Positions 1-64,000 of a stretch of DNA of 64,000 nucleotides are shown one piece after another. Each line of letters begins with the position of its first letter. The first letter of the stretch is position 1. The notes beneath the pieces were generated by a model. That model made no database searches. It was not told the DNA's origin and saw nothing but the letters and a program-made list of their open reading frames with translations. The DNA lies in contig CAIZRK010000019.1 in assembly GCA_903935355.1 (NCBI GenBank), forward strand, positions 62,001-126,000. The letters are read 5' to 3'. Position numbers and translations under genes: made by a program. This DNA is from an uncultured beta proteobacterium (GTDB taxonomy: Bacteria > Pseudomonadota > Gammaproteobacteria > Burkholderiales > Burkholderiaceae).

Positions 1-878
1 GTGTATTTACGATGAATGATTTAATGCGTTTGCCATCTGTATCGCGTATTCATTTTATCGAGTGCGGGGCAAATACTGGTTTGGAGTGGGGGAATGTGGC
101 AGTTCCTACAGTGCAGTACACCCACGGAATGTTGTCATGCTGTGAGTTTACGGGCGTACCTCTGAAGGTGTTACTCGATGAGTGTGGCGCCGATCTGAAA
201 AAAGGTAAGTTCATGCTTGCCGAAGGTGGTGATGGATCCGGTATGACTCGTACCGTTAATTTAGATGACGTTATAAATGATGCAATTGTTGCCTGGGGTA
301 TGAATGGTGAAATGTTGCGGCCAGAAAACGGCTTTCCATTGCGCTTAGTGGTGCCAGGCGTTCAAGGCGTGAGCTGGGTTAAATGGCTACGTCGCTTGGA
401 GGTAGGTGATATGCCTTACGCTACTAAAGATGAGGCAGTTCATTACAACGATTTAATGCCTGATGGCTTAGCACGTCAATACACCTCAATTCAAGAATGT
501 AAGTCTGTTATTACAACGCCATCAGGCGGCCAGCAATTACTCGATAAAGGTTTTTATAACGTTAGCGGTATGGCTTGGTCTGGTCGTGGAAAAATCAGGC
601 GTGTTGACGTTTCATTTGATGGTGGCAATAACTGGCGCACCGCCCGCTTAGAAACCCCCATTTTGACTAAATCGGTTACTCGTTTCAATATTGATTGGAC
701 CTGGGACGGCTCTCCTGCAATTCTTCAGTCGCGTGCGATTGATGATACTGGATATACGCAACCCTCCATCAAATTGTTACGTGATGTAAGGGGTACACGC
801 TCCATTTATCATAACAATGCAATTCAATCATGGAAGGTTAGTTCAAATGGGGAGGTTAGTAATGTACAAGTTGGATAA
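1..878 (+). CDS. soxC: SoxC, sulfane dehydrogenase molybdopterin subunit (5' partial)
   Basis: C-terminal two thirds of SoxC; the reading frame is already open at the window edge, so the first ATG seen (position 12) is internal. SoxC with SoxD forms the periplasmic Sox(CD)2 sulfane dehydrogenase, which oxidises the sulfane sulfur left on SoxY. The visible part holds the end of the sulfite-oxidase-like molybdopterin fold (FIECGANTGLEWG near the start, VPGVQGVSWVKWLRRLEVG) and the C-terminal Mo-co dimerisation domain (RRVDVSFDGGNNW). The N-terminal export signal and the cofactor-binding Cys region lie outside the window. It overlaps soxD by 17 bp, which implies co-translation. Confidence 0.93.
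   Translation, partial: VFTMNDLMRLPSVSRIHFIECGANTGLEWGNVAVPTVQYTHGMLSCCEFTGVPLKVLLDECGADLKKGKFMLAEGGDGSGMTRTVNLDDVINDAIVAWGMNGEMLRPENGFPLRLVVPGVQGVSWVKWLRRLEVGDMPYATKDEAVHYNDLMPDGLARQYTSIQECKSVITTPSGGQQLLDKGFYNVSGMAWSGRGKIRRVDVSFDGGNNWRTARLETPILTKSVTRFNIDWTWDGSPAILQSRAIDDTGYTQPSIKLLRDVRGTRSIYHNNAIQSWKVSSNGEVSNVQVG
850..855 (+). promoter_or_regulatory. Shine-Dalgarno of soxD inside soxC
   Basis: GGGAGG lies 6 bases before the ATG at 862, inside the last codons of soxC. It decides the soxD start: the longer in-frame start at 817 would add 15 residues in front of a normal signal peptide and has no such site. Confidence 0.7.
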
Positions 879-1944
879 ATTAACCGCTCACATTGGGTTT
901 GCAGCTTTTTTAGCATTTAGTGCTCAAATAAGCTTTGCTCAATCCGATTCCGCAAAATTTCCTGGTATTGGCCGGGTTGCTACGCCTGCTGAAGTGGCAG
1001 CTTGGGATATTGATGTGCGTCCAGACTTTAAGGGTTTACCAAAGGGGTCTGGCTCTGTAGAAAAGGGTCAAGTAATTTGGGAGGCTAAATGTGCAAACTG
1101 TCACGGTACATTTGGAGAGTCCAATGAAATCTTTACTCCGATCATCGGCGGCACCACTACTGACGACGTCAAAAAAGGAAGGGTAGCCTCACTATCAGAT
1201 AGCAAACAGCCACAGAGAACGACCATTATGAAGGTGGCAACGGTTTCTTCTTTGTGGGACTATATCTACCGAGCCATGCCTTGGAATGCTCCTAGATCCT
1301 TATCTGCAGACGAAACTTATGCATTAGTTGCCTATCTTCTAAGTATTGCTGAGGTTATACCTGATGATTATGTACTCTCAAATGCCAATATTTCTGATGT
1401 GCAAAATAAAATGCCAAACCGAAATGGCATGACACTCAAGCACGGTCTTTGGAATACAAAGGGTAAGCCCGATGTGAATGGCAGCACTTGCATGTCTAAC
1501 TGTGTGGCATTTATACAGATCGGCTCAGAACTTCCTGATTACGCAAGAAATGCACATGGCAATATTGCAGAGCAAAATCGCCAATATGGGCCTTTCCGAG
1601 GAGCGGACTCCACAAAGCCACCACTTGCTAAATTACCAGGTGCCTCAGCTGAGGGCTTAGCCCACGCCTCAGAAACGCATGCTGTTGTAAAAGGCCCTGC
1701 AGCCTTATTTAAGAACGAGAATTGCTCGGCGTGCCATGCAATGAGTGCTAAGCTAGTTGGCCCTTCCATTACCGATATTTCTGCAAAATATCAGGGGCAG
1801 AGCGGGGCTCTGGATAAATTGATGGCTAAGGTGAAGAATGGTGGTTCAGGTATCTGGGGTCCTATACCGATGCCTCCACAGGCGCAGTTATCTGACGAAG
1901 ATCGCAAGAGTTTAGTGACATGGATACTTTCTGGTGGTAAATAA
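862..1944 (+). CDS. soxD: SoxD, diheme cytochrome c subunit of sulfane dehydrogenase
   Basis: Electron-accepting partner of SoxC. From the ATG at 862 the product is 360 residues. A Sec signal peptide ends near AQISFAQ (residues 21-27). Two haem c sites are visible, CANCH at 77-81 and CSACH at 288-292, and a likely Met ligand lies in the IPMPP motif near 337. The N-terminal domain carries a SoxD-like preamble (FPGIGRVATPAEVAAWDIDVRPDF), and the C-terminal domain is a class I cytochrome c. Its presence means sulfane sulfur can be oxidised fully to sulfate without storing sulfur globules (family knowledge). Confidence 0.93.
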   Translation: MYKLDKLTAHIGFAAFLAFSAQISFAQSDSAKFPGIGRVATPAEVAAWDIDVRPDFKGLPKGSGSVEKGQVIWEAKCANCHGTFGESNEIFTPIIGGTTTDDVKKGRVASLSDSKQPQRTTIMKVATVSSLWDYIYRAMPWNAPRSLSADETYALVAYLLSIAEVIPDDYVLSNANISDVQNKMPNRNGMTLKHGLWNTKGKPDVNGSTCMSNCVAFIQIGSELPDYARNAHGNIAEQNRQYGPFRGADSTKPPLAKLPGASAEGLAHASETHAVVKGPAALFKNENCSACHAMSAKLVGPSITDISAKYQGQSGALDKLMAKVKNGGSGIWGPIPMPPQAQLSDEDRKSLVTWILSGGK

Positions 1945-2022
1945 TGGGAATTAGGTACATACCTTAATGTTGGGCAAGATTAATAATATTTAAAATAGAA
2001 CAGATTAAAAAAGGAGTTTTTT

Positions 2023-2475
2023 ATGAATCAGCAGCGTCGTAGTCTATTGAAGTATTCAGCAGTATTTGGTCTGATGGCTTCTGCAGGTCTTATTAGCGTA
2101 GCCCAGGCTCAAGAGTGGGATAAAGCCGCGTTTGAAGGCAAAAGTCTTGATGACGTATTTAAAATCCTAGGAGCGGGCAGCCCTGAAAAGTCTGCTGCCG
2201 TAACTCTAAATGCACCAGACATCGCTGAAAATGGTGCGGTGGTTCCAGTTGGAATTACCACCACACTTAAAGCAGAGCAAATGGCTATCTTGGTTGAGAA
2301 AAACCCTAGTGCATTAGCGGCTCAGTTTTTTATTCCAGCGGGTACAGATGCATTTGTAACCACACGTATCAAGATGGGACAGACATCAAATGTATATGGC
2401 GTAGTTAAAGCAGATGGTAAGTGGCTCATGACTGTTAAAGAAGTCAAAGTTACTTTAGGCGGTTGTGGCGGTTAA
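2023..2475 (+). CDS. soxY: SoxY, sulfur-carrier protein
   Basis: Carrier subunit of SoxYZ; the sulfur intermediates ride on its C-terminal Cys. The 150-residue product opens with a twin-arginine signal (QQRRSLLKY at 3-11, cleavage near VAQAQ) and ends in the diagnostic swinging arm LGGCGG, with the substrate-binding Cys at 148. A good AAGGAG site precedes the ATG. The Tat signal would carry SoxZ, which has no signal, across the membrane as a complex. Next gene is soxZ after a 55-bp gap. Confidence 0.96.
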   Translation: MNQQRRSLLKYSAVFGLMASAGLISVAQAQEWDKAAFEGKSLDDVFKILGAGSPEKSAAVTLNAPDIAENGAVVPVGITTTLKAEQMAILVEKNPSALAAQFFIPAGTDAFVTTRIKMGQTSNVYGVVKADGKWLMTVKEVKVTLGGCGG

Positions 2476-2530
2476 TACGCTATTTATTAACATAATTATT
2501 TAATTAAACACAGAATATAAGAGGAACAAA

Positions 2531-2839
2531 ATGGCTGATCCAATGCGCGTTAGAGCTGCTGAAAATGGTGGTACTGTTGATGTAAAAATTTTAATGAAGC
2601 ACGATATGGAATCTGGTCAGCGTAAAGATGCTGCTGGCAAAACTATTCCCGCATGGTTCATTAGCACAATCAATGTAAAAGCAAATGGTAAAGATGTATT
2701 GAATGGTCAATTTGGCCCTGCAATTTCTAAGGACCCATTCTTGAATTTTAAGTACAAGGGTGCCAAGGGCGACAAGATTGTTGTGAACTGGGTTGATTCT
2801 AAGGGCGATAAGCGCACTGATGAAGCTACCGCTTCTTAA
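2531..2839 (+). CDS. soxZ: SoxZ, SoxY-binding partner
   Basis: 102-residue immunoglobulin-like partner of SoxY, typical in length and sequence (MADPMRVRA start, DVKILMKHDMESGQRKD, FKYKGAKGDKIVVNW). It has no signal peptide, as is normal, because it is exported together with SoxY. An AAGAGGAAC site lies just before the start. It sits between soxY and soxA in the standard sox order. Confidence 0.96.
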   Translation: MADPMRVRAAENGGTVDVKILMKHDMESGQRKDAAGKTIPAWFISTINVKANGKDVLNGQFGPAISKDPFLNFKYKGAKGDKIVVNWVDSKGDKRTDEATAS

Positions 2840-2902
2840 TCATTCACATTTGCTAGTAATTTTATTAGTAACACTGCCTCATTTGTTTCGAAAGGTATTG
2901 AT

Positions 2903-3718
2903 ATGCAGCGAAAATTAGTTTTATGGCTCGCCTCAGTAATGTTGTCGGGCTTGCTTTCGGTGTCGTTTTCGGCTAGCTCACAAACTAGTGCAACTGACGA
3001 CATTGCAAAGTATCGCGAGATGATTGCAGATGGCAACCCTTCGGAGTTATATGAGGCAGCTGGTGAAGATCTTTGGAAAAAACCTGCTGGTCCTAAGAAT
3101 GCCACTCTAGAGAAATGTGATCTAGGTTTGGGCGTAGGGGTTGTAAAGGGTGCTGCTGCACAGTTGCCACGCTACTTCAAAGATACCAATAAGGTGCAAG
3201 ATTTAGAGTCACGCTTAATGACGTGTATGCAAGTTCTACAAGGTCGTGATCCTCAAGAGATGATTGACGCGCCGTTTCAAAAGGGTCCCAAAAAGGATAT
3301 GGAAGCGATTGTGGCTTATGTTGTGACCTTATCTAAAGGCGACAAAATTAAGGTGAGCACGGTCCATCCAAAAGAAAAAGAGATGTACGACTTAGGTAAG
3401 CGCGCCTTTTTCTATCAAGGCGGACCTATGGATTTCTCCTGTGCTTCTTGCCATTCTGAAAACGGTAAGCGTATCCGCCTACAAGACCTCCCGAACATTA
3501 CCGAACAAAAGGGCGCTGCTTTAGGCTGGGGTTATTGGCCAGCTTATCGAGTATCTAGCGGACAGTTCTGGACTATGCAACAACGTTTAAATGATTGTTA
3601 TCGCCAACAGCGTTTCCCTTTTCCAATCTATGGATCTGATGTGACCGTTGCTTTGTCCATGTATATGGCTAAGAACGCCAATGGTGGCACGGTTGAAACC
3701 CCTGGCTTAAAGCGATAA
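2903..3718 (+). CDS. soxA: SoxA, L-cysteine S-thiosulfotransferase haem subunit
   Basis: With SoxX it attaches thiosulfate to the SoxY Cys. The 271-residue protein has a Sec signal peptide (residues 1-26). It has one CxxCH haem site, CASCH at 180-184. Cys72 and Cys108 sit where diheme SoxA proteins carry the second haem, so this is the monohaem type with a probable disulfide there. Cys232 in RLNDCYRQQR matches the active-site cysteine that becomes a persulfide haem ligand in characterised SoxA proteins. soxX follows after 12 bp. Confidence 0.95.
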   Translation: MQRKLVLWLASVMLSGLLSVSFSASSQTSATDDIAKYREMIADGNPSELYEAAGEDLWKKPAGPKNATLEKCDLGLGVGVVKGAAAQLPRYFKDTNKVQDLESRLMTCMQVLQGRDPQEMIDAPFQKGPKKDMEAIVAYVVTLSKGDKIKVSTVHPKEKEMYDLGKRAFFYQGGPMDFSCASCHSENGKRIRLQDLPNITEQKGAALGWGYWPAYRVSSGQFWTMQQRLNDCYRQQRFPFPIYGSDVTVALSMYMAKNANGGTVETPGLKR

Positions 3719-3730
3719 GAGACAGAGAAC

Positions 3731-4369
3731 ATGAAAATTAAACATATCAAACCACTCTTAGCTATTACTGGATTTATTTTGGCTACAGGCTTTATGCATA
3801 CTAATGCTTTAGCTCAGCCAAAGAATGATCCTAAGTTTAATAAGATGATGAATGAAAGTTTTAGGGCTCAAGGTATTGCTAGCTTAGATCGGATTGATCA
3901 GGATGAAACTCAAAAGTTTTGTTCTGACCCGGTTTTTGCTAACAGCAAAAAAGCTGAACCAATCCGGGAAAAAATCCAGAAGATTAATATGGCGACCATC
4001 AAGCAACCTTCTGATGGTAAATATATTGGCGACTGGAAAAATGGTGAAAAGATTGCCCAAAGCGGTCGTGGAGCAACCTGGACTGATAAAGCTGATACCG
4101 TGATTGGTGGTGGTTGCTACAATTGCCATCAAATTAATCCTAAAGAAATTTCTTATGGAACAATCGGTCCGTCATTATCTGGTTATGGAAAACTAAGGGG
4201 CTATTCACAAGAGGTGATTACCTATACCTGGAACCGTATTAATAATGCGAAGGCCTATAACGCCTGCAGCAATATGCCTCGTATTGCGCATTTCAAGTTA
4301 TTAGATGAAAAGCAAATTCAAGATGTCATGGCGCTCCTGCTAGATCCTGAATCACCCGTTAATAAATAA
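3731..4369 (+). CDS. soxX: SoxX, L-cysteine S-thiosulfotransferase cytochrome c subunit
   Basis: Monohaem electron-transfer subunit of SoxAX. It is 212 residues with a signal peptide ending near NALAQ (25-29), haem site CYNCH at 129-133 and a Met ligand at about 182 in CSNMPRIAH. A region of roughly 90 residues lies between the signal and the haem domain, making this the longer class of SoxX. It is followed by a strong hairpin before soxB, which may separate the transcript levels of the two genes. Confidence 0.94.
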   Translation: MKIKHIKPLLAITGFILATGFMHTNALAQPKNDPKFNKMMNESFRAQGIASLDRIDQDETQKFCSDPVFANSKKAEPIREKIQKINMATIKQPSDGKYIGDWKNGEKIAQSGRGATWTDKADTVIGGGCYNCHQINPKEISYGTIGPSLSGYGKLRGYSQEVITYTWNRINNAKAYNACSNMPRIAHFKLLDEKQIQDVMALLLDPESPVNK

Positions 4370-4376
4370 CACATTC

Positions 4377-4405
4377 AAACGGGCCGAAAGGCCTGTTTTC
4401 TTTAG
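4377..4405 (+). terminator. Hairpin with GAAA tetraloop between soxX and soxB
   Basis: Bases 4377-4385 pair with 4390-4398 (9 bp including one G-U) around a GAAA loop, followed by a T-rich run ending near 4403. It has the form of an intrinsic terminator but sits inside an otherwise continuous operon, immediately before the soxB ribosome site. Partial termination or transcript processing is inferred. Confidence 0.6.
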
Positions 4406-4414
4406 GGAATCACT

Positions 4415-6148
4415 ATGTCTTTAAATCGCCGTGAATTTTTACAAGCTATTGCAATTGCTTCAGCTGGTGGTATGAGTTTGCAATCGAATTTTGTTAACGC
4501 ACAAAGCGCTGCTCAAAAATTCTATGACTTGCCAAAATTTGGCAATGTCCATTTTCTTCACTTTACTGACTGTCATGCGCAACTACTTCCGATCTATTTC
4601 CGTGAGCCTAATGTAAATTTAGGAATTGGCGCGCAAGAAGGGAAGACGCCACATTTAGTTGGGGAATATTTCTTAAAAGCTAATGGCATTAAAGCGGGTA
4701 CACGTGATGCCCACGCCTTTACCTATTTAGATTACGTTGCGGCAGCACAAAACTACGGCAAGATGGGTGGTTTTGCTCACATGGCCACCTTGGTTAAGCA
4801 ATTGAAAGCTAGTCGTCCAAGCGCTTTATTACTGGATGGTGGAGATACCTGGCAGGGTTCGGGTACATCTCTGTGGACCAATGGTCAAGACATGGTCGAT
4901 GCCGCCCAAGCTTTGGGTGTTGATGTGATGACGGCTCACTGGGAGATGACGCTTGGAGAAAAGCGTGTTATGGAAATTGTGAATGGCGATTTCAAGGGTA
5001 AGGTTTCTTTTGTAGCTCAAAACATTAAGACTGCTGACTTTGGTGATTCAGTTTTTAATCCTTATGTCATGAAAGTACAAAATGGCATTCAGGTTGCAGT
5101 TATTGGGCAAGCTTTCCCCTATACCCCAATTGCTAATCCACGTTACTTCACTCCGGACTGGACATTTGGCATTCAGGAAGAGAATCTTCAAAAAACCATT
5201 AATGAAGTAAAGGCTAAGGGTGCAAAAGTTATTATTCTTTTATCTCATAATGGTATGGATGTTGACTTAAAGATGGCTTCGCGCGTTAGCGGTTTAGATG
5301 CAATTATGGGCGGTCATACTCATGATGGTGTACCAATTCCAGTTAAGGTAAAAAATTCTGGTGGCATCACGTTAGTAACGAACGCGGGATCTAATACTAA
5401 GTTTCTAGGTGTATTGGATTTTGATGTAAAAGGTGGCAAAGCAGTAGACTTTCGCTACAAGCTTTTTCCGATTTTCTCGAATATGATTCCAGCTGATCCC
5501 ACAATGGTTAAGCTCATTACAAAGGTTAGGGCTCCGTATGAGGCTAAGCTAAATGAAAAATTAGCAACGACAGAAGGTCTTTTATATCGACGCGGCAACT
5601 TCAATGGTAGCTTTGACCAATTGATTTTAGATGGTTTAATGGCGCAGAAAAATGCTGAAATTGCTTTCTCACCAGGTTTTAGATGGGGAACTAGCCTCTT
5701 GCCAGGCCAAGATATTACCCGAGAAAATTTATTAGATCAAACTGCAATTACTTACCCCTATACAACAGTAACTAATATGAGTGGCGAGACCATCAAGACT
5801 ATTCTTGAGGATGTTGCTGATAACTTGTTTAATCCTGATCCGTATTACCAGCAAGGCGGTGATATGGTTCGCGTTGGCGGTATGCAATACACCATTGATC
5901 CCGCACAGACTGCAGGTAAGCGTATTACTGATATGCGTTTAAATGGCAAGGCAATGGATCCTAACAAGACATATAAGGTAGCAGGTTGGGCTCCGGTCAG
6001 CGAGGAAGCCAGAAACAACGGTGGTGAGCCTATCTGGGATCTGATGGAAAGACACTTGAAAGAGGTTAAGGTAGTTAAAGCAGTAAAACTCAATGAACCC
6101 ATTATCAAAGGTATTAAAAATAACCCCGGTATGGTTGCACTGACATAA
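4415..6148 (+). CDS. soxB: SoxB, thiosulfohydrolase
   Basis: Dimanganese enzyme of the 5'-nucleotidase/metallophosphatase family that releases sulfate from SoxY-bound sulfonate. The 577-residue protein starts with a Tat signal (NRREFLQAI at 4-12, cleavage near VNAQS). Metal-site motifs are present: HFTDCHAQ (Asp52, His54), DGGDTWQGSG around 141-150, HWEMTLGE and MGGHTHDGVP. The 5'-nucleotidase C-terminal domain follows. An AGGGA site precedes the ATG. Length and start agree with the family. Confidence 0.96.
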   Translation: MSLNRREFLQAIAIASAGGMSLQSNFVNAQSAAQKFYDLPKFGNVHFLHFTDCHAQLLPIYFREPNVNLGIGAQEGKTPHLVGEYFLKANGIKAGTRDAHAFTYLDYVAAAQNYGKMGGFAHMATLVKQLKASRPSALLLDGGDTWQGSGTSLWTNGQDMVDAAQALGVDVMTAHWEMTLGEKRVMEIVNGDFKGKVSFVAQNIKTADFGDSVFNPYVMKVQNGIQVAVIGQAFPYTPIANPRYFTPDWTFGIQEENLQKTINEVKAKGAKVIILLSHNGMDVDLKMASRVSGLDAIMGGHTHDGVPIPVKVKNSGGITLVTNAGSNTKFLGVLDFDVKGGKAVDFRYKLFPIFSNMIPADPTMVKLITKVRAPYEAKLNEKLATTEGLLYRRGNFNGSFDQLILDGLMAQKNAEIAFSPGFRWGTSLLPGQDITRENLLDQTAITYPYTTVTNMSGETIKTILEDVADNLFNPDPYYQQGGDMVRVGGMQYTIDPAQTAGKRITDMRLNGKAMDPNKTYKVAGWAPVSEEARNNGGEPIWDLMERHLKEVKVVKAVKLNEPIIKGIKNNPGMVALT

Positions 6149-6171
6149 ATATAAATAAAGGAGACAACACC

Positions 6172-6606
6172 ATGATGATGTTTAAGGCATTCGCCACCAC
6201 TGTTTTAATTGGGATTTCTATACTAGGAATGCAAAATAGCTTCGCTGCTGGCTCGAGTGTTGTTTATCACATCGATGATGCCGATGCCCAAGGCATTAAA
6301 GGCCTTAGAAATATTCGTAATCATTTAGATGTAGCCCCAGATACTAAAATTATCGTTGTTACACATGCTAATGGTGTGGATATCATGATGGAGGGCGCTA
6401 AAGATAAAAAGAATGGCACTGAATATGCGCCTTTGGTTGGCGATCTTAAATCTCGCGGCGTCCGTTTTGAGGTTTGCGAAATCACTCTTAAAAATCGTAA
6501 TCTCAAAAAAGATCAATTTATTTTAGATACAGATTTCACACCCTCAGGAGTGGTCAGGGTCGGCGATCTTCAATTTAAAGATCACTATGCTTACGTAAAA
6601 CCTTAA
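6172..6606 (+). CDS. Exported DsrE-family protein
   Basis: 144-residue DsrE/DsrF-like fold protein with a Sec signal peptide (cleavage near SFAAG, residue 26). After the signal it shows the alternating strand pattern of the family (KIIVVTHANGVDIMM) and a lone Cys at 102 (FEVCEI), at the place where sulfur-carrying relatives have their reactive Cys. Three ATGs in tandem (6172, 6175 and a shifted one) follow a GGAGAC site; I kept the first. Its position just after soxB suggests a periplasmic sulfur-carrier or binding role, which is inferred. Confidence 0.8.
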   Translation: MMMFKAFATTVLIGISILGMQNSFAAGSSVVYHIDDADAQGIKGLRNIRNHLDVAPDTKIIVVTHANGVDIMMEGAKDKKNGTEYAPLVGDLKSRGVRFEVCEITLKNRNLKKDQFILDTDFTPSGVVRVGDLQFKDHYAYVKP

Positions 6607-6620
6607 TTACTTCAATTAAT

Positions 6621-7592
6621 ATGTATAGACTTAGTAATAGGTATTTAAAAATAGCATTATTTATTAGTGCTATTTTTTTTAGCTTTGCATATGCTCAGAC
6701 TTCAAGCTTACAAAAAGATCCTGCAGGTGTTTTATTAAGCCCCATCAAGGTTTCTGCAAATACCTACTTTGTTCAGGGTTTGCCGGAGATGGGAACTAGT
6801 GAAAATGAAAATTTTATTTCTAATGCTGGGTTTGTAATCACGCCTAAGGGTGTTGTCGTCATTGATGCTTTAGGCTCGCCTGTTCTGGCTCAAAAGCTCA
6901 TTAAAGAAATTTCCAAGCTAACATCTCAAAAAATAATCGCCGTCATTGTCACGCATTATCATGCCGATCATGTGTATGGGCTGCAGGAATTTAAGAAAAT
7001 TGGCGCTAAGATTTATGCCCAAAACGCAGGAAGAGACTATCTCTCTTCAGAGACAGCCAAGCAACGATTAATTTCCTCTAGAATAGATTTTGCTCCCTGG
7101 GTTAATGCTAATACTCAATTGATACCTGCAGACATTTGGGTTGATAAACAATATAAATTAAGCTTTGGTGGGGTTCAGTTTTTTATCAATCGGGTAGGGC
7201 CAGCCCATGCGCCTGAGGATTTAATGGTTTACATCCCATCAGAAAAAGTACTTTTTGCTGGAGATCTTGTCTTTAGAGGTAGAATTCCATTTGTTGGAAA
7301 TGCAGATAGTAAAGGGTGGTTGAATGCATTAGGTGAAATTGAGAAGCTTCACCCTAAAGTCATTATTCCTGGTCACGGATCTCATTCCATTAATCCAGCA
7401 GAAGACGTTGCCTTTACTAGGGATTATTTACGTTATTTACGTGAATCTATGTCAAAAGCAGCCATCAATCTAGACCCCTTCGAAGAGGCTTATCTGCAAA
7501 CTGACTGGTCTGAGTATGACGGAATGCCCTTATTTAGGGCTGCCAATCGCATGAATGCCTATAACGTGTATTTATCAATTCAGGCGGAATAA
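6621..7592 (+). CDS. Exported MBL-fold metallo-hydrolase (SoxH-like)
   Basis: 323-residue metallo-beta-lactamase-fold protein with a Sec signal peptide (cleavage after SFAYA, residue 25). The zinc motif THYHADH is at 111-117, further ligand positions are the His in GPAHAPEDL, the Asp in LFAGDLVF and the His in IIPGHGSH. Relatives in sox clusters are called SoxH, and their substrate is not settled. It follows the DsrE-like gene after 14 bp with no clear ribosome site, so translation may be coupled. Confidence 0.82.
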   Translation: MYRLSNRYLKIALFISAIFFSFAYAQTSSLQKDPAGVLLSPIKVSANTYFVQGLPEMGTSENENFISNAGFVITPKGVVVIDALGSPVLAQKLIKEISKLTSQKIIAVIVTHYHADHVYGLQEFKKIGAKIYAQNAGRDYLSSETAKQRLISSRIDFAPWVNANTQLIPADIWVDKQYKLSFGGVQFFINRVGPAHAPEDLMVYIPSEKVLFAGDLVFRGRIPFVGNADSKGWLNALGEIEKLHPKVIIPGHGSHSINPAEDVAFTRDYLRYLRESMSKAAINLDPFEEAYLQTDWSEYDGMPLFRAANRMNAYNVYLSIQAE

Positions 7593-7651
7593 GTCATTTT
7601 TGTCACTTGGGCTTTAAAATACCTATTTACTTACTAAATAGGTGATTTCAA

Positions 7652-7969
7652 ATGAAATTGAATCCTAACCAGTTTGTCTTTGTACTAATCTTCACCTTTA
7701 GCCTAGGTATGCCAGTTTTTGCGGCGCCAGATCTCGCTAACGGCAAAGCTATTGATGAGAGGAAATGTTATGCCTGTCATGCCAAAAAATCTGGATTTGG
7801 TAATGGCGATATGATTTACACCCGATCCGATAGCAAGGTAACGTCCTTGGCTAAATTGAAATCGATGGTGGCAATGTGTAATTCTGAGCTAAGGTTAGAT
7901 TTATTTCCTGAAGATGAGGCCGATGTCACAGCATTTATAAACAGGCAGTTTTACAAATTTAAACCTTAA
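7652..7969 (+). CDS. Small periplasmic cytochrome c
   Basis: 105-residue protein with a signal peptide (cleavage near PVFAA, residue 25) and one haem c motif, CYACH at 39-43. The usual distal Met motif of class I cytochromes is not obvious; Met72, Met75 and Cys76 lie in SMVAMCNSEL. The conserved-looking tail LFPEDEADVTAFINRQFYKF is acidic. It could accept electrons from SoxAX or SoxCD (inferred from position). It lies 16 bp ahead of the transporter gene. Confidence 0.82.
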   Translation: MKLNPNQFVFVLIFTFSLGMPVFAAPDLANGKAIDERKCYACHAKKSGFGNGDMIYTRSDSKVTSLAKLKSMVAMCNSELRLDLFPEDEADVTAFINRQFYKFKP

Positions 7970-7985
7970 CTTTATTAGAATTTAT

Positions 7986-9107
7986 ATGGATGTAGTAGAT
8001 ATCAGTTCATTAAGTAACTCTGTTTTATGGGCTACTTTTGCACTTACTTTTGTTTTAGGCGCAGTGATGCAAAAAACGGGTTTTTGCAGCATGGGCGCAG
8101 TCTCCGATATATTTATTATGTCTAGCTGGGATCGTCTTAAGCAATGGTTTTTGGCAATCGGTGTAGCTATTGTAGGATTTGCTCTGATGTCTTACTTAGG
8201 ATTAATTGATCCTTTGAAAAGTTTTTATACAAGTAATAAATTATTATGGCTATCTTCTATTGTTGGTAGTGTGTGTTTTGGTTTTGGAATGGTTTTAGCT
8301 TCTGGTTGCGGTAGTAAAACCTTGGTTCGTATTGGCGGCGGCAATTTAAAATCCATTATTGTTTTTATGGTGCTTGGGCTTTCTGCCTATATGACGATGC
8401 GTGGCTTTCTGGGTGTTATTCGCATTAATACTTTAGATGCCGTCTTTATTGGTTTAAGTACCCCACAAGATTTACCAAGCATACTGAGTGCCTCTACTGG
8501 AATAGCGAGGAGCAACTTACATTTAGCTCTAGGCTTAGTCATTGGCTCTGCCTTTATAGCCTTTGCATTAGCTAAGAAAGCCTTTTGGACTTTCGAAAAT
8601 CTCCTAGCCGGCATTACTGTTGGCTTGGTTATTTGTGCAGTTTGGTTTGTTTCTGGCTCACTTGGCTTTGTTGCTGAGGATCCCAATACATTGGAGGAGG
8701 TTTTTTTAGTGACTAATTCTGGTCGCATGGAAAGCCTATCTTTTGTAGCTCCTTACGCTTATTCACTAGATTGGCTGATGATGTATAGCGATACCTCCAA
8801 GGTTTTAACCATTGGCATCGTCGCAGTGATTGGCATGATTTTAGGCTCCGCATTTGTTGCCATAATCACTAAATCATTTCGTTTTGAGACATTTCGCAAT
8901 ACGGAAGATACGGCCAATCATTTAATTGGCGCGTCACTGATGGGATTTGGCGGTGTTACTGCTTTAGGCTGTACAGTAGGGCAAGGTTTAAGTGGCTTAT
9001 CTACTCTGGCGATAGGCTCCTTTTTGGCTTTATTAGGTTTTATATTCGGCGCTTACATAGCATTACGTTATTTACAGATGCGTTTAGCGCCTAATCCCTG
9101 CAGTTAA
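7986..9107 (+). CDS. YeeE/YedE (SoxT-like) sulfur-compound transporter
   Basis: 373-residue inner-membrane protein of the YeeE/YedE family (PF04143), relatives of which take up thiosulfate. Two homologous halves are visible, each with the family's Gly-Cys motifs: KTGFCSMG and ASGCGSKTLVRIG in the first half, LGCTVGQGLSGLS in the second. About ten hydrophobic segments are present. Cysteines in these motifs relay the substrate in structurally studied homologues (established knowledge). It directly follows the sox genes, which supports thiosulfate or sulfur import. Confidence 0.85.
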   Translation: MDVVDISSLSNSVLWATFALTFVLGAVMQKTGFCSMGAVSDIFIMSSWDRLKQWFLAIGVAIVGFALMSYLGLIDPLKSFYTSNKLLWLSSIVGSVCFGFGMVLASGCGSKTLVRIGGGNLKSIIVFMVLGLSAYMTMRGFLGVIRINTLDAVFIGLSTPQDLPSILSASTGIARSNLHLALGLVIGSAFIAFALAKKAFWTFENLLAGITVGLVICAVWFVSGSLGFVAEDPNTLEEVFLVTNSGRMESLSFVAPYAYSLDWLMMYSDTSKVLTIGIVAVIGMILGSAFVAIITKSFRFETFRNTEDTANHLIGASLMGFGGVTALGCTVGQGLSGLSTLAIGSFLALLGFIFGAYIALRYLQMRLAPNPCS

Positions 9108-9141
9108 TTTGCTCTTAAATATGACTTAGTTAAAGAACGCT

Positions 9142-9585
9142 ATGCAAATAGATTGGCTTACCTTTACACCTGGCCCTGCCTTAGCTGGGGGAATGATTCT
9201 TGGTGTGGCTGCTGCCTCATATGTTCTCTTGCACGGACGTATTCTGGGTATTAGCGGAATTCTTGCTGGCTTACTCTACCCAAAAACGGCTGATTGGGAT
9301 TGGCGTTTAAGTCTAAGCCTTGGGATTCTTAGTGCGCCTTTTTGGGGGGCTCTATTATTTGGCCTGCATCCATTACAAGTGATTGATGCTGATTGGCTGG
9401 CAATCGTTATAGCTGGTTTATTAGTTGGCTTTGGCGCTCAATATGGCTCTGGTTGTACCAGTAGCCATGGGATCTGTGGACTCTCGCGATTGTCTCCTCG
9501 TTCACTCGTGGCAACGCTTACATTTATGGCTGCTGGTTTCATTGTGGTATTTGTCATTCGCCATGTTTTAGGAGTGAGCTCATGA
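9142..9585 (+). CDS. YeeE/YedE half-size transporter subunit
   Basis: 147-residue membrane protein equal to one half of a YeeE/YedE transporter, with motif YGSGCTSSHGICGLSRLSPRS around residues 100-120. Such half-size proteins usually come in pairs. Its stop overlaps the start of the next gene in an ATGA (9582-9585), so the two are translationally coupled and probably form one transporter. Confidence 0.85.
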   Translation: MQIDWLTFTPGPALAGGMILGVAAASYVLLHGRILGISGILAGLLYPKTADWDWRLSLSLGILSAPFWGALLFGLHPLQVIDADWLAIVIAGLLVGFGAQYGSGCTSSHGICGLSRLSPRSLVATLTFMAAGFIVVFVIRHVLGVSS

Positions 9586-10019
9586 GAAAACACTTCGGGC
9601 TATTGAGTCAATATTTAATTGGTATTTTATTCGGTTTGGGTTTAATGATTTCAGGGATGAGCAATCCACAAAAGATTCTCAACTTTTTAGATATCACAGG
9701 AAAATGGGACCCATCCTTGCTTTTTGTCATGGGCGGAGCAGTGATTGTGGGTTTAGCTGGCTTTTATATTGTTTCTCAAAGAAGTGTGGCTTTCTTTGGT
9801 GGAGCATTGCACATTCCCGCTAGGCGTGCGATTACTAAACCCCTACTGATTGGTAGCTTTATATTTGGTACTGGTTGGGGCATTGCTGGTTTTTGTCCTG
9901 GGCCGGCCTTAGTTTCTTTAGGATCTGGTCAGCTAAAGGCTCTAGTTTTTGTGATTGCTATGTTGCTGGGCATGGTTATTTGTGAACATTTCTTTACAGG
10001 GCATAAGAATTCTGCCTGA
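9582..10019 (+). CDS. YeeE/YedE partner subunit (DUF6691-like)
   Basis: 145-residue membrane protein, partner of the preceding half-size subunit. Seen motifs: LGLMISGMSNPQKILNFLD near the N-terminus and FGTGWGIAGFCPGPALVSLGSG near 105-125, the latter carrying the family's conserved Cys. Four to five hydrophobic segments. The pair is known next to sulfurtransferases and sulfide-related hydrolases, matching the neighbour downstream. Confidence 0.85.
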   Translation: MRKHFGLLSQYLIGILFGLGLMISGMSNPQKILNFLDITGKWDPSLLFVMGGAVIVGLAGFYIVSQRSVAFFGGALHIPARRAITKPLLIGSFIFGTGWGIAGFCPGPALVSLGSGQLKALVFVIAMLLGMVICEHFFTGHKNSA

Positions 10020-10070
10020 TTTAGAATCACCTTATTACTTTTCATATATTTAAATCATTAAGAGGATAAG

Positions 10071-10415
10071 ATGAGCCTTCCAATTACCTGCCATAACACT
10101 CAATTTGGCACTCTTGGGCAAATTGACCCTAGTCACTTAGTCGCCATTGCAGCGCAGGGCTATAAGAGCGTGATTAATAACCGTCCTGATTTTGAAGCGG
10201 GGCCCAACCAACCGACTAATGCAGAGATCGCAACTCAAGCAGAAAAGTTAGGCCTACATTACGTTTATTTGCCAGTAGTTCCAGGTTCTATTACACCCGA
10301 GCAGGTAGCGGAAATGGCGCGTTTATTAAAAACGATCCCCAGCCCTATTTTGGCATTTTGTCGCTCGGGTGCACGCTCTACGAATTTATATCAAATGGCT
10401 TTGTTGGTTCGTTAA
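10071..10415 (+). CDS. TIGR01244-family sulfurtransferase
   Basis: 114-residue cytosolic protein with a phosphatase/rhodanese-like loop AFCRSGARS, nucleophile Cys97. It opens with the family's GQIDPSHL and YKSVINNRPDFE segments. Family members couple with YeeE/YedE transporters and handle incoming sulfane sulfur. A good AGAGGATAAG ribosome site precedes the ATG. It closes the sulfur locus. Confidence 0.87.
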   Translation: MSLPITCHNTQFGTLGQIDPSHLVAIAAQGYKSVINNRPDFEAGPNQPTNAEIATQAEKLGLHYVYLPVVPGSITPEQVAEMARLLKTIPSPILAFCRSGARSTNLYQMALLVR

Positions 10416-10450
10416 TTAGTTCGACCATCTTTATATTGACAGTCTAAGTA

Positions 10451-10870
10451 ATGCGTATTGAAATACCCGAAGAAAAGAAATTGGTTCATGAAATTCGCAT
10501 GCCTATTCGCTGGGGGGATATGGATGCTTATGCCCACGTTAATAATACTGTGTACTTTCGTTATATGGAGCAAGCTCGGGTAGAGTGGATTACTTCACTT
10601 GGTTATGACGTAGCTCCGGGCAAAGAATCCATGCTGATGATCAATGGCTTTTGTAATTTTTACCAGCAACTTTCCTATCCAGGAGAATTGATTCTCAAAA
10701 CGTCGATTGGTACGATTGGTAGATCCAGTATTGATATCTACACCTCAATGTCGCTCACCACAATGCCTGATGACATAGTAGCTATTGGTGGTGCCACTAT
10801 GGTGTGGGTTGATCTGATAACTAATAAGTCTGCGCCGTGGCCGCAGCACGTACTTGATAAGCTGCGCTAG
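10451..10870 (+). CDS. Acyl-CoA thioesterase (hotdog fold, YbgC/FcbC type)
   Basis: 139 residues, single hotdog domain. The active-site segment RWGDMDAYAHVNNTVYFRYMEQAR (shown as WGDMDAYAHVNN at about 22-33) carries the Asp typical of 4-hydroxybenzoyl-CoA thioesterase-like enzymes. It hydrolyses an acyl-CoA; the natural substrate cannot be told from sequence. It ends 8 bp before mnmH, and the two may share a transcript. Confidence 0.85.
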   Translation: MRIEIPEEKKLVHEIRMPIRWGDMDAYAHVNNTVYFRYMEQARVEWITSLGYDVAPGKESMLMINGFCNFYQQLSYPGELILKTSIGTIGRSSIDIYTSMSLTTMPDDIVAIGGATMVWVDLITNKSAPWPQHVLDKLR

Positions 10871-10878
10871 GATAATTT

Positions 10879-11952
10879 TTGCAGCCAAGTAATACACACA
10901 TTCTCAATATTGCAAAGCTTTCTACTTCACTTGGACAGTTTGATGCCATCATTGATGTACGTTCCCCAGCAGAATTTGCTTTAGACCATATTCCAGGGGC
11001 TCTGAACTATCCTGTTTTAAGTAATGAAGAGCGGATTGAAATAGGAACGCTATACAAACAAGTCTCTCCCTTTGCCGCTAAAAAACTCGGCGCCGCTCTA
11101 GTTTCTAGAAATATCGCCAATCACTTAGAGCATTCTCTGTTGGATTTTCCTCGGGGGTGGCGACCATTAATCTATTGCTGGCGTGGTGGCGATCGCAGTG
11201 GGGCGTTTACACATATTCTTAACCGAATTGGCTGGAAAGCCATGCAGTTAGAAAACGGCTACCAAGGATTTAGGCGAACTGTGATTGATGGTTTAGGGCA
11301 AGCCGCAAAAGATTTCTCCTTTCTGGTCATCTGTGGGATGACAGGCAGCGGAAAAACTAGAGTTTTACAAGAAATCGGCGGTCTTGGTGCGCAGGTCCTA
11401 GATCTAGAAGCCTTAGCTATTCATCGGGGATCAGTTCTCGGTAATGAGCCGAATATTGATCAACCCTCGCAAAAAGGATTTGAGACTGCGCTTTGGAATG
11501 CCATCCATTTGCTTGATCCCTCTAAGCCGGTATTTGTAGAGTCAGAGAGTAAGAAGGTGGGCGGTGTTCATATTCCCGATCCTTTGATGGAAAAAATTCG
11601 GATGGGTCAATGCATTGAGCTGCGCTCAAGTACTAAGACACGAGTGTCTTGGCTGATTCATGAATATCACCACTTTTTATCTGACACAGATAATTTTAAG
11701 CACAAGCTAAGTCTATTAACTTCCCGTTATGGTAAAGAGCAAATTAATCAATGGAATCTTGCTATTGATGCAGGTAACTTTGATAGCTTAGTAGAGGAGT
11801 TGTTAGTGATGCACTATGACCCCTCTTATCAATCTTCAATCGTACGTAACTTTTCAAAGTATCGTGAAGACCATTTCATTGCACTTGAAAGCGATAGCGA
11901 TGAAGCATTTGCAAAAGCTGCAAAGGCCATACTCTCAAAAGTCAGTCTTTAA
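10879..11952 (+). CDS. mnmH: tRNA 2-selenouridine synthase MnmH (SelU)
   Basis: 357-residue enzyme that replaces the sulfur of wobble 2-thiouridine with selenium by way of a geranylated intermediate. The N-terminal rhodanese domain has the catalytic Cys100 in [10 protein letters not shown], and the C-terminal part has a P-loop GMTGSGKT at 153-160. The start is a TTG 10 bases after an AGGA; no ATG gives a complete rhodanese domain. Selenophosphate synthase is not in the window, so true selenium use cannot be judged here. Confidence 0.9.
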
Positions 11953-13127
11953 CTAAACGCCTGAATTCCGGTTTGAGCACGACCCAAAATTAGGGCATGA
12001 ATGTCGTGGGTGCCCTCATAGGTATTGACCACTTCTAAATTGAGCATGTGGCGGATCACGCCATATTCATCGGAGATACCATTACCGCCATGCATGTCTC
12101 TGGCAAGGCGCGCTACCTCTAAAGATTTACCACAAGAGTTACGTTTCATCATGGAGGTAATTTCTGGGGCGGCGATATGCTCATCCTTCATGCGACCAAG
12201 GCGCAAGCAACCTTGCAAAGCGAGCGTAATTTCAGTTTGCATATCTGCTAGTTTCTTTTGAATGAGCTGATTAGCTGCTAAAGGACGACCAAACTGTTGG
12301 CGATCCATGGTGTATTGACGGGCAGCATGCCAGCACCATTCAGCAGCACCTAAACTACCCCAGGCAATGCCGTAGCGTGCAGAGTTTAGGCAGGTAAAGG
12401 GACCTTTAAGCCCAGTGATTTCTGGGAATTCATTTTCAGCAGGGACAAAGACATCATCCATCACTATTTCACCGGTAATGGAAGCCCTTAAACCCATCTT
12501 TCCACTGATTTTAGGAGCGCTCAGACCCTTCATTCCTTTTTCTAATATATAGCCCCTAATTAGGCCCTCATCATTCTTGGCCCACACCACAAAGACATCG
12601 GCGATAGGAGAGTTAGAGATCCACATCTTAGAGCCCGATAAGGAGAATCCACCAGCCACCTTTTTAGCTCGGGTAATCATTCCGCCAGCATCAGAGCCAA
12701 AGTTAGGCTCGGTCAAGCCAAAACAACCAATCCATTCACCACTCGCTAATTTTGGTAGGTACTTCTGTTTCTGTGCTTCACTACCGAATTCATTAATCGG
12801 AACCATTACCAAGGAAGACTGAACACTCATCATCGAGCGGTAACCAGAATCTACTCGTTCAATTTCTCGAGCAATTAATCCGTAGGAGACATAGTTGAGG
12901 TTGGCACCACCATATTGCTCTGGAATCGTAATTCCCAATAAACCCAGCTCGCCCATTTCTCGAAAGATGGTGGGGTCGGTAGTTTCATTACGAAAAGCTT
13001 CATGAATTCTGGGCATTAAGCGACCTTGTGCATATTCTGCAGCAGCATCGCGAATCATCCTCTCTTCTTCGGTCAGTTGTTTATCGAGAAGGAGGGGGTC
13101 AGCCCAATTAAAACTCGCTTTACTCAT
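11949..13127 (-). CDS. gcdH: Glutaryl-CoA dehydrogenase-like acyl-CoA dehydrogenase
   Basis: 392-residue FAD enzyme. Compared with general acyl-CoA dehydrogenases it has the glutaryl-CoA dehydrogenase features: [17 protein letters not shown] near the start, [27 protein letters not shown] and the catalytic Glu371 in NTYEGTHDI. It would oxidise and decarboxylate glutaryl-CoA to crotonyl-CoA in lysine/tryptophan breakdown. It is convergent with mnmH, overlapping by 4 bp, and has no pathway neighbours. Confidence 0.88.
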
Positions 13128-13153
13128 GGTGTACTCAGGCTCAGGTTAAGTGA

Positions 13154-13969
13154 ATGCTTTTGATGTTTTATTGCGGTCTCTGTGAAGTTACAAGAATGTC
13201 TATATTCTTATTACTATTATCCATTTTTACCATTATTTTAGCCTTTACATTCATAGCCATGTCACAACCTAGGCGCCACCACCGTTACTATGATTTGATG
13301 ATGACTGCCTTTGTGGTGGTACTACTGTGCTCTAACTTCATTGGTGCAGGTAAAGCAGCTGTTATTGATTTGCCCTACTTTGGAACGCTGATATTTGGTG
13401 GCGGGGTTCTATTTTTCCCAATTGCCTATTTTTTTGGCGATATTCTGACAGAAGTCTATGGTTATGCCTATGATCGTAGGGCAGTGTGGGCTGGATTTAC
13501 TGCCTTAGCATTTGCTGCCATCATGGCTCAAATCGTGATTGCCCTTCCAGTGGCGCCTGGGTCTTATATGGCCAATTACCAGCAAGGCTTAGAAACCGTA
13601 TTTGGAAACTCTTGGCGCATTGCTATGGCCTCTATGCTGGCTTTTTGGTGCGGTAGCTTTTCTAATAGCTATGTCCTAGCTAAGATGAAAATATGGTCCC
13701 AAGGGCGCTATCTATGGATGAGAACCATTGGCTCTACTGCTGTAGGGGAACTCGTTGACTCTTCTTTGTTCTATATGCTGGCGTTTTATGGTCTTTGGAG
13801 CTTTGATCAGGTGATTGCGGTAGCTTTATCTCAATATGTTCTTAAAACAGCTTGGGAGGTCTTAGCGACGCCCTTAACTTATTGGGTAGTGAACTTTCTT
13901 AAACGTAAAGAAAATGTGGATCACTACGACCTGCATACAAATTTCACTCCATTTAGCGTGAAAGTGTAA
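13154..13969 (+). CDS. Queuosine precursor transporter (YhhQ/VUT family)
   Basis: Multi-pass membrane protein of the PF02592 family that imports queuine precursors. Recognisable segments: [38 protein letters not shown], and [17 protein letters not shown]. The start is uncertain: the ATG at 13154 has an AGG 8 bases upstream and adds an extra hydrophobic helix, 13196 is an alternative, while 13259 ([13 protein letters not shown]) gives a length closer to known members. Function follows family knowledge; nothing nearby concerns queuosine. Confidence 0.82.
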
Positions 13970-14067
13970 TTTCAGGCAGTTGCCATCTGAACCCGTTAAA
14001 ATATTGGTCTTTGATGCAAAGCTGCATCAACCCTATTGAATTTGAATACCAGAAAGTAAGACCATCC

Positions 14068-15675
14068 GTGCTGTCCGCATCTAATATCACCATGCAATTT
14101 GGGGCAAAACCCCTGTTTGAAAACATTTCCGTCAAATTTGGCGGCGGTAACCGGTACGGCCTGATTGGCGCGAATGGTTGTGGCAAGTCCACATTCATGA
14201 AAATCCTCGGCGGCGAATTGGAGCCTACTAGCGGAAATGTCAGCCTAGATCCTGGCATTCGTTTGGGTAAATTGCGCCAAGACCAGTTTGCCTATGAAGA
14301 CCAACGCGTTCTAGACGTAGTGATGATGGGTCATGAAGAAATGTGGCAAGCGGCTGCAGAGCGCGATGCCATCTATGCTAATCCCGATGCTACTGATGAC
14401 GACTACATGAAGGCTGCAGAGCTCGAAGGCCATTATGCAGAGTATGGTGGCTACACAGCAGAAGCTAAAGCAGGGGAGTTGCTTTTAGGTATTGGCATTC
14501 CCATTGAGCAACATGATGGCCCGATGAGTAATGTGGCTCCTGGTTGGAAGCTACGCGTATTGCTTGCGCAAGCCTTATTCTCTGATCCAGATGTGTTGTT
14601 GTTGGATGAGCCAACCAATAACTTGGATATTCATTCGATTCATTGGCTTGAAGATATTCTGAATGAAATCAAAAGCACGATCGTGATTATTTCCCATGAT
14701 CGTCACTTCTTAAATGAAGTATGTACACATATGGCCGATATGGATTTTGGAACACTCAAAGTGTATCCAGGCAACTATGACTCCTATATGCTCGCTTCTG
14801 TGCAGGCTCGCGCTCAACAGTTAAGTTCGAACGATAAGGCCAAAGAAAAGATTGCTGAATTACAGGCTTTCGTAAGCCGCTTCTCTGCAAATGCGTCTAA
14901 AGCCCGTCAAGCAACGTCACGTCAGCGCCAATTAGAGAAAATTGAGATCACTGAAATCAAACCTTCTTCACGTCAAAACCCATTTATTCGCTTTGATTCT
15001 GAAAAGAAGTTGCATAACATGGCCGTTGAGTGCAATGCGCTTACTAAAGCATACGACCGAACCATCTTTAAGAACTTCAAGATTGGTATTCGGGCTGGTG
15101 AAAAGGTTGCCATCATTGGACAAAATGGCGCTGGCAAAACGACACTATTAAAAACGATTCTGAGTAAGCGCTTTGATGGTATGCAGGCTGATAGCGGTGA
15201 TGTTAAGTGGGCAGAAAATGCTAATGTGGGTGTAATGCCTCAAGACAATACTGAGCTCTTTGCTAAGGATGAGCTCCTCATGGATTGGATGAATGAGTGG
15301 CGCAATACAGGTGACGACGATCAAGTCATTCGGGGTACTTTAGGACGCTTATTGTTTTCTGGTGATGACATCAGTAAATCGGTCAAAGTACTCTCTGGTG
15401 GAGAAAAAGGCCGCATGATTTGGGGAAAGCTAATGCTACAAAAGCACAATGTCCTCGCCATGGATGAGCCCACCAACCATATGGATATGGAATCCATTGA
15501 GAGTTTGCAAATTGCTCTTGAGAAATATGAAGGCACTTTGATATTTGTATCTCACGATCGTGAGTTTGTTTCTGCTTTGGCTAATCGCATTTTAGAAGTG
15601 AAAATGGACGGCACTATCACTGATTACTCAGGCACTTACGAAGAGTATCTCCGTAGTCAGGCTCTAGCGGGCTAA
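14068..15675 (+). CDS. ybiT: ABC-F family ATPase, YbiT type
   Basis: Soluble protein with two ATP-binding cassettes and no membrane segment, so an ABC-F translation factor rather than a transporter. It closely resembles E. coli YbiT from [20 protein letters not shown] onward. Walker A motifs are GANGCGKST and GQNGAGKTT; Walker B/ABC motifs are [11 protein letters not shown] and [10 protein letters not shown]; the second signature is LSGGEKGRM. The GTG at 14068 was chosen because it aligns with the YbiT N-terminus and gives 535 residues; the longer ATG at 14011 adds unrelated residues. Confidence 0.9.
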
Positions 15676-15929
15676 TTGCCTTCTTTATTTTGACGTTGGA
15701 AGCGCATTGCGGTGCCATCGGCTCTAATGCGTTTCCAAACCTGATCTTTTTCTTCTTGATTCAAAAATACCCAATTACTGACTTCGCTTAGGGTTCGACC
15801 ACAACCTTGGCAGATTTCGTCATAAAGGGTTGTGCAAACACCAATGCAAGGAGAGTCTGAAGTATCATCCCCAACTGCTAGCGAATTAGCACTTTCTTGA
15901 ATTGGGTTGAAATGATCCTTGGCAGTCAT
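15672..15929 (-). CDS. DUF1289 family protein
   Basis: Short protein (85 residues from the chosen start) with the four-Cys pattern of DUF1289: [20 protein letters not shown], which likely binds a metal. The function of the family is unknown. The start at 15929 overlaps the stop of the upstream gene in an ATGA, so translation is coupled; an ATG two codons earlier (15935) is possible. Its 3' end overlaps that of ybiT by 4 bp, convergently. Confidence 0.82.
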
Positions 15930-17098
15930 GGGCATACTGTAGTCGATTTAAGCGGACTATGCTCTTCTAGCTCATTGACGTAAGCGGCTATTCCTTCATG
16001 CTCACGCTCTAAAAATCTTTTTACTGCTTTAGAAAACTGCTCGTCAGCTATCCAGTGGGCCGAAGAAATAGTTGTTGGGATAAAACCCCGAGCCATCTTA
16101 TGCTCGCCCTGGGCACCACCTTCAAAAGTTTGAATGCCTTCTTGAATACAGTACTCAATTGCCTGGTAATACGCTACCTCAAAATGTAGGCAGGGAATAT
16201 GTTCAAGAGCACCCCAGTATCTTCCATAGGCTTTAGAAGAATGCTGATCAACTACCAATAAAGATGAGGCAATAGGGATATTATTTTTAGAGGCGATGAT
16301 GAGGTGTAGGTACTCGGGCATGAGTTGTCCCAGCATCTGAAAACAGGACTCATTGAGATAAGGGGTAGAGTGATGCTCCAAATAGGTATTCTGATAGCAA
16401 CGGAAAAAGAATTCCCAATCATCAGAAGTGGCCATTTTTCCAGGAATGTGACGATATTCAATGTTCTCGGAGGCAACTTGTGCGCGTTCGCGGCGGATAT
16501 TCTTGCGGCGTTTCCTCGTTAAGGAAACAAGAAATTGTTCAAAGTTTTGATATTTGTGGTTATGCCAATGAAACTGCACGCTATCTCGCAACATAAAACC
16601 CTGCTCTACAAGCTCTTTTAGGACAATTTTGTCTGGAAATAGAATATGTACTGAGGAGAGCTCGTTTTGACTTACAAGAGCCTTTAATGAACGAATAAGG
16701 ATTTTCTCAATAGCGACAATATCCTCATCGGATGCAACTAGAAATCTTGATCCCTGTACAGGAGTAAAGGGGATAGCGCAAAGCGCCTTAGGGAAGTAGG
16801 GCATGCCAGCCTGTTCATAAGCTTGCGCCCAAGCCCAGTCAAATACGAATTCTCCATAGGAATGTTGCTTTAAATACAATGGCATAGCACCGACTAGAGA
16901 TAAATTACTTGAATTAACTAGGAGGTGCGCTACCTGCCAACCGGTATTGCCTCCAACACATCCACATTGCTCTAAGCTATGAAGGAACTCATATCTGAGG
17001 AAGGGGCCAGCAGTCTCTGGGAGCAGGGCATTCCATTGAGATGCGGAAGTCTCGGAAAGGCTGGAAATGACCTGAATCTGATATGAGGGGGAATTCAA
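15926..17098 (-). CDS. FemAB-like / DUF482 GNAT-fold protein
   Basis: 390-residue protein of the PF04339 (FemAB-like, formerly DUF482) family. Visible motifs: LPETAGPFLRYEFLHSLEQCGCVG near 27-49, LTRKRRKNIRRERAQV near 190, GRYWGALEHIPCLHFEVAYYQ and FEGGAQGEHKMARGFIP near 335-355. Relatives are annotated as acyltransferases or peptidoglycan-biosynthesis-like proteins without proven substrate. It lies 6 bp after gloA and 4 bp into the DUF1289 gene, forming a three-gene unit. Confidence 0.83.
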   Translation of the reverse strand: MNSPSYQIQVISSLSETSASQWNALLPETAGPFLRYEFLHSLEQCGCVGGNTGWQVAHLLVNSSNLSLVGAMPLYLKQHSYGEFVFDWAWAQAYEQAGMPYFPKALCAIPFTPVQGSRFLVASDEDIVAIEKILIRSLKALVSQNELSSVHILFPDKIVLKELVEQGFMLRDSVQFHWHNHKYQNFEQFLVSLTRKRRKNIRRERAQVASENIEYRHIPGKMATSDDWEFFFRCYQNTYLEHHSTPYLNESCFQMLGQLMPEYLHLIIASKNNIPIASSLLVVDQHSSKAYGRYWGALEHIPCLHFEVAYYQAIEYCIQEGIQTFEGGAQGEHKMARGFIPTTISSAHWIADEQFSKAVKRFLEREHEGIAAYVNELEEHSPLKSTTVCP

Positions 17099-17104
17099 TG
17101 AAAA

Positions 17105-17491
17105 TTAACGCTGAATCAATTCAATCTTGTAACCATCTGGATCGGTTACAAAGGCAATGATGGTATCGCCACCAGCTACTGGTCCTGCGGCTCGGATGAC
17201 ATTACCACCAGCAGCGGCTATCTTTTCACAAGCTGCATAGGCATCTGGGACCCCTATGGCAATGTGGCCATAAGCATCGCCCATCTGATAAGAATCTACC
17301 CCATAGTTATAGGTCAGCTCAATCTCTGATTGGCCGTCAGCATTACCTTTACCAAAACCTACAAAAGCAAGAGTGTATTTCTGTAATGGGCGATCGGTAG
17401 TGCGCAGTAAATTCATGCCAAACACCTTGGTATAAAAGTCAATAGAGCGAGTCATGTTGCTGATTCGAAGCATGGTATGGAGGATCATCAT
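17105..17491 (-). CDS. gloA: Lactoylglutathione lyase (glyoxalase I)
   Basis: 128-residue vicinal-oxygen-chelate enzyme that detoxifies methylglyoxal as its glutathione adduct. The four metal ligands are present: His in ILHTML, Glu in EIELTYNYG, His in GHIAIGV and Glu in YKIELIQR. The start at 17491 (MMILHTM) matches the family; an upstream start at 17557 would add 22 residues with no homology. First gene of the gloA / FemAB-like / DUF1289 unit. Confidence 0.92.
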
Positions 17492-17654
17492 GCATCTAAA
17501 TATAAAGGTATTTCTGAATTGATGTTGAAGGGGGTGATCTTGCGCTTTCTCCAGCATTCATGTCGCCGGTATTTTGTTGAGAGTCAGAATTTGCTTTGTA
17601 CTAGATTAGGTAGTAGCCTATCATTTTTTAATAAACAGACATTTGTTAACGCCT

Positions 17655-18455
17655 ATGCTAATCAGTTCTGATCTGCGGATCTATCTTATTGAATCCAACT
17701 TATTAACATGGATTTTATTATTCTCCATGCTTTTAATGGTAGAAATCGGCTGGAGATTAGGGCATCGACTGAGTTCTGAAGTCAAAGTAGATAATGCCGC
17801 TTCCACCGATACATTTATGGCTGGTATTTTTGGCCTATTAGCATTGCTATTGGCACTCACCTTTTCTGGGGCATCTGACCGATTTGATAAGCGCCGTGAC
17901 TTCATTTCTAAAGAGCTCAGCGCGATTGGAACAGCCTATCAATCTATTGATCTTTTATCAGCCAAAAGTCAAACGGCCGTTAGGAATACATTCATAAAAT
18001 ATCTCGATACGCGCATTACTATTTACCAAGGGAAAAAAGATGAATCTTCAATAAATCATCAATTTCAGATACATGATGAAATTGGTAATGAACTTTGGCG
18101 GGTAACAGTCTTGGCGGTTAGAGAAACGCCTTATCCTGAAAAACTAATCGCCGCCCAAATTTTGCCTGAATTATCTAGTATGTTTGATGCATCTGCAAAT
18201 CAGCGACTAGCCATGAAATTACATCCTCCGCCAATCATTTGGCAAGCGCTTATCTGCCTTTCCTTAGTGGGATCATTAGTTGCAGGTTATAGCTTAGGTC
18301 TTCAGAAAAAAAGAGACTGGTTTTTGACCCTTGTTTTTATAGTAATGATGGCAGGAACAATTATGGTTATTCTAAATTTAGAGTACCCAAGACTGGGCTT
18401 CGTAAAATTAGATGATTTTGATATAGAGCTAGTTAATTTAAGAAAATCTTTCTAA
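17655..18455 (+). CDS. Bestrophin-like (DUF4239-type) membrane protein
   Basis: About 266 residues with four hydrophobic segments: near residues 13-30, 55-75, and a pair near 195-215 and 225-245. The second is followed by SGASDRFDKRRDFISKELSAIGTAY, which is typical of DUF4239 / bestrophin-like proteins, a family with suspected channel activity. I chose the ATG at 17655; a TTG at 17643 is also open. No strong ribosome site is seen. It is followed by a bidirectional terminator. Confidence 0.7.
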   Translation: MLISSDLRIYLIESNLLTWILLFSMLLMVEIGWRLGHRLSSEVKVDNAASTDTFMAGIFGLLALLLALTFSGASDRFDKRRDFISKELSAIGTAYQSIDLLSAKSQTAVRNTFIKYLDTRITIYQGKKDESSINHQFQIHDEIGNELWRVTVLAVRETPYPEKLIAAQILPELSSMFDASANQRLAMKLHPPPIIWQALICLSLVGSLVAGYSLGLQKKRDWFLTLVFIVMMAGTIMVILNLEYPRLGFVKLDDFDIELVNLRKSF

Positions 18456-18471
18456 GATAGATGGGATTAAG

Positions 18472-18507
18472 ACAAAAAACCCAGGAACAGGTCCTGGGTT
18501 TTTTGTA
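18472..18507. terminator. Bidirectional intrinsic terminator
   Basis: CCCAGGA (18480-18486) pairs with TCCTGGG (18492-18498), flanked by an A-run on the left and a T-run on the right, so it can end both the + strand DUF4239 gene and the - strand ppiC transcript. Confidence 0.88.
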
Positions 18508-18522
18508 CTTAAGCTTAATGTG

Positions 18523-19320
18523 TTATTGGAGTTTAGCCTTAGCACGAAGCTTTTGTAACAATTCTGCAAATTTGGCTTTTTGCCAATTCTGATCTGTAGT
18601 AATCATTTGTTTTAACTGATCCTTCATTTCTTCTATGTTAGGCGCCTGTAAATCACGCACGTCATCTACTTTAATGATGTGCCAACCATATTGAGTCTTT
18701 ACAGGCTTATCGGTAATCTGGCCTTTTTTTAGCTGCACCATCGCTTTAGAAAATTCAGGTACCAGTGCCTTATCACTCACCCAGCCTAAGTCGCCGCCAT
18801 TGGGTGCTGACCCAGGATCTTTGGATTTAGCTTTAGCAATCTCTTCAAAGTTTCCGCCAGCTTTAATTTGAGCGGTGATTGCTTTTGCATCCGCCTCTTT
18901 TTCTACGAGGATGTGTTCAACGTGGTATTCCTTACCGCCAGCGTATTGAAGTTTTACTTGCTCATAGGCTGCTTTGATATCGGATTCAGCTACATCTTCT
19001 TTTTTAACATAATCTTCAAAAACTGCTGCAATTAGGACGCCTATACGAGCCTGTTCTAACTGTTCGCGCACAGACTCTTTTTGTGTGAGCCCACGATTAT
19101 TGGCCTCCTGCAGAATAAGTTCTCGTGTTACCAACATTTCACGGGCTTGGTCGCGAACTTGTGGATTATCAGGTTGGCCTGACTTTTGTACCAATTTATC
19201 TAATTGCGCCTTTGGAATGGGCTTACCATTCACAATCACTGCATTTTGGGCAAAAGCATTAGAGGTAAATAGACTAGCGCCCAAGGCGCTAACAATCAAA
19301 ATCTGTCTTGTATTAAACAT
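18523..19320 (-). CDS. Periplasmic PpiC/parvulin-type peptidyl-prolyl isomerase
   Basis: 265-residue exported foldase. A signal peptide (cleavage near SNAFAQN, residues 19-24) is followed by a SurA-like N-terminal helical region (VNGKPIPKAQLDKLVQKSGQ), a central parvulin domain (EYHVEHILVEKEADAKAI, GGDLGWVSDKALVPEFSKAM, TQYGWHIIKVDDVR) and a short helical tail. The start at 19320 puts the signal peptide at the N-terminus; a start at 19362 would bury it. It probably ends the selO-msrB-yciB-bolA-ppiC run and is closed by the terminator at 18472-18507. Confidence 0.9.
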   Translation of the reverse strand: MFNTRQILIVSALGASLFTSNAFAQNAVIVNGKPIPKAQLDKLVQKSGQPDNPQVRDQAREMLVTRELILQEANNRGLTQKESVREQLEQARIGVLIAAVFEDYVKKEDVAESDIKAAYEQVKLQYAGGKEYHVEHILVEKEADAKAITAQIKAGGNFEEIAKAKSKDPGSAPNGGDLGWVSDKALVPEFSKAMVQLKKGQITDKPVKTQYGWHIIKVDDVRDLQAPNIEEMKDQLKQMITTDQNWQKAKFAELLQKLRAKAKLQ

Positions 19321-19389
19321 GGGATGCAGGGGAGTTAGTTGATATTTGGTTAATAAATGCAATATTCATCATCTTAAAGCAAGGCCGTG

Positions 19390-19674
19390 TTAACTAGTGA
19401 TTTCACTAGGTGCTATGGCGTTAATGGTAAGGGCATGGATTGCAACAGGAAAGTGCTTATTTAATGCGCCATAGACGGCGCGGTGACGGGCTACCTTATT
19501 TAAACCCTCAAATTCTGGGGCTACGATGGTCAGATTAAAGTGACCGCCTCCAGATGCAGCCCCTGCATGTCCTGCATGAAGATGACTTTCATCGTTAATT
19601 TGTAATTGCTTAATTTGGAAGGCGTTTTGTAAATCTACCTCAAAGAGCTTAATGCGCGCTTTATTAATAGTCAT
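19390..19674 (-). CDS. bolA: BolA family protein
   Basis: 94-residue BolA/IbaG-fold protein. It has the family's SHLHAGHAGAASGGGHFNL region, with His residues that can ligate a shared iron-sulfur cluster with monothiol glutaredoxins, and the RHRAVYGAL motif. The start at 19674 overlaps the yciB stop in an ATGA, which also fits the usual N-terminus; the longer start at 19707 lies inside yciB. Confidence 0.9.
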   Translation of the reverse strand: MTINKARIKLFEVDLQNAFQIKQLQINDESHLHAGHAGAASGGGHFNLTIVAPEFEGLNKVARHRAVYGALNKHFPVAIHALTINAIAPSEITS

Positions 19675-20219
19675 TCTGTAGGATGCTCCATATGGCGACT
19701 TAACCAAACTCCTTGAAAAATCACAAACACAACCAATAAAGCGGTGCTACCAAATAGCTTGAAGTTCACCCAAGTTTCTTCTGAATACTCAAAAGCGACA
19801 TAAAGATTTAAGACGCCCATAAAAAAGAAGAATACAGCCCAAGCTAGATTTAATTGGTGCCATACTGAATGAGAGTTTTGTTCTTTTAAGGTAATTTGTT
19901 TACCCATGAGGACCTGAATCCAGTTTTTATTAAAAAACATTGCGCTAATAAACAAGGCACCAGAAAATAACCAATAGAGCGCGGTAGGCTTAAGCTGGAT
20001 GAAGGTTTTATCGTGCAAGAAAATGGTTAAACTACCAAATACCAAAATCATTACCAAGCTGATCCATTGCATGGCATCAATCTTTCGATGGCGGTAATAC
20101 ACCCACAGTATCTGAGCAATCGTAGCTATCATCGCAACGATAGTGGCAGTATAAATGTCGGCAAACTTAAATGCGACAAAGAAAAGGATGATTGGGAAAA
20201 GGTCGAATAAGAATTTCAT
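19671..20219 (-). CDS. yciB: YciB, inner-membrane septation protein A
   Basis: 182-residue membrane protein with five hydrophobic segments. It begins MKFLFDLFPIILFFVAFK, the hallmark of YciB/IspZ, and has WVYYRHRKIDAMQWISL and a C-terminal NLYVAFEYSEETWVNFK segment. YciB acts in envelope maintenance and division in enterobacteria (family knowledge). Downstream bolA is coupled by ATGA; msrB is 26 bp upstream. Confidence 0.93.
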   Translation of the reverse strand: MKFLFDLFPIILFFVAFKFADIYTATIVAMIATIAQILWVYYRHRKIDAMQWISLVMILVFGSLTIFLHDKTFIQLKPTALYWLFSGALFISAMFFNKNWIQVLMGKQITLKEQNSHSVWHQLNLAWAVFFFFMGVLNLYVAFEYSEETWVNFKLFGSTALLVVFVIFQGVWLSRHMEHPTE

Positions 20220-20245
20220 CAGGGTATTATCCAGCTATTTTGCAC

Positions 20246-20656
20246 TTACTTCTCTTTAGTGGGCTTCACATTGTTAGAAGGTTCAAATTTGAGAGACGCT
20301 GAATTAATGCAGTAACGCAAGCCCGTTGGCCGTGGGCCATCATCAAAGACATGCCCAAGATGAGCATCACAATGGGAGCAACGTACTTCAGTGCGACTCA
20401 TACCATGGGTCGTATCACGGATTTCAGTGATTGCCGCATCGTCTTCTGGTGCGTTATAGCTTGGCCACCCACATCCAGCATCAAATTTAGTAGATGAGGC
20501 AAATAGGGGGGTACCACAACAGACGCAGGTATAGCGCCCTTGATCCCAATGGTCCCAATACTCACCAGTAAATGGCCGCTCGGTCGCCGCTTCACGAGTA
20601 ACCTTAAATTGAATATCACTCAGTTCTTTTTTATATTCTGGGTCAGTTTTTTTCAT
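20246..20656 (-). CDS. msrB: Peptide-methionine (R)-S-oxide reductase MsrB
   Basis: 136-residue repair enzyme for methionine-R-sulfoxide. Two zinc-binding CxxC pairs are visible (CVCCGTPLF near 41-49 and [12 protein letters not shown] near 93-104), the catalytic Cys is in RYCINSASL near 116, and the conserved GCGWPS is present. No signal peptide, so cytosolic. It lies 31 bp after selO, another redox-linked gene. Confidence 0.95.
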
Positions 20657-20687
20657 TAGCGGCCTGAGAAGTTTGTTATAAATGGTT

Positions 20688-22154
20688 TTAAGAGGAGCAG
20701 CTCACTTCAATTGTTTGCATCTCTGGTGGTGGAGGATGTGAATAAGATTCATATTGTGCCTGTTCATCAAAGGGGTTGCTTAGAATCTTAAACAAAATGG
20801 CTACTTCTGAAAAATCATCTTGCTGTGCCTTCTCAATAGCCACTTGTGCCAAATGGTTCCGCAGAACATATTTGGGATTTGTAAGATTCATGGCCACTTT
20901 TCTTTCTTGGTCATCTCGAGCCTCAGATTGCAGTCTCAATAGGTAGTCATGTAGCCACTGCTCTATCTGCTCACGATGAATAAATTGATCTCTTAGGCGA
21001 ATTTCTTGGATTTTAGAATCTTTCTTAATCTCACTTAAGCTACGAAATGTGCTGGTGAAATCCGCTTTTGAGTTGTGCATGGCTTGCAATAGACTTTCGA
21101 TCAATTTGACATCATTTTCATCTTCAGACCTTAAGCCCAATTTGCTTCTAAATAATTGCTGCCATTCTTGGGCATAAAGGATTGGAAAATCCTTCAATAC
21201 AGAGTTCAAAAGAGCTTGGGACTCCTCCTCAGAATGATCAATCTCCATTAAAGGAATCATTGCGCTAGCTAGGCATGTCATATTCCAATACATAATTTGT
21301 GGTTGGCGATGGTAGGCATAACGTCCCGCATGATCACTATGATTACAAATATGATCGATCTGAAACTGATCTATAAATCCAAAGGGGCCATAGTCGATAG
21401 TCAGGCCTAAAGCGCTAATGTTGTCACTATTTAGAACCCCATGGCAAAACCCAACTGCTTGCCAATGGGCGACCAATTTGGCATTACTAGAGCAGATTGC
21501 TCTAAAGAGCTCTAAAAAAGGCTCCTTGGTATTTAAGCATTGAGGGTAGTGGTATTTAATGAGCATTTCTGCTAACTCTTTTAAGCGTGCACTGTTTTGG
21601 AGAGATGCAAAGTGCTCGAAGTGTCCGATACGAATAAAGCTAGGTGCAAGGCGCGAACAAACGGCAGCAGTTTCCATTTTTTCTCGTCTGACTGATTGCT
21701 TAGAGCCGATAACCGATAGAGCGCGGCTAGTGGGTATCCCCAAAGAATGCATTGCTTCACTACAGAGAAATTCTCGAATAGATGAGCGTAATACTGCTCG
21801 ACCGTCCCCCATTCGAGAATAATGGGTTATTCCAGCCCCCTTTAATTGGATTTCTTGTCCTTGGATCTCACCTAACAAGATCGCACGACCATCCCCTAAT
21901 TGACCAGCCCAAACGCCAAATTGATGACCACTATAGGCTGTAGCAACAGGGTGATCAAAATGAATTTGGTCTACTTTTAGGCAATTTCCAGCCAATAAAT
22001 CCAACCAAGCCTCATCTGCAGGAAGTTTGCTTGAATTGAGTTCTAAGCCAATTAGATTTGCTGCTGATGGAGAAATCGCTACCCAATAAGGTAGGGGAAG
22101 GGGGGTCGGGGGGGTAGGTTGACAAGCATCATCACCGCGTAAGGTATAGGCCAT
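20688..22154 (-). CDS. selO: SelO (YdiU), protein adenylyltransferase
   Basis: 488-residue pseudokinase-fold enzyme that transfers AMP to protein Ser/Thr/Tyr. Motifs: [52 protein letters not shown] and [11 protein letters not shown]. The C-terminus is EVSCSS, with Cys third from the end, exactly where the animal protein has selenocysteine. Head of the selO-msrB-yciB-bolA-ppiC run. It diverges from the thioesterase gene at 22212. Confidence 0.94.
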
Positions 22155-22211
22155 AGTATTGGTATTCTAGGAGGAATTCACAACTGTCACACAAGCCACT
22201 AAAATAAGCCG

Positions 22212-22694
22212 ATGACAAATAAAGTACAGCTCAATGCTTCCACCCAGCTAGCCAATCTTGGTGAAGAACTCAATGTCCCCTTTTTAAAGCTCTTAGGTGT
22301 TCGTTTTCTGAGTGCAGAAATGGGCAAAGGCGAAATTCTGTTAGCTCTTAAGCCTGAACATACCAATACATGGAATGTTGCTCATGGTGGGGTATTGTTA
22401 ACGCTGATGGACGTAGCAATGGCAGTTGCTGCGCGATCTGGTGATCCTGGGGATCGCAGCGTAGTCACTATTGAAATGAAAAACAACTTTATGCAAGCAG
22501 CTAGTGGTATTTTGCGGGTGAAAGCCGATACAGTCCGTCGCACTGCAACGATGGCTTTTTGTGAGGCAAAGCTTTATAACGATCAGGGCGAGATCTGCTG
22601 CATGGCAACGGGGACTTTTCAATTTTTGCGACGTTTAGCTACAAAGAATGCGGATGGCAAACGTATGATCCATGATGATCAGCGAACTGAATAG
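22212..22694 (+). CDS. PaaI-family hotdog thioesterase
   Basis: 160-residue hotdog protein of the PaaI/YdiI-like group. The core shows TNTWNVAHGGVLLTLMDVAMAVAARS near 53-78, with the HGG and the acidic Asp typical of the family, then VTIEMKNNFMQAASG. It would hydrolyse an acyl-CoA of unknown chain. It stands alone between two divergent/convergent neighbours. Confidence 0.85.
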   Translation: MTNKVQLNASTQLANLGEELNVPFLKLLGVRFLSAEMGKGEILLALKPEHTNTWNVAHGGVLLTLMDVAMAVAARSGDPGDRSVVTIEMKNNFMQAASGILRVKADTVRRTATMAFCEAKLYNDQGEICCMATGTFQFLRRLATKNADGKRMIHDDQRTE

Positions 22695-22724
22695 GGGTCA
22701 GCAGTAAAAAATAAGAATAAAGTA

Positions 22725-23570
22725 TTAAATGGCTGGCGTAGCCGTTAATTCTCCAGTCACCACATCATGGCCAACAGTACCACTGGCATCGAAGCGGCGC
22801 TCAACCATTTCGAAATTACCATCTTTTCTTACTCGTAAAATAGTGCTCGAGCGTGTCCCATAAGAAGCTGTTTTAATAAATGTTGCAGAGAGGGCCTTCT
22901 CCCACTCCTTATTAACGCCTGTATTCGGCAATTCTTGGGGGCTGGCCTCGTGGGTATCAGCCAAGATGCGAAGATAGTGATCGGCGTTTTTTAGCTCCCC
23001 ACTATCCATAGCCAATGTTTGGGCAAAGGCAGCTACCCGGTGATTTACTTTTGGCCACGGTGTATCTAATAGGGCATTAGAAACTCCATAGACACCAGGG
23101 CTTAATGCTTGCTCTGGAAATACTTTACGAGGACGGATATTTTGACCCATCATTAGGCGGTTGCTAACCCAGTGCATTTCGGCATTTTCTGGATCACTCA
23201 GGTCGGTCATTAACAAATTAAACCCATTGTATTGCTCAAAACGCTTAGCATTTTCTATGATGAACTGTTGTGGCTTATGCTTGCCAATGAGGTATTGCAA
23301 GGATAGCTCACCCCGTGTTCTTGCATCAGGGTTCTTCTCACTAGGAGCTCTAACATTAGTTAAGGCCGCAAAGCGACCAGTCTTAGTAAATCCAAACCAA
23401 GTGCCTGGGCTTCCTAATACATCAGCTCGATCTTTACCGGCGAGTACATCGGGATGATCATCCCACCAAGTCATTCCTTCTGTATCACGGTCATAAAATT
23501 CATCGCGATTGGCGACCACCACCAAAGGATAGTCTGGGTGAGATTTCCAAGCGAAAAGAATGAGGCACAT
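22725..23570 (-). CDS. NRDE-family (TANGO2-like) protein
   Basis: 281 residues from MCLILFAWK. The NRDE motif (VVANRDEFYDR) appears near 18-28, with typical GTWFGFTKTGRFAALTN and RSSTILRV segments. Start 23570 is preferred because Cys2, exposed after Met removal, is the predicted N-terminal nucleophile of this Ntn-hydrolase-like family; a start at 23582 would bury it. Function unknown; the eukaryotic relative affects haem and lipid metabolism. It follows ygfZ by 28 bp. Confidence 0.88.
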   Translation of the reverse strand: MCLILFAWKSHPDYPLVVVANRDEFYDRDTEGMTWWDDHPDVLAGKDRADVLGSPGTWFGFTKTGRFAALTNVRAPSEKNPDARTRGELSLQYLIGKHKPQQFIIENAKRFEQYNGFNLLMTDLSDPENAEMHWVSNRLMMGQNIRPRKVFPEQALSPGVYGVSNALLDTPWPKVNHRVAAFAQTLAMDSGELKNADHYLRILADTHEASPQELPNTGVNKEWEKALSATFIKTASYGTRSSTILRVRKDGNFEMVERRFDASGTVGHDVVTGELTATPAI

Positions 23571-23598
23571 GGTGAATATCAAAAACTGGTTTAAGCAG

Positions 23599-24603
23599 TT
23601 AAATTTCCAATAAAGAGTAGGGCAATAAGTCTATTTTTAACACAGGGCCTTCACTATTGCCTAGATGAATTTGTCCCTCCTCTAAAGCATCCAATTTACA
23701 TTCGATCTGAAGATCGATTCTATTGGGCTCTACTGGGTTTGGAGAGGCTAAGACGACCATTCCTGCTGGTTGGTTTGGGTCCTTAGAATGAAATAAATCC
23801 ACCCCTGGGTGACAATTTTGGATGGTGTCTAGATTTTGCTCAAGGTGAGCCAATTGCAAACGTCGCTTTACCGCCCCACGGTACTGACTTCGAGCCACGA
23901 TTTCTTGACCTGGGTAACATCCTTTTTTAAAATCGACACCCATAACGGATTCAAAGTTAATCATTTGTGGTACAAACTGCTCTTGAGTAGCTTGAACAAT
24001 CCTTGGAATTGCACTTAAGACCTCTAGCGAGTTCCATTGTTCAAGCTTGTCTGCCGTAGTAGTTCGTGCAGACTCAATTTTTTTATGAGCGATGAGAATA
24101 CGCCCATAAGACTCATCATTCACCAGGACATCGGGCATGCGAAGTGCTAGATCAGTAGATTGAATTGTTAAAGAATTCATATGAGCGCTTACGCCATAAG
24201 CACCTGTCACCTGCCACTCGCTAGAGACATTAGTTACTTTTACTTTTGATCGAAGTACATACATCGATAATCGTTTGGCTGTAGTAGCAGCAATATCTTG
24301 TGAAATAAATAAGGCAAAGCGATCTTCGGCGGTTTCTTCATTTGGAAACAAAGCCACCCAAGCACTTGCCAGTAATCTTCCTTTAGGGTTGCAATAACCC
24401 ACCAGCCTCACTGCTGAATAATCTCTTGCAATATTGCCGGTTTTTATACTTTTCAGACCCAAAACAGAATTACTAAGTTGATTTTGAAGGAGGGTTGCTG
24501 CATCAGCCCCCTCAACCAATATTAGACCCCATTGAGGTAGGTAGGAGGAGTCGGCAAGAGGAATAGAGGTTGGCACTAAGGGATTTTCTGTGAGAATTGT
24601 CAT
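23599..24603 (-). CDS. ygfZ: YgfZ/GcvT-like folate-binding protein
   Basis: 334-residue tetrahydrofolate-binding protein that helps repair or assemble iron-sulfur enzymes. The diagnostic motif KKGCYPGQEIVARSQYRG is near 228-245, with its conserved Cys; the N-terminus has GADAATLLQNQLSN. Its ATG (24603-24601) interlocks with a possible mltG ATG in a CATG. Downstream NRDE gene is likely co-transcribed. Confidence 0.9.
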   Translation of the reverse strand: MTILTENPLVPTSIPLADSSYLPQWGLILVEGADAATLLQNQLSNSVLGLKSIKTGNIARDYSAVRLVGYCNPKGRLLASAWVALFPNEETAEDRFALFISQDIAATTAKRLSMYVLRSKVKVTNVSSEWQVTGAYGVSAHMNSLTIQSTDLALRMPDVLVNDESYGRILIAHKKIESARTTTADKLEQWNSLEVLSAIPRIVQATQEQFVPQMINFESVMGVDFKKGCYPGQEIVARSQYRGAVKRRLQLAHLEQNLDTIQNCHPGVDLFHSKDPNQPAGMVVLASPNPVEPNRIDLQIECKLDALEEGQIHLGNSEGPVLKIDLLPYSLLEI

Positions 24604-25693
24604 GAGCTTTTATCATAGCCTGATGCGTAGAAAATTTCAGGGAATCAATTTATTCAATAAAAAGACTAAACGAAGCCGCGCTCAATCCTTTTTTCTTTGG
24701 GCAATAGTCGCCTTAGCCTTAATTTATTGCGTCATCTTTTTATGGCCGGTAACACCATCAAACTCAAATACTGTGGACAACACGAGCTTTAAAGTCAAGA
24801 TTAATCCTCAATCGAGTTTAGCTAGCGTGGGTCAACAATTATCCGAGCAAGGTGTGAATATCTCTCCTTTGGCGCTACAGATATCCGCACGGGCTTTGTT
24901 TGTTGGCACTAAATTAAAGCCGGGGACATATATGCTACCCTTACGGACTAGTGTTGGAAAGATTTTGTTGCAAATTGCCCGGGGGGATCGAGTCAGAGAA
25001 AGTATTGCGATTATTCCTGGTATGACAATCTGGCAGGTGCGTGCATTGATTGATGCGCATCCTGCATTGATCCATCAAACTAAGGGCATCAGCTCCAAGC
25101 AGCTTTTGCAGGCAATCAACCTCGCTTACCCTAGTGATGAGGGCTTATTTTTTCCCGATACCTATATCTTTGACCCAGATGAGCCAGACGTCAATATTTA
25201 TCGGCGAGCCTCGCAAGCTATGCAAAAGCAACTCGGAATCGTATGGGAGCAAAGAGATTCTAATGGTCCTTTGAAAACCCCTTATCAGTTACTGACTTTA
25301 GCTTCTATTGTTGAAAAGGAAACTGGCCGAGCTAGTGATCGTGGGTTGGTATCAGCTGTGTTCATTAATAGACTGAATAAAAATATGCCATTACAAACTG
25401 ATCCGACGGTAATTTATGGGATAGGGCCGCAATTTAATGGGAATCTACGAAAAGCCGACTTACGTAAAGACAGTCCCTACAATACTTATATGCGTAAAGG
25501 ATTACCTCCATCACCTATTGCTATGCCAAGCCGAGAATCGCTATTGGCTACTGCTCATCCAGAGAAAAGTGATGCTCTCTATTTTGTTGCCAGAGGCGAT
25601 GGTACTAGCCATTTCTCAAAAAACTTAAATGAACATGAAGGTGCCGTAAACCGCTACCAACGTAAACCCGCTTCTATCAACAAACCCCAATAA
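24602..25693 (+). CDS. mltG: MltG, endolytic murein transglycosylase
   Basis: 363-residue single-pass membrane protein that cuts nascent glycan strands near lipid II. A transmembrane helix lies near residues 30-50 ([19 protein letters not shown]), then a LysM-like region, then the YceG catalytic domain with Glu in [20 protein letters not shown], and [26 protein letters not shown]. The start is uncertain (24590, 24602 or 24623), and the two upstream ones collide with the ygfZ start. First gene of mltG-tmk-holB-tatD-ankyrin. Confidence 0.9.
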
Positions 25694-25704
25694 ATCAATT
25701 GACT

Positions 25705-26352
25705 ATGACCACCTTATACCAAGGATACCCCGGATATTTTATTAGTTTTGAAGGCATCGATGGCGCCGGAAAGAGTACCCACATAGAGGCTTTTTGCCAA
25801 CTCATGAAAGAGCGTCACCCTGCCAGAGATATTGTTATTACTAGAGAGCCTGGTGGCACTGTTTTAGGCGAGCAACTACGAGGCATGGTCTTGAATACCC
25901 CCATGAATTTAGAGACTGAAGCTTTACTTATGTTTGCTGGTCGTCGTGAACATATTGCGCAAGTTATAGAGCCTGCACTTAAAGCGGGAAAGGTAGTAGT
26001 TTCTGATCGATTCACTGATGCTAGCTTTGCTTACCAAGGAGGAGGGCGGGGCTTAAGTTTGGATAAGTTAAATCAATTAGAGAGCTGGGTGCAAAGTCGT
26101 CCTAATGGTTCATTGCTACAACCCAATCTCACTATCTTGTTCGATTTACCAGGTGAAATAGCCCAAGCACGCCGCTCCAAAGCGCGTATGCCAGATAAAT
26201 TTGAACAAATGGATCTTCAATTTTTTGAAAAGGTCCGCCAAGAATATTTACGTCGTGCTAAAGCTGATCCACAGCGCTTTCATCTAGTGGATGCAGCCCG
26301 AACACCAGAAGTAATCTGGAGCGATTTACAGTCTCTTGAGATCGATATCTAA
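25705..26352 (+). CDS. tmk: Thymidylate kinase
   Basis: 215-residue dTMP kinase. P-loop [12 protein letters not shown] near 14-25, DRx motif in [18 protein letters not shown] and the TREPGGT substrate loop are all present. The ATG at 25705 was preferred over a TTG two codons upstream. The stop codon abuts the holB ATG directly, so translation is coupled, the usual tmk-holB arrangement. Confidence 0.95.
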
Positions 26353-27504
26353 ATGAATCAAGTGATGCTTTCTGAAGATGCTCAATCCCAGATTGCGCCT
26401 TGGCTTAAGCCCTTGTGGAATGGGTTTGATCTCAATGCCTTTCCGAGTGCAGTTTTAATTTATGGCCAGGCCGGTATTGGCAAGTTCGAATTTGCGATCA
26501 CTTTAGCCAAAGCACTGATTTGTGAAAGCACTCAGGGTAAGCAATCTAAACCATGCAATCGTTGCGATGCATGCCATTGGTTTGACTCGGGTAATCATCC
26601 AGACTTCATTGCTTTAGTCCCTGAAACGCATCGTAAATTCTTACCCCATGGAGATTTTGAGAATGATGTAGATGTATCTAAAAAAAGTAAGGTCAGTCAA
26701 GCAGATAGCGATGGCGAGCCAGCCGAGAAAAAAGAAAAGAAAATTATTTCTATCGAAGAAACCCGTAGCGCTATAGAGGGGCTTTCGATAGGCTCGCATC
26801 GCGGCGGTAACCGAGTCATTTTGGTTTATCCATTAGAAATGTTGAGATCAGACTCAGCAAATACCTTACTTAAATCACTTGAAGAAACGCCTAGTAACAC
26901 CATTTTCATTTTGCTAGCCGATCGATTAGACCATGTACTTCCAACGATTCGCTCTCGCTGTCGTTTAATCTCAGCCCCACGCCCAGATCGCACTTTAGGG
27001 CTTGCATGGCTACAAGACCAGTTACCACGTTTTGCAGGTATAAAAGTAGCGCCAGCTGAGATTGAATCTGTTTACGATGAGCAGGGTGGGGCACCTTATG
27101 ATGTATTGGCGTCTTTAGTTGCTCGCCATAATAAAGATGAAAAGGACGAACTTACAATTTCGCTGCAGGCTTCTCGATATTTATTGCAATCGATGGCTCT
27201 AGGACCACGTATCAATTGGCTAGAGGCCGCTGAAAAGACCTCAAAAGCTCGCTATTCAGTGTTGTTGGCAACCATGCAACGTTGGGTATCTGATCTTCAG
27301 AGCGTGATGCAAGAGGGAATGCCGCGTTACTACCCAAAACATGAGTTGACTATTCATGGTTTGGCTCAGCAGGCACGCCTTGCTAAATTACTGCACTTTT
27401 GGATGATGCTCATCCAATCTCGACGCCATGAGAGCCATCCCTTGGCTACCAGAATTCAGATAGAAGCCTTGCTTTCTCAATACCAACAGATATTTGAAGA
27501 TTAA
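26353..27504 (+). CDS. holB: DNA polymerase III subunit delta'
   Basis: 383-residue clamp-loader subunit. It has the degenerate P-loop YGQAGIGKFEFA near 37-48, the zinc-binding Cys cluster CNRCDACHW near 70-78, the arginine-rich SRC motif TIRSRCRLI and an insert of charged residues (KKEKKI) near 125. Length slightly above the E. coli protein because of that insert. It starts directly at the tmk stop. Confidence 0.93.
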   Translation: MNQVMLSEDAQSQIAPWLKPLWNGFDLNAFPSAVLIYGQAGIGKFEFAITLAKALICESTQGKQSKPCNRCDACHWFDSGNHPDFIALVPETHRKFLPHGDFENDVDVSKKSKVSQADSDGEPAEKKEKKIISIEETRSAIEGLSIGSHRGGNRVILVYPLEMLRSDSANTLLKSLEETPSNTIFILLADRLDHVLPTIRSRCRLISAPRPDRTLGLAWLQDQLPRFAGIKVAPAEIESVYDEQGGAPYDVLASLVARHNKDEKDELTISLQASRYLLQSMALGPRINWLEAAEKTSKARYSVLLATMQRWVSDLQSVMQEGMPRYYPKHELTIHGLAQQARLAKLLHFWMMLIQSRRHESHPLATRIQIEALLSQYQQIFED

Positions 27505-27515
27505 AATAGCGCGTC

Positions 27516-28304
27516 ATGTATATAGACTCGCATTGTCACCTCGACTTTCCTCAATATCAGAACCGTTTACCAGAGGTTTTAGCTAATATGGCTGCCTGTA
27601 AGGTGAGTCATGCCCTGTGCATTTCGGTTGATATCCCTGATTTTCCGAAGGTCCTGAAATTAGCTCAAGATCATCCCCATTTATTTGCTTCGGTAGGCGT
27701 GCATCCTGATTATGAAGACACCTTGGAGCCCAGCCTTGAATTTCTAGTTCAGCAGGCAAAGCATCCCAAGATCATTGCTATCGGTGAAACTGGGCTTGAT
27801 TACTACCGTATGGGTGATCGCAGCTATGAATCTATGGAATGGCAAAGAGAACGTTTTAGAACCCATATTAGAGCAGCTCTTGCCTCTCAGAAGCCCTTGA
27901 TTGTTCATACTCGTTCCGCCTCTGTTGATACACTCAGAATCCTCAGGGAAGAGGGCGCTGATCAAATTGGTGGGGTGATGCATTGTTTTACTGAAAGTAC
28001 CGAGGTAGCAATTGCCGCTATGGAAATGGGCTTTTTTATCTCCTTTTCTGGCATAGTGACCTTTAAGAGTGCTAAAGATCTTCAGGAGACCTGTAGACAA
28101 GTTCCTTTAGACCGGATGCTAATTGAGACTGATTCACCATACTTGGCACCGATTCCATATCGAGGTAAAACGAACGAGCCTGCGTGGGTCTCTAAAGTTG
28201 GGGAATTTATTGCTGATTTAAAAGGTGTACCAGTTGAACGCCTAGCAGAGCAGACTACAAATAATTTTTTTCAATGTTTTCAAATAAATAGAGATTTTTC
28301 ATGA
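27516..28304 (+). CDS. tatD: TatD-family metal-dependent hydrolase
   Basis: 262-residue TIM-barrel nuclease-like hydrolase. Metal ligands visible: DSHCHLDF at 4-11, GETGLDYYR near 91-99, HTRSA, MHCFTES and ETDSPYLAPIPYRGKTNEPAWV. Position after tmk-holB is the classical place for ycfH-type tatD. Its stop overlaps the next start in ATGA. Confidence 0.93.
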   Translation: MYIDSHCHLDFPQYQNRLPEVLANMAACKVSHALCISVDIPDFPKVLKLAQDHPHLFASVGVHPDYEDTLEPSLEFLVQQAKHPKIIAIGETGLDYYRMGDRSYESMEWQRERFRTHIRAALASQKPLIVHTRSASVDTLRILREEGADQIGGVMHCFTESTEVAIAAMEMGFFISFSGIVTFKSAKDLQETCRQVPLDRMLIETDSPYLAPIPYRGKTNEPAWVSKVGEFIADLKGVPVERLAEQTTNNFFQCFQINRDFS

Positions 28305-28999
28305 ATAAATACTTTAAAAGTAGAGTGATCCTAGCTTGTGCTTGTCTAAGCATATCTAGTCATTTACTAGCTCAAACTGCTGATCAAATAGCTGACTTCA
28401 CTAAAGCAGCTCAGTTTGACGATGTTTCTGAGGTTAAATTGTTGTTAGCTAAAGGCTTTAATCCAAATTCAGTAGATACCAAAGGTAATCCCATGCTTTT
28501 TGTCGCTATTCGTGATAAATCCTACAAAGTCATTGATGTATTGCTAGCTGAAAAATCCATTGAAGTAAATTTACCCAATAAAAGCGATGAAACACCCTTA
28601 ATGATCGCCTCAATTGCTGGTGATTTGGCAATAGACAAGCAATTAGTACAAAAAGGTGCTCAAGTGAATCGCCCAGGATGGACTCCATTACATTACGCCT
28701 GTTCAACTGGAAAGCTTGAAGTTGCTCAGTACTTAGTGGCTAATGGGGCGATGGTCAATTCTTTAAGCCCAAGCTATACAACACCACTAATGATGGCTGT
28801 TAATTCCGGTAACGATTACTTAATTAAGTTTCTTTTAGATAATGGTGCCGACATCAGAATGCGCAATACAGCTGGCTATTCAGCTATTGATGTAGCAGAG
28901 TTATTTAGCAAGGATGACATCAGAGCGGGCTTAATGTCACGCTGGTTAAAGCTATATAAAGAGCCATATCCAGGCGGTCCTAAGAAGATGCCTTCTTGA
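28301..28999 (+). CDS. Exported ankyrin-repeat protein
   Basis: 232 residues with a Sec signal peptide (cleavage after SHLLAQ, near residue 25) and about five ankyrin repeats between residues 30 and 210 (for example GWTPLHYACSTGKLEVAQYL, TPLMMAVNSGNDYLIKFLL). Repeats mediate protein contacts; no catalytic domain is seen. Coupled to tatD by ATGA. The partner is unknown; periplasmic localisation is inferred from the signal. Confidence 0.88.
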   Translation: MNKYFKSRVILACACLSISSHLLAQTADQIADFTKAAQFDDVSEVKLLLAKGFNPNSVDTKGNPMLFVAIRDKSYKVIDVLLAEKSIEVNLPNKSDETPLMIASIAGDLAIDKQLVQKGAQVNRPGWTPLHYACSTGKLEVAQYLVANGAMVNSLSPSYTTPLMMAVNSGNDYLIKFLLDNGADIRMRNTAGYSAIDVAELFSKDDIRAGLMSRWLKLYKEPYPGGPKKMPS

Positions 29000-29062
29000 G
29001 TGATCGATATACTTATTGCGTATAATCATTATTATGTCAAATAAGAAATCAACCCAGTATTA

Positions 29063-29563
29063 ATGCTAGATTATTTCACCTCTCTCCCCAATGTGATTGC
29101 GCTACTGCATGAAATTACAGTGGACTTTGCCTACCCTCAAATTAGATTCTTGAGTTTGATTGCGGTATTGGTGGTTCTGATTCATGGTGTGTTGGTGCTC
29201 TTCATCATGTCGATGTTTCATGCATTTCATAAACGCAACGTCAACCTCTATCGCAAGCAGATGGATGCCTTGGTTTATTTCATGGTGATCCTCTTGATTC
29301 TATTTAGTCACTTACTAGATATTTTTGTGTGGACATACGCAATGGTGAGCGTAAATGTATTTCCTAGCGCCCTTAAAACATTTTATTTTGCTGGGGAAAT
29401 GTATACCAATTTGGACCACAATGACCCAATTTACATCTTAGGCCCCCAATGGAATATGTTACCGATATTGATCTCTTTTTCCGGCTTATTTGCGGTGGCT
29501 ATATCGGGATCGGCTTTGTATGGCCTATTAGTTTCAACCTTTTCTAAGCCAGCGCAAAAATAA
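29063..29563 (+). CDS. Channel-like membrane protein, paralogue 1
   Basis: 166 residues, unrecognised. Hydrophobic helices lie near 28-52, 68-97 and 132-158, with a re-entrant-like segment near 105-117 (FYFAGEMYTNL). The order helix, helix, pore-like loop, helix and the loop-following W-x-x-L-P resemble small bacterial potassium-channel relatives, but the filter site reads TNLDHN instead of a GYG-type motif, so conduction is doubtful. It is a tandem paralogue of the next gene, one base apart. Confidence 0.7.
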   Translation: MLDYFTSLPNVIALLHEITVDFAYPQIRFLSLIAVLVVLIHGVLVLFIMSMFHAFHKRNVNLYRKQMDALVYFMVILLILFSHLLDIFVWTYAMVSVNVFPSALKTFYFAGEMYTNLDHNDPIYILGPQWNMLPILISFSGLFAVAISGSALYGLLVSTFSKPAQK

Positions 29564-29564
29564 A

Positions 29565-30107
29565 ATGGCCATTTTTAGCTACCTACCGAGTTTAAGTGAG
29601 CTTTTTAGTCAGGTTTACGCAGATATTGGCAACCCAAAAATCTTTTGGATTATTGCTTTTGTCAGTTGTTTGCTGGTCATTCATGGCGTCTATGTACTGG
29701 CAGTAGTTATTTTCTTTCATAAACTCGTCAATTGGCTTACTGCAAAAAAACACATTACCAGCGATCTGCTCAATCGCTTTCGATTGGCATCCATTATTTC
29801 TTTTTTTATAGCTATTCTCTTGGTAATAATGGGACATATTTTATTTATTGTCATGTGGACGTATGCCCTCATCCCATTGAAGATATTTGTAAGTAATCCT
29901 GAGGTACTTTATTTTGCTGGTGAAATGTATGTCACTTTAGGATTAGGCTCATACCAAATAGAAAAAGGTTGGCGTATATTACCGATCATCATTGCATTTT
30001 CTGGCATTTTTTCTGCCTCAATGTCTGGCGCAGCCTTATTCAACATGCTGAGCTCTTTGATTGATAAAAGTAAAATTAGCGACTTTCCAACCAAGCGATC
30101 TATTTGA
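29565..30107 (+). CDS. Channel-like membrane protein, paralogue 2
   Basis: 180 residues, clearly homologous to the preceding gene: both share HGVxVL near 40, a GH/SH-x-L-x-x-x-x-x-WTYA helix end near 90-101, and YFAGEMY. Here the loop reads MYVTLGLGSY (121-130), close to the TLGYGD filter of two-transmembrane potassium channels, followed by EKGWRILPIIIAFSG. A channel or channel-like role is inferred from this pattern only. It starts one base after paralogue 1 and ends 8 bp into the convergent DUF3108 gene. Confidence 0.7.
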   Translation: MAIFSYLPSLSELFSQVYADIGNPKIFWIIAFVSCLLVIHGVYVLAVVIFFHKLVNWLTAKKHITSDLLNRFRLASIISFFIAILLVIMGHILFIVMWTYALIPLKIFVSNPEVLYFAGEMYVTLGLGSYQIEKGWRILPIIIAFSGIFSASMSGAALFNMLSSLIDKSKISDFPTKRSI

Positions 30108-31080
30108 CTGCTATCTTCTGTTTAAAAATAAGCTCTAAAACCCGTCCATTGGACTCTTGAGAGCGCAATCTTCCGGGAAGCCAGTCAAGGTCTCGGGCTA
30201 GCCATATATCTACCTGACGTTTATAGGGATCATTTTCACGTTGCATCAGAGCGTAATGACGATTAACGGACTTTCCAAGGCTGGGAATGTCTTCAGAAAT
30301 CACTTCACCATAACTCTTAAACTGCCACGTCTCTAGCGTGTTGTAATCCACTACAGGGATTGATCTAAAGGTCCCCGCTTCATCTATTTTGTCGCTGCCA
30401 TTAAGTAATGAGGCAAATTGAAACATCAGACTAAAACGATCTTGAGTACCTGGAACAATTTCAGGGGTAAATTCTGGCTTCTCCGAGAAATACATCTTCC
30501 CTGCCCCCTTTTCATCTCGATCAAAGCGAGAATATCGCGGGGGCTTTGTACCGCGTTGCGTCCAATAAATGGAAGGAGCAATGCCATAAGCATCAACTGT
30601 CCCGCGTGATTCGAATACAAAAGGTCCCACAAAGGCATAGGGAATATTGATATAGAGGCGATAGTGATTGTCTTCAACCAACCAGTTGAGTTCACCGGTT
30701 TGGTAGAGCTGGCCATCTACATAGGCGTCATAATACAAAATACTGGATTCAGGAAGGCGAAATGCCTGACCTTCTTGGCTCGCACCAACCTGCTCTCCTT
30801 GTCGTGCTCCTGGCATTGGTTCATCGGCAACAACATTTGATTTTTGTGGAATCTTCTTTTGCTTGGGGTTGGCTGCCATTTGAATTTTTTTTGGTGGCTC
30901 AACACGCAATTCTGTTTTGATAATTAAGTCATCTGCTATTGCTGGGGCATTACCAAATGTAAGGAAAGGAATTCCAAAAAATAATATGAAATGCCCAATA
31001 ATTGATAAAACAAAGGCTGCAAGCAAGATCCATAATGGTCTCTTGAGTTTGACCTTGAGTTTAAAAAAATAGTTGTTCAA
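30100..31080 (-). CDS. DUF3108 domain protein
   Basis: 326 residues with an N-terminal membrane anchor (residues 15-36, LWILLAAFVLSIIGHFILFF), a Lys/Pro-rich linker (60-90) and a C-terminal DUF3108 beta-rich domain (YDAYVDGQLYQTGELNWLVED, FSLMFQFASLL, WQFKSYGEVI, DIWLARDLDWLPGRLR). Relatives are envelope proteins of unknown function. It follows yqiA by 8 bp and ends the hyi operon. Confidence 0.83.
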   Translation of the reverse strand: MNNYFFKLKVKLKRPLWILLAAFVLSIIGHFILFFGIPFLTFGNAPAIADDLIIKTELRVEPPKKIQMAANPKQKKIPQKSNVVADEPMPGARQGEQVGASQEGQAFRLPESSILYYDAYVDGQLYQTGELNWLVEDNHYRLYINIPYAFVGPFVFESRGTVDAYGIAPSIYWTQRGTKPPRYSRFDRDEKGAGKMYFSEKPEFTPEIVPGTQDRFSLMFQFASLLNGSDKIDEAGTFRSIPVVDYNTLETWQFKSYGEVISEDIPSLGKSVNRHYALMQRENDPYKRQVDIWLARDLDWLPGRLRSQESNGRVLELIFKQKIAVK

Positions 31081-31088
31081 GAAATTCG

Positions 31089-31676
31089 TTATTTTTTAAT
31101 GAACTGAATTACCGCAGGAAGGTGATTTGCGTATTCAGATAGGCCATGGTCACTGCCGTCAAGTACTAGCTGTTGCGCGCCGCAATAAAATTGAACCATC
31201 TCTTTCCAGTCTAATAATTCATCGCCTTTAGCGCAAATTAAAAAATATCGTTCTGGCCTGGTGATCTTTTCCACTTGTAGTGCAAGCAGCTCATCAATGT
31301 ATTGAGCACGAAAGTCAAAAGGCTCATCACTATCGTAGGCAGTCATCATGCCAACATGGGGCTTAAGTTCTTTAGCGGCTCTTACGGCTGGGTTTAAGAT
31401 AATTCCTTTACATTCGTATTTTTCTGCTAAATAGTTTGCATAAAACCCACCTAGGGAGGATCCAATGACAACTATGTGATCAGTTGGAGATTGATCAATA
31501 CGATTAATTACCATCTCCATGCTTTCTTTAGGTGATGCTAAGAGCTGGGGGCAATACCATTCATACCTATCTTTAGTGTCCGAAAGCACCCTCACCGCAT
31601 CTCTAGTCATTACTGCTTTACTCGAGTTGGGGGATGAACGAAACCCATGGAGATACACCAGTAAAGTTGACGCCAT
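31089..31676 (-). CDS. YqiA/YcfP-type alpha/beta-fold esterase
   Basis: 195-residue small esterase. Oxyanion/N-terminal motif LVYLHGFRSSPNSSKA near 5-20, nucleophile elbow GSSLGGFYA near 72-80 and a C-terminal His in DGSDHGLSEY near 175. The natural ester is unknown. Lies between glxR and the DUF3108 gene in the same direction. Confidence 0.87.
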   Translation of the reverse strand: MASTLLVYLHGFRSSPNSSKAVMTRDAVRVLSDTKDRYEWYCPQLLASPKESMEMVINRIDQSPTDHIVVIGSSLGGFYANYLAEKYECKGIILNPAVRAAKELKPHVGMMTAYDSDEPFDFRAQYIDELLALQVEKITRPERYFLICAKGDELLDWKEMVQFYCGAQQLVLDGSDHGLSEYANHLPAVIQFIKK

Positions 31677-31700
31677 TGATCTTCCTATCTGAGGGCTATA

Positions 31701-32600
31701 TTAAGCCTTCTTCCCGATTTCAAAATTAGCCATATTTTCTAAAGCTTTTATCATTGCTGAATGATCCCAGCCTTGACCACCTTGCGCGGCGCAGGAGTTA
31801 AATAACTCTTGTGCAGTAGCAGTATTGGGCAAAGATACCCCTAAGGCACGCGCACTATTGAGGGCAAGATTTAAATCTTTTTGATGCAACTCAATCCGAA
31901 ATCCAGGATCAAATGTGCGATTAATCATCCGTTCGCCATGCACCTCCAGAATCTTGGAGCTGGCAAATCCACCCATCAGTGCTTGGCGTACTTTTGCAGG
32001 ATCTGCTCCAGCTTTAGAAGCAAATACCAAGGCTTCTGCAACAGCTTCGATATTTAAGGCGACAATAATTTGATTGGCAACCTTCGTAATTTGGCCAGCG
32101 CCATTATTGCCAACTAAAGTAATGTTCTTACCCATTAGCTCAAAAAAGGGCTTTACCTTATTAAATGTAGTTTCATTACCGCCAACCATAATAGTTAGTG
32201 TGGCGTTCTTTGCCCCTAGTTGTCCACCTGAAACAGGTGCATCTAAGTACTCACAACCTAGAGCGTTTATCTGTGTTGCAAATTCTTTGGTGGCGATTGG
32301 GCTAATGGAGCTCATGTCCACCACAATTTTGCCTTTAGATAAACCTGCAGCGATTCCTAATTTACCAAACAAGACTTTTTCAACATCAGGAGTATCTGGC
32401 ACCATCGTCATAATGATGTCTGCCTTTTCAGCGACTTCTTGAGGGCTAGAACAGAGGGTTGCTGAGGAACTAGAAAGTTCTTGTGGCACCTTACTCCTAG
32501 AGTTAATAAAGACTTCGTGGCCAGCAGCGATTAAATGACCAGCCATCGGTGCTCCCATTATTCCTAAACCTACAAATCCTAGTTTTAATTTAGCGTTCAT
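31701..32600 (-). CDS. glxR: 2-hydroxy-3-oxopropionate (tartronate semialdehyde) reductase
   Basis: 299-residue beta-hydroxyacid dehydrogenase. Rossmann motif GFVGLGIMGAPMAGHLIAAG near 8-27, substrate loop DAPVSGGQLGAKNATL near 120-135 and catalytic Lys in NGAGQITKVANQIIVA near 165-180. With hydroxypyruvate isomerase upstream, it fits the route glyoxylate to tartronate semialdehyde to glycerate; glyoxylate carboligase is not in the window. Confidence 0.9.
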   Translation of the reverse strand: MNAKLKLGFVGLGIMGAPMAGHLIAAGHEVFINSRSKVPQELSSSSATLCSSPQEVAEKADIIMTMVPDTPDVEKVLFGKLGIAAGLSKGKIVVDMSSISPIATKEFATQINALGCEYLDAPVSGGQLGAKNATLTIMVGGNETTFNKVKPFFELMGKNITLVGNNGAGQITKVANQIIVALNIEAVAEALVFASKAGADPAKVRQALMGGFASSKILEVHGERMINRTFDPGFRIELHQKDLNLALNSARALGVSLPNTATAQELFNSCAAQGGQGWDHSAMIKALENMANFEIGKKA

Positions 32601-32666
32601 ATTTAATTCCTGTCTCTTTTTTATTTATTTTGTTTGCAAATAGTGTAATGATTCTCGATAGCCTGT

Positions 32667-33443
32667 TTAGTTCAATTGCTTTATCCAGCCAAGGCCTGCT
32701 TCTGTAGTAGTCAAGGGTTTATATTCGCAACCAATCCACCCTTGATATCCAATGCGATCAAGTAACTTAAATAAATACGCATAATTAATCTCGCCAGTAC
32801 CTGGTTCATTGCGACCTGGATTATCTGCCAATTGAATATGGGCAATACGGTGCAAGTGCTTTTGGATAGTAATAGACAATTCCCCCTCCATTCGTTGAGC
32901 ATGATAGATGTCATATTGAAGATAGGCGTTATCTGCCCCAACTTCATCCAGAATATCTATAGCCTGTTTGGTGCTTGTTAGAAAAAAACTGGGAATATCA
33001 AAAGTATTGATCGGCTCAATCAGGAGTTTAAGATTGGCTTTTTTTAGTTCAGTAGCAGCATATTGAAGGTTTCCAATAAAAGTATTTCGCAATAATTGAG
33101 GGTCAAGGCCTTCTGGAGCTATACCAGCCAGACAATTGAGTTGAGAAACGCCTAAAATTTGAGCATATTCAATTGCCCTACTAACGCCATCCTTAAACTC
33201 ATCTACGCGGTCTGGATGGCAGGCTATACCTCTCTCCCCTGCCTCCCAGTCTCCAGCCGGCAGGTTATGCAAAACTAGTGTTAATGCATTGCTATCAAGC
33301 TGTGACTGAATTTCATTGGCATTAAACGCATAAGGAAAAAGGAACTCAACAGCCGTAAAACCGCCTAATTTGGCACGTGAAAAGCGGTCCAAAAAAGGAG
33401 TTTCATTGAACAACATCGTGAGGTTTGCTGCAAATTTAGGCAT
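32667..33443 (-). CDS. hyi: Hydroxypyruvate isomerase
   Basis: 258-residue TIM-barrel isomerase (AP-endonuclease-2-like fold) that interconverts hydroxypyruvate and tartronate semialdehyde. Seen: MPKFAANLTMLFNETPFLDRF start, LLIEPINTFDIPSFFLTS, YLQYDIYHAQRMEG, HIQLADNPGRNEPGTGEINY and GCEYKP, which hold the metal Glu/Asp/His residues. Head of the hyi-glxR-yqiA-DUF3108 operon, with inverted repeats in its upstream region. Confidence 0.92.
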   Translation of the reverse strand: MPKFAANLTMLFNETPFLDRFSRAKLGGFTAVEFLFPYAFNANEIQSQLDSNALTLVLHNLPAGDWEAGERGIACHPDRVDEFKDGVSRAIEYAQILGVSQLNCLAGIAPEGLDPQLLRNTFIGNLQYAATELKKANLKLLIEPINTFDIPSFFLTSTKQAIDILDEVGADNAYLQYDIYHAQRMEGELSITIQKHLHRIAHIQLADNPGRNEPGTGEINYAYLFKLLDRIGYQGWIGCEYKPLTTTEAGLGWIKQLN

Positions 33444-33488
33444 CTTGATCCTTTTTATCTACAGCCAAGGTGAGAATCGATGTTATCA

Positions 33489-33508
33489 AAGAAGTAAAAA
33501 AACTTCTT
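33489..33508. promoter_or_regulatory. Inverted repeat upstream of hyi
   Basis: AAGAAGT and ACTTCTT separated by six A residues, a perfect 7-bp inverted repeat about 45 bp upstream of hyi on its transcription strand. Operator role is inferred from its place between divergent genes. Confidence 0.4.
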
Positions 33509-33512
33509 AAGC

Positions 33513-33534
33513 CTATATATGGAGCTGTATATAG
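33513..33534. promoter_or_regulatory. Second inverted repeat in the hyi / 33594 divergent region
   Basis: CTATATA (33513-33519) and TATATAG (33528-33534) with an 8-base spacer. Together with the repeat just to its left it may bind a regulator of either divergent gene. Confidence 0.4.
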
Positions 33535-33593
33535 ACTTGGGGCAATAAAAATACGCTAATATCACATGAGAAATTCTAAAAATAAGGAAAGTT

Positions 33594-34193
33594 ATGAAAA
33601 TGAAATTTGCCCCACTTACTGTGGTACTCGCAGCCTTGTTAACTAGCCCTAGCTTAGTAATGGCTCAGACCCCTAGCGCATCAAAACCAGTTGTAATCGA
33701 TGCCGCTGTTACAGATAATATATTTCAGCTGTATGAGGGTATTGTTACGAAGATTGATAAAAAAACACGCACAATCTTCTTTAAAAATAATGAAGGTGAA
33801 TCTAAATTTGTAGCTGGTCCAGAAATCAAGAACTTTGACCAGATCAAAAAAGGCGATCGCTTAAATGTCACTTATGAACTCGCTGTAGCAATTGAATTAA
33901 TTAAAACTAAGAGCGATGGCATTCGTAGCAAAGTAGAGACTTCATCAGAATCAGCTTCTAAATTAGGAGAAAAGCCTTCTCGCACTATTACCAATACGAC
34001 AACTATTATTGCTGACATCGTTAACGTCGATCGGGCCAAGAATTTAGTTTCCGTTAAAGGTCCAAGCGGTAAGGTCACTGTTGTTACTGTTAAGAACCCA
34101 GCATTGATGGCAGATGTCAATGTAGGTGAGCAAGTAAAGGTAGTTTATTTTGATGCAATGGCCGCTTCTATTACTACGCCTAAGAAGAAATAA
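33594..34193 (+). CDS. Exported two-repeat protein of unknown function
   Basis: 199 residues with a Sec signal peptide (cleavage near LVMAQ, residue 25). The mature part holds two similar beta-rich units: one near 47-100 (GIVTKIDKKTRTIFFKNNEG ... GDRLNVTYELAVAIEL) and one near 140-192 (ADIVNVDRAKNLVSVKGPSG ... GEQVKVVYFDAMAASI), joined by a Ser-rich linker. The pattern suggests two small OB-like barrels as in CusF/DUF5666-like proteins; no metal motif is evident. An AAGGAAAG ribosome site precedes the ATG, and a palindrome follows the stop. Confidence 0.8.
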   Translation: MKMKFAPLTVVLAALLTSPSLVMAQTPSASKPVVIDAAVTDNIFQLYEGIVTKIDKKTRTIFFKNNEGESKFVAGPEIKNFDQIKKGDRLNVTYELAVAIELIKTKSDGIRSKVETSSESASKLGEKPSRTITNTTTIIADIVNVDRAKNLVSVKGPSGKVTVVTVKNPALMADVNVGEQVKVVYFDAMAASITTPKKK

Positions 34194-34208
34194 TTTTTAG
34201 GCAATATA

Positions 34209-34243
34209 GACGATCAATACAATCTTGTATTGATCGTCATTTT
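34209..34243 (+). terminator. Long perfect hairpin after the two-repeat gene
   Basis: Bases 34209-34222 pair with 34225-34238 over 14 positions (about 13 can pair once a loop forms), followed by ATTTTCG. Probably the terminator of the upstream gene; the T-run is weak. Confidence 0.6.
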
Positions 34244-34561
34244 CGCCGCATGTGAGACAGTGATAGTTGGCCTTGTGTGCCCATCAGCCATTATGCTGTA
34301 ATGCAACATTCCATTTAGGCTGACTAAATCAAACCCAATAATGACAATTTCACCTTGTAAGATATTTTGTTTTACGATAGACAAGTCATATTTCTACAGA
34401 GAAACTAATAACCTACTTATGGGATATGAAGGGTAATTCTCTCGCCCATGCTTGCGACTAGTTTGTTCTAACAGCCCATAGGTAACCAATTAAAAAACTA
34501 TGAAGTCTTGATGCTTAATGCAGATTTCACATACGAATAATTTAAGCCTTAAGAATTCGCG
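34244..34561. other. Intergenic stretch without recognised gene
   Basis: About 320 bases between the hairpin and the 3' end of the - strand hydrolase. No ORF with a credible start, no tRNA and no clear hairpin with T-run was found here. A small RNA cannot be excluded by eye. Confidence 0.5.
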
Positions 34562-35566
34562 CTAATCCCCCATCCCCATTTGGTGTTGAATAAAACTACA
34601 TACTTTCAAGTCAAATGGGGCAGGATGACCTGCTTGCGCTACTTCACAAGTACTAAGTGAAGGCAAATGGGTTTTGGCTTCATCTACGCGTTGTTTAGTG
34701 CATATTTCTGACTTCCCACCATAAATAAGCCCTACCTTTCCCTTATAGCCCTCAAGGGCCTCATGGAAGTTCATACCCCAAATATCAGCGCGATAAGAAA
34801 GATCAAAGTGGCCCGGACGCTGCACATCGGTAATTGCTTTTTCATCTACACTGAGATCTTGAGCAAGATCTCGCACCTCTTTATAACCAATTTCATTTTT
34901 CATAGATTTATAAAGTGCGTACAAAGAAGTCCAATTAACTGTGAGTGCAATATCGTTAAGGATGATTCCAGCTATCTTCTTATCAAAGATTTGCGTTAAA
35001 TACATTGCTAAGACACCCCCCATGCTCGTACCCAGAATCGTAAGCCTACTTTCTGGATTTGCAGGAGACAAAATGATTTGAGAAATCAAGGCGCTAATAT
35101 CGGCCAGATATAAGGACATCTTATATTCACTCTGCTCATGGATGTTGTCTGACTCTCCTCGGCCAGAAAAATCAATACTGATCACTCTGCATTCTTCAAA
35201 TCTAAGAAAATACGAATGTAATACTAGGAATGAAGATTTAGTTTCTAGGAGTCCTGGTAAACAGAGAAGAATTTTATCTGCATTAATATTTCCAGAAATC
35301 GTATAGGCAATCTTGCGAACCTTCCCTTCATCGAGTATTTCAAAATATCGAGTTTCAGGGACTAGTACGACTACTTTTCCCTTAGATTTAACTTTTTGAG
35401 GTATAGATTCCTCAGGCTTTTTTTCCTGAATCTCAATGCAAGAGCTATCTACAGTCATTGCATCAAGCACGTCACAGTTCGATTCAGGTAATGCGGCGGA
35501 CTTATTGAATGACTTCAGCACCTCTACTTTGATATCCATTAATAATTCAAAAACACTTCTTTTCAT
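34562..35566 (-). CDS. Alpha/beta hydrolase
   Basis: 334 residues from the ATG at 35566; a GTG at 35671 could add 35 residues without homology value. The N-terminal 90 residues are low-complexity and charged. The hydrolase domain has SIDFSGRGESDN, nucleophile elbow LGTSMGGVLA, and a C-terminal His in VAQAGHPAPFD. Substrate unknown. It is the last gene of the - strand storage/acyl-phosphate region and may act on a polyester or acyl ester (inference). Confidence 0.8.
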   Translation of the reverse strand: MKRSVFELLMDIKVEVLKSFNKSAALPESNCDVLDAMTVDSSCIEIQEKKPEESIPQKVKSKGKVVVLVPETRYFEILDEGKVRKIAYTISGNINADKILLCLPGLLETKSSFLVLHSYFLRFEECRVISIDFSGRGESDNIHEQSEYKMSLYLADISALISQIILSPANPESRLTILGTSMGGVLAMYLTQIFDKKIAGIILNDIALTVNWTSLYALYKSMKNEIGYKEVRDLAQDLSVDEKAITDVQRPGHFDLSYRADIWGMNFHEALEGYKGKVGLIYGGKSEICTKQRVDEAKTHLPSLSTCEVAQAGHPAPFDLKVCSFIQHQMGMGD

Positions 35567-35713
35567 ATTGACAACATTCCAATTTATGGCTGGTAAATAG
35601 ACAGGAAAAAACTTATTAATGTACTTTATAGGTCTTAAATGACATTTGTATATCAATTGCAACAACCCCACATTTCCAATTACCTACTGCAGGGCTTAAA
35701 TTAGCGTTTAAAA

Positions 35714-37228
35714 CTACCAGGCTGGCTTAGTCTGAAATAGCTCTTTGATACTTTTTTCACATAAGCCTCGAGTTCTAAGGCGCTCAGCTTTAAGCCAACC
35801 AAGAGCGAAGAACAAACGCGGATCAGAGGCTGTCATGGCTTCAATCCGACTAATCGCAACGCATATATCGTTAAAGTGCCCAAGGTGCTCTAAAGAGCTA
35901 GTAAGCAGTTTAAAAAAGGGTTTAAATCTCTCCCTTATGCATAAATCTTTAAAGAACTCGAGTGAATAACGCAAAAATTTGAGTTTCTTTCTTAGGGTAT
36001 GAATTGCATCATCTTCTAGATTGCTTAACTTAGATGCTTGCTTAATGGAAAAATCAAGAGTTTTATTAAGTATCTTAAAAATAGGTTTCTTTACTGAGCT
36101 AGTAAGCCGCTCTGTTTGTATTCTGCCCTCAACTTGAGTAGGCAATTTCACTCCTAAAGACATCATCTCCAACAAAAGCAATTGAAAAGATTGCTCCCGT
36201 ATAAAAGATTGGGGGTGTGGCAGCCCTTTTATTTCTTTTAGCGGGATTGGGGGACCATTATGCTCTATTAAAATTGGATTAAGAATTTCTGAGACATAAT
36301 TTCCATCCCGATATTCACCTAATCGACTAAATATCTCACTAAGAGCAACCGTTCCAGCCTCGCTAAGAACGATGTGATACTGAGTGAAGTACTTTAGGAT
36401 TGTTTTTAACCTTCTAAGGCCCACCCTTAATTGATGCAGATGCTCGTCATAGCGCTCGTAATCAGATGCCAAAACACTTTGATTAGGGAGTATTTGACTC
36501 AAGCAGGCATTTAACATCGAATCAATAAGCGCTACTTCATCGAATGATTTCTTTAGGGTAATGGATTGAGCCCTTTTTGGAGGGCTTACGATGATGCCGC
36601 TAGCTAGCAAATAACCTCGTTCTGACTTACTAACTGTATCTATGTAAGCCTTAAATCGTTTGATCATTATTTGTGCATGGCGCAGCACATCAGTAGACTG
36701 CCCCTCTTTGAGTTCAATTTCAAGCTCTTGGACAAGCTCTTTTTTTTCAGTACCTTGATTATTTGTATAAATCATACCTTGATCTAGGGCGTACTCCAAG
36801 GCGCCAGAGCGAGTATTGATTAGCACCTTACGACGCCAAATATCCGTTCGGTATTGAATTGCCAAAGACTCAATAGATAAATTAGGCAGGATTTTAAATA
36901 AGAGTTGCCCTGCACGATCTTCTTGATGGGAGGCTATAGACCATTGTGGTAGTGAGGCAGTTTGAGAATTCAAAATTACATTGTGCTCAATACGGTCTAA
37001 TGGGTTTAATGTTGATATCTTAAGCGTTTGTACCCACTGGCGGCCTTCTTTACGAATACGAAAAGCAACCCCAGACTTAGTCAATAAAAAATCAGGCGTA
37101 TCGATATAGGCTGCCTGAAGGTGTTGACGCCGTAAACCGCCTTTGGAAATAATGAAATTCTCGATAGCTTTTAATTTACCATTGGGAAATAGTAATTTAA
37201 TTTCAAATTCACGGCTCGTATTTTGCAT
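35714..37228 (-). CDS. CYTH-CHAD domain protein
   Basis: 504 residues. N-terminal CYTH (triphosphate tunnel) domain with the EFEIKLLF signature at 7-14 and acidic/basic strand motifs (AFRIRKEG, ELEIELKEG). C-terminal CHAD helical domain from about residue 230 (LHQLRVGLRRLKTILKYF, IHTLRKKLKFLRYSLEF), with the conserved His and basic residues that bind polyphosphate. CHAD proteins can localise to polyphosphate granules (established). The sixA neighbour and this gene often occur together. Confidence 0.9.
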   Translation of the reverse strand: MQNTSREFEIKLLFPNGKLKAIENFIISKGGLRRQHLQAAYIDTPDFLLTKSGVAFRIRKEGRQWVQTLKISTLNPLDRIEHNVILNSQTASLPQWSIASHQEDRAGQLLFKILPNLSIESLAIQYRTDIWRRKVLINTRSGALEYALDQGMIYTNNQGTEKKELVQELEIELKEGQSTDVLRHAQIMIKRFKAYIDTVSKSERGYLLASGIIVSPPKRAQSITLKKSFDEVALIDSMLNACLSQILPNQSVLASDYERYDEHLHQLRVGLRRLKTILKYFTQYHIVLSEAGTVALSEIFSRLGEYRDGNYVSEILNPILIEHNGPPIPLKEIKGLPHPQSFIREQSFQLLLLEMMSLGVKLPTQVEGRIQTERLTSSVKKPIFKILNKTLDFSIKQASKLSNLEDDAIHTLRKKLKFLRYSLEFFKDLCIRERFKPFFKLLTSSLEHLGHFNDICVAISRIEAMTASDPRLFFALGWLKAERLRTRGLCEKSIKELFQTKPAW

Positions 37229-37303
37229 AAATGATTTTGTGTTGAGCAGGCATATTGGGGACTACTCTTAACGGTTCCCCTATTATAAATTTGACTTAAA
37301 GAG

Positions 37304-37786
37304 TTAATTTAATAAATGAATCTTATCCGCTTTAATTGCGCCAACTTGATCCCAGTCTTTGATGTCAAATATGAGTTCAATCAAGGCGCAAGTAGGCATG
37401 GCAATGGGCTCTCCTGCCAAATGACATGCTAGAGTAGAAATGCTGGGATTGTGCCCAACAATCATTAACTTATCTACCTTTTTGGAAACCTTAGATATTA
37501 AGCTTAAGATATTTTGTACATCTGCGCCATATAAGCGCTTTTCTACTGCAATATATTTTTGTTTGTAACCCAATTTATTGGCCACTAGTTGTGCTGTGGT
37601 GATTGTGCGAATAGATGGGCTCGTTAGAATCAAATCAAAGTCTAGTGATTTTTTTAATAATTTAGAACCTAACTTTTTTGCATCTTTTACACCCCTATCA
37701 GATAAGGTCCTATCTATATCTGGTACCAATATTCCACCTGCAATGGCTTTAGCATGACGTAGGAGGAATAGGGATTTTGTGGTCAT
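37304..37786 (-). CDS. sixA: SixA-like histidine phosphatase
   Basis: 160-residue phosphoglycerate-mutase-fold phosphatase with the catalytic LLRHAKA (His11), SDRGVKDAKKLG, TSPSIRTITTAQ and VGHNPSIS motifs. SixA proteins dephosphorylate phosphohistidine; target not determinable here. It lies 32 bp after the small ORF and upstream of the CHAD gene. Confidence 0.88.
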   Translation of the reverse strand: MTTKSLFLLRHAKAIAGGILVPDIDRTLSDRGVKDAKKLGSKLLKKSLDFDLILTSPSIRTITTAQLVANKLGYKQKYIAVEKRLYGADVQNILSLISKVSKKVDKLMIVGHNPSISTLACHLAGEPIAMPTCALIELIFDIKDWDQVGAIKADKIHLLN

Positions 37787-37818
37787 AATCCAGCGAGAAG
37801 ATGACCTTCATACATAAA

Positions 37819-37995
37819 TCATTTGCCTTTTCTTTCTTTGCCTAATTTCTCTAGCTTGCCATTTTCATAGCTACACCAGTAACGAATATCATCACCGAGC
37901 GTATCAATTTCTTTTCTAGATAGCTTCCGATATTCCATGAGATCAAGAATGCCAGTTTTTCTAAGATTTTTCAAAATATCGTTATAAGTACTCAT
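37819..37995 (-). CDS. Small 58-residue protein coupled to acetate kinase
   Basis: ATG at 37995 read to a TGA at 37819. The start overlaps the ackA stop in an ATGA, the classic sign of translational coupling. The product begins MSTYNDILKNLRKTG and ends KLGKERKGK; it is highly charged, probably helical, with one Cys and no membrane segment or signal. I do not recognise a family. The codon pattern has no rare run and the frame fills the gap between ackA and sixA, which supports a real gene. Confidence 0.7.
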   Translation of the reverse strand: MSTYNDILKNLRKTGILDLMEYRKLSRKEIDTLGDDIRYWCSYENGKLEKLGKERKGK

Positions 37996-39209
37996 TCTTC
38001 ACTCATTTCCATTTTGGCTAGACCAAAGGTGTGTCTTGCAATTACTCGCTCTTCATCTGTATGCATCTTTAAACATAATACCCTTGAATGGTCATCAGAA
38101 ATGATGGTTTCACCAGCCAGGTTACTATCCTCATCTAATTCAATGCCGATCCATGACATCTCCTTTAGCACTCTTGCTCGAATCATAGATGAGTTTTCAC
38201 CTATTCCACCAGTAAACACCAATACATCTAAACCAGCCATGAGGGCGGATAAGGCGCCAATTTCCCGTTTAACTTCTTTGACGTAGTAATCGATAGCCTC
38301 TTTTGCCGGCAAAAGATCGGAATTTTCTAAGGTACGCATATCATTTGAAATGCCGCCAGAAAGACCTTTAAGGCCAGATTCTTTATACAAAATATCGGAT
38401 ATTGCTTTGGCATCCATTTTCTCGTGTTCCATCATGTAAAGCAGTACTCCTGGATCGATTTCTCCACAGCGAGTTCCCATAGGTAACCCATCTAAGGACG
38501 AAAACCCCATCGTAGAAGCTATTGATACTCCATTATGTAATGCAGTCATCGAAGCGCCATTGCCTAAATGGGCGATGATCATTTTTCTACGAGCTTCTTT
38601 GGGAAACATATGCATTAAGCGCTCTGTGATGTATTCATAAGACAGCCCATGAAATCCATATCGACAGATACCCTTGTCATAAAAATATCGCGGAATGGCG
38701 TAGCAATCATCAACAAATGAATGGGTTCTATGAAATGCCGTATCAAAGCAGGCAATCTGTGGGATACCCCCGAAATATTCCTGAGCTGCCTTAATACCCT
38801 CTAAATTATGAGGTTGATGTAGGGGCGCTAGAACCATTAGTGACTCTAATTCATCCATAACTTCTTCTGTTATCAAGGTGGGCGCGCTATATTTCTGGCC
38901 GCCATGAACTACTCGGTGCCCCACTGCTATCACTTTTACATCATGTAAAGCTTTGTGCAACCAATTAATGAGGCAGGCTAAAGATTCTCGATGGGATTTG
39001 GGGCATTCGTTATTGGGCCAGGCAATGACTTCTTCAGTAGGTTGATCAACCCATTTAATCTTAAAGATTGCATCACCACCAATGCCATCAATTTGTCCTA
39101 CTACGAATTGATTTAACTGGGGTACTGAAAATAAAGAAAATTTGATAGATGAGGAGCCAGCATTTATCGTCAATATGGCCTTGCCCTGCATATGATTTGT
39201 ATTGCCCAT
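37992..39209 (-). CDS. ackA: Acetate kinase
   Basis: 405-residue acyl-phosphate kinase; acyl-phosphate plus ADP gives acyl acid plus ATP. Motifs: LTINAGSSSIKFSLF near 13-27, VGHRVVHGG, ACFDTAFHRTH, HLGNGASMTAL, GEIDPGVLLYMM and FTGGIGENSSMIR. The ATG at 39209 has an AAGG site 7 bases upstream. It is 10 bp behind the MaoC-Pta fusion gene, so the two form an acyl-CoA to ATP route. Confidence 0.94.
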   Translation of the reverse strand: MGNTNHMQGKAILTINAGSSSIKFSLFSVPQLNQFVVGQIDGIGGDAIFKIKWVDQPTEEVIAWPNNECPKSHRESLACLINWLHKALHDVKVIAVGHRVVHGGQKYSAPTLITEEVMDELESLMVLAPLHQPHNLEGIKAAQEYFGGIPQIACFDTAFHRTHSFVDDCYAIPRYFYDKGICRYGFHGLSYEYITERLMHMFPKEARRKMIIAHLGNGASMTALHNGVSIASTMGFSSLDGLPMGTRCGEIDPGVLLYMMEHEKMDAKAISDILYKESGLKGLSGGISNDMRTLENSDLLPAKEAIDYYVKEVKREIGALSALMAGLDVLVFTGGIGENSSMIRARVLKEMSWIGIELDEDSNLAGETIISDDHSRVLCLKMHTDEERVIARHTFGLAKMEMSEE

Positions 39210-39219
39210 ATTTAATACC

Positions 39220-40647
39220 TTATTCGCTGGCTGTGCTTAAATTAAAGGTCGAATATCCATTAATCAAAAAGGCATGGTAAAGCTGCGCTAAGGCGCAAGA
39301 AGCTAACCTTGCCCTCTCATTATCAGCCCTGCTAGTGAGCATAATCGGTACTTGGGCTCCCAAGACTAAGCCAGCAGGTTGTGCATGGGAGATAAACGTT
39401 AATTGTTTAGCAAGCATATTGCCGGCTTCTAAATTTGGCACTACTAAAACTTGTGCTTTTCCCGCAACAGGCGATATGAGGTGCTTAGTTTTTGCGGCCC
39501 CCATGTCAATTGCGTTATCCATAGCCAATGGCCCATCGACCAAAGCCCCGGAAATTTGTCCACGATCAGCCATTTTTGCCAAAATAGCTGCATCCATTGA
39601 GGATGGGATATTAAAACTTACAGTTTCGACAGCAGAAAGAATTGCGACATACGGAAGAACAATGCCACATGCCCTTGCTAGATCAATGGCATTTTGAATA
39701 ATATCGACCTTAGTGGCTAGATCTGGTGCGATATTGATTGCAGCATCAGTAATAAACAGGGGTTGATCCAAGGTGGCCACATTCAGAACAAAGACATGAG
39801 AAATACGTCTTAGGGTTCTTAAACCGCCATCCTTCTTGACAACTTGTGAAAGTAATTCATCTGAATGAAGATTGCCTTTCATGATAGCTGTTGCTCTTTG
39901 TTGGTGCACTAATTCAACCGCCTTTGCAGCTGCTAACTTATGGTCTGTAATATCGATAAGCTCAATATTGGAGATATCGAGTTTTGCCTCTTTAGCTGCC
40001 TTGTCTATTTGAAGACGTGAGCCAATCAAAATCGGGACAATCAAACCCTCAGTCTTGGCTAAAATGGCCCCCGCTAAAGAGGTAGCATCATCTGGGCAAA
40101 CCACCGCTGTGGGCATAGGCTGAAGCTTTTTGGCTTCCTTAATAAGGCGGTCAAAATGATCGTGCTCGTCCATGAGTAGTCCAGGTAACTCATTCGGGCT
40201 TAAAAATACATTTTCCAGGGGCGCGTCAACAATTGCCTTTCCAGAGGCAATGCAAACTCCCTGCGCATTTTTTACTGAGGTGTCAAAAACTACTTCTGGA
40301 CATTCTAATTTTTTGCTAAGAGTAACGGAAATCTGGAGAACGTCCCCTACATGTGCACGACCCTTAAAATCAAAATCTTGAGAACGATATAAGGTGCCTG
40401 GGCCAGGCAGAATATTTCCTAGAACACTAGAAATTAAGGATCCTATCCACATAGATGGCGCTACTACCGAGGTGCTACTTTCATTTTGAACGTCAAGGTG
40501 TGGAATGTTTAATGGATTGAGGTTGCCTGATGCATGAGCAAATAAAAATAAATCGCGAGAGGTTACTCGTTTTTCAATTGAAGCAGTATCTCCAATACTG
40601 AGCTCTGACCAGGTGCGATTTTTTAATCCATTAACAGGCGCATTCAT
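39220..40647 (-). CDS. MaoC-like / phosphate acetyl- or butyryltransferase fusion
   Basis: 475 residues. An N-terminal MaoC hotdog domain (about 10-140, LFLFAHASGNLNPLNIPHLD, GRAHVGDVLQISVTL) is fused to a phosphotransacylase domain (about 170-475, AGAILAKTEGLIVPILIGS, ADRGQISGALVDGPLAMDNA, PVAGKAQVLVVPNLEAGNML). It would hydrate an enoyl-CoA and/or move an acyl group from CoA to phosphate. This fusion next to acetate kinase and a DUF3141 gene recurs in proteobacteria (recalled, not searched). 2 bp separate it from the DUF3141 gene. Confidence 0.9.
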   Translation of the reverse strand: MNAPVNGLKNRTWSELSIGDTASIEKRVTSRDLFLFAHASGNLNPLNIPHLDVQNESSTSVVAPSMWIGSLISSVLGNILPGPGTLYRSQDFDFKGRAHVGDVLQISVTLSKKLECPEVVFDTSVKNAQGVCIASGKAIVDAPLENVFLSPNELPGLLMDEHDHFDRLIKEAKKLQPMPTAVVCPDDATSLAGAILAKTEGLIVPILIGSRLQIDKAAKEAKLDISNIELIDITDHKLAAAKAVELVHQQRATAIMKGNLHSDELLSQVVKKDGGLRTLRRISHVFVLNVATLDQPLFITDAAINIAPDLATKVDIIQNAIDLARACGIVLPYVAILSAVETVSFNIPSSMDAAILAKMADRGQISGALVDGPLAMDNAIDMGAAKTKHLISPVAGKAQVLVVPNLEAGNMLAKQLTFISHAQPAGLVLGAQVPIMLTSRADNERARLASCALAQLYHAFLINGYSTFNLSTASE

Positions 40648-40649
40648 GA

Positions 40650-43028
40650 TTATGCATCCAGGTCATCTGCTAAATCAGTTACTTCAGATGATATTGAATC
40701 AATTTCGCTAACGCGTTTTCTCTTCTTCATTAGCAATTCTTCAATTTGGCCATACATTTTCAAGGCAAAAGGATGCATTGTGTCGCGTGGTCCGGCAATG
40801 TCCATGACTAACTTCAGTGCTTTCTTATGCTTATCAGCTGTATCAAGTAATAAAGGAAGGGTATCAATAGCAAGTTTAGGTTCAAAGTCAACAATCATCG
40901 CCTGTTGATGAACAAGCTTAACAATATCCTCATGCTCCATATCAGGGAATAACTTGGAGTGGCCTAAAGCAATTAATTCACGCTCTAGTCTAGTCCTTCT
41001 GACATAGCCACGCGCAGAGTTCAATAAATGCAAAATGCGTACTACCCCTTCTGCCAAACCCCCTTGCGTCACATTGCTTAAGGCAGCATGCACATCTGGC
41101 ATTTGACGAACATCCACATTTTGTCGTTTTGGTAAGTTATTTTCTTTAGGGCTAATGATTGCTTTTACTAATGGAGATGTATACATCGAAAAAAATGTTG
41201 TCTCTGTCATGGAATCGCGCATACTGCGAAATAAATTGAGTTGTGTCTCAATTAATTCACTAGTTACCCTTTCAGCCATAATAAAAGGATTGTCTTGCCT
41301 AGCTGGCTTTCTATCTTGCGTAATAGCTTGTGCTGCTTTATCCAACATTGGCATAATTGGGTTCTTATCTGAGAACACCACTCGTTGAGTTCTCAAGGGA
41401 TGAGATTTCCGAATTAATGCTGCGCTTTCTGGGGTCGCCATATTTTGAATGGCGGGACGTACAAACCTGTCATATATTTCAGTATTGATATTAGACAATT
41501 GAGCTACCTCAGTAAATAACTCTTCATCATCCCTGCCATCACCTAATGACAATATATCACCCATGCCTCGTGGCTCGAAACGAATATGAACTCGATCTTC
41601 CTCATCATCAAGTTTCATTTCATATAAACCGGGCGATAATGCTTCGATCGCACGAACTGTATCGGTAATGGCTACGTGCTCACGGTTAGCAATCTGACTT
41701 GAGACAAAAATACCAAGGTGGCCAATGGAATCATGCAACATGTACACAATTCTCTGACCTCTTGCTTTGATTTCCTCAACACTAGTGTAAAGGTCGGGTA
41801 TCCAATTTAAGGCTTGTTGTGGTGGTGTAATGTTATCGCCATGAGAAGCAAATACAATAATTGGAGATTGAATGACTTTGAGATCAACCCGATCCATTCC
41901 TAAGATTGCCTCACCAGATGCTAACTTATTGCCAATGAATAGGTTATCCAAAATCCAACGCATCTCCGCTTCAGTCATGAAGCAGTAGCCGCCCCACCAC
42001 TTTTCAAAGTCTAAAAACCTTTGGGCCTCAGTATCGACATTGGAATACAAATTGTAATATTTTGCAAAAAAACTATTTGCTGGATTTAATGCTTCAAAAT
42101 TAGCTACTAAATTAGCACCATCAAATAAGCCATCACCAACATCGGCAAGCATGAGTGCTGACATGGCACCTCCACGCATACCGCCGGTGTAACGCATTGG
42201 GTTATCACCTACCTTACCAGCCCAGTAGGACATTGGTGCGCCATTAAGAACAATCGGCCCCATCAGCTCTGGTATAGCAGCAGCTAATAGCATTGCAGCC
42301 CAACCACCTTGACAGTTCCCAACCACAATCGGTTTTGGAGAGTTGGGATGTTGCTCAACAATATGCTTAAGAAAGACTATTTCTGCATCACGAACATCTG
42401 CAATGGTTTGATTGGGTTCGGGCATAGGTCTAAATGCAACAAAATACACTTGATGACCATCTGCAAATGCCTCACCTACTTGGCTATCAGGCTTAAAGCC
42501 GCCAATACCTGCGCCATGGCCAGCACGGGGGTCAATAATCATGACTGGAGCACGTTTTTCGTCGATGACTATACCGTCAGGCGGTATTATTTTGAGAAGC
42601 AGGTAATTAACTGGGGTGCTTAAGTTATGGCCATCAATAATAATGTCATAGCCAAAATCTAGAACTGGCGGCATTCCTGATTCAACATGATCAAGATATA
42701 CGTTGCCACGTTTACGTAAGGTTTCAAAAACCATAGCGCTACGCTGAGTCGAATCGGTTAAGTATTCTTGCCACATCTCCCATAAAGCGCTCGGGTCAGA
42801 AGCCATTAATGAAGTAGCCTTTTCTTTTGTTTTTTCAATAAGCTTTTCAATCTTTTTGGATTCAGAAAGGACAACACTATCAAGCTTTTGCCTATGGATA
42901 GATTTAAGCTCTAATATTTTATGTAAGGATTGTTTCTGGCCCTTGCGGGACAATTCAGCCGCCTTCATATTTTTTTGAAGAATGTTTCTGAAGGACGAAA
43001 TAGGATCGGGTTGGCTAAAATCTATCAT
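40650..43028 (-). CDS. DUF3141 protein, PHA-synthase-like hydrolase fold
   Basis: 792 residues. A basic N-terminal helix region (15-75) is followed by ALWEMWQEYLTDSTQRSAMVFETLRKRG-like sequence (81-108, here cited as WQEYLTDSTQRSAM), reminiscent of PhaC and its partners. An alpha/beta hydrolase domain has elbow GNCQGGW at 237-243, with Cys239 in the nucleophile place as in PHA synthases, then Asp in SHGDNITPP and His in DSIGHLGIF. The C-terminal third is helical. Function unproven. It opens the operon ahead of MaoC-Pta and ackA. Confidence 0.87.
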   Translation of the reverse strand: MIDFSQPDPISSFRNILQKNMKAAELSRKGQKQSLHKILELKSIHRQKLDSVVLSESKKIEKLIEKTKEKATSLMASDPSALWEMWQEYLTDSTQRSAMVFETLRKRGNVYLDHVESGMPPVLDFGYDIIIDGHNLSTPVNYLLLKIIPPDGIVIDEKRAPVMIIDPRAGHGAGIGGFKPDSQVGEAFADGHQVYFVAFRPMPEPNQTIADVRDAEIVFLKHIVEQHPNSPKPIVVGNCQGGWAAMLLAAAIPELMGPIVLNGAPMSYWAGKVGDNPMRYTGGMRGGAMSALMLADVGDGLFDGANLVANFEALNPANSFFAKYYNLYSNVDTEAQRFLDFEKWWGGYCFMTEAEMRWILDNLFIGNKLASGEAILGMDRVDLKVIQSPIIVFASHGDNITPPQQALNWIPDLYTSVEEIKARGQRIVYMLHDSIGHLGIFVSSQIANREHVAITDTVRAIEALSPGLYEMKLDDEEDRVHIRFEPRGMGDILSLGDGRDDEELFTEVAQLSNINTEIYDRFVRPAIQNMATPESAALIRKSHPLRTQRVVFSDKNPIMPMLDKAAQAITQDRKPARQDNPFIMAERVTSELIETQLNLFRSMRDSMTETTFFSMYTSPLVKAIISPKENNLPKRQNVDVRQMPDVHAALSNVTQGGLAEGVVRILHLLNSARGYVRRTRLERELIALGHSKLFPDMEHEDIVKLVHQQAMIVDFEPKLAIDTLPLLLDTADKHKKALKLVMDIAGPRDTMHPFALKMYGQIEELLMKKRKRVSEIDSISSEVTDLADDLDA

Positions 43029-43132
43029 TGCTACCTCTCGGTGGAGTAAAACTTGGTGGTTGAACCATTACTCTAGGAATAAAACATGTCAGCTTGATGT
43101 AACTTTTGTGACACTTTTACTTGGGCGAACCT

Positions 43133-43690
43133 TTAAGCAGTTTGATTGGTAGCAATATACATCTTGGGGTCATCTTCATCACTGTGCAATTCGTAACCTA
43201 GATGCCGCATCAATACCAACATATCGTGATTTTCTTTAACCACGTAGCCATAGATTTCAGATAAACCATTAAGCTTGGCACAATCTAAAATCCCCTGCAT
43301 TAAATGAGATCCAATACCTTCGTGATGGTAATCATCACTTACAGATAAAGAGAACTCTCCTCTTGTGCTATTGGCGTCTCTAACATAGCGTGAAATGCCT
43401 ACTAGACTCTCTTGGTCCGAGTCAGGATGTTTTATATAAGCTGCTAATGCGAAATCATCAGGCGTAGATGCACTAATGATTTTCTCTAAAAGAGCTTCTG
43501 GTAGCGTGGACATTGCGTGGGCATATCTGAAATATCTACTCTGGGATGATAAATGTTGAAATAGATCTAGCACTGCCTCGCGATCATCGTGAGAAATAGG
43601 CTTAATATCATAATCACCACCATGAGATAAAGACCATTTCTTGATGTAACTAGAGCTCAATGCGTTGTTGATAGTCGTTATAGAGTCCAT
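43133..43690 (-). CDS. GNAT acetyltransferase resembling the PatZ C-terminal domain
   Basis: 185-residue single GNAT domain. YDIKPISHDDREAVLDLFQHLSSQSRYFR near 27-55 and VSDDYHHEGIGSHLMQGILDCA near 118-140 (acetyl-CoA pyrophosphate loop) match the GNAT part of protein lysine acetyltransferases of the Pat/PatZ type, without their acyl-CoA synthetase-like part. Position next to acetyl-phosphate and CoA-transfer genes suggests it acetylates metabolic enzymes (inference). 3 bp behind the CoA-transferase B gene. Confidence 0.83.
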   Translation of the reverse strand: MDSITTINNALSSSYIKKWSLSHGGDYDIKPISHDDREAVLDLFQHLSSQSRYFRYAHAMSTLPEALLEKIISASTPDDFALAAYIKHPDSDQESLVGISRYVRDANSTRGEFSLSVSDDYHHEGIGSHLMQGILDCAKLNGLSEIYGYVVKENHDMLVLMRHLGYELHSDEDDPKMYIATNQTA

Positions 43691-43693
43691 TTT

Positions 43694-44368
43694 TTATTCC
43701 TCAGCCAAATCCATCTCATGAAGATTCCCTGAAATAATCAAAGGTGTGCCCGTTGCTGCTATTACTTCTTCTACCGTTACATTAGGCGCCAATTCTTTTA
43801 AAACCAAGCCTTCTGGCGTAGGTTCAATTACCGCCAGATCCGTTACGATCAAACTCACTGGGCGGGTTGCTGTTAAAGGCAGAGTACAGTGATCCACTAT
43901 TTTATGGACTCCCTTAGCTGTATGCTGCATGGCGACAATCACCCTTTTCGCACCGGTTACTAAATCCATAGCCCCGCCCATACCGGGAGCCATCTTGCCC
44001 GGAATCATCCAGTTCGCTAATTTGCCATTAGCATCAACTTGCAGGCCGCCTAATACAGTCATATCTAAATGGCCACCACGGATTAATCCAAATGAAAACA
44101 CCGAATCGATTCTGGCAGCACCAGGTATTGCCATCACTGGAGTGCCGCCGGCATCAGTTAAATCATCATCTTCCATGCCTTCTGGAGGCCGAGCTCCAAG
44201 ACCAATTAAGCCATTTTCTGATTGCAAAAAGACGGTCATATTTTTAGGTAGGTAATTAGCCACTTGCGTAGGTAATCCAATGCCTAAATTAACCAGCATC
44301 CCTTCAGAAAATTCCTTAGCAACTCGTTTTGCAATGACTTCGTTTGGGGAGAGTGTTTTCATGTCCAA
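43694..44368 (-). CDS. 3-oxoacid (acetate/acetoacetate) CoA-transferase subunit B
   Basis: 224-residue beta subunit. The catalytic Glu lies in LQSENGLIGLGARP near 48-61; other typical stretches are NLGIGLPTQVANYLP and GGHLDMTVLGGLQVDANG. It transfers CoA between succinyl- or acetyl-CoA and a 3-oxoacid. Immediately follows subunit A (7-bp gap). It resembles ScoB/AtoA; the exact acid preference is not readable. Confidence 0.92.
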   Translation of the reverse strand: MDMKTLSPNEVIAKRVAKEFSEGMLVNLGIGLPTQVANYLPKNMTVFLQSENGLIGLGARPPEGMEDDDLTDAGGTPVMAIPGAARIDSVFSFGLIRGGHLDMTVLGGLQVDANGKLANWMIPGKMAPGMGGAMDLVTGAKRVIVAMQHTAKGVHKIVDHCTLPLTATRPVSLIVTDLAVIEPTPEGLVLKELAPNVTVEEVIAATGTPLIISGNLHEMDLAEE

Positions 44369-44375
44369 TTAAGTC

Positions 44376-45038
44376 CTAGTGATGTTTATGAGGCATGGAA
44401 ATAAGCTCAGTCACAATTGCGCCTGGTGTAATAACATCATTTGGAGAAATCATGCCAACTGGAACAATTTCGCTGGTCTCGCAGAGCACTATTTTTGCTG
44501 CCATGGCCATCACTGGGTTAAAGTTTGTTGCTGTTAGTTGATAGGCTAGGTTGCCAAGATAATCGGCTTGATGCGCATGTATAAGCGCGAAATCGGCAAA
44601 GATCGGGAGTTCTAATAACCAATTTTCACCATGAATATTGATTACTTGTTTACCTTCTTCTACCAAAGTGCCTATACCTGTTTTAACCAATACCCCACCT
44701 AAGCCAAATCCTGCCGCCCGAATACGTTCAGCTAAATTACCTTGAGGTACTAAATCAACTTTGATGTCCTCGCTAAACATTTTTTCTTGAGTTTCAGGAT
44801 TTAAGCCGATATGGCTAGCGATTACATGTTTTACTTGACCACTAGAAATCAATTTTCCAATGCCATAGTTAGGCTTACCCGTGTCATTAGCAATCACAGT
44901 TAAATTAGATGTACCTGCGGCCACTAAAGCATCAATCATGCGATGGGGTGATCCAATGCCCATGAACCCACCAATCATTAAAGATGCACCATTAGGAATT
45001 AGTTCAATTGCTGTTTCTACTGATATCGCTTTTTTCAT
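44376..45038 (-). CDS. 3-oxoacid (acetate/acetoacetate) CoA-transferase subunit A
   Basis: 220-residue alpha subunit with LMIGGFMGIGSPHRMIDAL near 20-38, the CoA-binding glycine loop, and VDLVPQGNLAERIRAAGFGLGGV. It pairs with subunit B downstream. The start overlaps the stop of the preceding small gene by an ATGA (45035-45038). Confidence 0.92.
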   Translation of the reverse strand: MKKAISVETAIELIPNGASLMIGGFMGIGSPHRMIDALVAAGTSNLTVIANDTGKPNYGIGKLISSGQVKHVIASHIGLNPETQEKMFSEDIKVDLVPQGNLAERIRAAGFGLGGVLVKTGIGTLVEEGKQVINIHGENWLLELPIFADFALIHAHQADYLGNLAYQLTATNFNPVMAMAAKIVLCETSEIVPVGMISPNDVITPGAIVTELISMPHKHH

Positions 45039-45361
45039 ATTGATTTAACTTCTTCTCCTTGGTGATGCCCTAAATTTAGCCTTTGAAAAATCTCTTCTTC
45101 TAAAGGACTATTACCATCAGGTACACCATGCTCAGCTCTCAGTTGATGGATATGCCCGCGTAGCAATATAAGACCCTTTAGAGTGGCTAATTTATGGAAA
45201 TGTTCATGGTCATTTGGCAAATTAGTGCTTAAGAGATCATCAACCACCTTGGGATTTTCAATATCGACATTTAAAAAATAAGCCAATCGAACAATTTCCT
45301 TATTGAGTTCATGAATATCTTCATTTAAGCGCAAATCTTCTAAGGCATTTTCGGGTAGCAT
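45035..45361 (-). CDS. Hypothetical helical protein between fabI-like and CoA-transferase genes
   Basis: 108 residues from MLPENALEDLRL; mostly helical, rich in His, Glu and Leu (NDHEHFHKLATLKGLILLRGHI), no signal or membrane segment. Start 45361 is preferred since it begins 2 bp after the upstream stop; 45382 would overlap that gene. Not recognised. Its tight packing between enzyme genes suggests an accessory role in the same pathway. Confidence 0.78.
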   Translation of the reverse strand: MLPENALEDLRLNEDIHELNKEIVRLAYFLNVDIENPKVVDDLLSTNLPNDHEHFHKLATLKGLILLRGHIHQLRAEHGVPDGNSPLEEEIFQRLNLGHHQGEEVKSI

Positions 45362-45363
45362 GC

Positions 45364-46119
45364 TTATGACACCGCATGGCAACCGCCATCAACATAAATT
45401 GTTTGCCCTGTCATGCCACTAGAGGTGTCATTACATAAAAAAGCTGTTAGATTTGCCACTTCATCTGTAGTTACGAGTCGGGCTAATGGCGCTCTTTCGA
45501 TTGCATGTTTCATCAAAACATCAAACTCTTCAATACCCGAAGCAGCCCTAGTCATAATGGGACCAGGAGAGACTGCATGCACCCGAATGTTTTGCGGACC
45601 CAATTCAAGTGCCATATATCTCACTAAAGACTCTAGTGCAGCTTTAACGGGGCCCATGAGTCCGTAATGAGGAACAGCCTCATCTGCTCCGATATAAGTC
45701 ATTGTCACCAGACTACCGCCATCTGTCATATAAGGAGTACATAGATGTGCGATTTCTGCAAATGAATGGCAAGAAATTGCCATTGCCCTTGAAAATCCAG
45801 CGCTAGAACTATCAATTACCCTGCCATGAAGATCCTCTAGAGGCGCCCAAGCAATTGAATGCACAATAAAATCAAATTGACCGAGTTCATCTGCTACATC
45901 ATTAATGAACGTCTTTAGCTGTTCTGAATCTTCAACGTTGCATGCTTGAACTGGTATATCTAGAGAAAGCAGCCCAGGAGAAACAATGTCGTAGGCTTTT
46001 TGATTTAGGCAGGAAGCAATCACCATGGCGCCCTCTGCACGCAATTTCTTAGCTACAGCATAAGCAATACTCTTATCGTTTGCTACACCAAATACAATGC
46101 CATTTTTGCCTTTTAGCAT
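45364..46119 (-). CDS. Enoyl-ACP reductase-like SDR (FabI type)
   Basis: 251-residue short-chain dehydrogenase of the FabI group. NAD-binding start GIVFGVANDKSIAYAVAKKL near 7-26, active-site VTMTYIGADEAVPHYGLMGPVKAAL with Tyr and Lys in Y-x6-M/V-x-x-x-K spacing, and SPGPIMTRAASGI. It reduces enoyl thioesters. FabI homologues recur beside DUF3141/Pta/AckA genes (recalled), so it may be a pathway paralogue rather than the cell's essential FabI. First gene of the fabI - CoA-transferase - GNAT operon. Confidence 0.87.
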   Translation of the reverse strand: MLKGKNGIVFGVANDKSIAYAVAKKLRAEGAMVIASCLNQKAYDIVSPGLLSLDIPVQACNVEDSEQLKTFINDVADELGQFDFIVHSIAWAPLEDLHGRVIDSSSAGFSRAMAISCHSFAEIAHLCTPYMTDGGSLVTMTYIGADEAVPHYGLMGPVKAALESLVRYMALELGPQNIRVHAVSPGPIMTRAASGIEEFDVLMKHAIERAPLARLVTTDEVANLTAFLCNDTSSGMTGQTIYVDGGCHAVS

Positions 46120-46137
46120 AATTAATCCGATCCAAAT

Positions 46138-46165
46138 TGTATAAGCATCTATAGTGATGAATCAA
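46138..46165 (-). promoter_or_regulatory. Probable sigma-70 promoter of the fabI-like operon
   Basis: On the - strand TTGATT (46165-46160) and TATACA (46143-46138) stand 16 bases apart, about 20-45 bases before the start at 46119. Confidence 0.45.
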
Positions 46166-46224
46166 TATGACAATTTGATGGCGAAAGCTCCTACTAGTTT
46201 ATGTGCGCTTGATTTATAACAAGA

Positions 46225-46252
46225 AATCCCCAGTCATTGCGAACTGGGGATT
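46225..46252 (-). terminator. Terminator of the phasin gene
   Basis: AATCCCCAGT (46225-46234) pairs perfectly with ACTGGGGATT (46243-46252); on the - strand the hairpin is followed by a T-rich stretch. It lies 33 bp after the phasin stop. Confidence 0.75.
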
Positions 46253-46284
46253 GTCATGGTGACATAACAACTATTTAAAATTAC

Positions 46285-46842
46285 TTAGGAAGATTTCTTT
46301 TTTGCCGCAACACTTTTAACAGCAGGCTTTTGTGCTCCACTTTCAGAGCTTGTTGCTTTATGAATCGCTTGATCTGCGCTTTCAATGGCGTTATTCACTA
46401 GCTTACGACCTTCTTTATATGCTTTAGTGCCTGCATCAGAAATATCGCGCACTACTTTGGCTAACTTATCGCCACCAACAGGCATCTTTTGTTCCGCCTC
46501 ATCGAGCCAGTCTGATAATGAATCACGGGCTTTATCTAAGTGTTTTTCGGTCTTATCGGCTACATCATTGCCCAAGGTACTTAAAAGTATTTTAGCTTTT
46601 TTTTGATATTGAGCCATTCTTTTACTAGCGTCAGTAGCTGCACTTTTTTGAAGTTGCTCTAGTTTTTTTAGATCATTTTGGGCAGCGCACTTTGCTAAAT
46701 CCATTGCGTGCGCGACATGTATGTTTAATTCTTCAGCGTGGTATTGACCTAGCTGTTTAGCGGTATCTAATAATTGATGGGAAAGCGAAAATAGCTCCTG
46801 CGCTTTTTCTTTATTCCATTCATGTATATCTACCTTCTTCAT
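46285..46842 (-). CDS. Phasin-like granule protein with basic tail
   Basis: 185 residues, almost wholly amphipathic helix (20-140) with a C-terminal Ala/Lys tail (KPAVKSVAAKKKSS). Phasins coat polyhydroxyalkanoate granules; the Lys-rich tail recalls proteins such as PhaM that also touch DNA. Strong AAGGAG site. It has its own promoter region and terminator, so it can be expressed on its own. The call rests on composition, size and context rather than a sharp motif. Confidence 0.75.
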   Translation of the reverse strand: MKKVDIHEWNKEKAQELFSLSHQLLDTAKQLGQYHAEELNIHVAHAMDLAKCAAQNDLKKLEQLQKSAATDASKRMAQYQKKAKILLSTLGNDVADKTEKHLDKARDSLSDWLDEAEQKMPVGGDKLAKVVRDISDAGTKAYKEGRKLVNNAIESADQAIHKATSSESGAQKPAVKSVAAKKKSS

Positions 46843-46970
46843 GTGCTACTCCTTAAATTGGGGGTCACTAGATTCATTCAATACTACTGTGACACACACT
46901 ATAGGGTTATTTCATGACATTTTTGTCACAAAGCGGTGATCGATGAGAAAGTTTACTGAGTCAAGAGTTT

Positions 46971-47345
46971 TTAATGAAACTGCCCTATATTTTCAACCAG
47001 TTGTGCCAAGTGAGAGATTGATATGAGCGCTCCTGATTGGTCTGTTTGAATATCAAGATCTTCCCAATTGAACTCAACAGAAAAATGGGCTGATTCAATA
47101 ATGAGCTCAAAACTTGATGATGGTTTAGTAGATTTAGCATTGACACATTCAAGTAATGGGATCTCAATGGCCAATATAGAATCAACTAATGAGCTAACTT
47201 CTGTTGAAGTGAGTTCTCGAGTGTGCAGCACATCATCTGTACGCTTTACAGAAAGTGTTGAAGTTTCATCAATGGTGATCTCGTACTGATTAATCCCCAA
47301 TTCAATCCAAGCTGTTAATTCAAGAGAAATTGGGTAAGTTTTCAT
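46971..47345 (-). CDS. Hypothetical 124-residue protein
   Basis: Not recognised. Acidic, beta-strand-rich sequence without signal peptide or membrane segment; one Cys (LLECVNAKS). It starts at the base after the stop of the small zinc-finger-like gene upstream, so the two are probably made together. It lies upstream of the phasin gene, separated from it by a 128-bp promoter-like region. Confidence 0.72.
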   Translation of the reverse strand: MKTYPISLELTAWIELGINQYEITIDETSTLSVKRTDDVLHTRELTSTEVSSLVDSILAIEIPLLECVNAKSTKPSSSFELIIESAHFSVEFNWEDLDIQTDQSGALISISHLAQLVENIGQFH

Positions 47346-47573
47346 TTAATCCACCTCATCAGTAAATGATTCATCAAAACGCTCTTTATGTGGCTTAAGT
47401 TTTGCTTCTAACTGAACCCACTTATGTTGTTTTAATCGGTATTCACAACTTTTGGCATGATTTTCTAACAGGCCAAAAATTACCGTAGTGGGAATTTTGC
47501 ATTTTGCACAGCGATAGAGGTGCTGATTATGGCCAATCTTTTCTTGCGGATAATCAATATAGAAGGATTTCAA
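47346..47573 (-). CDS. Small putative zinc-finger protein
   Basis: 75 residues. CAKC at about 22-25 and HAKSC at about 39-43 form a possible C2HC zinc site (C-x2-C ... H-x3-C). The rest is basic and helical. No family recognised. It directly abuts the following 124-residue gene. Confidence 0.72.
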   Translation of the reverse strand: MKSFYIDYPQEKIGHNQHLYRCAKCKIPTTVIFGLLENHAKSCEYRLKQHKWVQLEAKLKPHKERFDESFTDEVD

Positions 47574-47671
47574 ATGGCCTCTCCAATTTACAGCTAGCTA
47601 TCAATATTGGTGATACTAACCCTACTCCTTGTTAAATGGAGGCTTTTTTCAAGGCAAAGCACAATCTAGAC

Positions 47672-48073
47672 CTAAATCAGGAAGAGCATAAGAAATGAGA
47701 TAAAGATACCTACTAGAAGCACAATGGCCAAGACTCTTATGAATTCATTGATTTTTTGAAATTTTGGGACTGTGCCACGTGCGTAATAACCAGCTGCTTC
47801 AATTTCTGCCTTTTTACGCCGCTCTTGGTATGCCTTTAGCCACGCCTCATCAGCGCCGGCTAAAAAGATCACAGCATCATCCGGTTGATAATTGATGGAT
47901 TGCTTGTATTCAGATAGCGTGAGCGGTGGGATATTGCGAGAGATTAAGCGCGCATTTTCACTTTTCCAACGATTGGCTAAAAGCTCCATTGCTTTTGCCC
48001 TATCGGCATGCTTTAGGTTATCAGCCTCAAGTGCAGCAAGACGATCCTTTGCTTGAGAGTCGTTATAAGCCAT
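47672..48073 (-). CDS. Hypothetical tail-anchored membrane protein
   Basis: 133 residues: a charged helical part (1-105, with LAALEADNLKHADRAKAMEL) and one C-terminal transmembrane helix (about 112-133, VLAIVLLVGIFISFLMLFLI) ending at the stop. Not recognised. It is a single gene, 98 bp upstream of the zinc-finger-like gene. Confidence 0.72.
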   Translation of the reverse strand: MAYNDSQAKDRLAALEADNLKHADRAKAMELLANRWKSENARLISRNIPPLTLSEYKQSINYQPDDAVIFLAGADEAWLKAYQERRKKAEIEAAGYYARGTVPKFQKINEFIRVLAIVLLVGIFISFLMLFLI

Positions 48074-48138
48074 CTAGTTAACACCAAATAAATCAGATAG
48101 GTTCATTATCAGACGATATCTTTATTCATGTGCATGCA

Positions 48139-48252
48139 ATGCAAAAAAGTGAATTAGAAACACGACTTGCTGGGCACTTATCCAAGAAATCCTCTGAGCA
48201 AGACGTTTATCTGTCATTAGACCATTGGGTTGATATAGAGAATTGCCAATAA
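48139..48252 (+). CDS. Possible 37-residue ORF
   Basis: ATG at 48139 (GTG at 48130 in frame) to TAA at 48252, with a protein-like sequence ending DHWVDIENCQ. There is no ribosome site, so this is weak. It fills the gap between the tail-anchored gene and the tRNA terminator. Confidence 0.25.
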   Translation: MQKSELETRLAGHLSKKSSEQDVYLSLDHWVDIENCQ

Positions 48253-48279
48253 AAATCCCTATATTTTTTAAGGTCGATA

Positions 48280-48304
48280 AATAAAAACAGCCCGTTAGGG
48301 CTGA
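48280..48304 (-). terminator. Terminator of the tRNA transcript
   Basis: CAGCCC (48288-48293) pairs with GGGCTG (48298-48303) around GTTA; on the - strand a T-run follows. It lies just after tRNA-Asp. Confidence 0.85.
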
Positions 48305-48311
48305 AAGTATT

Positions 48312-48388
48312 TGGCGGAGCGGACGGGACTCGAACCCGCGACCCTCGGCGTGACAGGCCGATATTCTAACCAACTGAACTACCGCTCC
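48312..48388 (-). tRNA. tRNA-Asp (GTC)
   Basis: 77 bases with encoded CCA. Acceptor GGAGCGG pairs with CCGCTCC, T-loop GTTCGAGTC, anticodon loop CTGTCAC giving GTC. Last of three tRNAs. Confidence 0.97.
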
Positions 48389-48464
48389 AAATAAAACGAG
48401 TAATGCTACTTACATGATGTTGCTATTTGTCACTGTTTACTGCTAATTACTGCCACCAAAAATC

Positions 48465-48540
48465 TGGCGTCCCCAGGGGGATTCGAACCCCCGTACTCAC
48501 CGTGAAAGGGTGATGTCCTAGGCCTCTAGACGATGGGGAC
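48465..48540 (-). tRNA. tRNA-Glu (TTC)
   Basis: 76 bases with encoded CCA. Acceptor GTCCCCA pairs with TGGGGAC, T-loop GTTCGAATC, anticodon loop CTTTCAC giving TTC. Confidence 0.97.
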
Positions 48541-48575
48541 TTGGACGACTACTTAATACTGCCATTGTAAATGCT

Positions 48576-48651
<76 letters not shown>

Positions 48652-48732
48652 GAAATCTCGCAATAACACTACAAGACATTCAAAACAATCCAAGATTTTA
48701 TCCTATTTTTGCAGCTTAGCGCAAATTGCTTA

Positions 48733-50136
48733 CTATACGACCTTAGAAAGCCGTTCTACAGCCTCATCTTTACCTAAAACTACTAATACCGCATCAATGG
48801 CTGGGGTCTGGGTCGTAGCAAATAAAGCGTAACGCACTGGCATAGCCAAGGCTGGCATCTTTATCTGATGCTGGGCTAACACTTGCTTAAATGCAACGCC
48901 ATAGGCCTCCTTAGATGGCTCGGCATTCTTGATCAACATAATCAAATCTTTGATGGCCGGGACGATCGCGGGGGGAATATTTTGAGCTATCTCTTTTGGG
49001 TTGTGATTGGGCGCTGGCAAGTAAAACAGTTTTGCCCCTTGTGCAATCTCAATTAAGGTATTAGCCCGATCCTTTAGCAGCGCTACGACTTGAGTGAAAT
49101 TGGGCCCCTGTTCGGTATCAATACCCAAATCATGTGCAAATGGTTTAGTAGCTTGTGCTAAAGCCGCAATATCTGCATTTTGTATGTATTGATGATTAAG
49201 CCAAAGTAATTTTTCAGGATTATGTTGTGCCGGTGATCGGCCTAAGTTATCCAAATCAAACCAATTAACAAATTGTTCTTTAGTAAATACTTCTGCATCA
49301 CCATGTGACCAACCTAAGCGGGCTAGATAGTTCAAGATCGCCTCTGGCAAGTACCCTGCTTTTTGATAATCACGCACACTCATCGCACCATTGCGCTTAC
49401 TCATTTTTTCGCCCAACTCATTTAAAACAGTGGGTAAATGGGCATAAATCGGCAGAGTTCCGCCTAAGGCAGTCATAATATTAATTTGGCGAGGTGTGTT
49501 GTTAACGTGATCATCACCTCTAATTACATGGGTGATCTTCATATCAAGGTCATCAACAACAACACAAAAGTTATAGGTAGGCGTACCATCTGGCCGGGCA
49601 ATCACCAGATCATCTAATTCATCATTGCTAATTTCAATTTGGCCTTTAACAGCATCCTCCCAAATAACAGACCCCCCAATAGGGTTCTTAAAGCGGATGA
49701 CTGGCAATACGCCCTCAGGTATAGCTGGAAGTATTTTGCCAAGCTCAGGCCTCCATAAGCCGTTATATCGAGGCTTTTCTTTATCGGCAACTTGCTGATC
49801 ACGTAGCTTATTGAGATCGTCCTCACTCATATAGCACGGGTAAGCTAAGCCAGCATCTAACAATTGCTTAATTACTTCACGGTAGCGCTCAATTCTTTGC
49901 ATTTGGTAGATGGGGCCTTCATCTAAATCTAAGCCCAACCAAGCCATGCCCTCAATAATGACATCTACTGCTTCTTGGGTTGATCGATCTATATCAGTAT
50001 CTTCAATGCGCAGAATAAAGTCACCCTGGTTGTGCCGAGCAAAGGCCCATGGATAGAGCGCGCTGCGTAGATTCCCTAAATGAATAAAGCCCGTGGGACT
50101 AGGGGCGAAACGTGTACGTATATGCATGGTTGACAT
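48733..50136 (-). CDS. gltX: Glutamyl-tRNA synthetase
   Basis: 467 residues from the ATG at 50136; a TTG at 50154 is less likely. Class I synthetase signatures: [19 protein letters not shown] (HIGH-type) near 9-27 and [13 protein letters not shown] (KMSKS) near 245. It charges tRNA-Glu; whether it also charges tRNA-Gln is not readable. One of its substrates, tRNA-Glu, is encoded about 200 bp downstream. Diverges from hslO. Confidence 0.95.
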
Positions 50137-50193
50137 TATCTCAGGTTGGGCCAATTTTGACGAAGTTTGAGAAAAACGAGGATACTTTGCTCT

Positions 50194-51159
50194 ATGAATG
50201 AATTACTTGTTTTTCTGTGTGATGGCGCTCCAGTTCGAGGAGAAATCGTCTCTATAAGCACTGCCTGGCAGGCAGTTTTAGAGCGTCGCAATGACCCCCC
50301 TGTAGTTCGTCAGATTTTAGGTGACTTTGTTGGGGCCGCAACTTTGCTTAGTGCTAGTCTTAAGTTTGATGGCACCTTGATTATTCAAGCCCAAAGTAAA
50401 GGCCCTATTCAGTTACTAGTTGTGGAATGCAAGTCAGATTTAACTATGCGAGCAACCGTCAAACTTTCCGTTGACCCCTCAGAAATATCCCCTACGGCTT
50501 CTTTAGCCCAACTGTTAGATGTAGAAAATACAGGGCGATTAGTGATTACGTTAGACCCAGCCGAACGGCAATCTGGTCAAGCGCCTTATCAAGGCATAGT
50601 TGCGCTGCATGAGCATCGCGGGACAGTCATAAAGCCTGTTACTAGCGCTGCCGAAGCTATTACCCTGTATATGCAAAATTCAGAGCAGCTAGATACCCGT
50701 ATTTGGCTAACATCTAATGAAACCCATGTTGGTGGATTATTGCTTCAACGGCTGCCAGATTCTGGTGGTCATGCCCATTTGGATCCTCAAATTGCTGCTG
50801 AGGGCTGGACTCGTATTCAGACTTTAGCTGACACCATCACCAATCAGGAGTTGCTCACGCTTTCACCAAAAACTATTTTACGGCGCTTATTTTTAGAAGA
50901 ATCTACTGAAAATGGGGTTCGTAGCTTCCCCCCTCGACCTGTCCATTTTTCGTGTAGATGCTCGCGTGCTAAGGTGGCCGATGTACTTAGAATGTTAGGT
51001 GAAGAAGAGGTGGAAAGTATTCTGGCAGAGCGCGGTTCTGTAGATACTGAATGTGATTTTTGTGCCAAGGCTTATCACTTTGATGCCGTCGATTGTCGCC
51101 AAGTATTTAAAACTGATCTCTTAATTGACGCCACTAGACCCCCATCAAGAGGCCACTAA
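50194..51159 (+). CDS. hslO: Hsp33 redox-regulated chaperone
   Basis: 321 residues from ATG 50194 (the upstream TTG at 50167 adds nine residues ahead of the family N-terminus). Substrate-binding N-terminal domain with [17 protein letters not shown] and [14 protein letters not shown], and a C-terminal redox switch of four cysteines: CRC at 254-256 and CDFC at 287-290, which bind zinc when reduced. Holdase activated by oxidation and heat (established). Confidence 0.94.
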
Positions 51160-51186
51160 TCCGTGATTTAGCGGTTCTAACGGTAC

Positions 51187-51501
51187 TTATTGTGGACCAG
51201 TTTGTTTTGGGCTTGTTTCGGGTGGCTTTGCTGGTGGAAGAATTTGCACAAAAAATTCGCCATCCTTAATCATGCCGTGTTCTACTCTGGCTCGCTCTTC
51301 TATGGCGCGAGTACCATCCTTTAAATCTTTCACATCCCCGGTAAGCTTTGCATTGCGTAAGCTCAGCAGACTATTTTTTGCCTGCTGGAGCTCGAGTTGC
51401 CGCTCCATTTCATAGACCTTGAGCCATCCACCCTTACCCAACCACAATGGGTACTGTATTGCGAGCAGCAATAACAGCATGGAGTAGATGACGATGCGCA
51501 T
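51187..51501 (-). CDS. ftsB: FtsB-like cell division protein
   Basis: 104-residue bitopic protein: a short N-terminal membrane helix (3-20, [18 protein letters not shown]) followed by the conserved LGKGGW and a coiled coil (33-68), then the [17 protein letters not shown] motif near 70-86 and a Pro-rich tail. Works with FtsQ and FtsL at the division site. 34 bp after eno, the usual place in betaproteobacteria. Confidence 0.92.
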
Positions 51502-51535
51502 ATTTTAAAAGTGGAGTGCTGTTTTTAGAGATAAA

Positions 51536-52849
<1,314 letters not shown>

Positions 52850-52884
52850 TTATTAAAACTATTAATTCAATACTGAAAACAGAT

Positions 52885-53751
52885 TTATGATTTAAAACTG
52901 TCTTCTAAAAATGATCCGGAATTTTTTACAACGCTATCAATCGCCACTAGAGATTCAAGTAATTCTTTCATGCGATTAAGTGGCACTGCATTAGGGCCAT
53001 CCGATAAAGCCTTAGCGGGATTAGGGTGGGTTTCCATAAACAAGCCGCTAATCCCAACAGCCACGGCAGCTCTTGCCAATACGGGTACGAATTCTCGTTG
53101 ACCACCACTAGAGCTGCCTTGGCCACCAGGCAGTTGTACTGAATGGGTAGCATCAAATACCACTGGAGCATTAGCTTCACGCAAAATGGCAAGACTACGC
53201 ATATCAGAAACTAGATTGTTATAGCCAAATGAAGCACCCCGTTCGCACACCATAAATTGATCAGGCAAGTTCATTTCTGCTGCGGCAGCACGCGCCTTTT
53301 CAATAACATTGAGCATTTCATGGGGGGATAAAAATTGACCCTTCTTGAAGTTCACTGGCTTGCCACTTTGTGCACAGGCTCTAATAAAGTCAGTCTGTCT
53401 GCATAAAAATGCAGGTGTCTGAATAACATCAACCACTTTAGAAGCTGCTTCGATCTCACTAGTATCGTGAATATCCGTCAGGATTGGTACGCCAACTTCT
53501 TTTTTTACTTTGGCTAGAATCTCTAAACCTTTTTCCATGCCCAATCCACGAAAGGATGTTCCAGAGGAGCGATTTGCCTTATCAAAGGAAGACTTATAGA
53601 TGAACGGGATACCCAGAGCAGAGGTCATTTCTTTTAATTGGCCAGCTACATCAATAGCAGATTGCTCGGATTCAATAACACAAGTGCCGGCAATCAAAAA
53701 GAAGCGGTGCTGCAAACCAATATCAAAACCACAGAGTTTGAATGTATTCAT
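52885..53751 (-). CDS. kdsA: 3-deoxy-D-manno-octulosonate 8-phosphate synthase
   Basis: 288-residue aldolase-like enzyme that joins phosphoenolpyruvate and arabinose 5-phosphate for lipopolysaccharide core. Motifs: [69 protein letters not shown] and HSVQLPGG. It has 9 bp to pyrG and 62 bp to eno. Confidence 0.96.
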
Positions 53752-53760
53752 ATCGCCCTC

Positions 53761-55788
<2,028 letters not shown>

Positions 55789-58374
55789 ATGCTAGAAGCC
55801 TACAACGCACAGGTTGCCGAACGCGCAGCACTTGGAATCCCAGCCTTACCCCTAACTAAGGACCAAACTGCCCAATTGGTAGATTTGTTAAAAAACCCAC
55901 CGAAAGCTAAGGATAGTGAATTAGTAGAGCTGATTACCTATCGTGTTCCTGCTGGAGTAGATGATGCGGCTAAGGTAAAAGCAGAATTTTTAGATGCGCT
56001 AGCAAAAGGAACTGTTAAGTCCCCTTTAATTTCACGCATTAAAGCAACTGAATTATTGGGTACCATGCTCGGTGGCTACAACATTAAGCCATTGGTAGAG
56101 TTATTGAGTGATTCTGAGTGCGCTGCAACCGCTGCAGCGGCGCTCAAGAAAACCTTGCTCATGTTTGACTACTTCCATGATGTCCAAGAATTAGCCGAAA
56201 AAGGCAATACTCAGGCCAAAGAAGTTTTACAAAGTTGGGCTGATGCCGAGTGGTTTACCAGCCGCCCCGCTGTTCCAGAAAGCATGAAGCTTACCGTATT
56301 TAAAGTGACCGGTGAAACTAATACCGATGACTTATCACCAGCCCCAGATGCTTGGAGCCGTCCTGATATTCCCTTGCACGCCACCATCATGCTCAAGAAC
56401 CCACGTCCTGGCATAGAACCAGATGAGACTGGGGTTCGTGGTCCAATGAAGCAAATTGAAGCCCTACAGAAAAAAGGTAATCAAATTGCTTATGTGGGTG
56501 ATGTGGTTGGGACGGGCTCCTCACGTAAGTCTGCAACTAACTCAGTATTGTGGTGGACCGGTCAAGATATTCCATTTGTTCCAAACAAACGTTTTGGTGG
56601 CGTTTGCTTGGGTACTAAGATTGCCCCGATCTTCTTTAACACCATGGAAGATGCAGGCGCCCTGCCAGTAGAGCTAGATGTTACTGATATGAATATGGGT
56701 GATGAAATCGAATTACGCCCGTATGAAGGTAAAGCATTCAAAAATGGCAAAGAAATAGCCGAGTTTTCACTCAAGTCCCCTGTTATCTTGGATGAAGTTC
56801 GTGCTGGTGGACGCATTCCATTGATCGTGGGTCGCGGCCTTACAGCTAAAGCCCGTGCAGCATTGGGTTTGCCTGCTTCCACAGAATTCCGCTTGCCTAT
56901 AAACCCTACGGATAACAAAAAAGGTTTTAGTTTGGCCCAGAAGATGGTTGGTCGCGCTTGTGGCTTACCCGAAGGCCAAGGCGTTCGACCTGGAACCTAT
57001 TGCGAGCCCCATATGACTACCGTAGGTTCGCAAGATACCACGGGCCCTATGACTCGAGATGAATTAAAAGACTTGGCTTGCCTTGGTTTTTCTGCTGACT
57101 TGATGATGCAATCCTTCTGCCATACCTCTGCTTATCCAAAGCCAGTTGATATTCGTACCCACCATGAGTTGCCAGCATTTATGACCAATCGGGGTGGTGT
57201 TGCATTGCGTCCAGGCGATGGTGTCATCCATAGTTGGTTAAATCGCTTGCTCTTACCAGATACCTGCGGTACTGGTGGCGATAGCCACACCCGTTTCCCA
57301 ATCGGCATTTCTTTCCCTGCAGGTTCAGGCTTAGTAGCTTTTGCCGCAGCAACAGGTGTCATGCCATTAGATATGCCAGAGTCGGTATTGATTCGCTTTA
57401 AAGGCCAGATGCAACCTGGCATCACTTTGCGCGACTTAGTCAATGCAATACCTTTGTATGCGATCAAAAAAGGATTGTTAACAGTAGAAAAACAAGGTAA
57501 GAAGAATATTTTCTCTGGCCGCATCTTAGAAATCGAAGGTTTGCCTGATCTTAAAGTTGAGCAAGCATTTGAGCTATCTGATGCTTCTGCAGAACGCTCT
57601 GCTGGTGGTTGCGCAGTTCAACTGAATAAAGAGCCGATTATTGAATACATGCGTTCTAACATCACCTTAATGAAGTGGATGATTGCTAATGGCTACGAAG
57701 ATAAACGTACCTTAGGTCGCCGCATTAAAGCCATGGAAGCTTGGATTGCTAAGCCAGAATTGCTAACCGCTGATACCAATGCAGATTACGCTGAGATTAT
57801 TGAAATCGACATGAGCGATATCAAAGAGCCAATCTTGGCCTGCCCTAACGACCCAGATGATGTGAAGTTCCTCTCTGAAGTTGCTGGTGAGAAGATTGAT
57901 GAAGTATTTATCGGCTCTTGCATGACTAATATCGGCCACTTCCGCGCTGCTGGTAAGGTGCTTGAGGGTAAAACTGACATTCCAACTCGCTTATGGATCG
58001 CGCCTCCTACTAAGATGGATGCCATGGTTCTCACTGAAGAGGGCTACTACGGCATCCTTGGTCGTACCGGTGCTCGTATGGAGACGCCAGGTTGCTCTTT
58101 GTGTATGGGTAACCAAGCGTCGATGCGCAAGGGGGCTACTGCGGTATCCACTTCTACGCGTAACTTCCCGAATCGTTTAGGTATTGATACTCGTGTGTAT
58201 CTTGCTTCTGCTGAGCTTTCTGCAGTAGCAGCGCTCTTGGGTCGTATCCCGACGATGCAAGAGTACCTTGATCAGTTGAGCACCTTAAATGCTAATGCAA
58301 AAGAGGTCTATCGCTATATGAACTTTGACAAGATCAAAGCATTTAGTGATGTGGCTGATACTGTTACTGTTTAA
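55789..58374 (+). CDS. acnB: Aconitate hydratase B
   Basis: 861-residue TCA-cycle enzyme. N-terminal HEAT-like AcnB domain ([20 protein letters not shown]), swivel domain with [16 protein letters not shown], and the 4Fe-4S catalytic domains with Cys ligands in [14 protein letters not shown] and [10 protein letters not shown]. Length fits family. Regulated possibly through the palindrome upstream; ended by a clear terminator. Confidence 0.97.
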
Positions 58375-58409
58375 TCCTCACTATTTCCCAATGGGGGAGA
58401 TAGCAATAG

Positions 58410-58437
58410 AAAAGGCGATCATCTGGTCGCCTTTTTT
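58410..58437 (+). terminator. Terminator of acnB
   Basis: GGCGA (58414-58418) pairs with TCGCC (58427-58431), extended by the flanking A and T runs, followed by six T residues. Confidence 0.88.
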
Positions 58438-58623
58438 GATGCACACGAAGAATGTAATTGCTTATCAATTTTTATAACAGCGAAATTAAACTGTAGTATC
58501 CCCCCGTTAAGCCGACACTCCTAAAGGGTTGTTAGTGCAATGTGATTAAATCCACATTTTCTTCTGTTAATAGGCGATCTCATGCTTATGGTCAGCCGCC
58601 CAAGCATTAGTTGCCCCATCAAT

Positions 58624-61083
58624 TTAACGCTTTCGATTCATAACAGCAAAACCGAGTGAAGTTATAAGATATCCAGCCGCAATAGTGCCTACTCCTAGGA
58701 CTGCGCCAAGAGAGATAGCGACACCAAAAAGAGCTGGCCCAGTCAATTGACCAATCTTTTTCATTGCGCTGTAAAAACTCAGTGCCTTACCATGGCCAAG
58801 GTTCTCAGAGCTTGGAAGCGAAATGAAGTAACTATTTTGAGAAACGAGGCCAATAGAATCAGAGATTCCTAAAATCAAAATAGCTATTAAAGCCCCTAAA
58901 AAGGTGGGTAGAGAGCAAAAGACTACGAGTGCTAATGTCCCTAGAAAGCAAGAGACAAGAATAATCACTTTCTCAGGCACAGTGCCAATCAGTTTTTTCA
59001 TGAGAAAAGGACCAACAAAAATGATGCATATCCCATAGAGTAAAAATCCTCTACCGATATCGCCTTGAGTGATATTGATCGAATTAGAAAATACTGGGAA
59101 AAAATAAGTGAGGAAAGACGAAGTCACTGCGGTTGGAATAGTAATTAACAAAAAGAAAATTAAAGTTTCTCTATCCATGAAGAAACGACGAACAGCACTC
59201 TTTTTGAACTCGCCCCCTGTAATTACTGGCCTAGAGTTGACTGTCAAGAGGAAGGTGAACGGAATAGCTATAAACACCAAGCACGATGACAAAATTAAAA
59301 CTGGAGAGAACCCAAGTCGTTGTGCTAGCAGTGCACCCAAAACAGCGCCACAGTTTTGGCCTGCGAAAATACCAGCATTTAGAATAGAAAATCCATGTGT
59401 TCTTTGGTGAGGAGTTTGACCAGTAGCCACAAATCCCCGTAGCCCCATCCAAGCTGCTCCATACCCAACACCCACGATTGCGCGAATGAAAATAAACTCG
59501 ACTGGACTTTGAACCAAACCTGATGCCAATGTTGCTAAGGCTAATATCACAAATCCGCCAATGAATATGGATCTCCAGCCATATTTATCAATTGCATGAC
59601 CAACTAGTAATGATGCTACAAAGGCCCCAAACATCTCCGAGGCGATTGGTAGGGCAATAATAAAACTAGGAGAAAGTCCCCAGAGAGGCGCATAAATCTC
59701 TTTCATTAGCAAGGGTATGAAAGAGATCGACGTGTAACTACATAAGAGCAGTAAAAATCCAAGTACTCTTACACAATTTTCATTTTGGCCTTTAACTGCT
59801 ACTGAATTTAACGGCGCTGTCTGTAGTGACAAATTTTTATAGGATTTTTGAATATAGCCTGTCAACAAAATAATGATGAAGACTAAGGTTTCAACCAAAA
59901 AGAAAATTGATACCACGAACATCGTTAAGGCATCTAAACTAAGGTCGATTAATTTTTGATAGATGTTTGATTTGGAGACAGCCACAGATAAGATGGCAGA
60001 TTCTCCTTGCGCGTCTTGACCAAGGCGTCTTGTAACTTCTGGAAATCCAATGTCTATAAATGACTCTAATTGGTTTTCTTCAGGCTTATTCTGGCTTGCT
60101 TTTAACGGTAAGTCTTTTGAAGCCTCCTGAGAAGCTTGTATAGATGAAGAAAATAGTAACTTATTATCGCTATTCCTTAGCTTAACATGATCTATCTCCT
60201 TTACAGGTGCCACCAGATTACTTAACCAATCGTCGACACCATCCAATTCTTGGTAGGAAAAACCAAGACGTACAACATGAGCAATTCTATTGCTAATAAT
60301 ATCTGCGGCTATATTTAGATTATTTTCAACAACTTTGAAATAAGCATCCCGAAATGAGACTACATTTATTGCTCCAAAAGAAGCCTGGGCTACTCCTAAT
60401 ACAAGGGTCAAAGCAATAGTCAGACCCCGTTTTTTAAGTTGATACTGGGCATCTAAAAGCTTAAGACGATATACAAGAAAAACTACCGCAAAGATAGCGA
60501 TGATCGAAATTAACCCCATTATTTTAATGGTGTCATAAATATACGCAGACATTTGCGATAAGACACTCTCCTCGCTAAATACGATATCTATTGAGGCTAT
60601 CCAATTTCCCGCTGAATCTCGCAGAGGTATTAATGCGTGATAGCGATGATCTACTAGCAACCAAGCGTTTGCTTTTTCTTTCTTTCTACTTGAGAAATCA
60701 AACTTAGACAATAGCTTTTCCGAAAGTATCTCAGACTCATTAGGTCCAGATAAGTCGTACAAGGCTTTGCCATTAGGCAATACGATATAGACATTTTCTA
60801 CGGCAAGAGATTGATGTTTTATGCTAGATAATATTTCATTGATGCCTGCAAAATTATTCAATGGCTTGTGATACTTAATTGAATACTCAATTGTGCGACG
60901 GGCCTCACTACCTGCAACACCGTAAGAAGAAACTAGAGAGTCAATATAGCCCTTCTGAAATGAGCCTATATTCAGAAAACCAGTGATAAGCAAAACAAAT
61001 ACCACCAAAATAGAGGCTAAGATTGCAACATAACGCCGCGTTCGCTGAAGATAAAGTGCTTGAGGGGCGTTATTCTGCATCAC
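58624..61083 (-). CDS. MFS transporter fused to two periplasmic sensor-like domains
   Basis: 819 residues. Helix 1 (18-39), periplasmic domain 1 (about 40-185, with VENVYIVLPNGKALYDLSG and DSAGNWIASIDIVF like Cache/PAS-type sensors), helices 2-3 (186-207 and 221-240), periplasmic domain 2 (about 241-382, with VKEIDHVKLRNSDNKLLFSS), helix 4 (384-411), then a 12-helix MFS transporter (435-819) with motif-A-like GHAIDKYGWR. The MFS part resembles drug/sugar efflux MFS carriers. No kinase or cyclase output is present, so ligand binding may gate transport (inference). Coupled by ATGA to the PF04392 gene. Confidence 0.8.
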   Translation of the reverse strand: MMQNNAPQALYLQRTRRYVAILASILVVFVLLITGFLNIGSFQKGYIDSLVSSYGVAGSEARRTIEYSIKYHKPLNNFAGINEILSSIKHQSLAVENVYIVLPNGKALYDLSGPNESEILSEKLLSKFDFSSRKKEKANAWLLVDHRYHALIPLRDSAGNWIASIDIVFSEESVLSQMSAYIYDTIKIMGLISIIAIFAVVFLVYRLKLLDAQYQLKKRGLTIALTLVLGVAQASFGAINVVSFRDAYFKVVENNLNIAADIISNRIAHVVRLGFSYQELDGVDDWLSNLVAPVKEIDHVKLRNSDNKLLFSSSIQASQEASKDLPLKASQNKPEENQLESFIDIGFPEVTRRLGQDAQGESAILSVAVSKSNIYQKLIDLSLDALTMFVVSIFFLVETLVFIIILLTGYIQKSYKNLSLQTAPLNSVAVKGQNENCVRVLGFLLLLCSYTSISFIPLLMKEIYAPLWGLSPSFIIALPIASEMFGAFVASLLVGHAIDKYGWRSIFIGGFVILALATLASGLVQSPVEFIFIRAIVGVGYGAAWMGLRGFVATGQTPHQRTHGFSILNAGIFAGQNCGAVLGALLAQRLGFSPVLILSSCLVFIAIPFTFLLTVNSRPVITGGEFKKSAVRRFFMDRETLIFFLLITIPTAVTSSFLTYFFPVFSNSINITQGDIGRGFLLYGICIIFVGPFLMKKLIGTVPEKVIILVSCFLGTLALVVFCSLPTFLGALIAILILGISDSIGLVSQNSYFISLPSSENLGHGKALSFYSAMKKIGQLTGPALFGVAISLGAVLGVGTIAAGYLITSLGFAVMNRKR

Positions 61084-62288
61084 TTTGCCGCCTTAATGGT
61101 TTGATCAGCCCCTAGCAACAATTCAAATCGTGGACGAAATCCAATTTCTTTGGCAATATCAAGATTAATAATGATATTAGGGCTATTTTCATAAATTTGT
61201 GAGATTTTACTTGGCGATTCACCCTTCAGTATTCGCACCATAGCGCGTGCATTGAAGGCCCCAACACCAGAGAAATTTTGGCGTGCTAAGCTCATTAGCG
61301 CTCCACTAGAAACATCATTAGATTGCTGTGCGAAAACCGGAATCTTCCTTGAAACAAGAGGCTCTAGTTCATAAGCCAACTGGGTTGGATCATTGCCAAT
61401 AAATAAACCCAAATAAACAGCATCAACTTGTGGCGCCAAACGAGTAAATGCCGCCCTAAGATCTTCTGCAAATTGTTTTTTGTTTGCACTATATTTTGGA
61501 GGTTGTTGAATATTTTCGAAAACTACCTCGAATTGACGACTTTTTGCTACATTTAAAACATCATCAATGGCTGCAAAACTTCTACCAGCCGTGTCATCAT
61601 CGTAAACAACACCCAATTTTTTAAATTTGAAAATATCATAAAAGATATCCATTTGCCGCTTGTAGCGATATGGATCCATATGCGCCCAAACTTGATCAAC
61701 TCCAGAAAACTCTGCCCCCTTCACGATCCCCGCCTCCATTGCATTGCTAGTGGACATCGACACAATAGGAATAGTTATTTCATAAGGCAATATTTTTTCA
61801 GCTGCAACGGTACCCATTGCCAGCACCAAATCAACTCCATTAGCCTGAGATAGTCTTTGCGCAATCTGTTGTGCACGAGCATCTACTTTATCGACCTTTA
61901 GCTTGTCAAAGGTATAAAAACCATTTTCAAGAAATTGCAGATAAGGCTCATCTTTTTTCTGAGCCATCCACGCCCAAATAATCTGGGCATCAACCTGGCC
62001 CTTAACGTAAGGAAGGCCTTCAATTGATTTGATCCAGCCCATCTTATGAAGGGCAATCACCATATTGGCTAAGGTAGCTGCATAGTTGGCAAATGGTCTA
62101 GCTTCGATATAGGCAATGCGCCAAGGAGCACCTTGATGAGTAACTGGGGCTAATGAAAGTGTGGGGTTATTTGTTTGTGCTAATACTGCTGATGAGAAAG
62201 TACCCATCATCATGCTAAACATGAAAACTAGTGTTAAGACAATCTTTTTCAAGAGGCTTTTAAAATAAATGGTGATTAGTTTTTGCAT
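61080..62288 (-). CDS. ABC-type substrate-binding protein (PF04392-like)
   Basis: 402 residues with a Sec signal (cleavage near SAVLAQ, residue 38). The mature protein has two periplasmic-binding lobes: WRIAYIEARPFANYAATLAN, DLVLAMGTVAAEKIL, IPIVSMSTSNAMEAG, EFSGVDQVWAHMDPYRYKRQ, KLGVVYDDDTAGRS and IPVFAQQSNDVSSGALMSLA. Typical of PF04392 proteins, which often work with sensors rather than ABC permeases. No permease is adjacent. It overlaps the GNAT gene by 29 bp and has an AGGTAGGG site at its start. Confidence 0.83.
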   Translation of the reverse strand: MQKLITIYFKSLLKKIVLTLVFMFSMMMGTFSSAVLAQTNNPTLSLAPVTHQGAPWRIAYIEARPFANYAATLANMVIALHKMGWIKSIEGLPYVKGQVDAQIIWAWMAQKKDEPYLQFLENGFYTFDKLKVDKVDARAQQIAQRLSQANGVDLVLAMGTVAAEKILPYEITIPIVSMSTSNAMEAGIVKGAEFSGVDQVWAHMDPYRYKRQMDIFYDIFKFKKLGVVYDDDTAGRSFAAIDDVLNVAKSRQFEVVFENIQQPPKYSANKKQFAEDLRAAFTRLAPQVDAVYLGLFIGNDPTQLAYELEPLVSRKIPVFAQQSNDVSSGALMSLARQNFSGVGAFNARAMVRILKGESPSKISQIYENSPNIIINLDIAKEIGFRPRFELLLGADQTIKAAK

Positions 62289-63015
62289 ACCCTACCTGCG
62301 TAATACCATTATTTTTTTTCTGCTGAAATCCAACAATTGCTCCTTTATTCTTTAGGAGGCTCATTTGAGCATCAATATCATCACCGTCTATATATATCAG
62401 TGGTACATCTGGTTCAGAGGGAAAAAGAATAGGATCAGAAATATCTTGAAAGAAGATATACCGGTAGTACGACTCATATTTTTTCTTAAGCTCTACTATG
62501 ACCATATTAGCCTCGAATTTATCTTGCATACTTGCATAATTCATAGGGGCTACTGTCGAGAAGATATAGCGAAAGCATTTATTGTGCCTGGCCAATTCAA
62601 TCGCATGGCGAGTCATGGTAATTTGTAGGCGATTACCCCTAAAATCCGGAAGTACGCATGCCCGCTCTAAATGTGCTACTTCAGATAATTGATCAGGTGC
62701 TTTCATGCCTATATCTATCCCCAAGTTCTCTGAATGCTCATGTGGATACCAAATGGACCTAAAACCCACTAAACGCCCCTCAACTAAACAGCCAATAATC
62801 AAGCCTTTGCCATTTAAGGATTCATGAAAGATCTGACGGGAGCTTGGATAGTAAAAAGATAGCTCTTCAATGGTGCCTAACACCATTTCTTGAACTTTCA
62901 GTACGGCTTCAAGGTAATTTGGTCCCAAAATGGCGATTTCAAACTCTCTAGGTAGCCCATCAGATTGGCGAGTAATGCGGCCAGTTTCAAGAATAGTTAG
63001 CGAGCGAGAAATCAT
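62260..63015 (-). CDS. GNAT-like acyltransferase
   Basis: 251 residues with a GNAT fold: VEGRLVGFRSIWYPH in the central strands, then LERACVLPDFRGNRLQITMTR near 115-135 as the acyl-CoA loop, and a long C-terminal extension (YYRYIFFQDISDP). Acetyl or longer acyl donor unknown; it differs from the protein-acetylase type at 43133. First gene of the - strand operon feeding into the binding protein and the sensor-MFS. Confidence 0.78.
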   Translation of the reverse strand: MISRSLTILETGRITRQSDGLPREFEIAILGPNYLEAVLKVQEMVLGTIEELSFYYPSSRQIFHESLNGKGLIIGCLVEGRLVGFRSIWYPHEHSENLGIDIGMKAPDQLSEVAHLERACVLPDFRGNRLQITMTRHAIELARHNKCFRYIFSTVAPMNYASMQDKFEANMVIVELKKKYESYYRYIFFQDISDPILFPSEPDVPLIYIDGDDIDAQMSLLKNKGAIVGFQQKKNNGITQVGYAKTNHHLF

Positions 63016-63112
63016 GGTAAAACCATTCAGTAATAGATATGTAGAATTTAGGACTTATCATCAACAACATAATTAACATGGCAAACTTTACCATGAGGAA
63101 TAGAAAATCAAG

Positions 63113-64000
63113 ATGTCTAAAATAAATAGGCCCAATAATCGCGAGAGCCCTTATATAGAAAACCAGTTTGTAGTTACCGTCATTGATGAAGCACGTGCGA
63201 TTTGGTTATTTATGAGGCATCAATGGTATTACGCGCTTGCAGTCATTTTAGCTATTGCCGTACTCATTTTCTATTTTGAGCCACTTCCCCCTAGTCACAT
63301 CCGACTATCTAAAGGTCAGCCAAATTCCAGCCTAGAAGTGGAGGCAAAGTATTTTAAGCAAGCGCTTGAAGAAAATGGCATTAAAACAGAGTTAATTGAA
63401 TCTAAAGGGACGCTCGATAGCCTTAAGTTATTAGAGGATAAAAAAGTGGACATAGCGCTCTCTCAATCAGGCCTGCCAATTAAAAGAAGTTCAGATATTG
63501 TTTCTTTAGGAAGCTTGGGGTATCAAGCATTGTGGTTTTTTTATGTAGGACCGCAATTTCAAGGAGACGATATTTCTAGAAGCTTTGAAAATAAAAAGAT
63601 TTATATAAATCGTCCAGGTAGCGGTACTAACTTCATGGTAGAAAAACTACTCAAAATCTATCAAAAGCAGCGCACTATTACATTCCAAAAAATTGATGAT
63701 CTGAGCCCTCAACAAGCTGTTGAAGCACTAAAAATAGGAAAAATTGACGGCATGTTTTTACTCGCTGGCTATGATTCACTTAATGTTCAATCCTTACTTG
63801 CCGATCCCAAAGTCCAGATACTTAATTTTCCTGTTGCCCAAGCTTTATCTTTAGAAATCAAAGGGGTTGATATTGTGACTTTACCCAAAGGGGTTTTCTC
63901 ACTATCACCACCCCGCCCCACTCAAGATATCAAAATGGTGGCGGTGGCAACAACACTTTTTGCTAAAAAAAATCTGCACCCAGAAATTCAATATTTATTA
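63113..64000 (+). CDS. TAXI-family binding protein, membrane-anchored (3' partial)
   Basis: Open from ATG 63113 to the window end (296 codons). Residues 40-55 (YALAVILAIAVLIFYF) form one membrane helix after a cytosolic basic N-terminus, not a cleavable signal. The periplasmic part is like TAXI solute receptors: HIRLSKGQPNSSLEVEAKYF, KKVDIALSQSGLP, IYINRPGSGTNFMVEKLL and IGKIDGMFLLAGYDS. No TRAP permease is visible in the window. It diverges from the GNAT operon. Confidence 0.83.
   Translation, partial: MSKINRPNNRESPYIENQFVVTVIDEARAIWLFMRHQWYYALAVILAIAVLIFYFEPLPPSHIRLSKGQPNSSLEVEAKYFKQALEENGIKTELIESKGTLDSLKLLEDKKVDIALSQSGLPIKRSSDIVSLGSLGYQALWFFYVGPQFQGDDISRSFENKKIYINRPGSGTNFMVEKLLKIYQKQRTITFQKIDDLSPQQAVEALKIGKIDGMFLLAGYDSLNVQSLLADPKVQILNFPVAQALSLEIKGVDIVTLPKGVFSLSPPRPTQDIKMVAVATTLFAKKNLHPEIQYLL

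Follow-up and report, generated by a model that had tools for sequence, protein, structure and literature searches.

The window, the whole 64,000-nucleotide stretch of DNA analysed here, encodes a transporter of the major facilitator superfamily (MFS) that is preceded, in the same chain, by two sensor-like extracytoplasmic domains. Control of secondary carriers is commonly ascribed to their substrate, to an ion gradient or to gene expression, and the locus raises the question of what such a carrier does with sensors of its own. A reading of the sequence alone had proposed that the domains sense a ligand and gate transport directly. Our answer, which we put forward tentatively, is that the protein represents a widespread, undescribed transport machine, an MFS carrier with tandem Cache domains that is read through a dedicated solute-binding protein (SBP).

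The sensor-fused carrier

The carrier is encoded on the minus strand in a single open frame of 819 codons counted from a GTG at 61083, in a host genome assembly of 44 contigs (1.8 Mb in total). Translation most probably starts at the ATG at 61080, which shares its A with the end of the upstream gene's TGA; this gives a protein of 818 residues (58624..61080). The sequence-only reading had correctly seen a frame at 58624-61083, with the strand left unstated and the less likely start. From the N- to the C-terminus the chain consists of a helix, a domain, two helices, a second domain, a helix and a 12-helix MFS core. This order, as read earlier from the sequence, agrees with the open frame and with the AlphaFold2 model of the full carrier (51 aligned sequences, mean pLDDT 89.0, pTM 0.88), which has a helix at residues 5-69, an alpha/beta domain up to 169, helices at 170-205 and 217-271, a second alpha/beta domain up to 368 with a stretch of low prediction quality at 325-343, a helix at 370-418 and twelve helices at 425-814. 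The sole Pfam family in the protein is MFS_1 (residues 443-783, E 4.2e-28, 98.7 bits against a cut-off of 33.4), in line with the proposal that the transporter is the only output domain. In seven annotated plasmid records the family carrier is named just "MFS transporter".

The first periplasmic domain (residues 38-184; 60529..60969, minus strand) was placed by structure. Pfam gave no family for the N-terminal 436-437 residues at E 0.1, a sequence search of the PDB with the N-terminus gave no match at E 10, and the same search with a 51-row N-terminal profile gave seven matches with a best E of 0.12. The N-terminal part was modelled by AlphaFold2 on its own (pLDDT 88.0), and VIA-align matched this model to WalK (Z 13.4, 135 residues, rmsd 3.0), DcuS (Z 12.6, 124 residues, rmsd 2.6) and CitA (Z 12.3, 123 residues, rmsd 3.0), in rows that lie mostly over domain 1 and with Z scores that are liable to inflation by long helices. 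WalK also takes Foldseek ranks 1-3. Foldseek ranks LuxQ 6th and 14th, but the two structures superpose poorly (for the 6th row, an rmsd of 22 over 355 columns and a target TM-score of 0.40), and the 50 VIA-align rows listed do not contain it. As modelled, domain 1 is thus of the Cache/extracytoplasmic PAS fold. The second domain (residues 240-386; 59923..60363, minus strand) is, by profile-profile comparison (probability 98.3%, E 2.2e-14) and the AlphaFold2 model, a homologue of the first, and is assigned to Cache through that homology. The suggestion that both loops are sensor-like has therefore held, and the concern that they might match no ligand-binding fold is answered for domain 1 by WalK, DcuS and CitA. 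Among 51 relatives searched at E up to 0.1, five match the Pfam family dCache_1, the best of them at 4.1e-6. Since no Pfam Cache family matches the window protein, we liken it to Cache by fold and do not file it there by profile. The near-invariant positions of domain 1 are 71 (glycine; histidine in the window protein), K72, G79, L84, G104 and G162, which are mostly not pocket-like.

The fourth N-terminal helix (residues 370-418; 59827..59973, minus strand) leads into the MFS core (residues 425-814; 58639..59808, minus strand) and carries T386 and E397, present in all 51 fused rows of the alignment, and D383, present in 47. E397 also occurs in 10 of 10 carriers whose chain is split over two genes, in none of three kinase or GGDEF sensors and in none of six domain-1 helices. 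R438, E482 and R677 were found in all 26 sensor-MFS proteins sampled from the 51, as opposed to none of 18 ordinary MFS proteins; the split carriers looked at keep E397 and R438 and have phenylalanine in place of E482. The MFS motif residues G501, R533, G537 and G574 (26 of 26) and D498 (23 of 26) are kept much as in ordinary carriers. The best Foldseek matches of the core are the exporters MdfA (target TM-score 0.81), VMAT2 and NorA, with the symporter 6e9n at rank 13, which is a weak hint of export from a predicted fold that does not set direction. Antiporter motif C has a proline at the position corresponding to residue 579; here the glycines of the motif are retained, and in 48 of 51 rows position 579 holds A, S, T or V. 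In the tree, 38 sensor-MFS and 18 ordinary MFS proteins fall on opposite sides of one branch (SH-aLRT 98), but the fast tree search raised long-branch warnings, including one where the two groups meet, so that the deep branching order is unsure.

Conservation and spread of the fusion

The same layout is found in one frame in P. hirudinilacicola, at 62% identity. A scan of a contig collection with the single protein gave 136 pattern stretches and no relative, and an alignment of 12 rows was too diverse to serve as query; with an alignment of four rows the scan gave 78 loci, 65 of which align in tblastn from residue 60 or earlier to residue 782 or later. On plasmids tblastn gave 73 records, four of them with at least 80% query coverage. 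Many of the 73 are ordinary MFS proteins; Rhizobium accounts for 49, and the Rhizobium records listed align with roughly one fifth of the query. Altogether 83 plasmid and contig loci (L075-L157) have N-terminal and MFS profile matches in one frame; contig ends truncate two of these (L146 and L152), and 54 remain after an 80% identity filter. The hosts of fused loci include Pseudomonadota, Acidobacteriota, Bacillota, Thermodesulfobacteriota and, by the label of the tree program, Myxococcota, several of the organisms being metagenome bins whose contigs may be misassigned.

Within the genus the close N-terminal homologue is rare, being present in 3 of 186 genomes, namely the window's own, one with an intact copy (59%) and one with a broken copy. 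The sequence-only reading had reckoned with a fusion that is absent from close relatives or made by an assembly join, but such a join, or a chance read-through of two genes, is ruled out in spite of this rarity by the one-frame fusion in P. hirudinilacicola and across the 83 plasmid and contig loci from several phyla, and is also at odds with the family-specific invariant residues. Another genome of the genus, G156, has a divergent form of 774 residues, which the N-terminal search missed and a whole-protein search found. In G275, also of this genus, the locus is decayed: stops or frameshifts interrupt the genes for the carrier, the GNAT and the TAXI protein, and some of the adjacent genes look broken as well. 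A two-row profile matches 11 of 399 genomes of the order and 7 of 398 of the phylum at E 0.01, and the 51-row profile matches 19 of 299 genomes of the phylum at E 1e-5; the genus, order and phylum counts include the window's own genome, and those for order and phylum include Cache receptors that are not carriers. The N-terminal profile, when iterated on the open frames of the loci, also matches other Cache receptors, and its hits therefore mean Cache-like rather than this carrier family. The clade of seven that includes the window protein (SH-aLRT 100) is made up of two Polynucleobacter, two Azospirillum and one bin each of Thermoanaerobaculia, Polaromonas and Clostridiaceae. This mixed clade, together with the rarity in the genus, suggests that the carrier has been transferred horizontally, as far as sequences can tell.

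A split variant is found in other genomes of the order and the phylum, in a Vibrio and on an A. brasilense plasmid. It consists of two genes, the first for helix-Cache-helix and the second for helix-Cache-helix-linker-MFS. The linker matches HAMP in three of four split carriers scanned (22.8, 19.2 and 16.3 bits, all under the Pfam cut-off of 25). The fused form of G156 groups with two split ones (SH-aLRT 97), and fusion may therefore have arisen more than once, to judge by the tree. Related sensors also occur on other outputs: on a histidine kinase in G795 (Pfam sCache_3_2, 56.2 bits, cut-off 28.4) and another in G803 (a homologue by sequence), and on a GGDEF-EAL protein in G532, in each case directly beside an SBP gene. 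Near the split carriers of G781 and G646 lie a Cache-HAMP protein kinase and a Cache-HAMP cyclase, respectively.

The solute-binding protein and other neighbours

The gene upstream of the carrier (61080..62288, minus strand) encodes an SBP of family PF04392, ABC_sub_bind (Pfam 63.8 bits, cut-off 25.9), and is the only PF04392 gene found in the genome. Its stop codon overlaps the carrier start codon by one base, and its N-terminus is, by eye, signal-peptide-like. The SBP profile matches the solved binding proteins 6hni, 3lkv and 3lft. Against the model of the tryptophan-binding protein TrpX the SBP scores 46 bits, far under the cut-off of 390, which may be taken as a weak hint about the ligand. 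The apparent operon begins with a GNAT-type acyltransferase (62260..63015, minus strand; Pfam Acetyltransf_1 26.4 bits, cut-off 20.7), homologues of which flank the SBP-MFS pair in relatives. Divergently oriented is a TAXI/NMT1-like binding protein of 463 residues (63113..64000, plus strand, running past the window edge to L158:2005; Pfam NMT1_3 51.8 bits, cut-off 27), which has hydrophobic stretches close to each end; by eye, its surroundings contain no TRAP permease. Its link to the carrier system is uncertain; P. hirudinilacicola has two such genes in tandem beside its SBP-MFS system. We saw no regulator gene adjoining the window system by eye.

The pairing of SBP and sensor is not a property of the window only. 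From a set of twenty genomes with sensor matches, 18 were searched (15 with carriers, three with other receptors), and in all 18 a PF04392 gene adjoins the sensor gene; the two left out, G275 (broken) and G522 (fragmentary), both have an SBP match in the locus stretch. The 18 genomes hold 34 PF04392 genes in about 73 Mb (summed from rounded sizes), a density at which such a gene would fall in a 12-kb stretch by chance in about 0.6% of cases, and in G000, P. hirudinilacicola (G263) and G156 the one beside the sensor gene is the only one of the genome. We scanned 103 loci, and set aside two repeats (L081 of L036, L145 of L059), one broken locus (L037) and three that are not MFS (L067, L073 and L074). 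The SBP is present in 88 of the remaining 97 sensor-MFS loci, among which Achromobacter and Bordetella are over-represented, and in 47 of the 54 non-redundant plasmid and contig loci at the 80% identity filter. No SBP match was seen in the available DNA of nine of the 97; five of these (L112, L129, L142, L146 and L152) are near contig ends, and the other four (L106, L116, L127 and L131) are flanked on each side by roughly 4 kb or more. The order and strand of the SBP gene relative to the carrier vary between loci. ABC-ATPase profiles match in nine of the 97 loci, never beside the SBP, and not at all in the window stretch.

The other neighbours in the 97 loci are a SpoIIE phosphatase (62), a GCS2-type ligase (47), a STAS protein (41), a GNAT of the window's type (9), TAXI (4) and an alanine racemase (43, with 11 more loci that have the N-terminal racemase domain only); these names rest on a few Pfam-scanned representatives per family and on profiles built in this analysis. 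Two names were rejected: a Desulfovibrionaceae-type neighbour family (11 loci) is not called a GCS2 ligase, as Pfam found no family in its representative, and the Clostridiaceae gene after the carrier in L082 is not called a GNAT, as it aligned at 18% identity and neither Pfam nor the GNAT profile supports it. In Achromobacter, Bordetella and relatives (L114, L102, L117 and similar loci) SBP, SpoIIE, carrier, alanine racemase and STAS genes, often with a GCS2-type ligase, form a conserved cluster, suggestive of partner switching linked to the chemistry of amino acids. The racemase, GCS2 and GNAT neighbours are a weak hint of an amino-acid-derived substrate, and we have considered a role of the carrier in self-resistance of the D-cycloserine kind. 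Just upstream of the fused carrier of G1067 (L070) is an ATP-grasp ligase-like gene, by eye similar to D-Ala-D-Ala ligase. In G1084 a second, apparently degenerate pair of sensor and carrier (L071:9856-12661) directly follows the first set and its SBP.

Two relatives of the carrier itself differ in their sensors. A family MFS protein of A. lipoferum (505 residues, L162:4731-6248) keeps helix 4 with E397 as well as R438 and has N-terminal hydrophobic stretches, and has neither a Cache match nor an SBP match in the surrounding 10.8 kb. This single case links the SBP with the Cache domains, both being absent together. Since the carrier keeps E397 and R438 without Cache domains, these residues may be structural rather than part of a relay. 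The gene is followed by an alpha/beta hydrolase and a histidine phosphatase gene, as seen near the split relatives L061, L063 and L065 and in G156. On an Oscillospiraceae plasmid, a family MFS protein of 1005 residues (L159:3231-6248) keeps E397 and R438 and lacks E482 and R677. Its first extracytoplasmic part appears by eye beta-propeller-like, followed by a Cache-like domain, which would make it a different sensor on the same type of carrier; no SBP match was found in 11 kb.

Proposed mechanism and known systems

What computation shows is the fusion, domain 1 as a Cache fold with domain 2 as its homologue, the gene-order partnership with the SBP and the family-specific charged residues. From these we infer the docking, the gating, the ligand and the direction of transport in the model that we favour, though with less than even confidence, namely that of an MFS carrier coupled to the SBP and controlled through its Cache domains. 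The periplasmic PF04392 protein would bind a small ligand, perhaps amino-acid-like, and, when loaded, would dock onto the carrier's two N-terminal Cache domains. From there the change would travel along helix 4 to the MFS core, whose transport activity it would set; that activity may be the export of a compound that the co-encoded GNAT has modified. Related sensors encoded beside an SBP gene are also found on the kinases and the GGDEF-EAL protein; here the carrier occupies the position of the output domain. The pairing suggests that the cell switches or feeds the transporter by sensing an outside molecule. The four loci with no SBP match in spite of both flanks, the retention of E397 and R438 in A. 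lipoferum, the loss of E482 in the split carriers looked at, the SpoIIE phosphatase as a possible other partner, the Oscillospiraceae relative with another sensor and no SBP match in 11 kb and the poor match to LuxQ speak against the coupling. The sequence-only reading had recognised the sensor fold, the lone output and the conserved fusion, and had missed the SBP gene, the gene cluster and the related sensors on kinases and a GGDEF-EAL protein.

An SBP without an adjoining ABC ATPase, encoded in a gene that overlaps that of the carrier and similar to solved binding proteins, could also hand its cargo to the carrier for uptake, so that the system would be an SBP-dependent secondary transporter, an MFS counterpart of TRAP and TTT in which the Cache domains are a docking platform and not a sensor. 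We consider this, the main rival, unlikely: the kinases and the GGDEF-EAL protein that bear related sensors beside SBP genes move no solute, and the best fold matches of the core are exporters, yet with 6e9n at rank 13 the fold is not decisive.

Cache domains often bind ligands directly, and direct sensing, as first proposed for this protein, would leave the SBP in the cluster for another reason, such as serving the SpoIIE phosphatase. In many relatives the SBP gene also adjoins the SpoIIE gene, whose product could there be the partner of the SBP; in a scan of two such phosphatases, Cache and HAMP-like parts were present in one and a HAMP part in the other. The frequency of SpoIIE genes and the four flanked loci that lack the SBP would fit this explanation. 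We nevertheless find it improbable, as in the window, P. hirudinilacicola and G156 (13-14 kb scanned) there is no SpoIIE match and no match to the sensor profile besides the carrier, and as the near-invariant positions of domain 1 are mostly not those of a pocket. G156 has a histidine kinase near its carrier system. With an SBP gene beside the sensor, sensing via the binding protein is at least as likely as direct sensing of the ligand.

A transceptor of the kind for which UhpC is the precedent, with an MFS core that transports at no useful rate and reports the state of the ligand to co-encoded regulators, would be in line with the SpoIIE (62 of 97) and STAS (41 of 97) genes and with the Cache-HAMP kinase and cyclase near the split carriers of G781 and G646. 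It seems distinctly improbable, since the core keeps the motif residues of ordinary carriers and no regulator was seen beside the window system.

The coupled carrier can be compared with several known systems. Among the open-licence papers listed, by title and beginning of abstract, none describes a Cache-MFS fusion or an SBP-dependent MFS protein; InterPro or TCDB may list the architecture. The window carrier shares its fold of 12 helices with DHA1-type MFS proteins such as MdfA, NorA and VMAT, the best rows reaching target TM-scores of about 0.8. What it adds are two periplasmic domains, four helices at the N-terminus and the residues R438, E482 and R677, which none of the 18 ordinary MFS proteins has. 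Its membrane-flanked Cache domains, and the sub-threshold HAMP match in three of four split carriers scanned, are shared with Cache chemoreceptors, kinases, c-di-GMP enzymes, phosphatases and cyclases. The classes of Cache output listed in the consulted part of PMC4822843 include ion channels and not carriers; the Cache models there derive from proteins whose signalling output was known and may have left carriers out. The SLC5-STAC histidine kinases CbrA and CrbS, in which a STAC domain links a signalling domain to the carrier, resemble the window protein in that carrier fold and signalling modules share one chain (PMC9100948); in the window protein the sensors come before the carrier, which bears no kinase.

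The pairing of a periplasmic SBP gene with a membrane transporter gene is a likeness to ABC, TRAP and TTT systems, named as examples of SBP users in the consulted part of PMC9602780. Here the membrane part is an MFS protein with Cache domains: Pfam finds MFS_1 only, and not DctQ/DctM or TctA/TctB, and in none of the 97 loci does an ABC-ATPase adjoin the SBP. If the proposed coupling is correct, MFS proteins would join the SBP-coupled transporters as a fourth class, and PF04392 proteins without an adjoining ABC partner would gain a role.

The SBP-dependent receptors LuxP-LuxQ, in which the SBP LuxP is the partner of LuxQ, NspS-MbaA and TorT-TorS likewise have an SBP gene beside that of a receptor with an extracytoplasmic domain of Cache/PAS type. 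Their output is a kinase or a c-di-GMP enzyme, whereas here it is an MFS carrier, with which the SBP is paired by gene position. The proposed system would be the first case of a receptor with a carrier as its output domain, often tied to partner-switching (SpoIIE/STAS) and to a set of amino-acid-modifying genes, and would mean that sensor modules can drive transport directly, with neither a kinase nor a second messenger between them.
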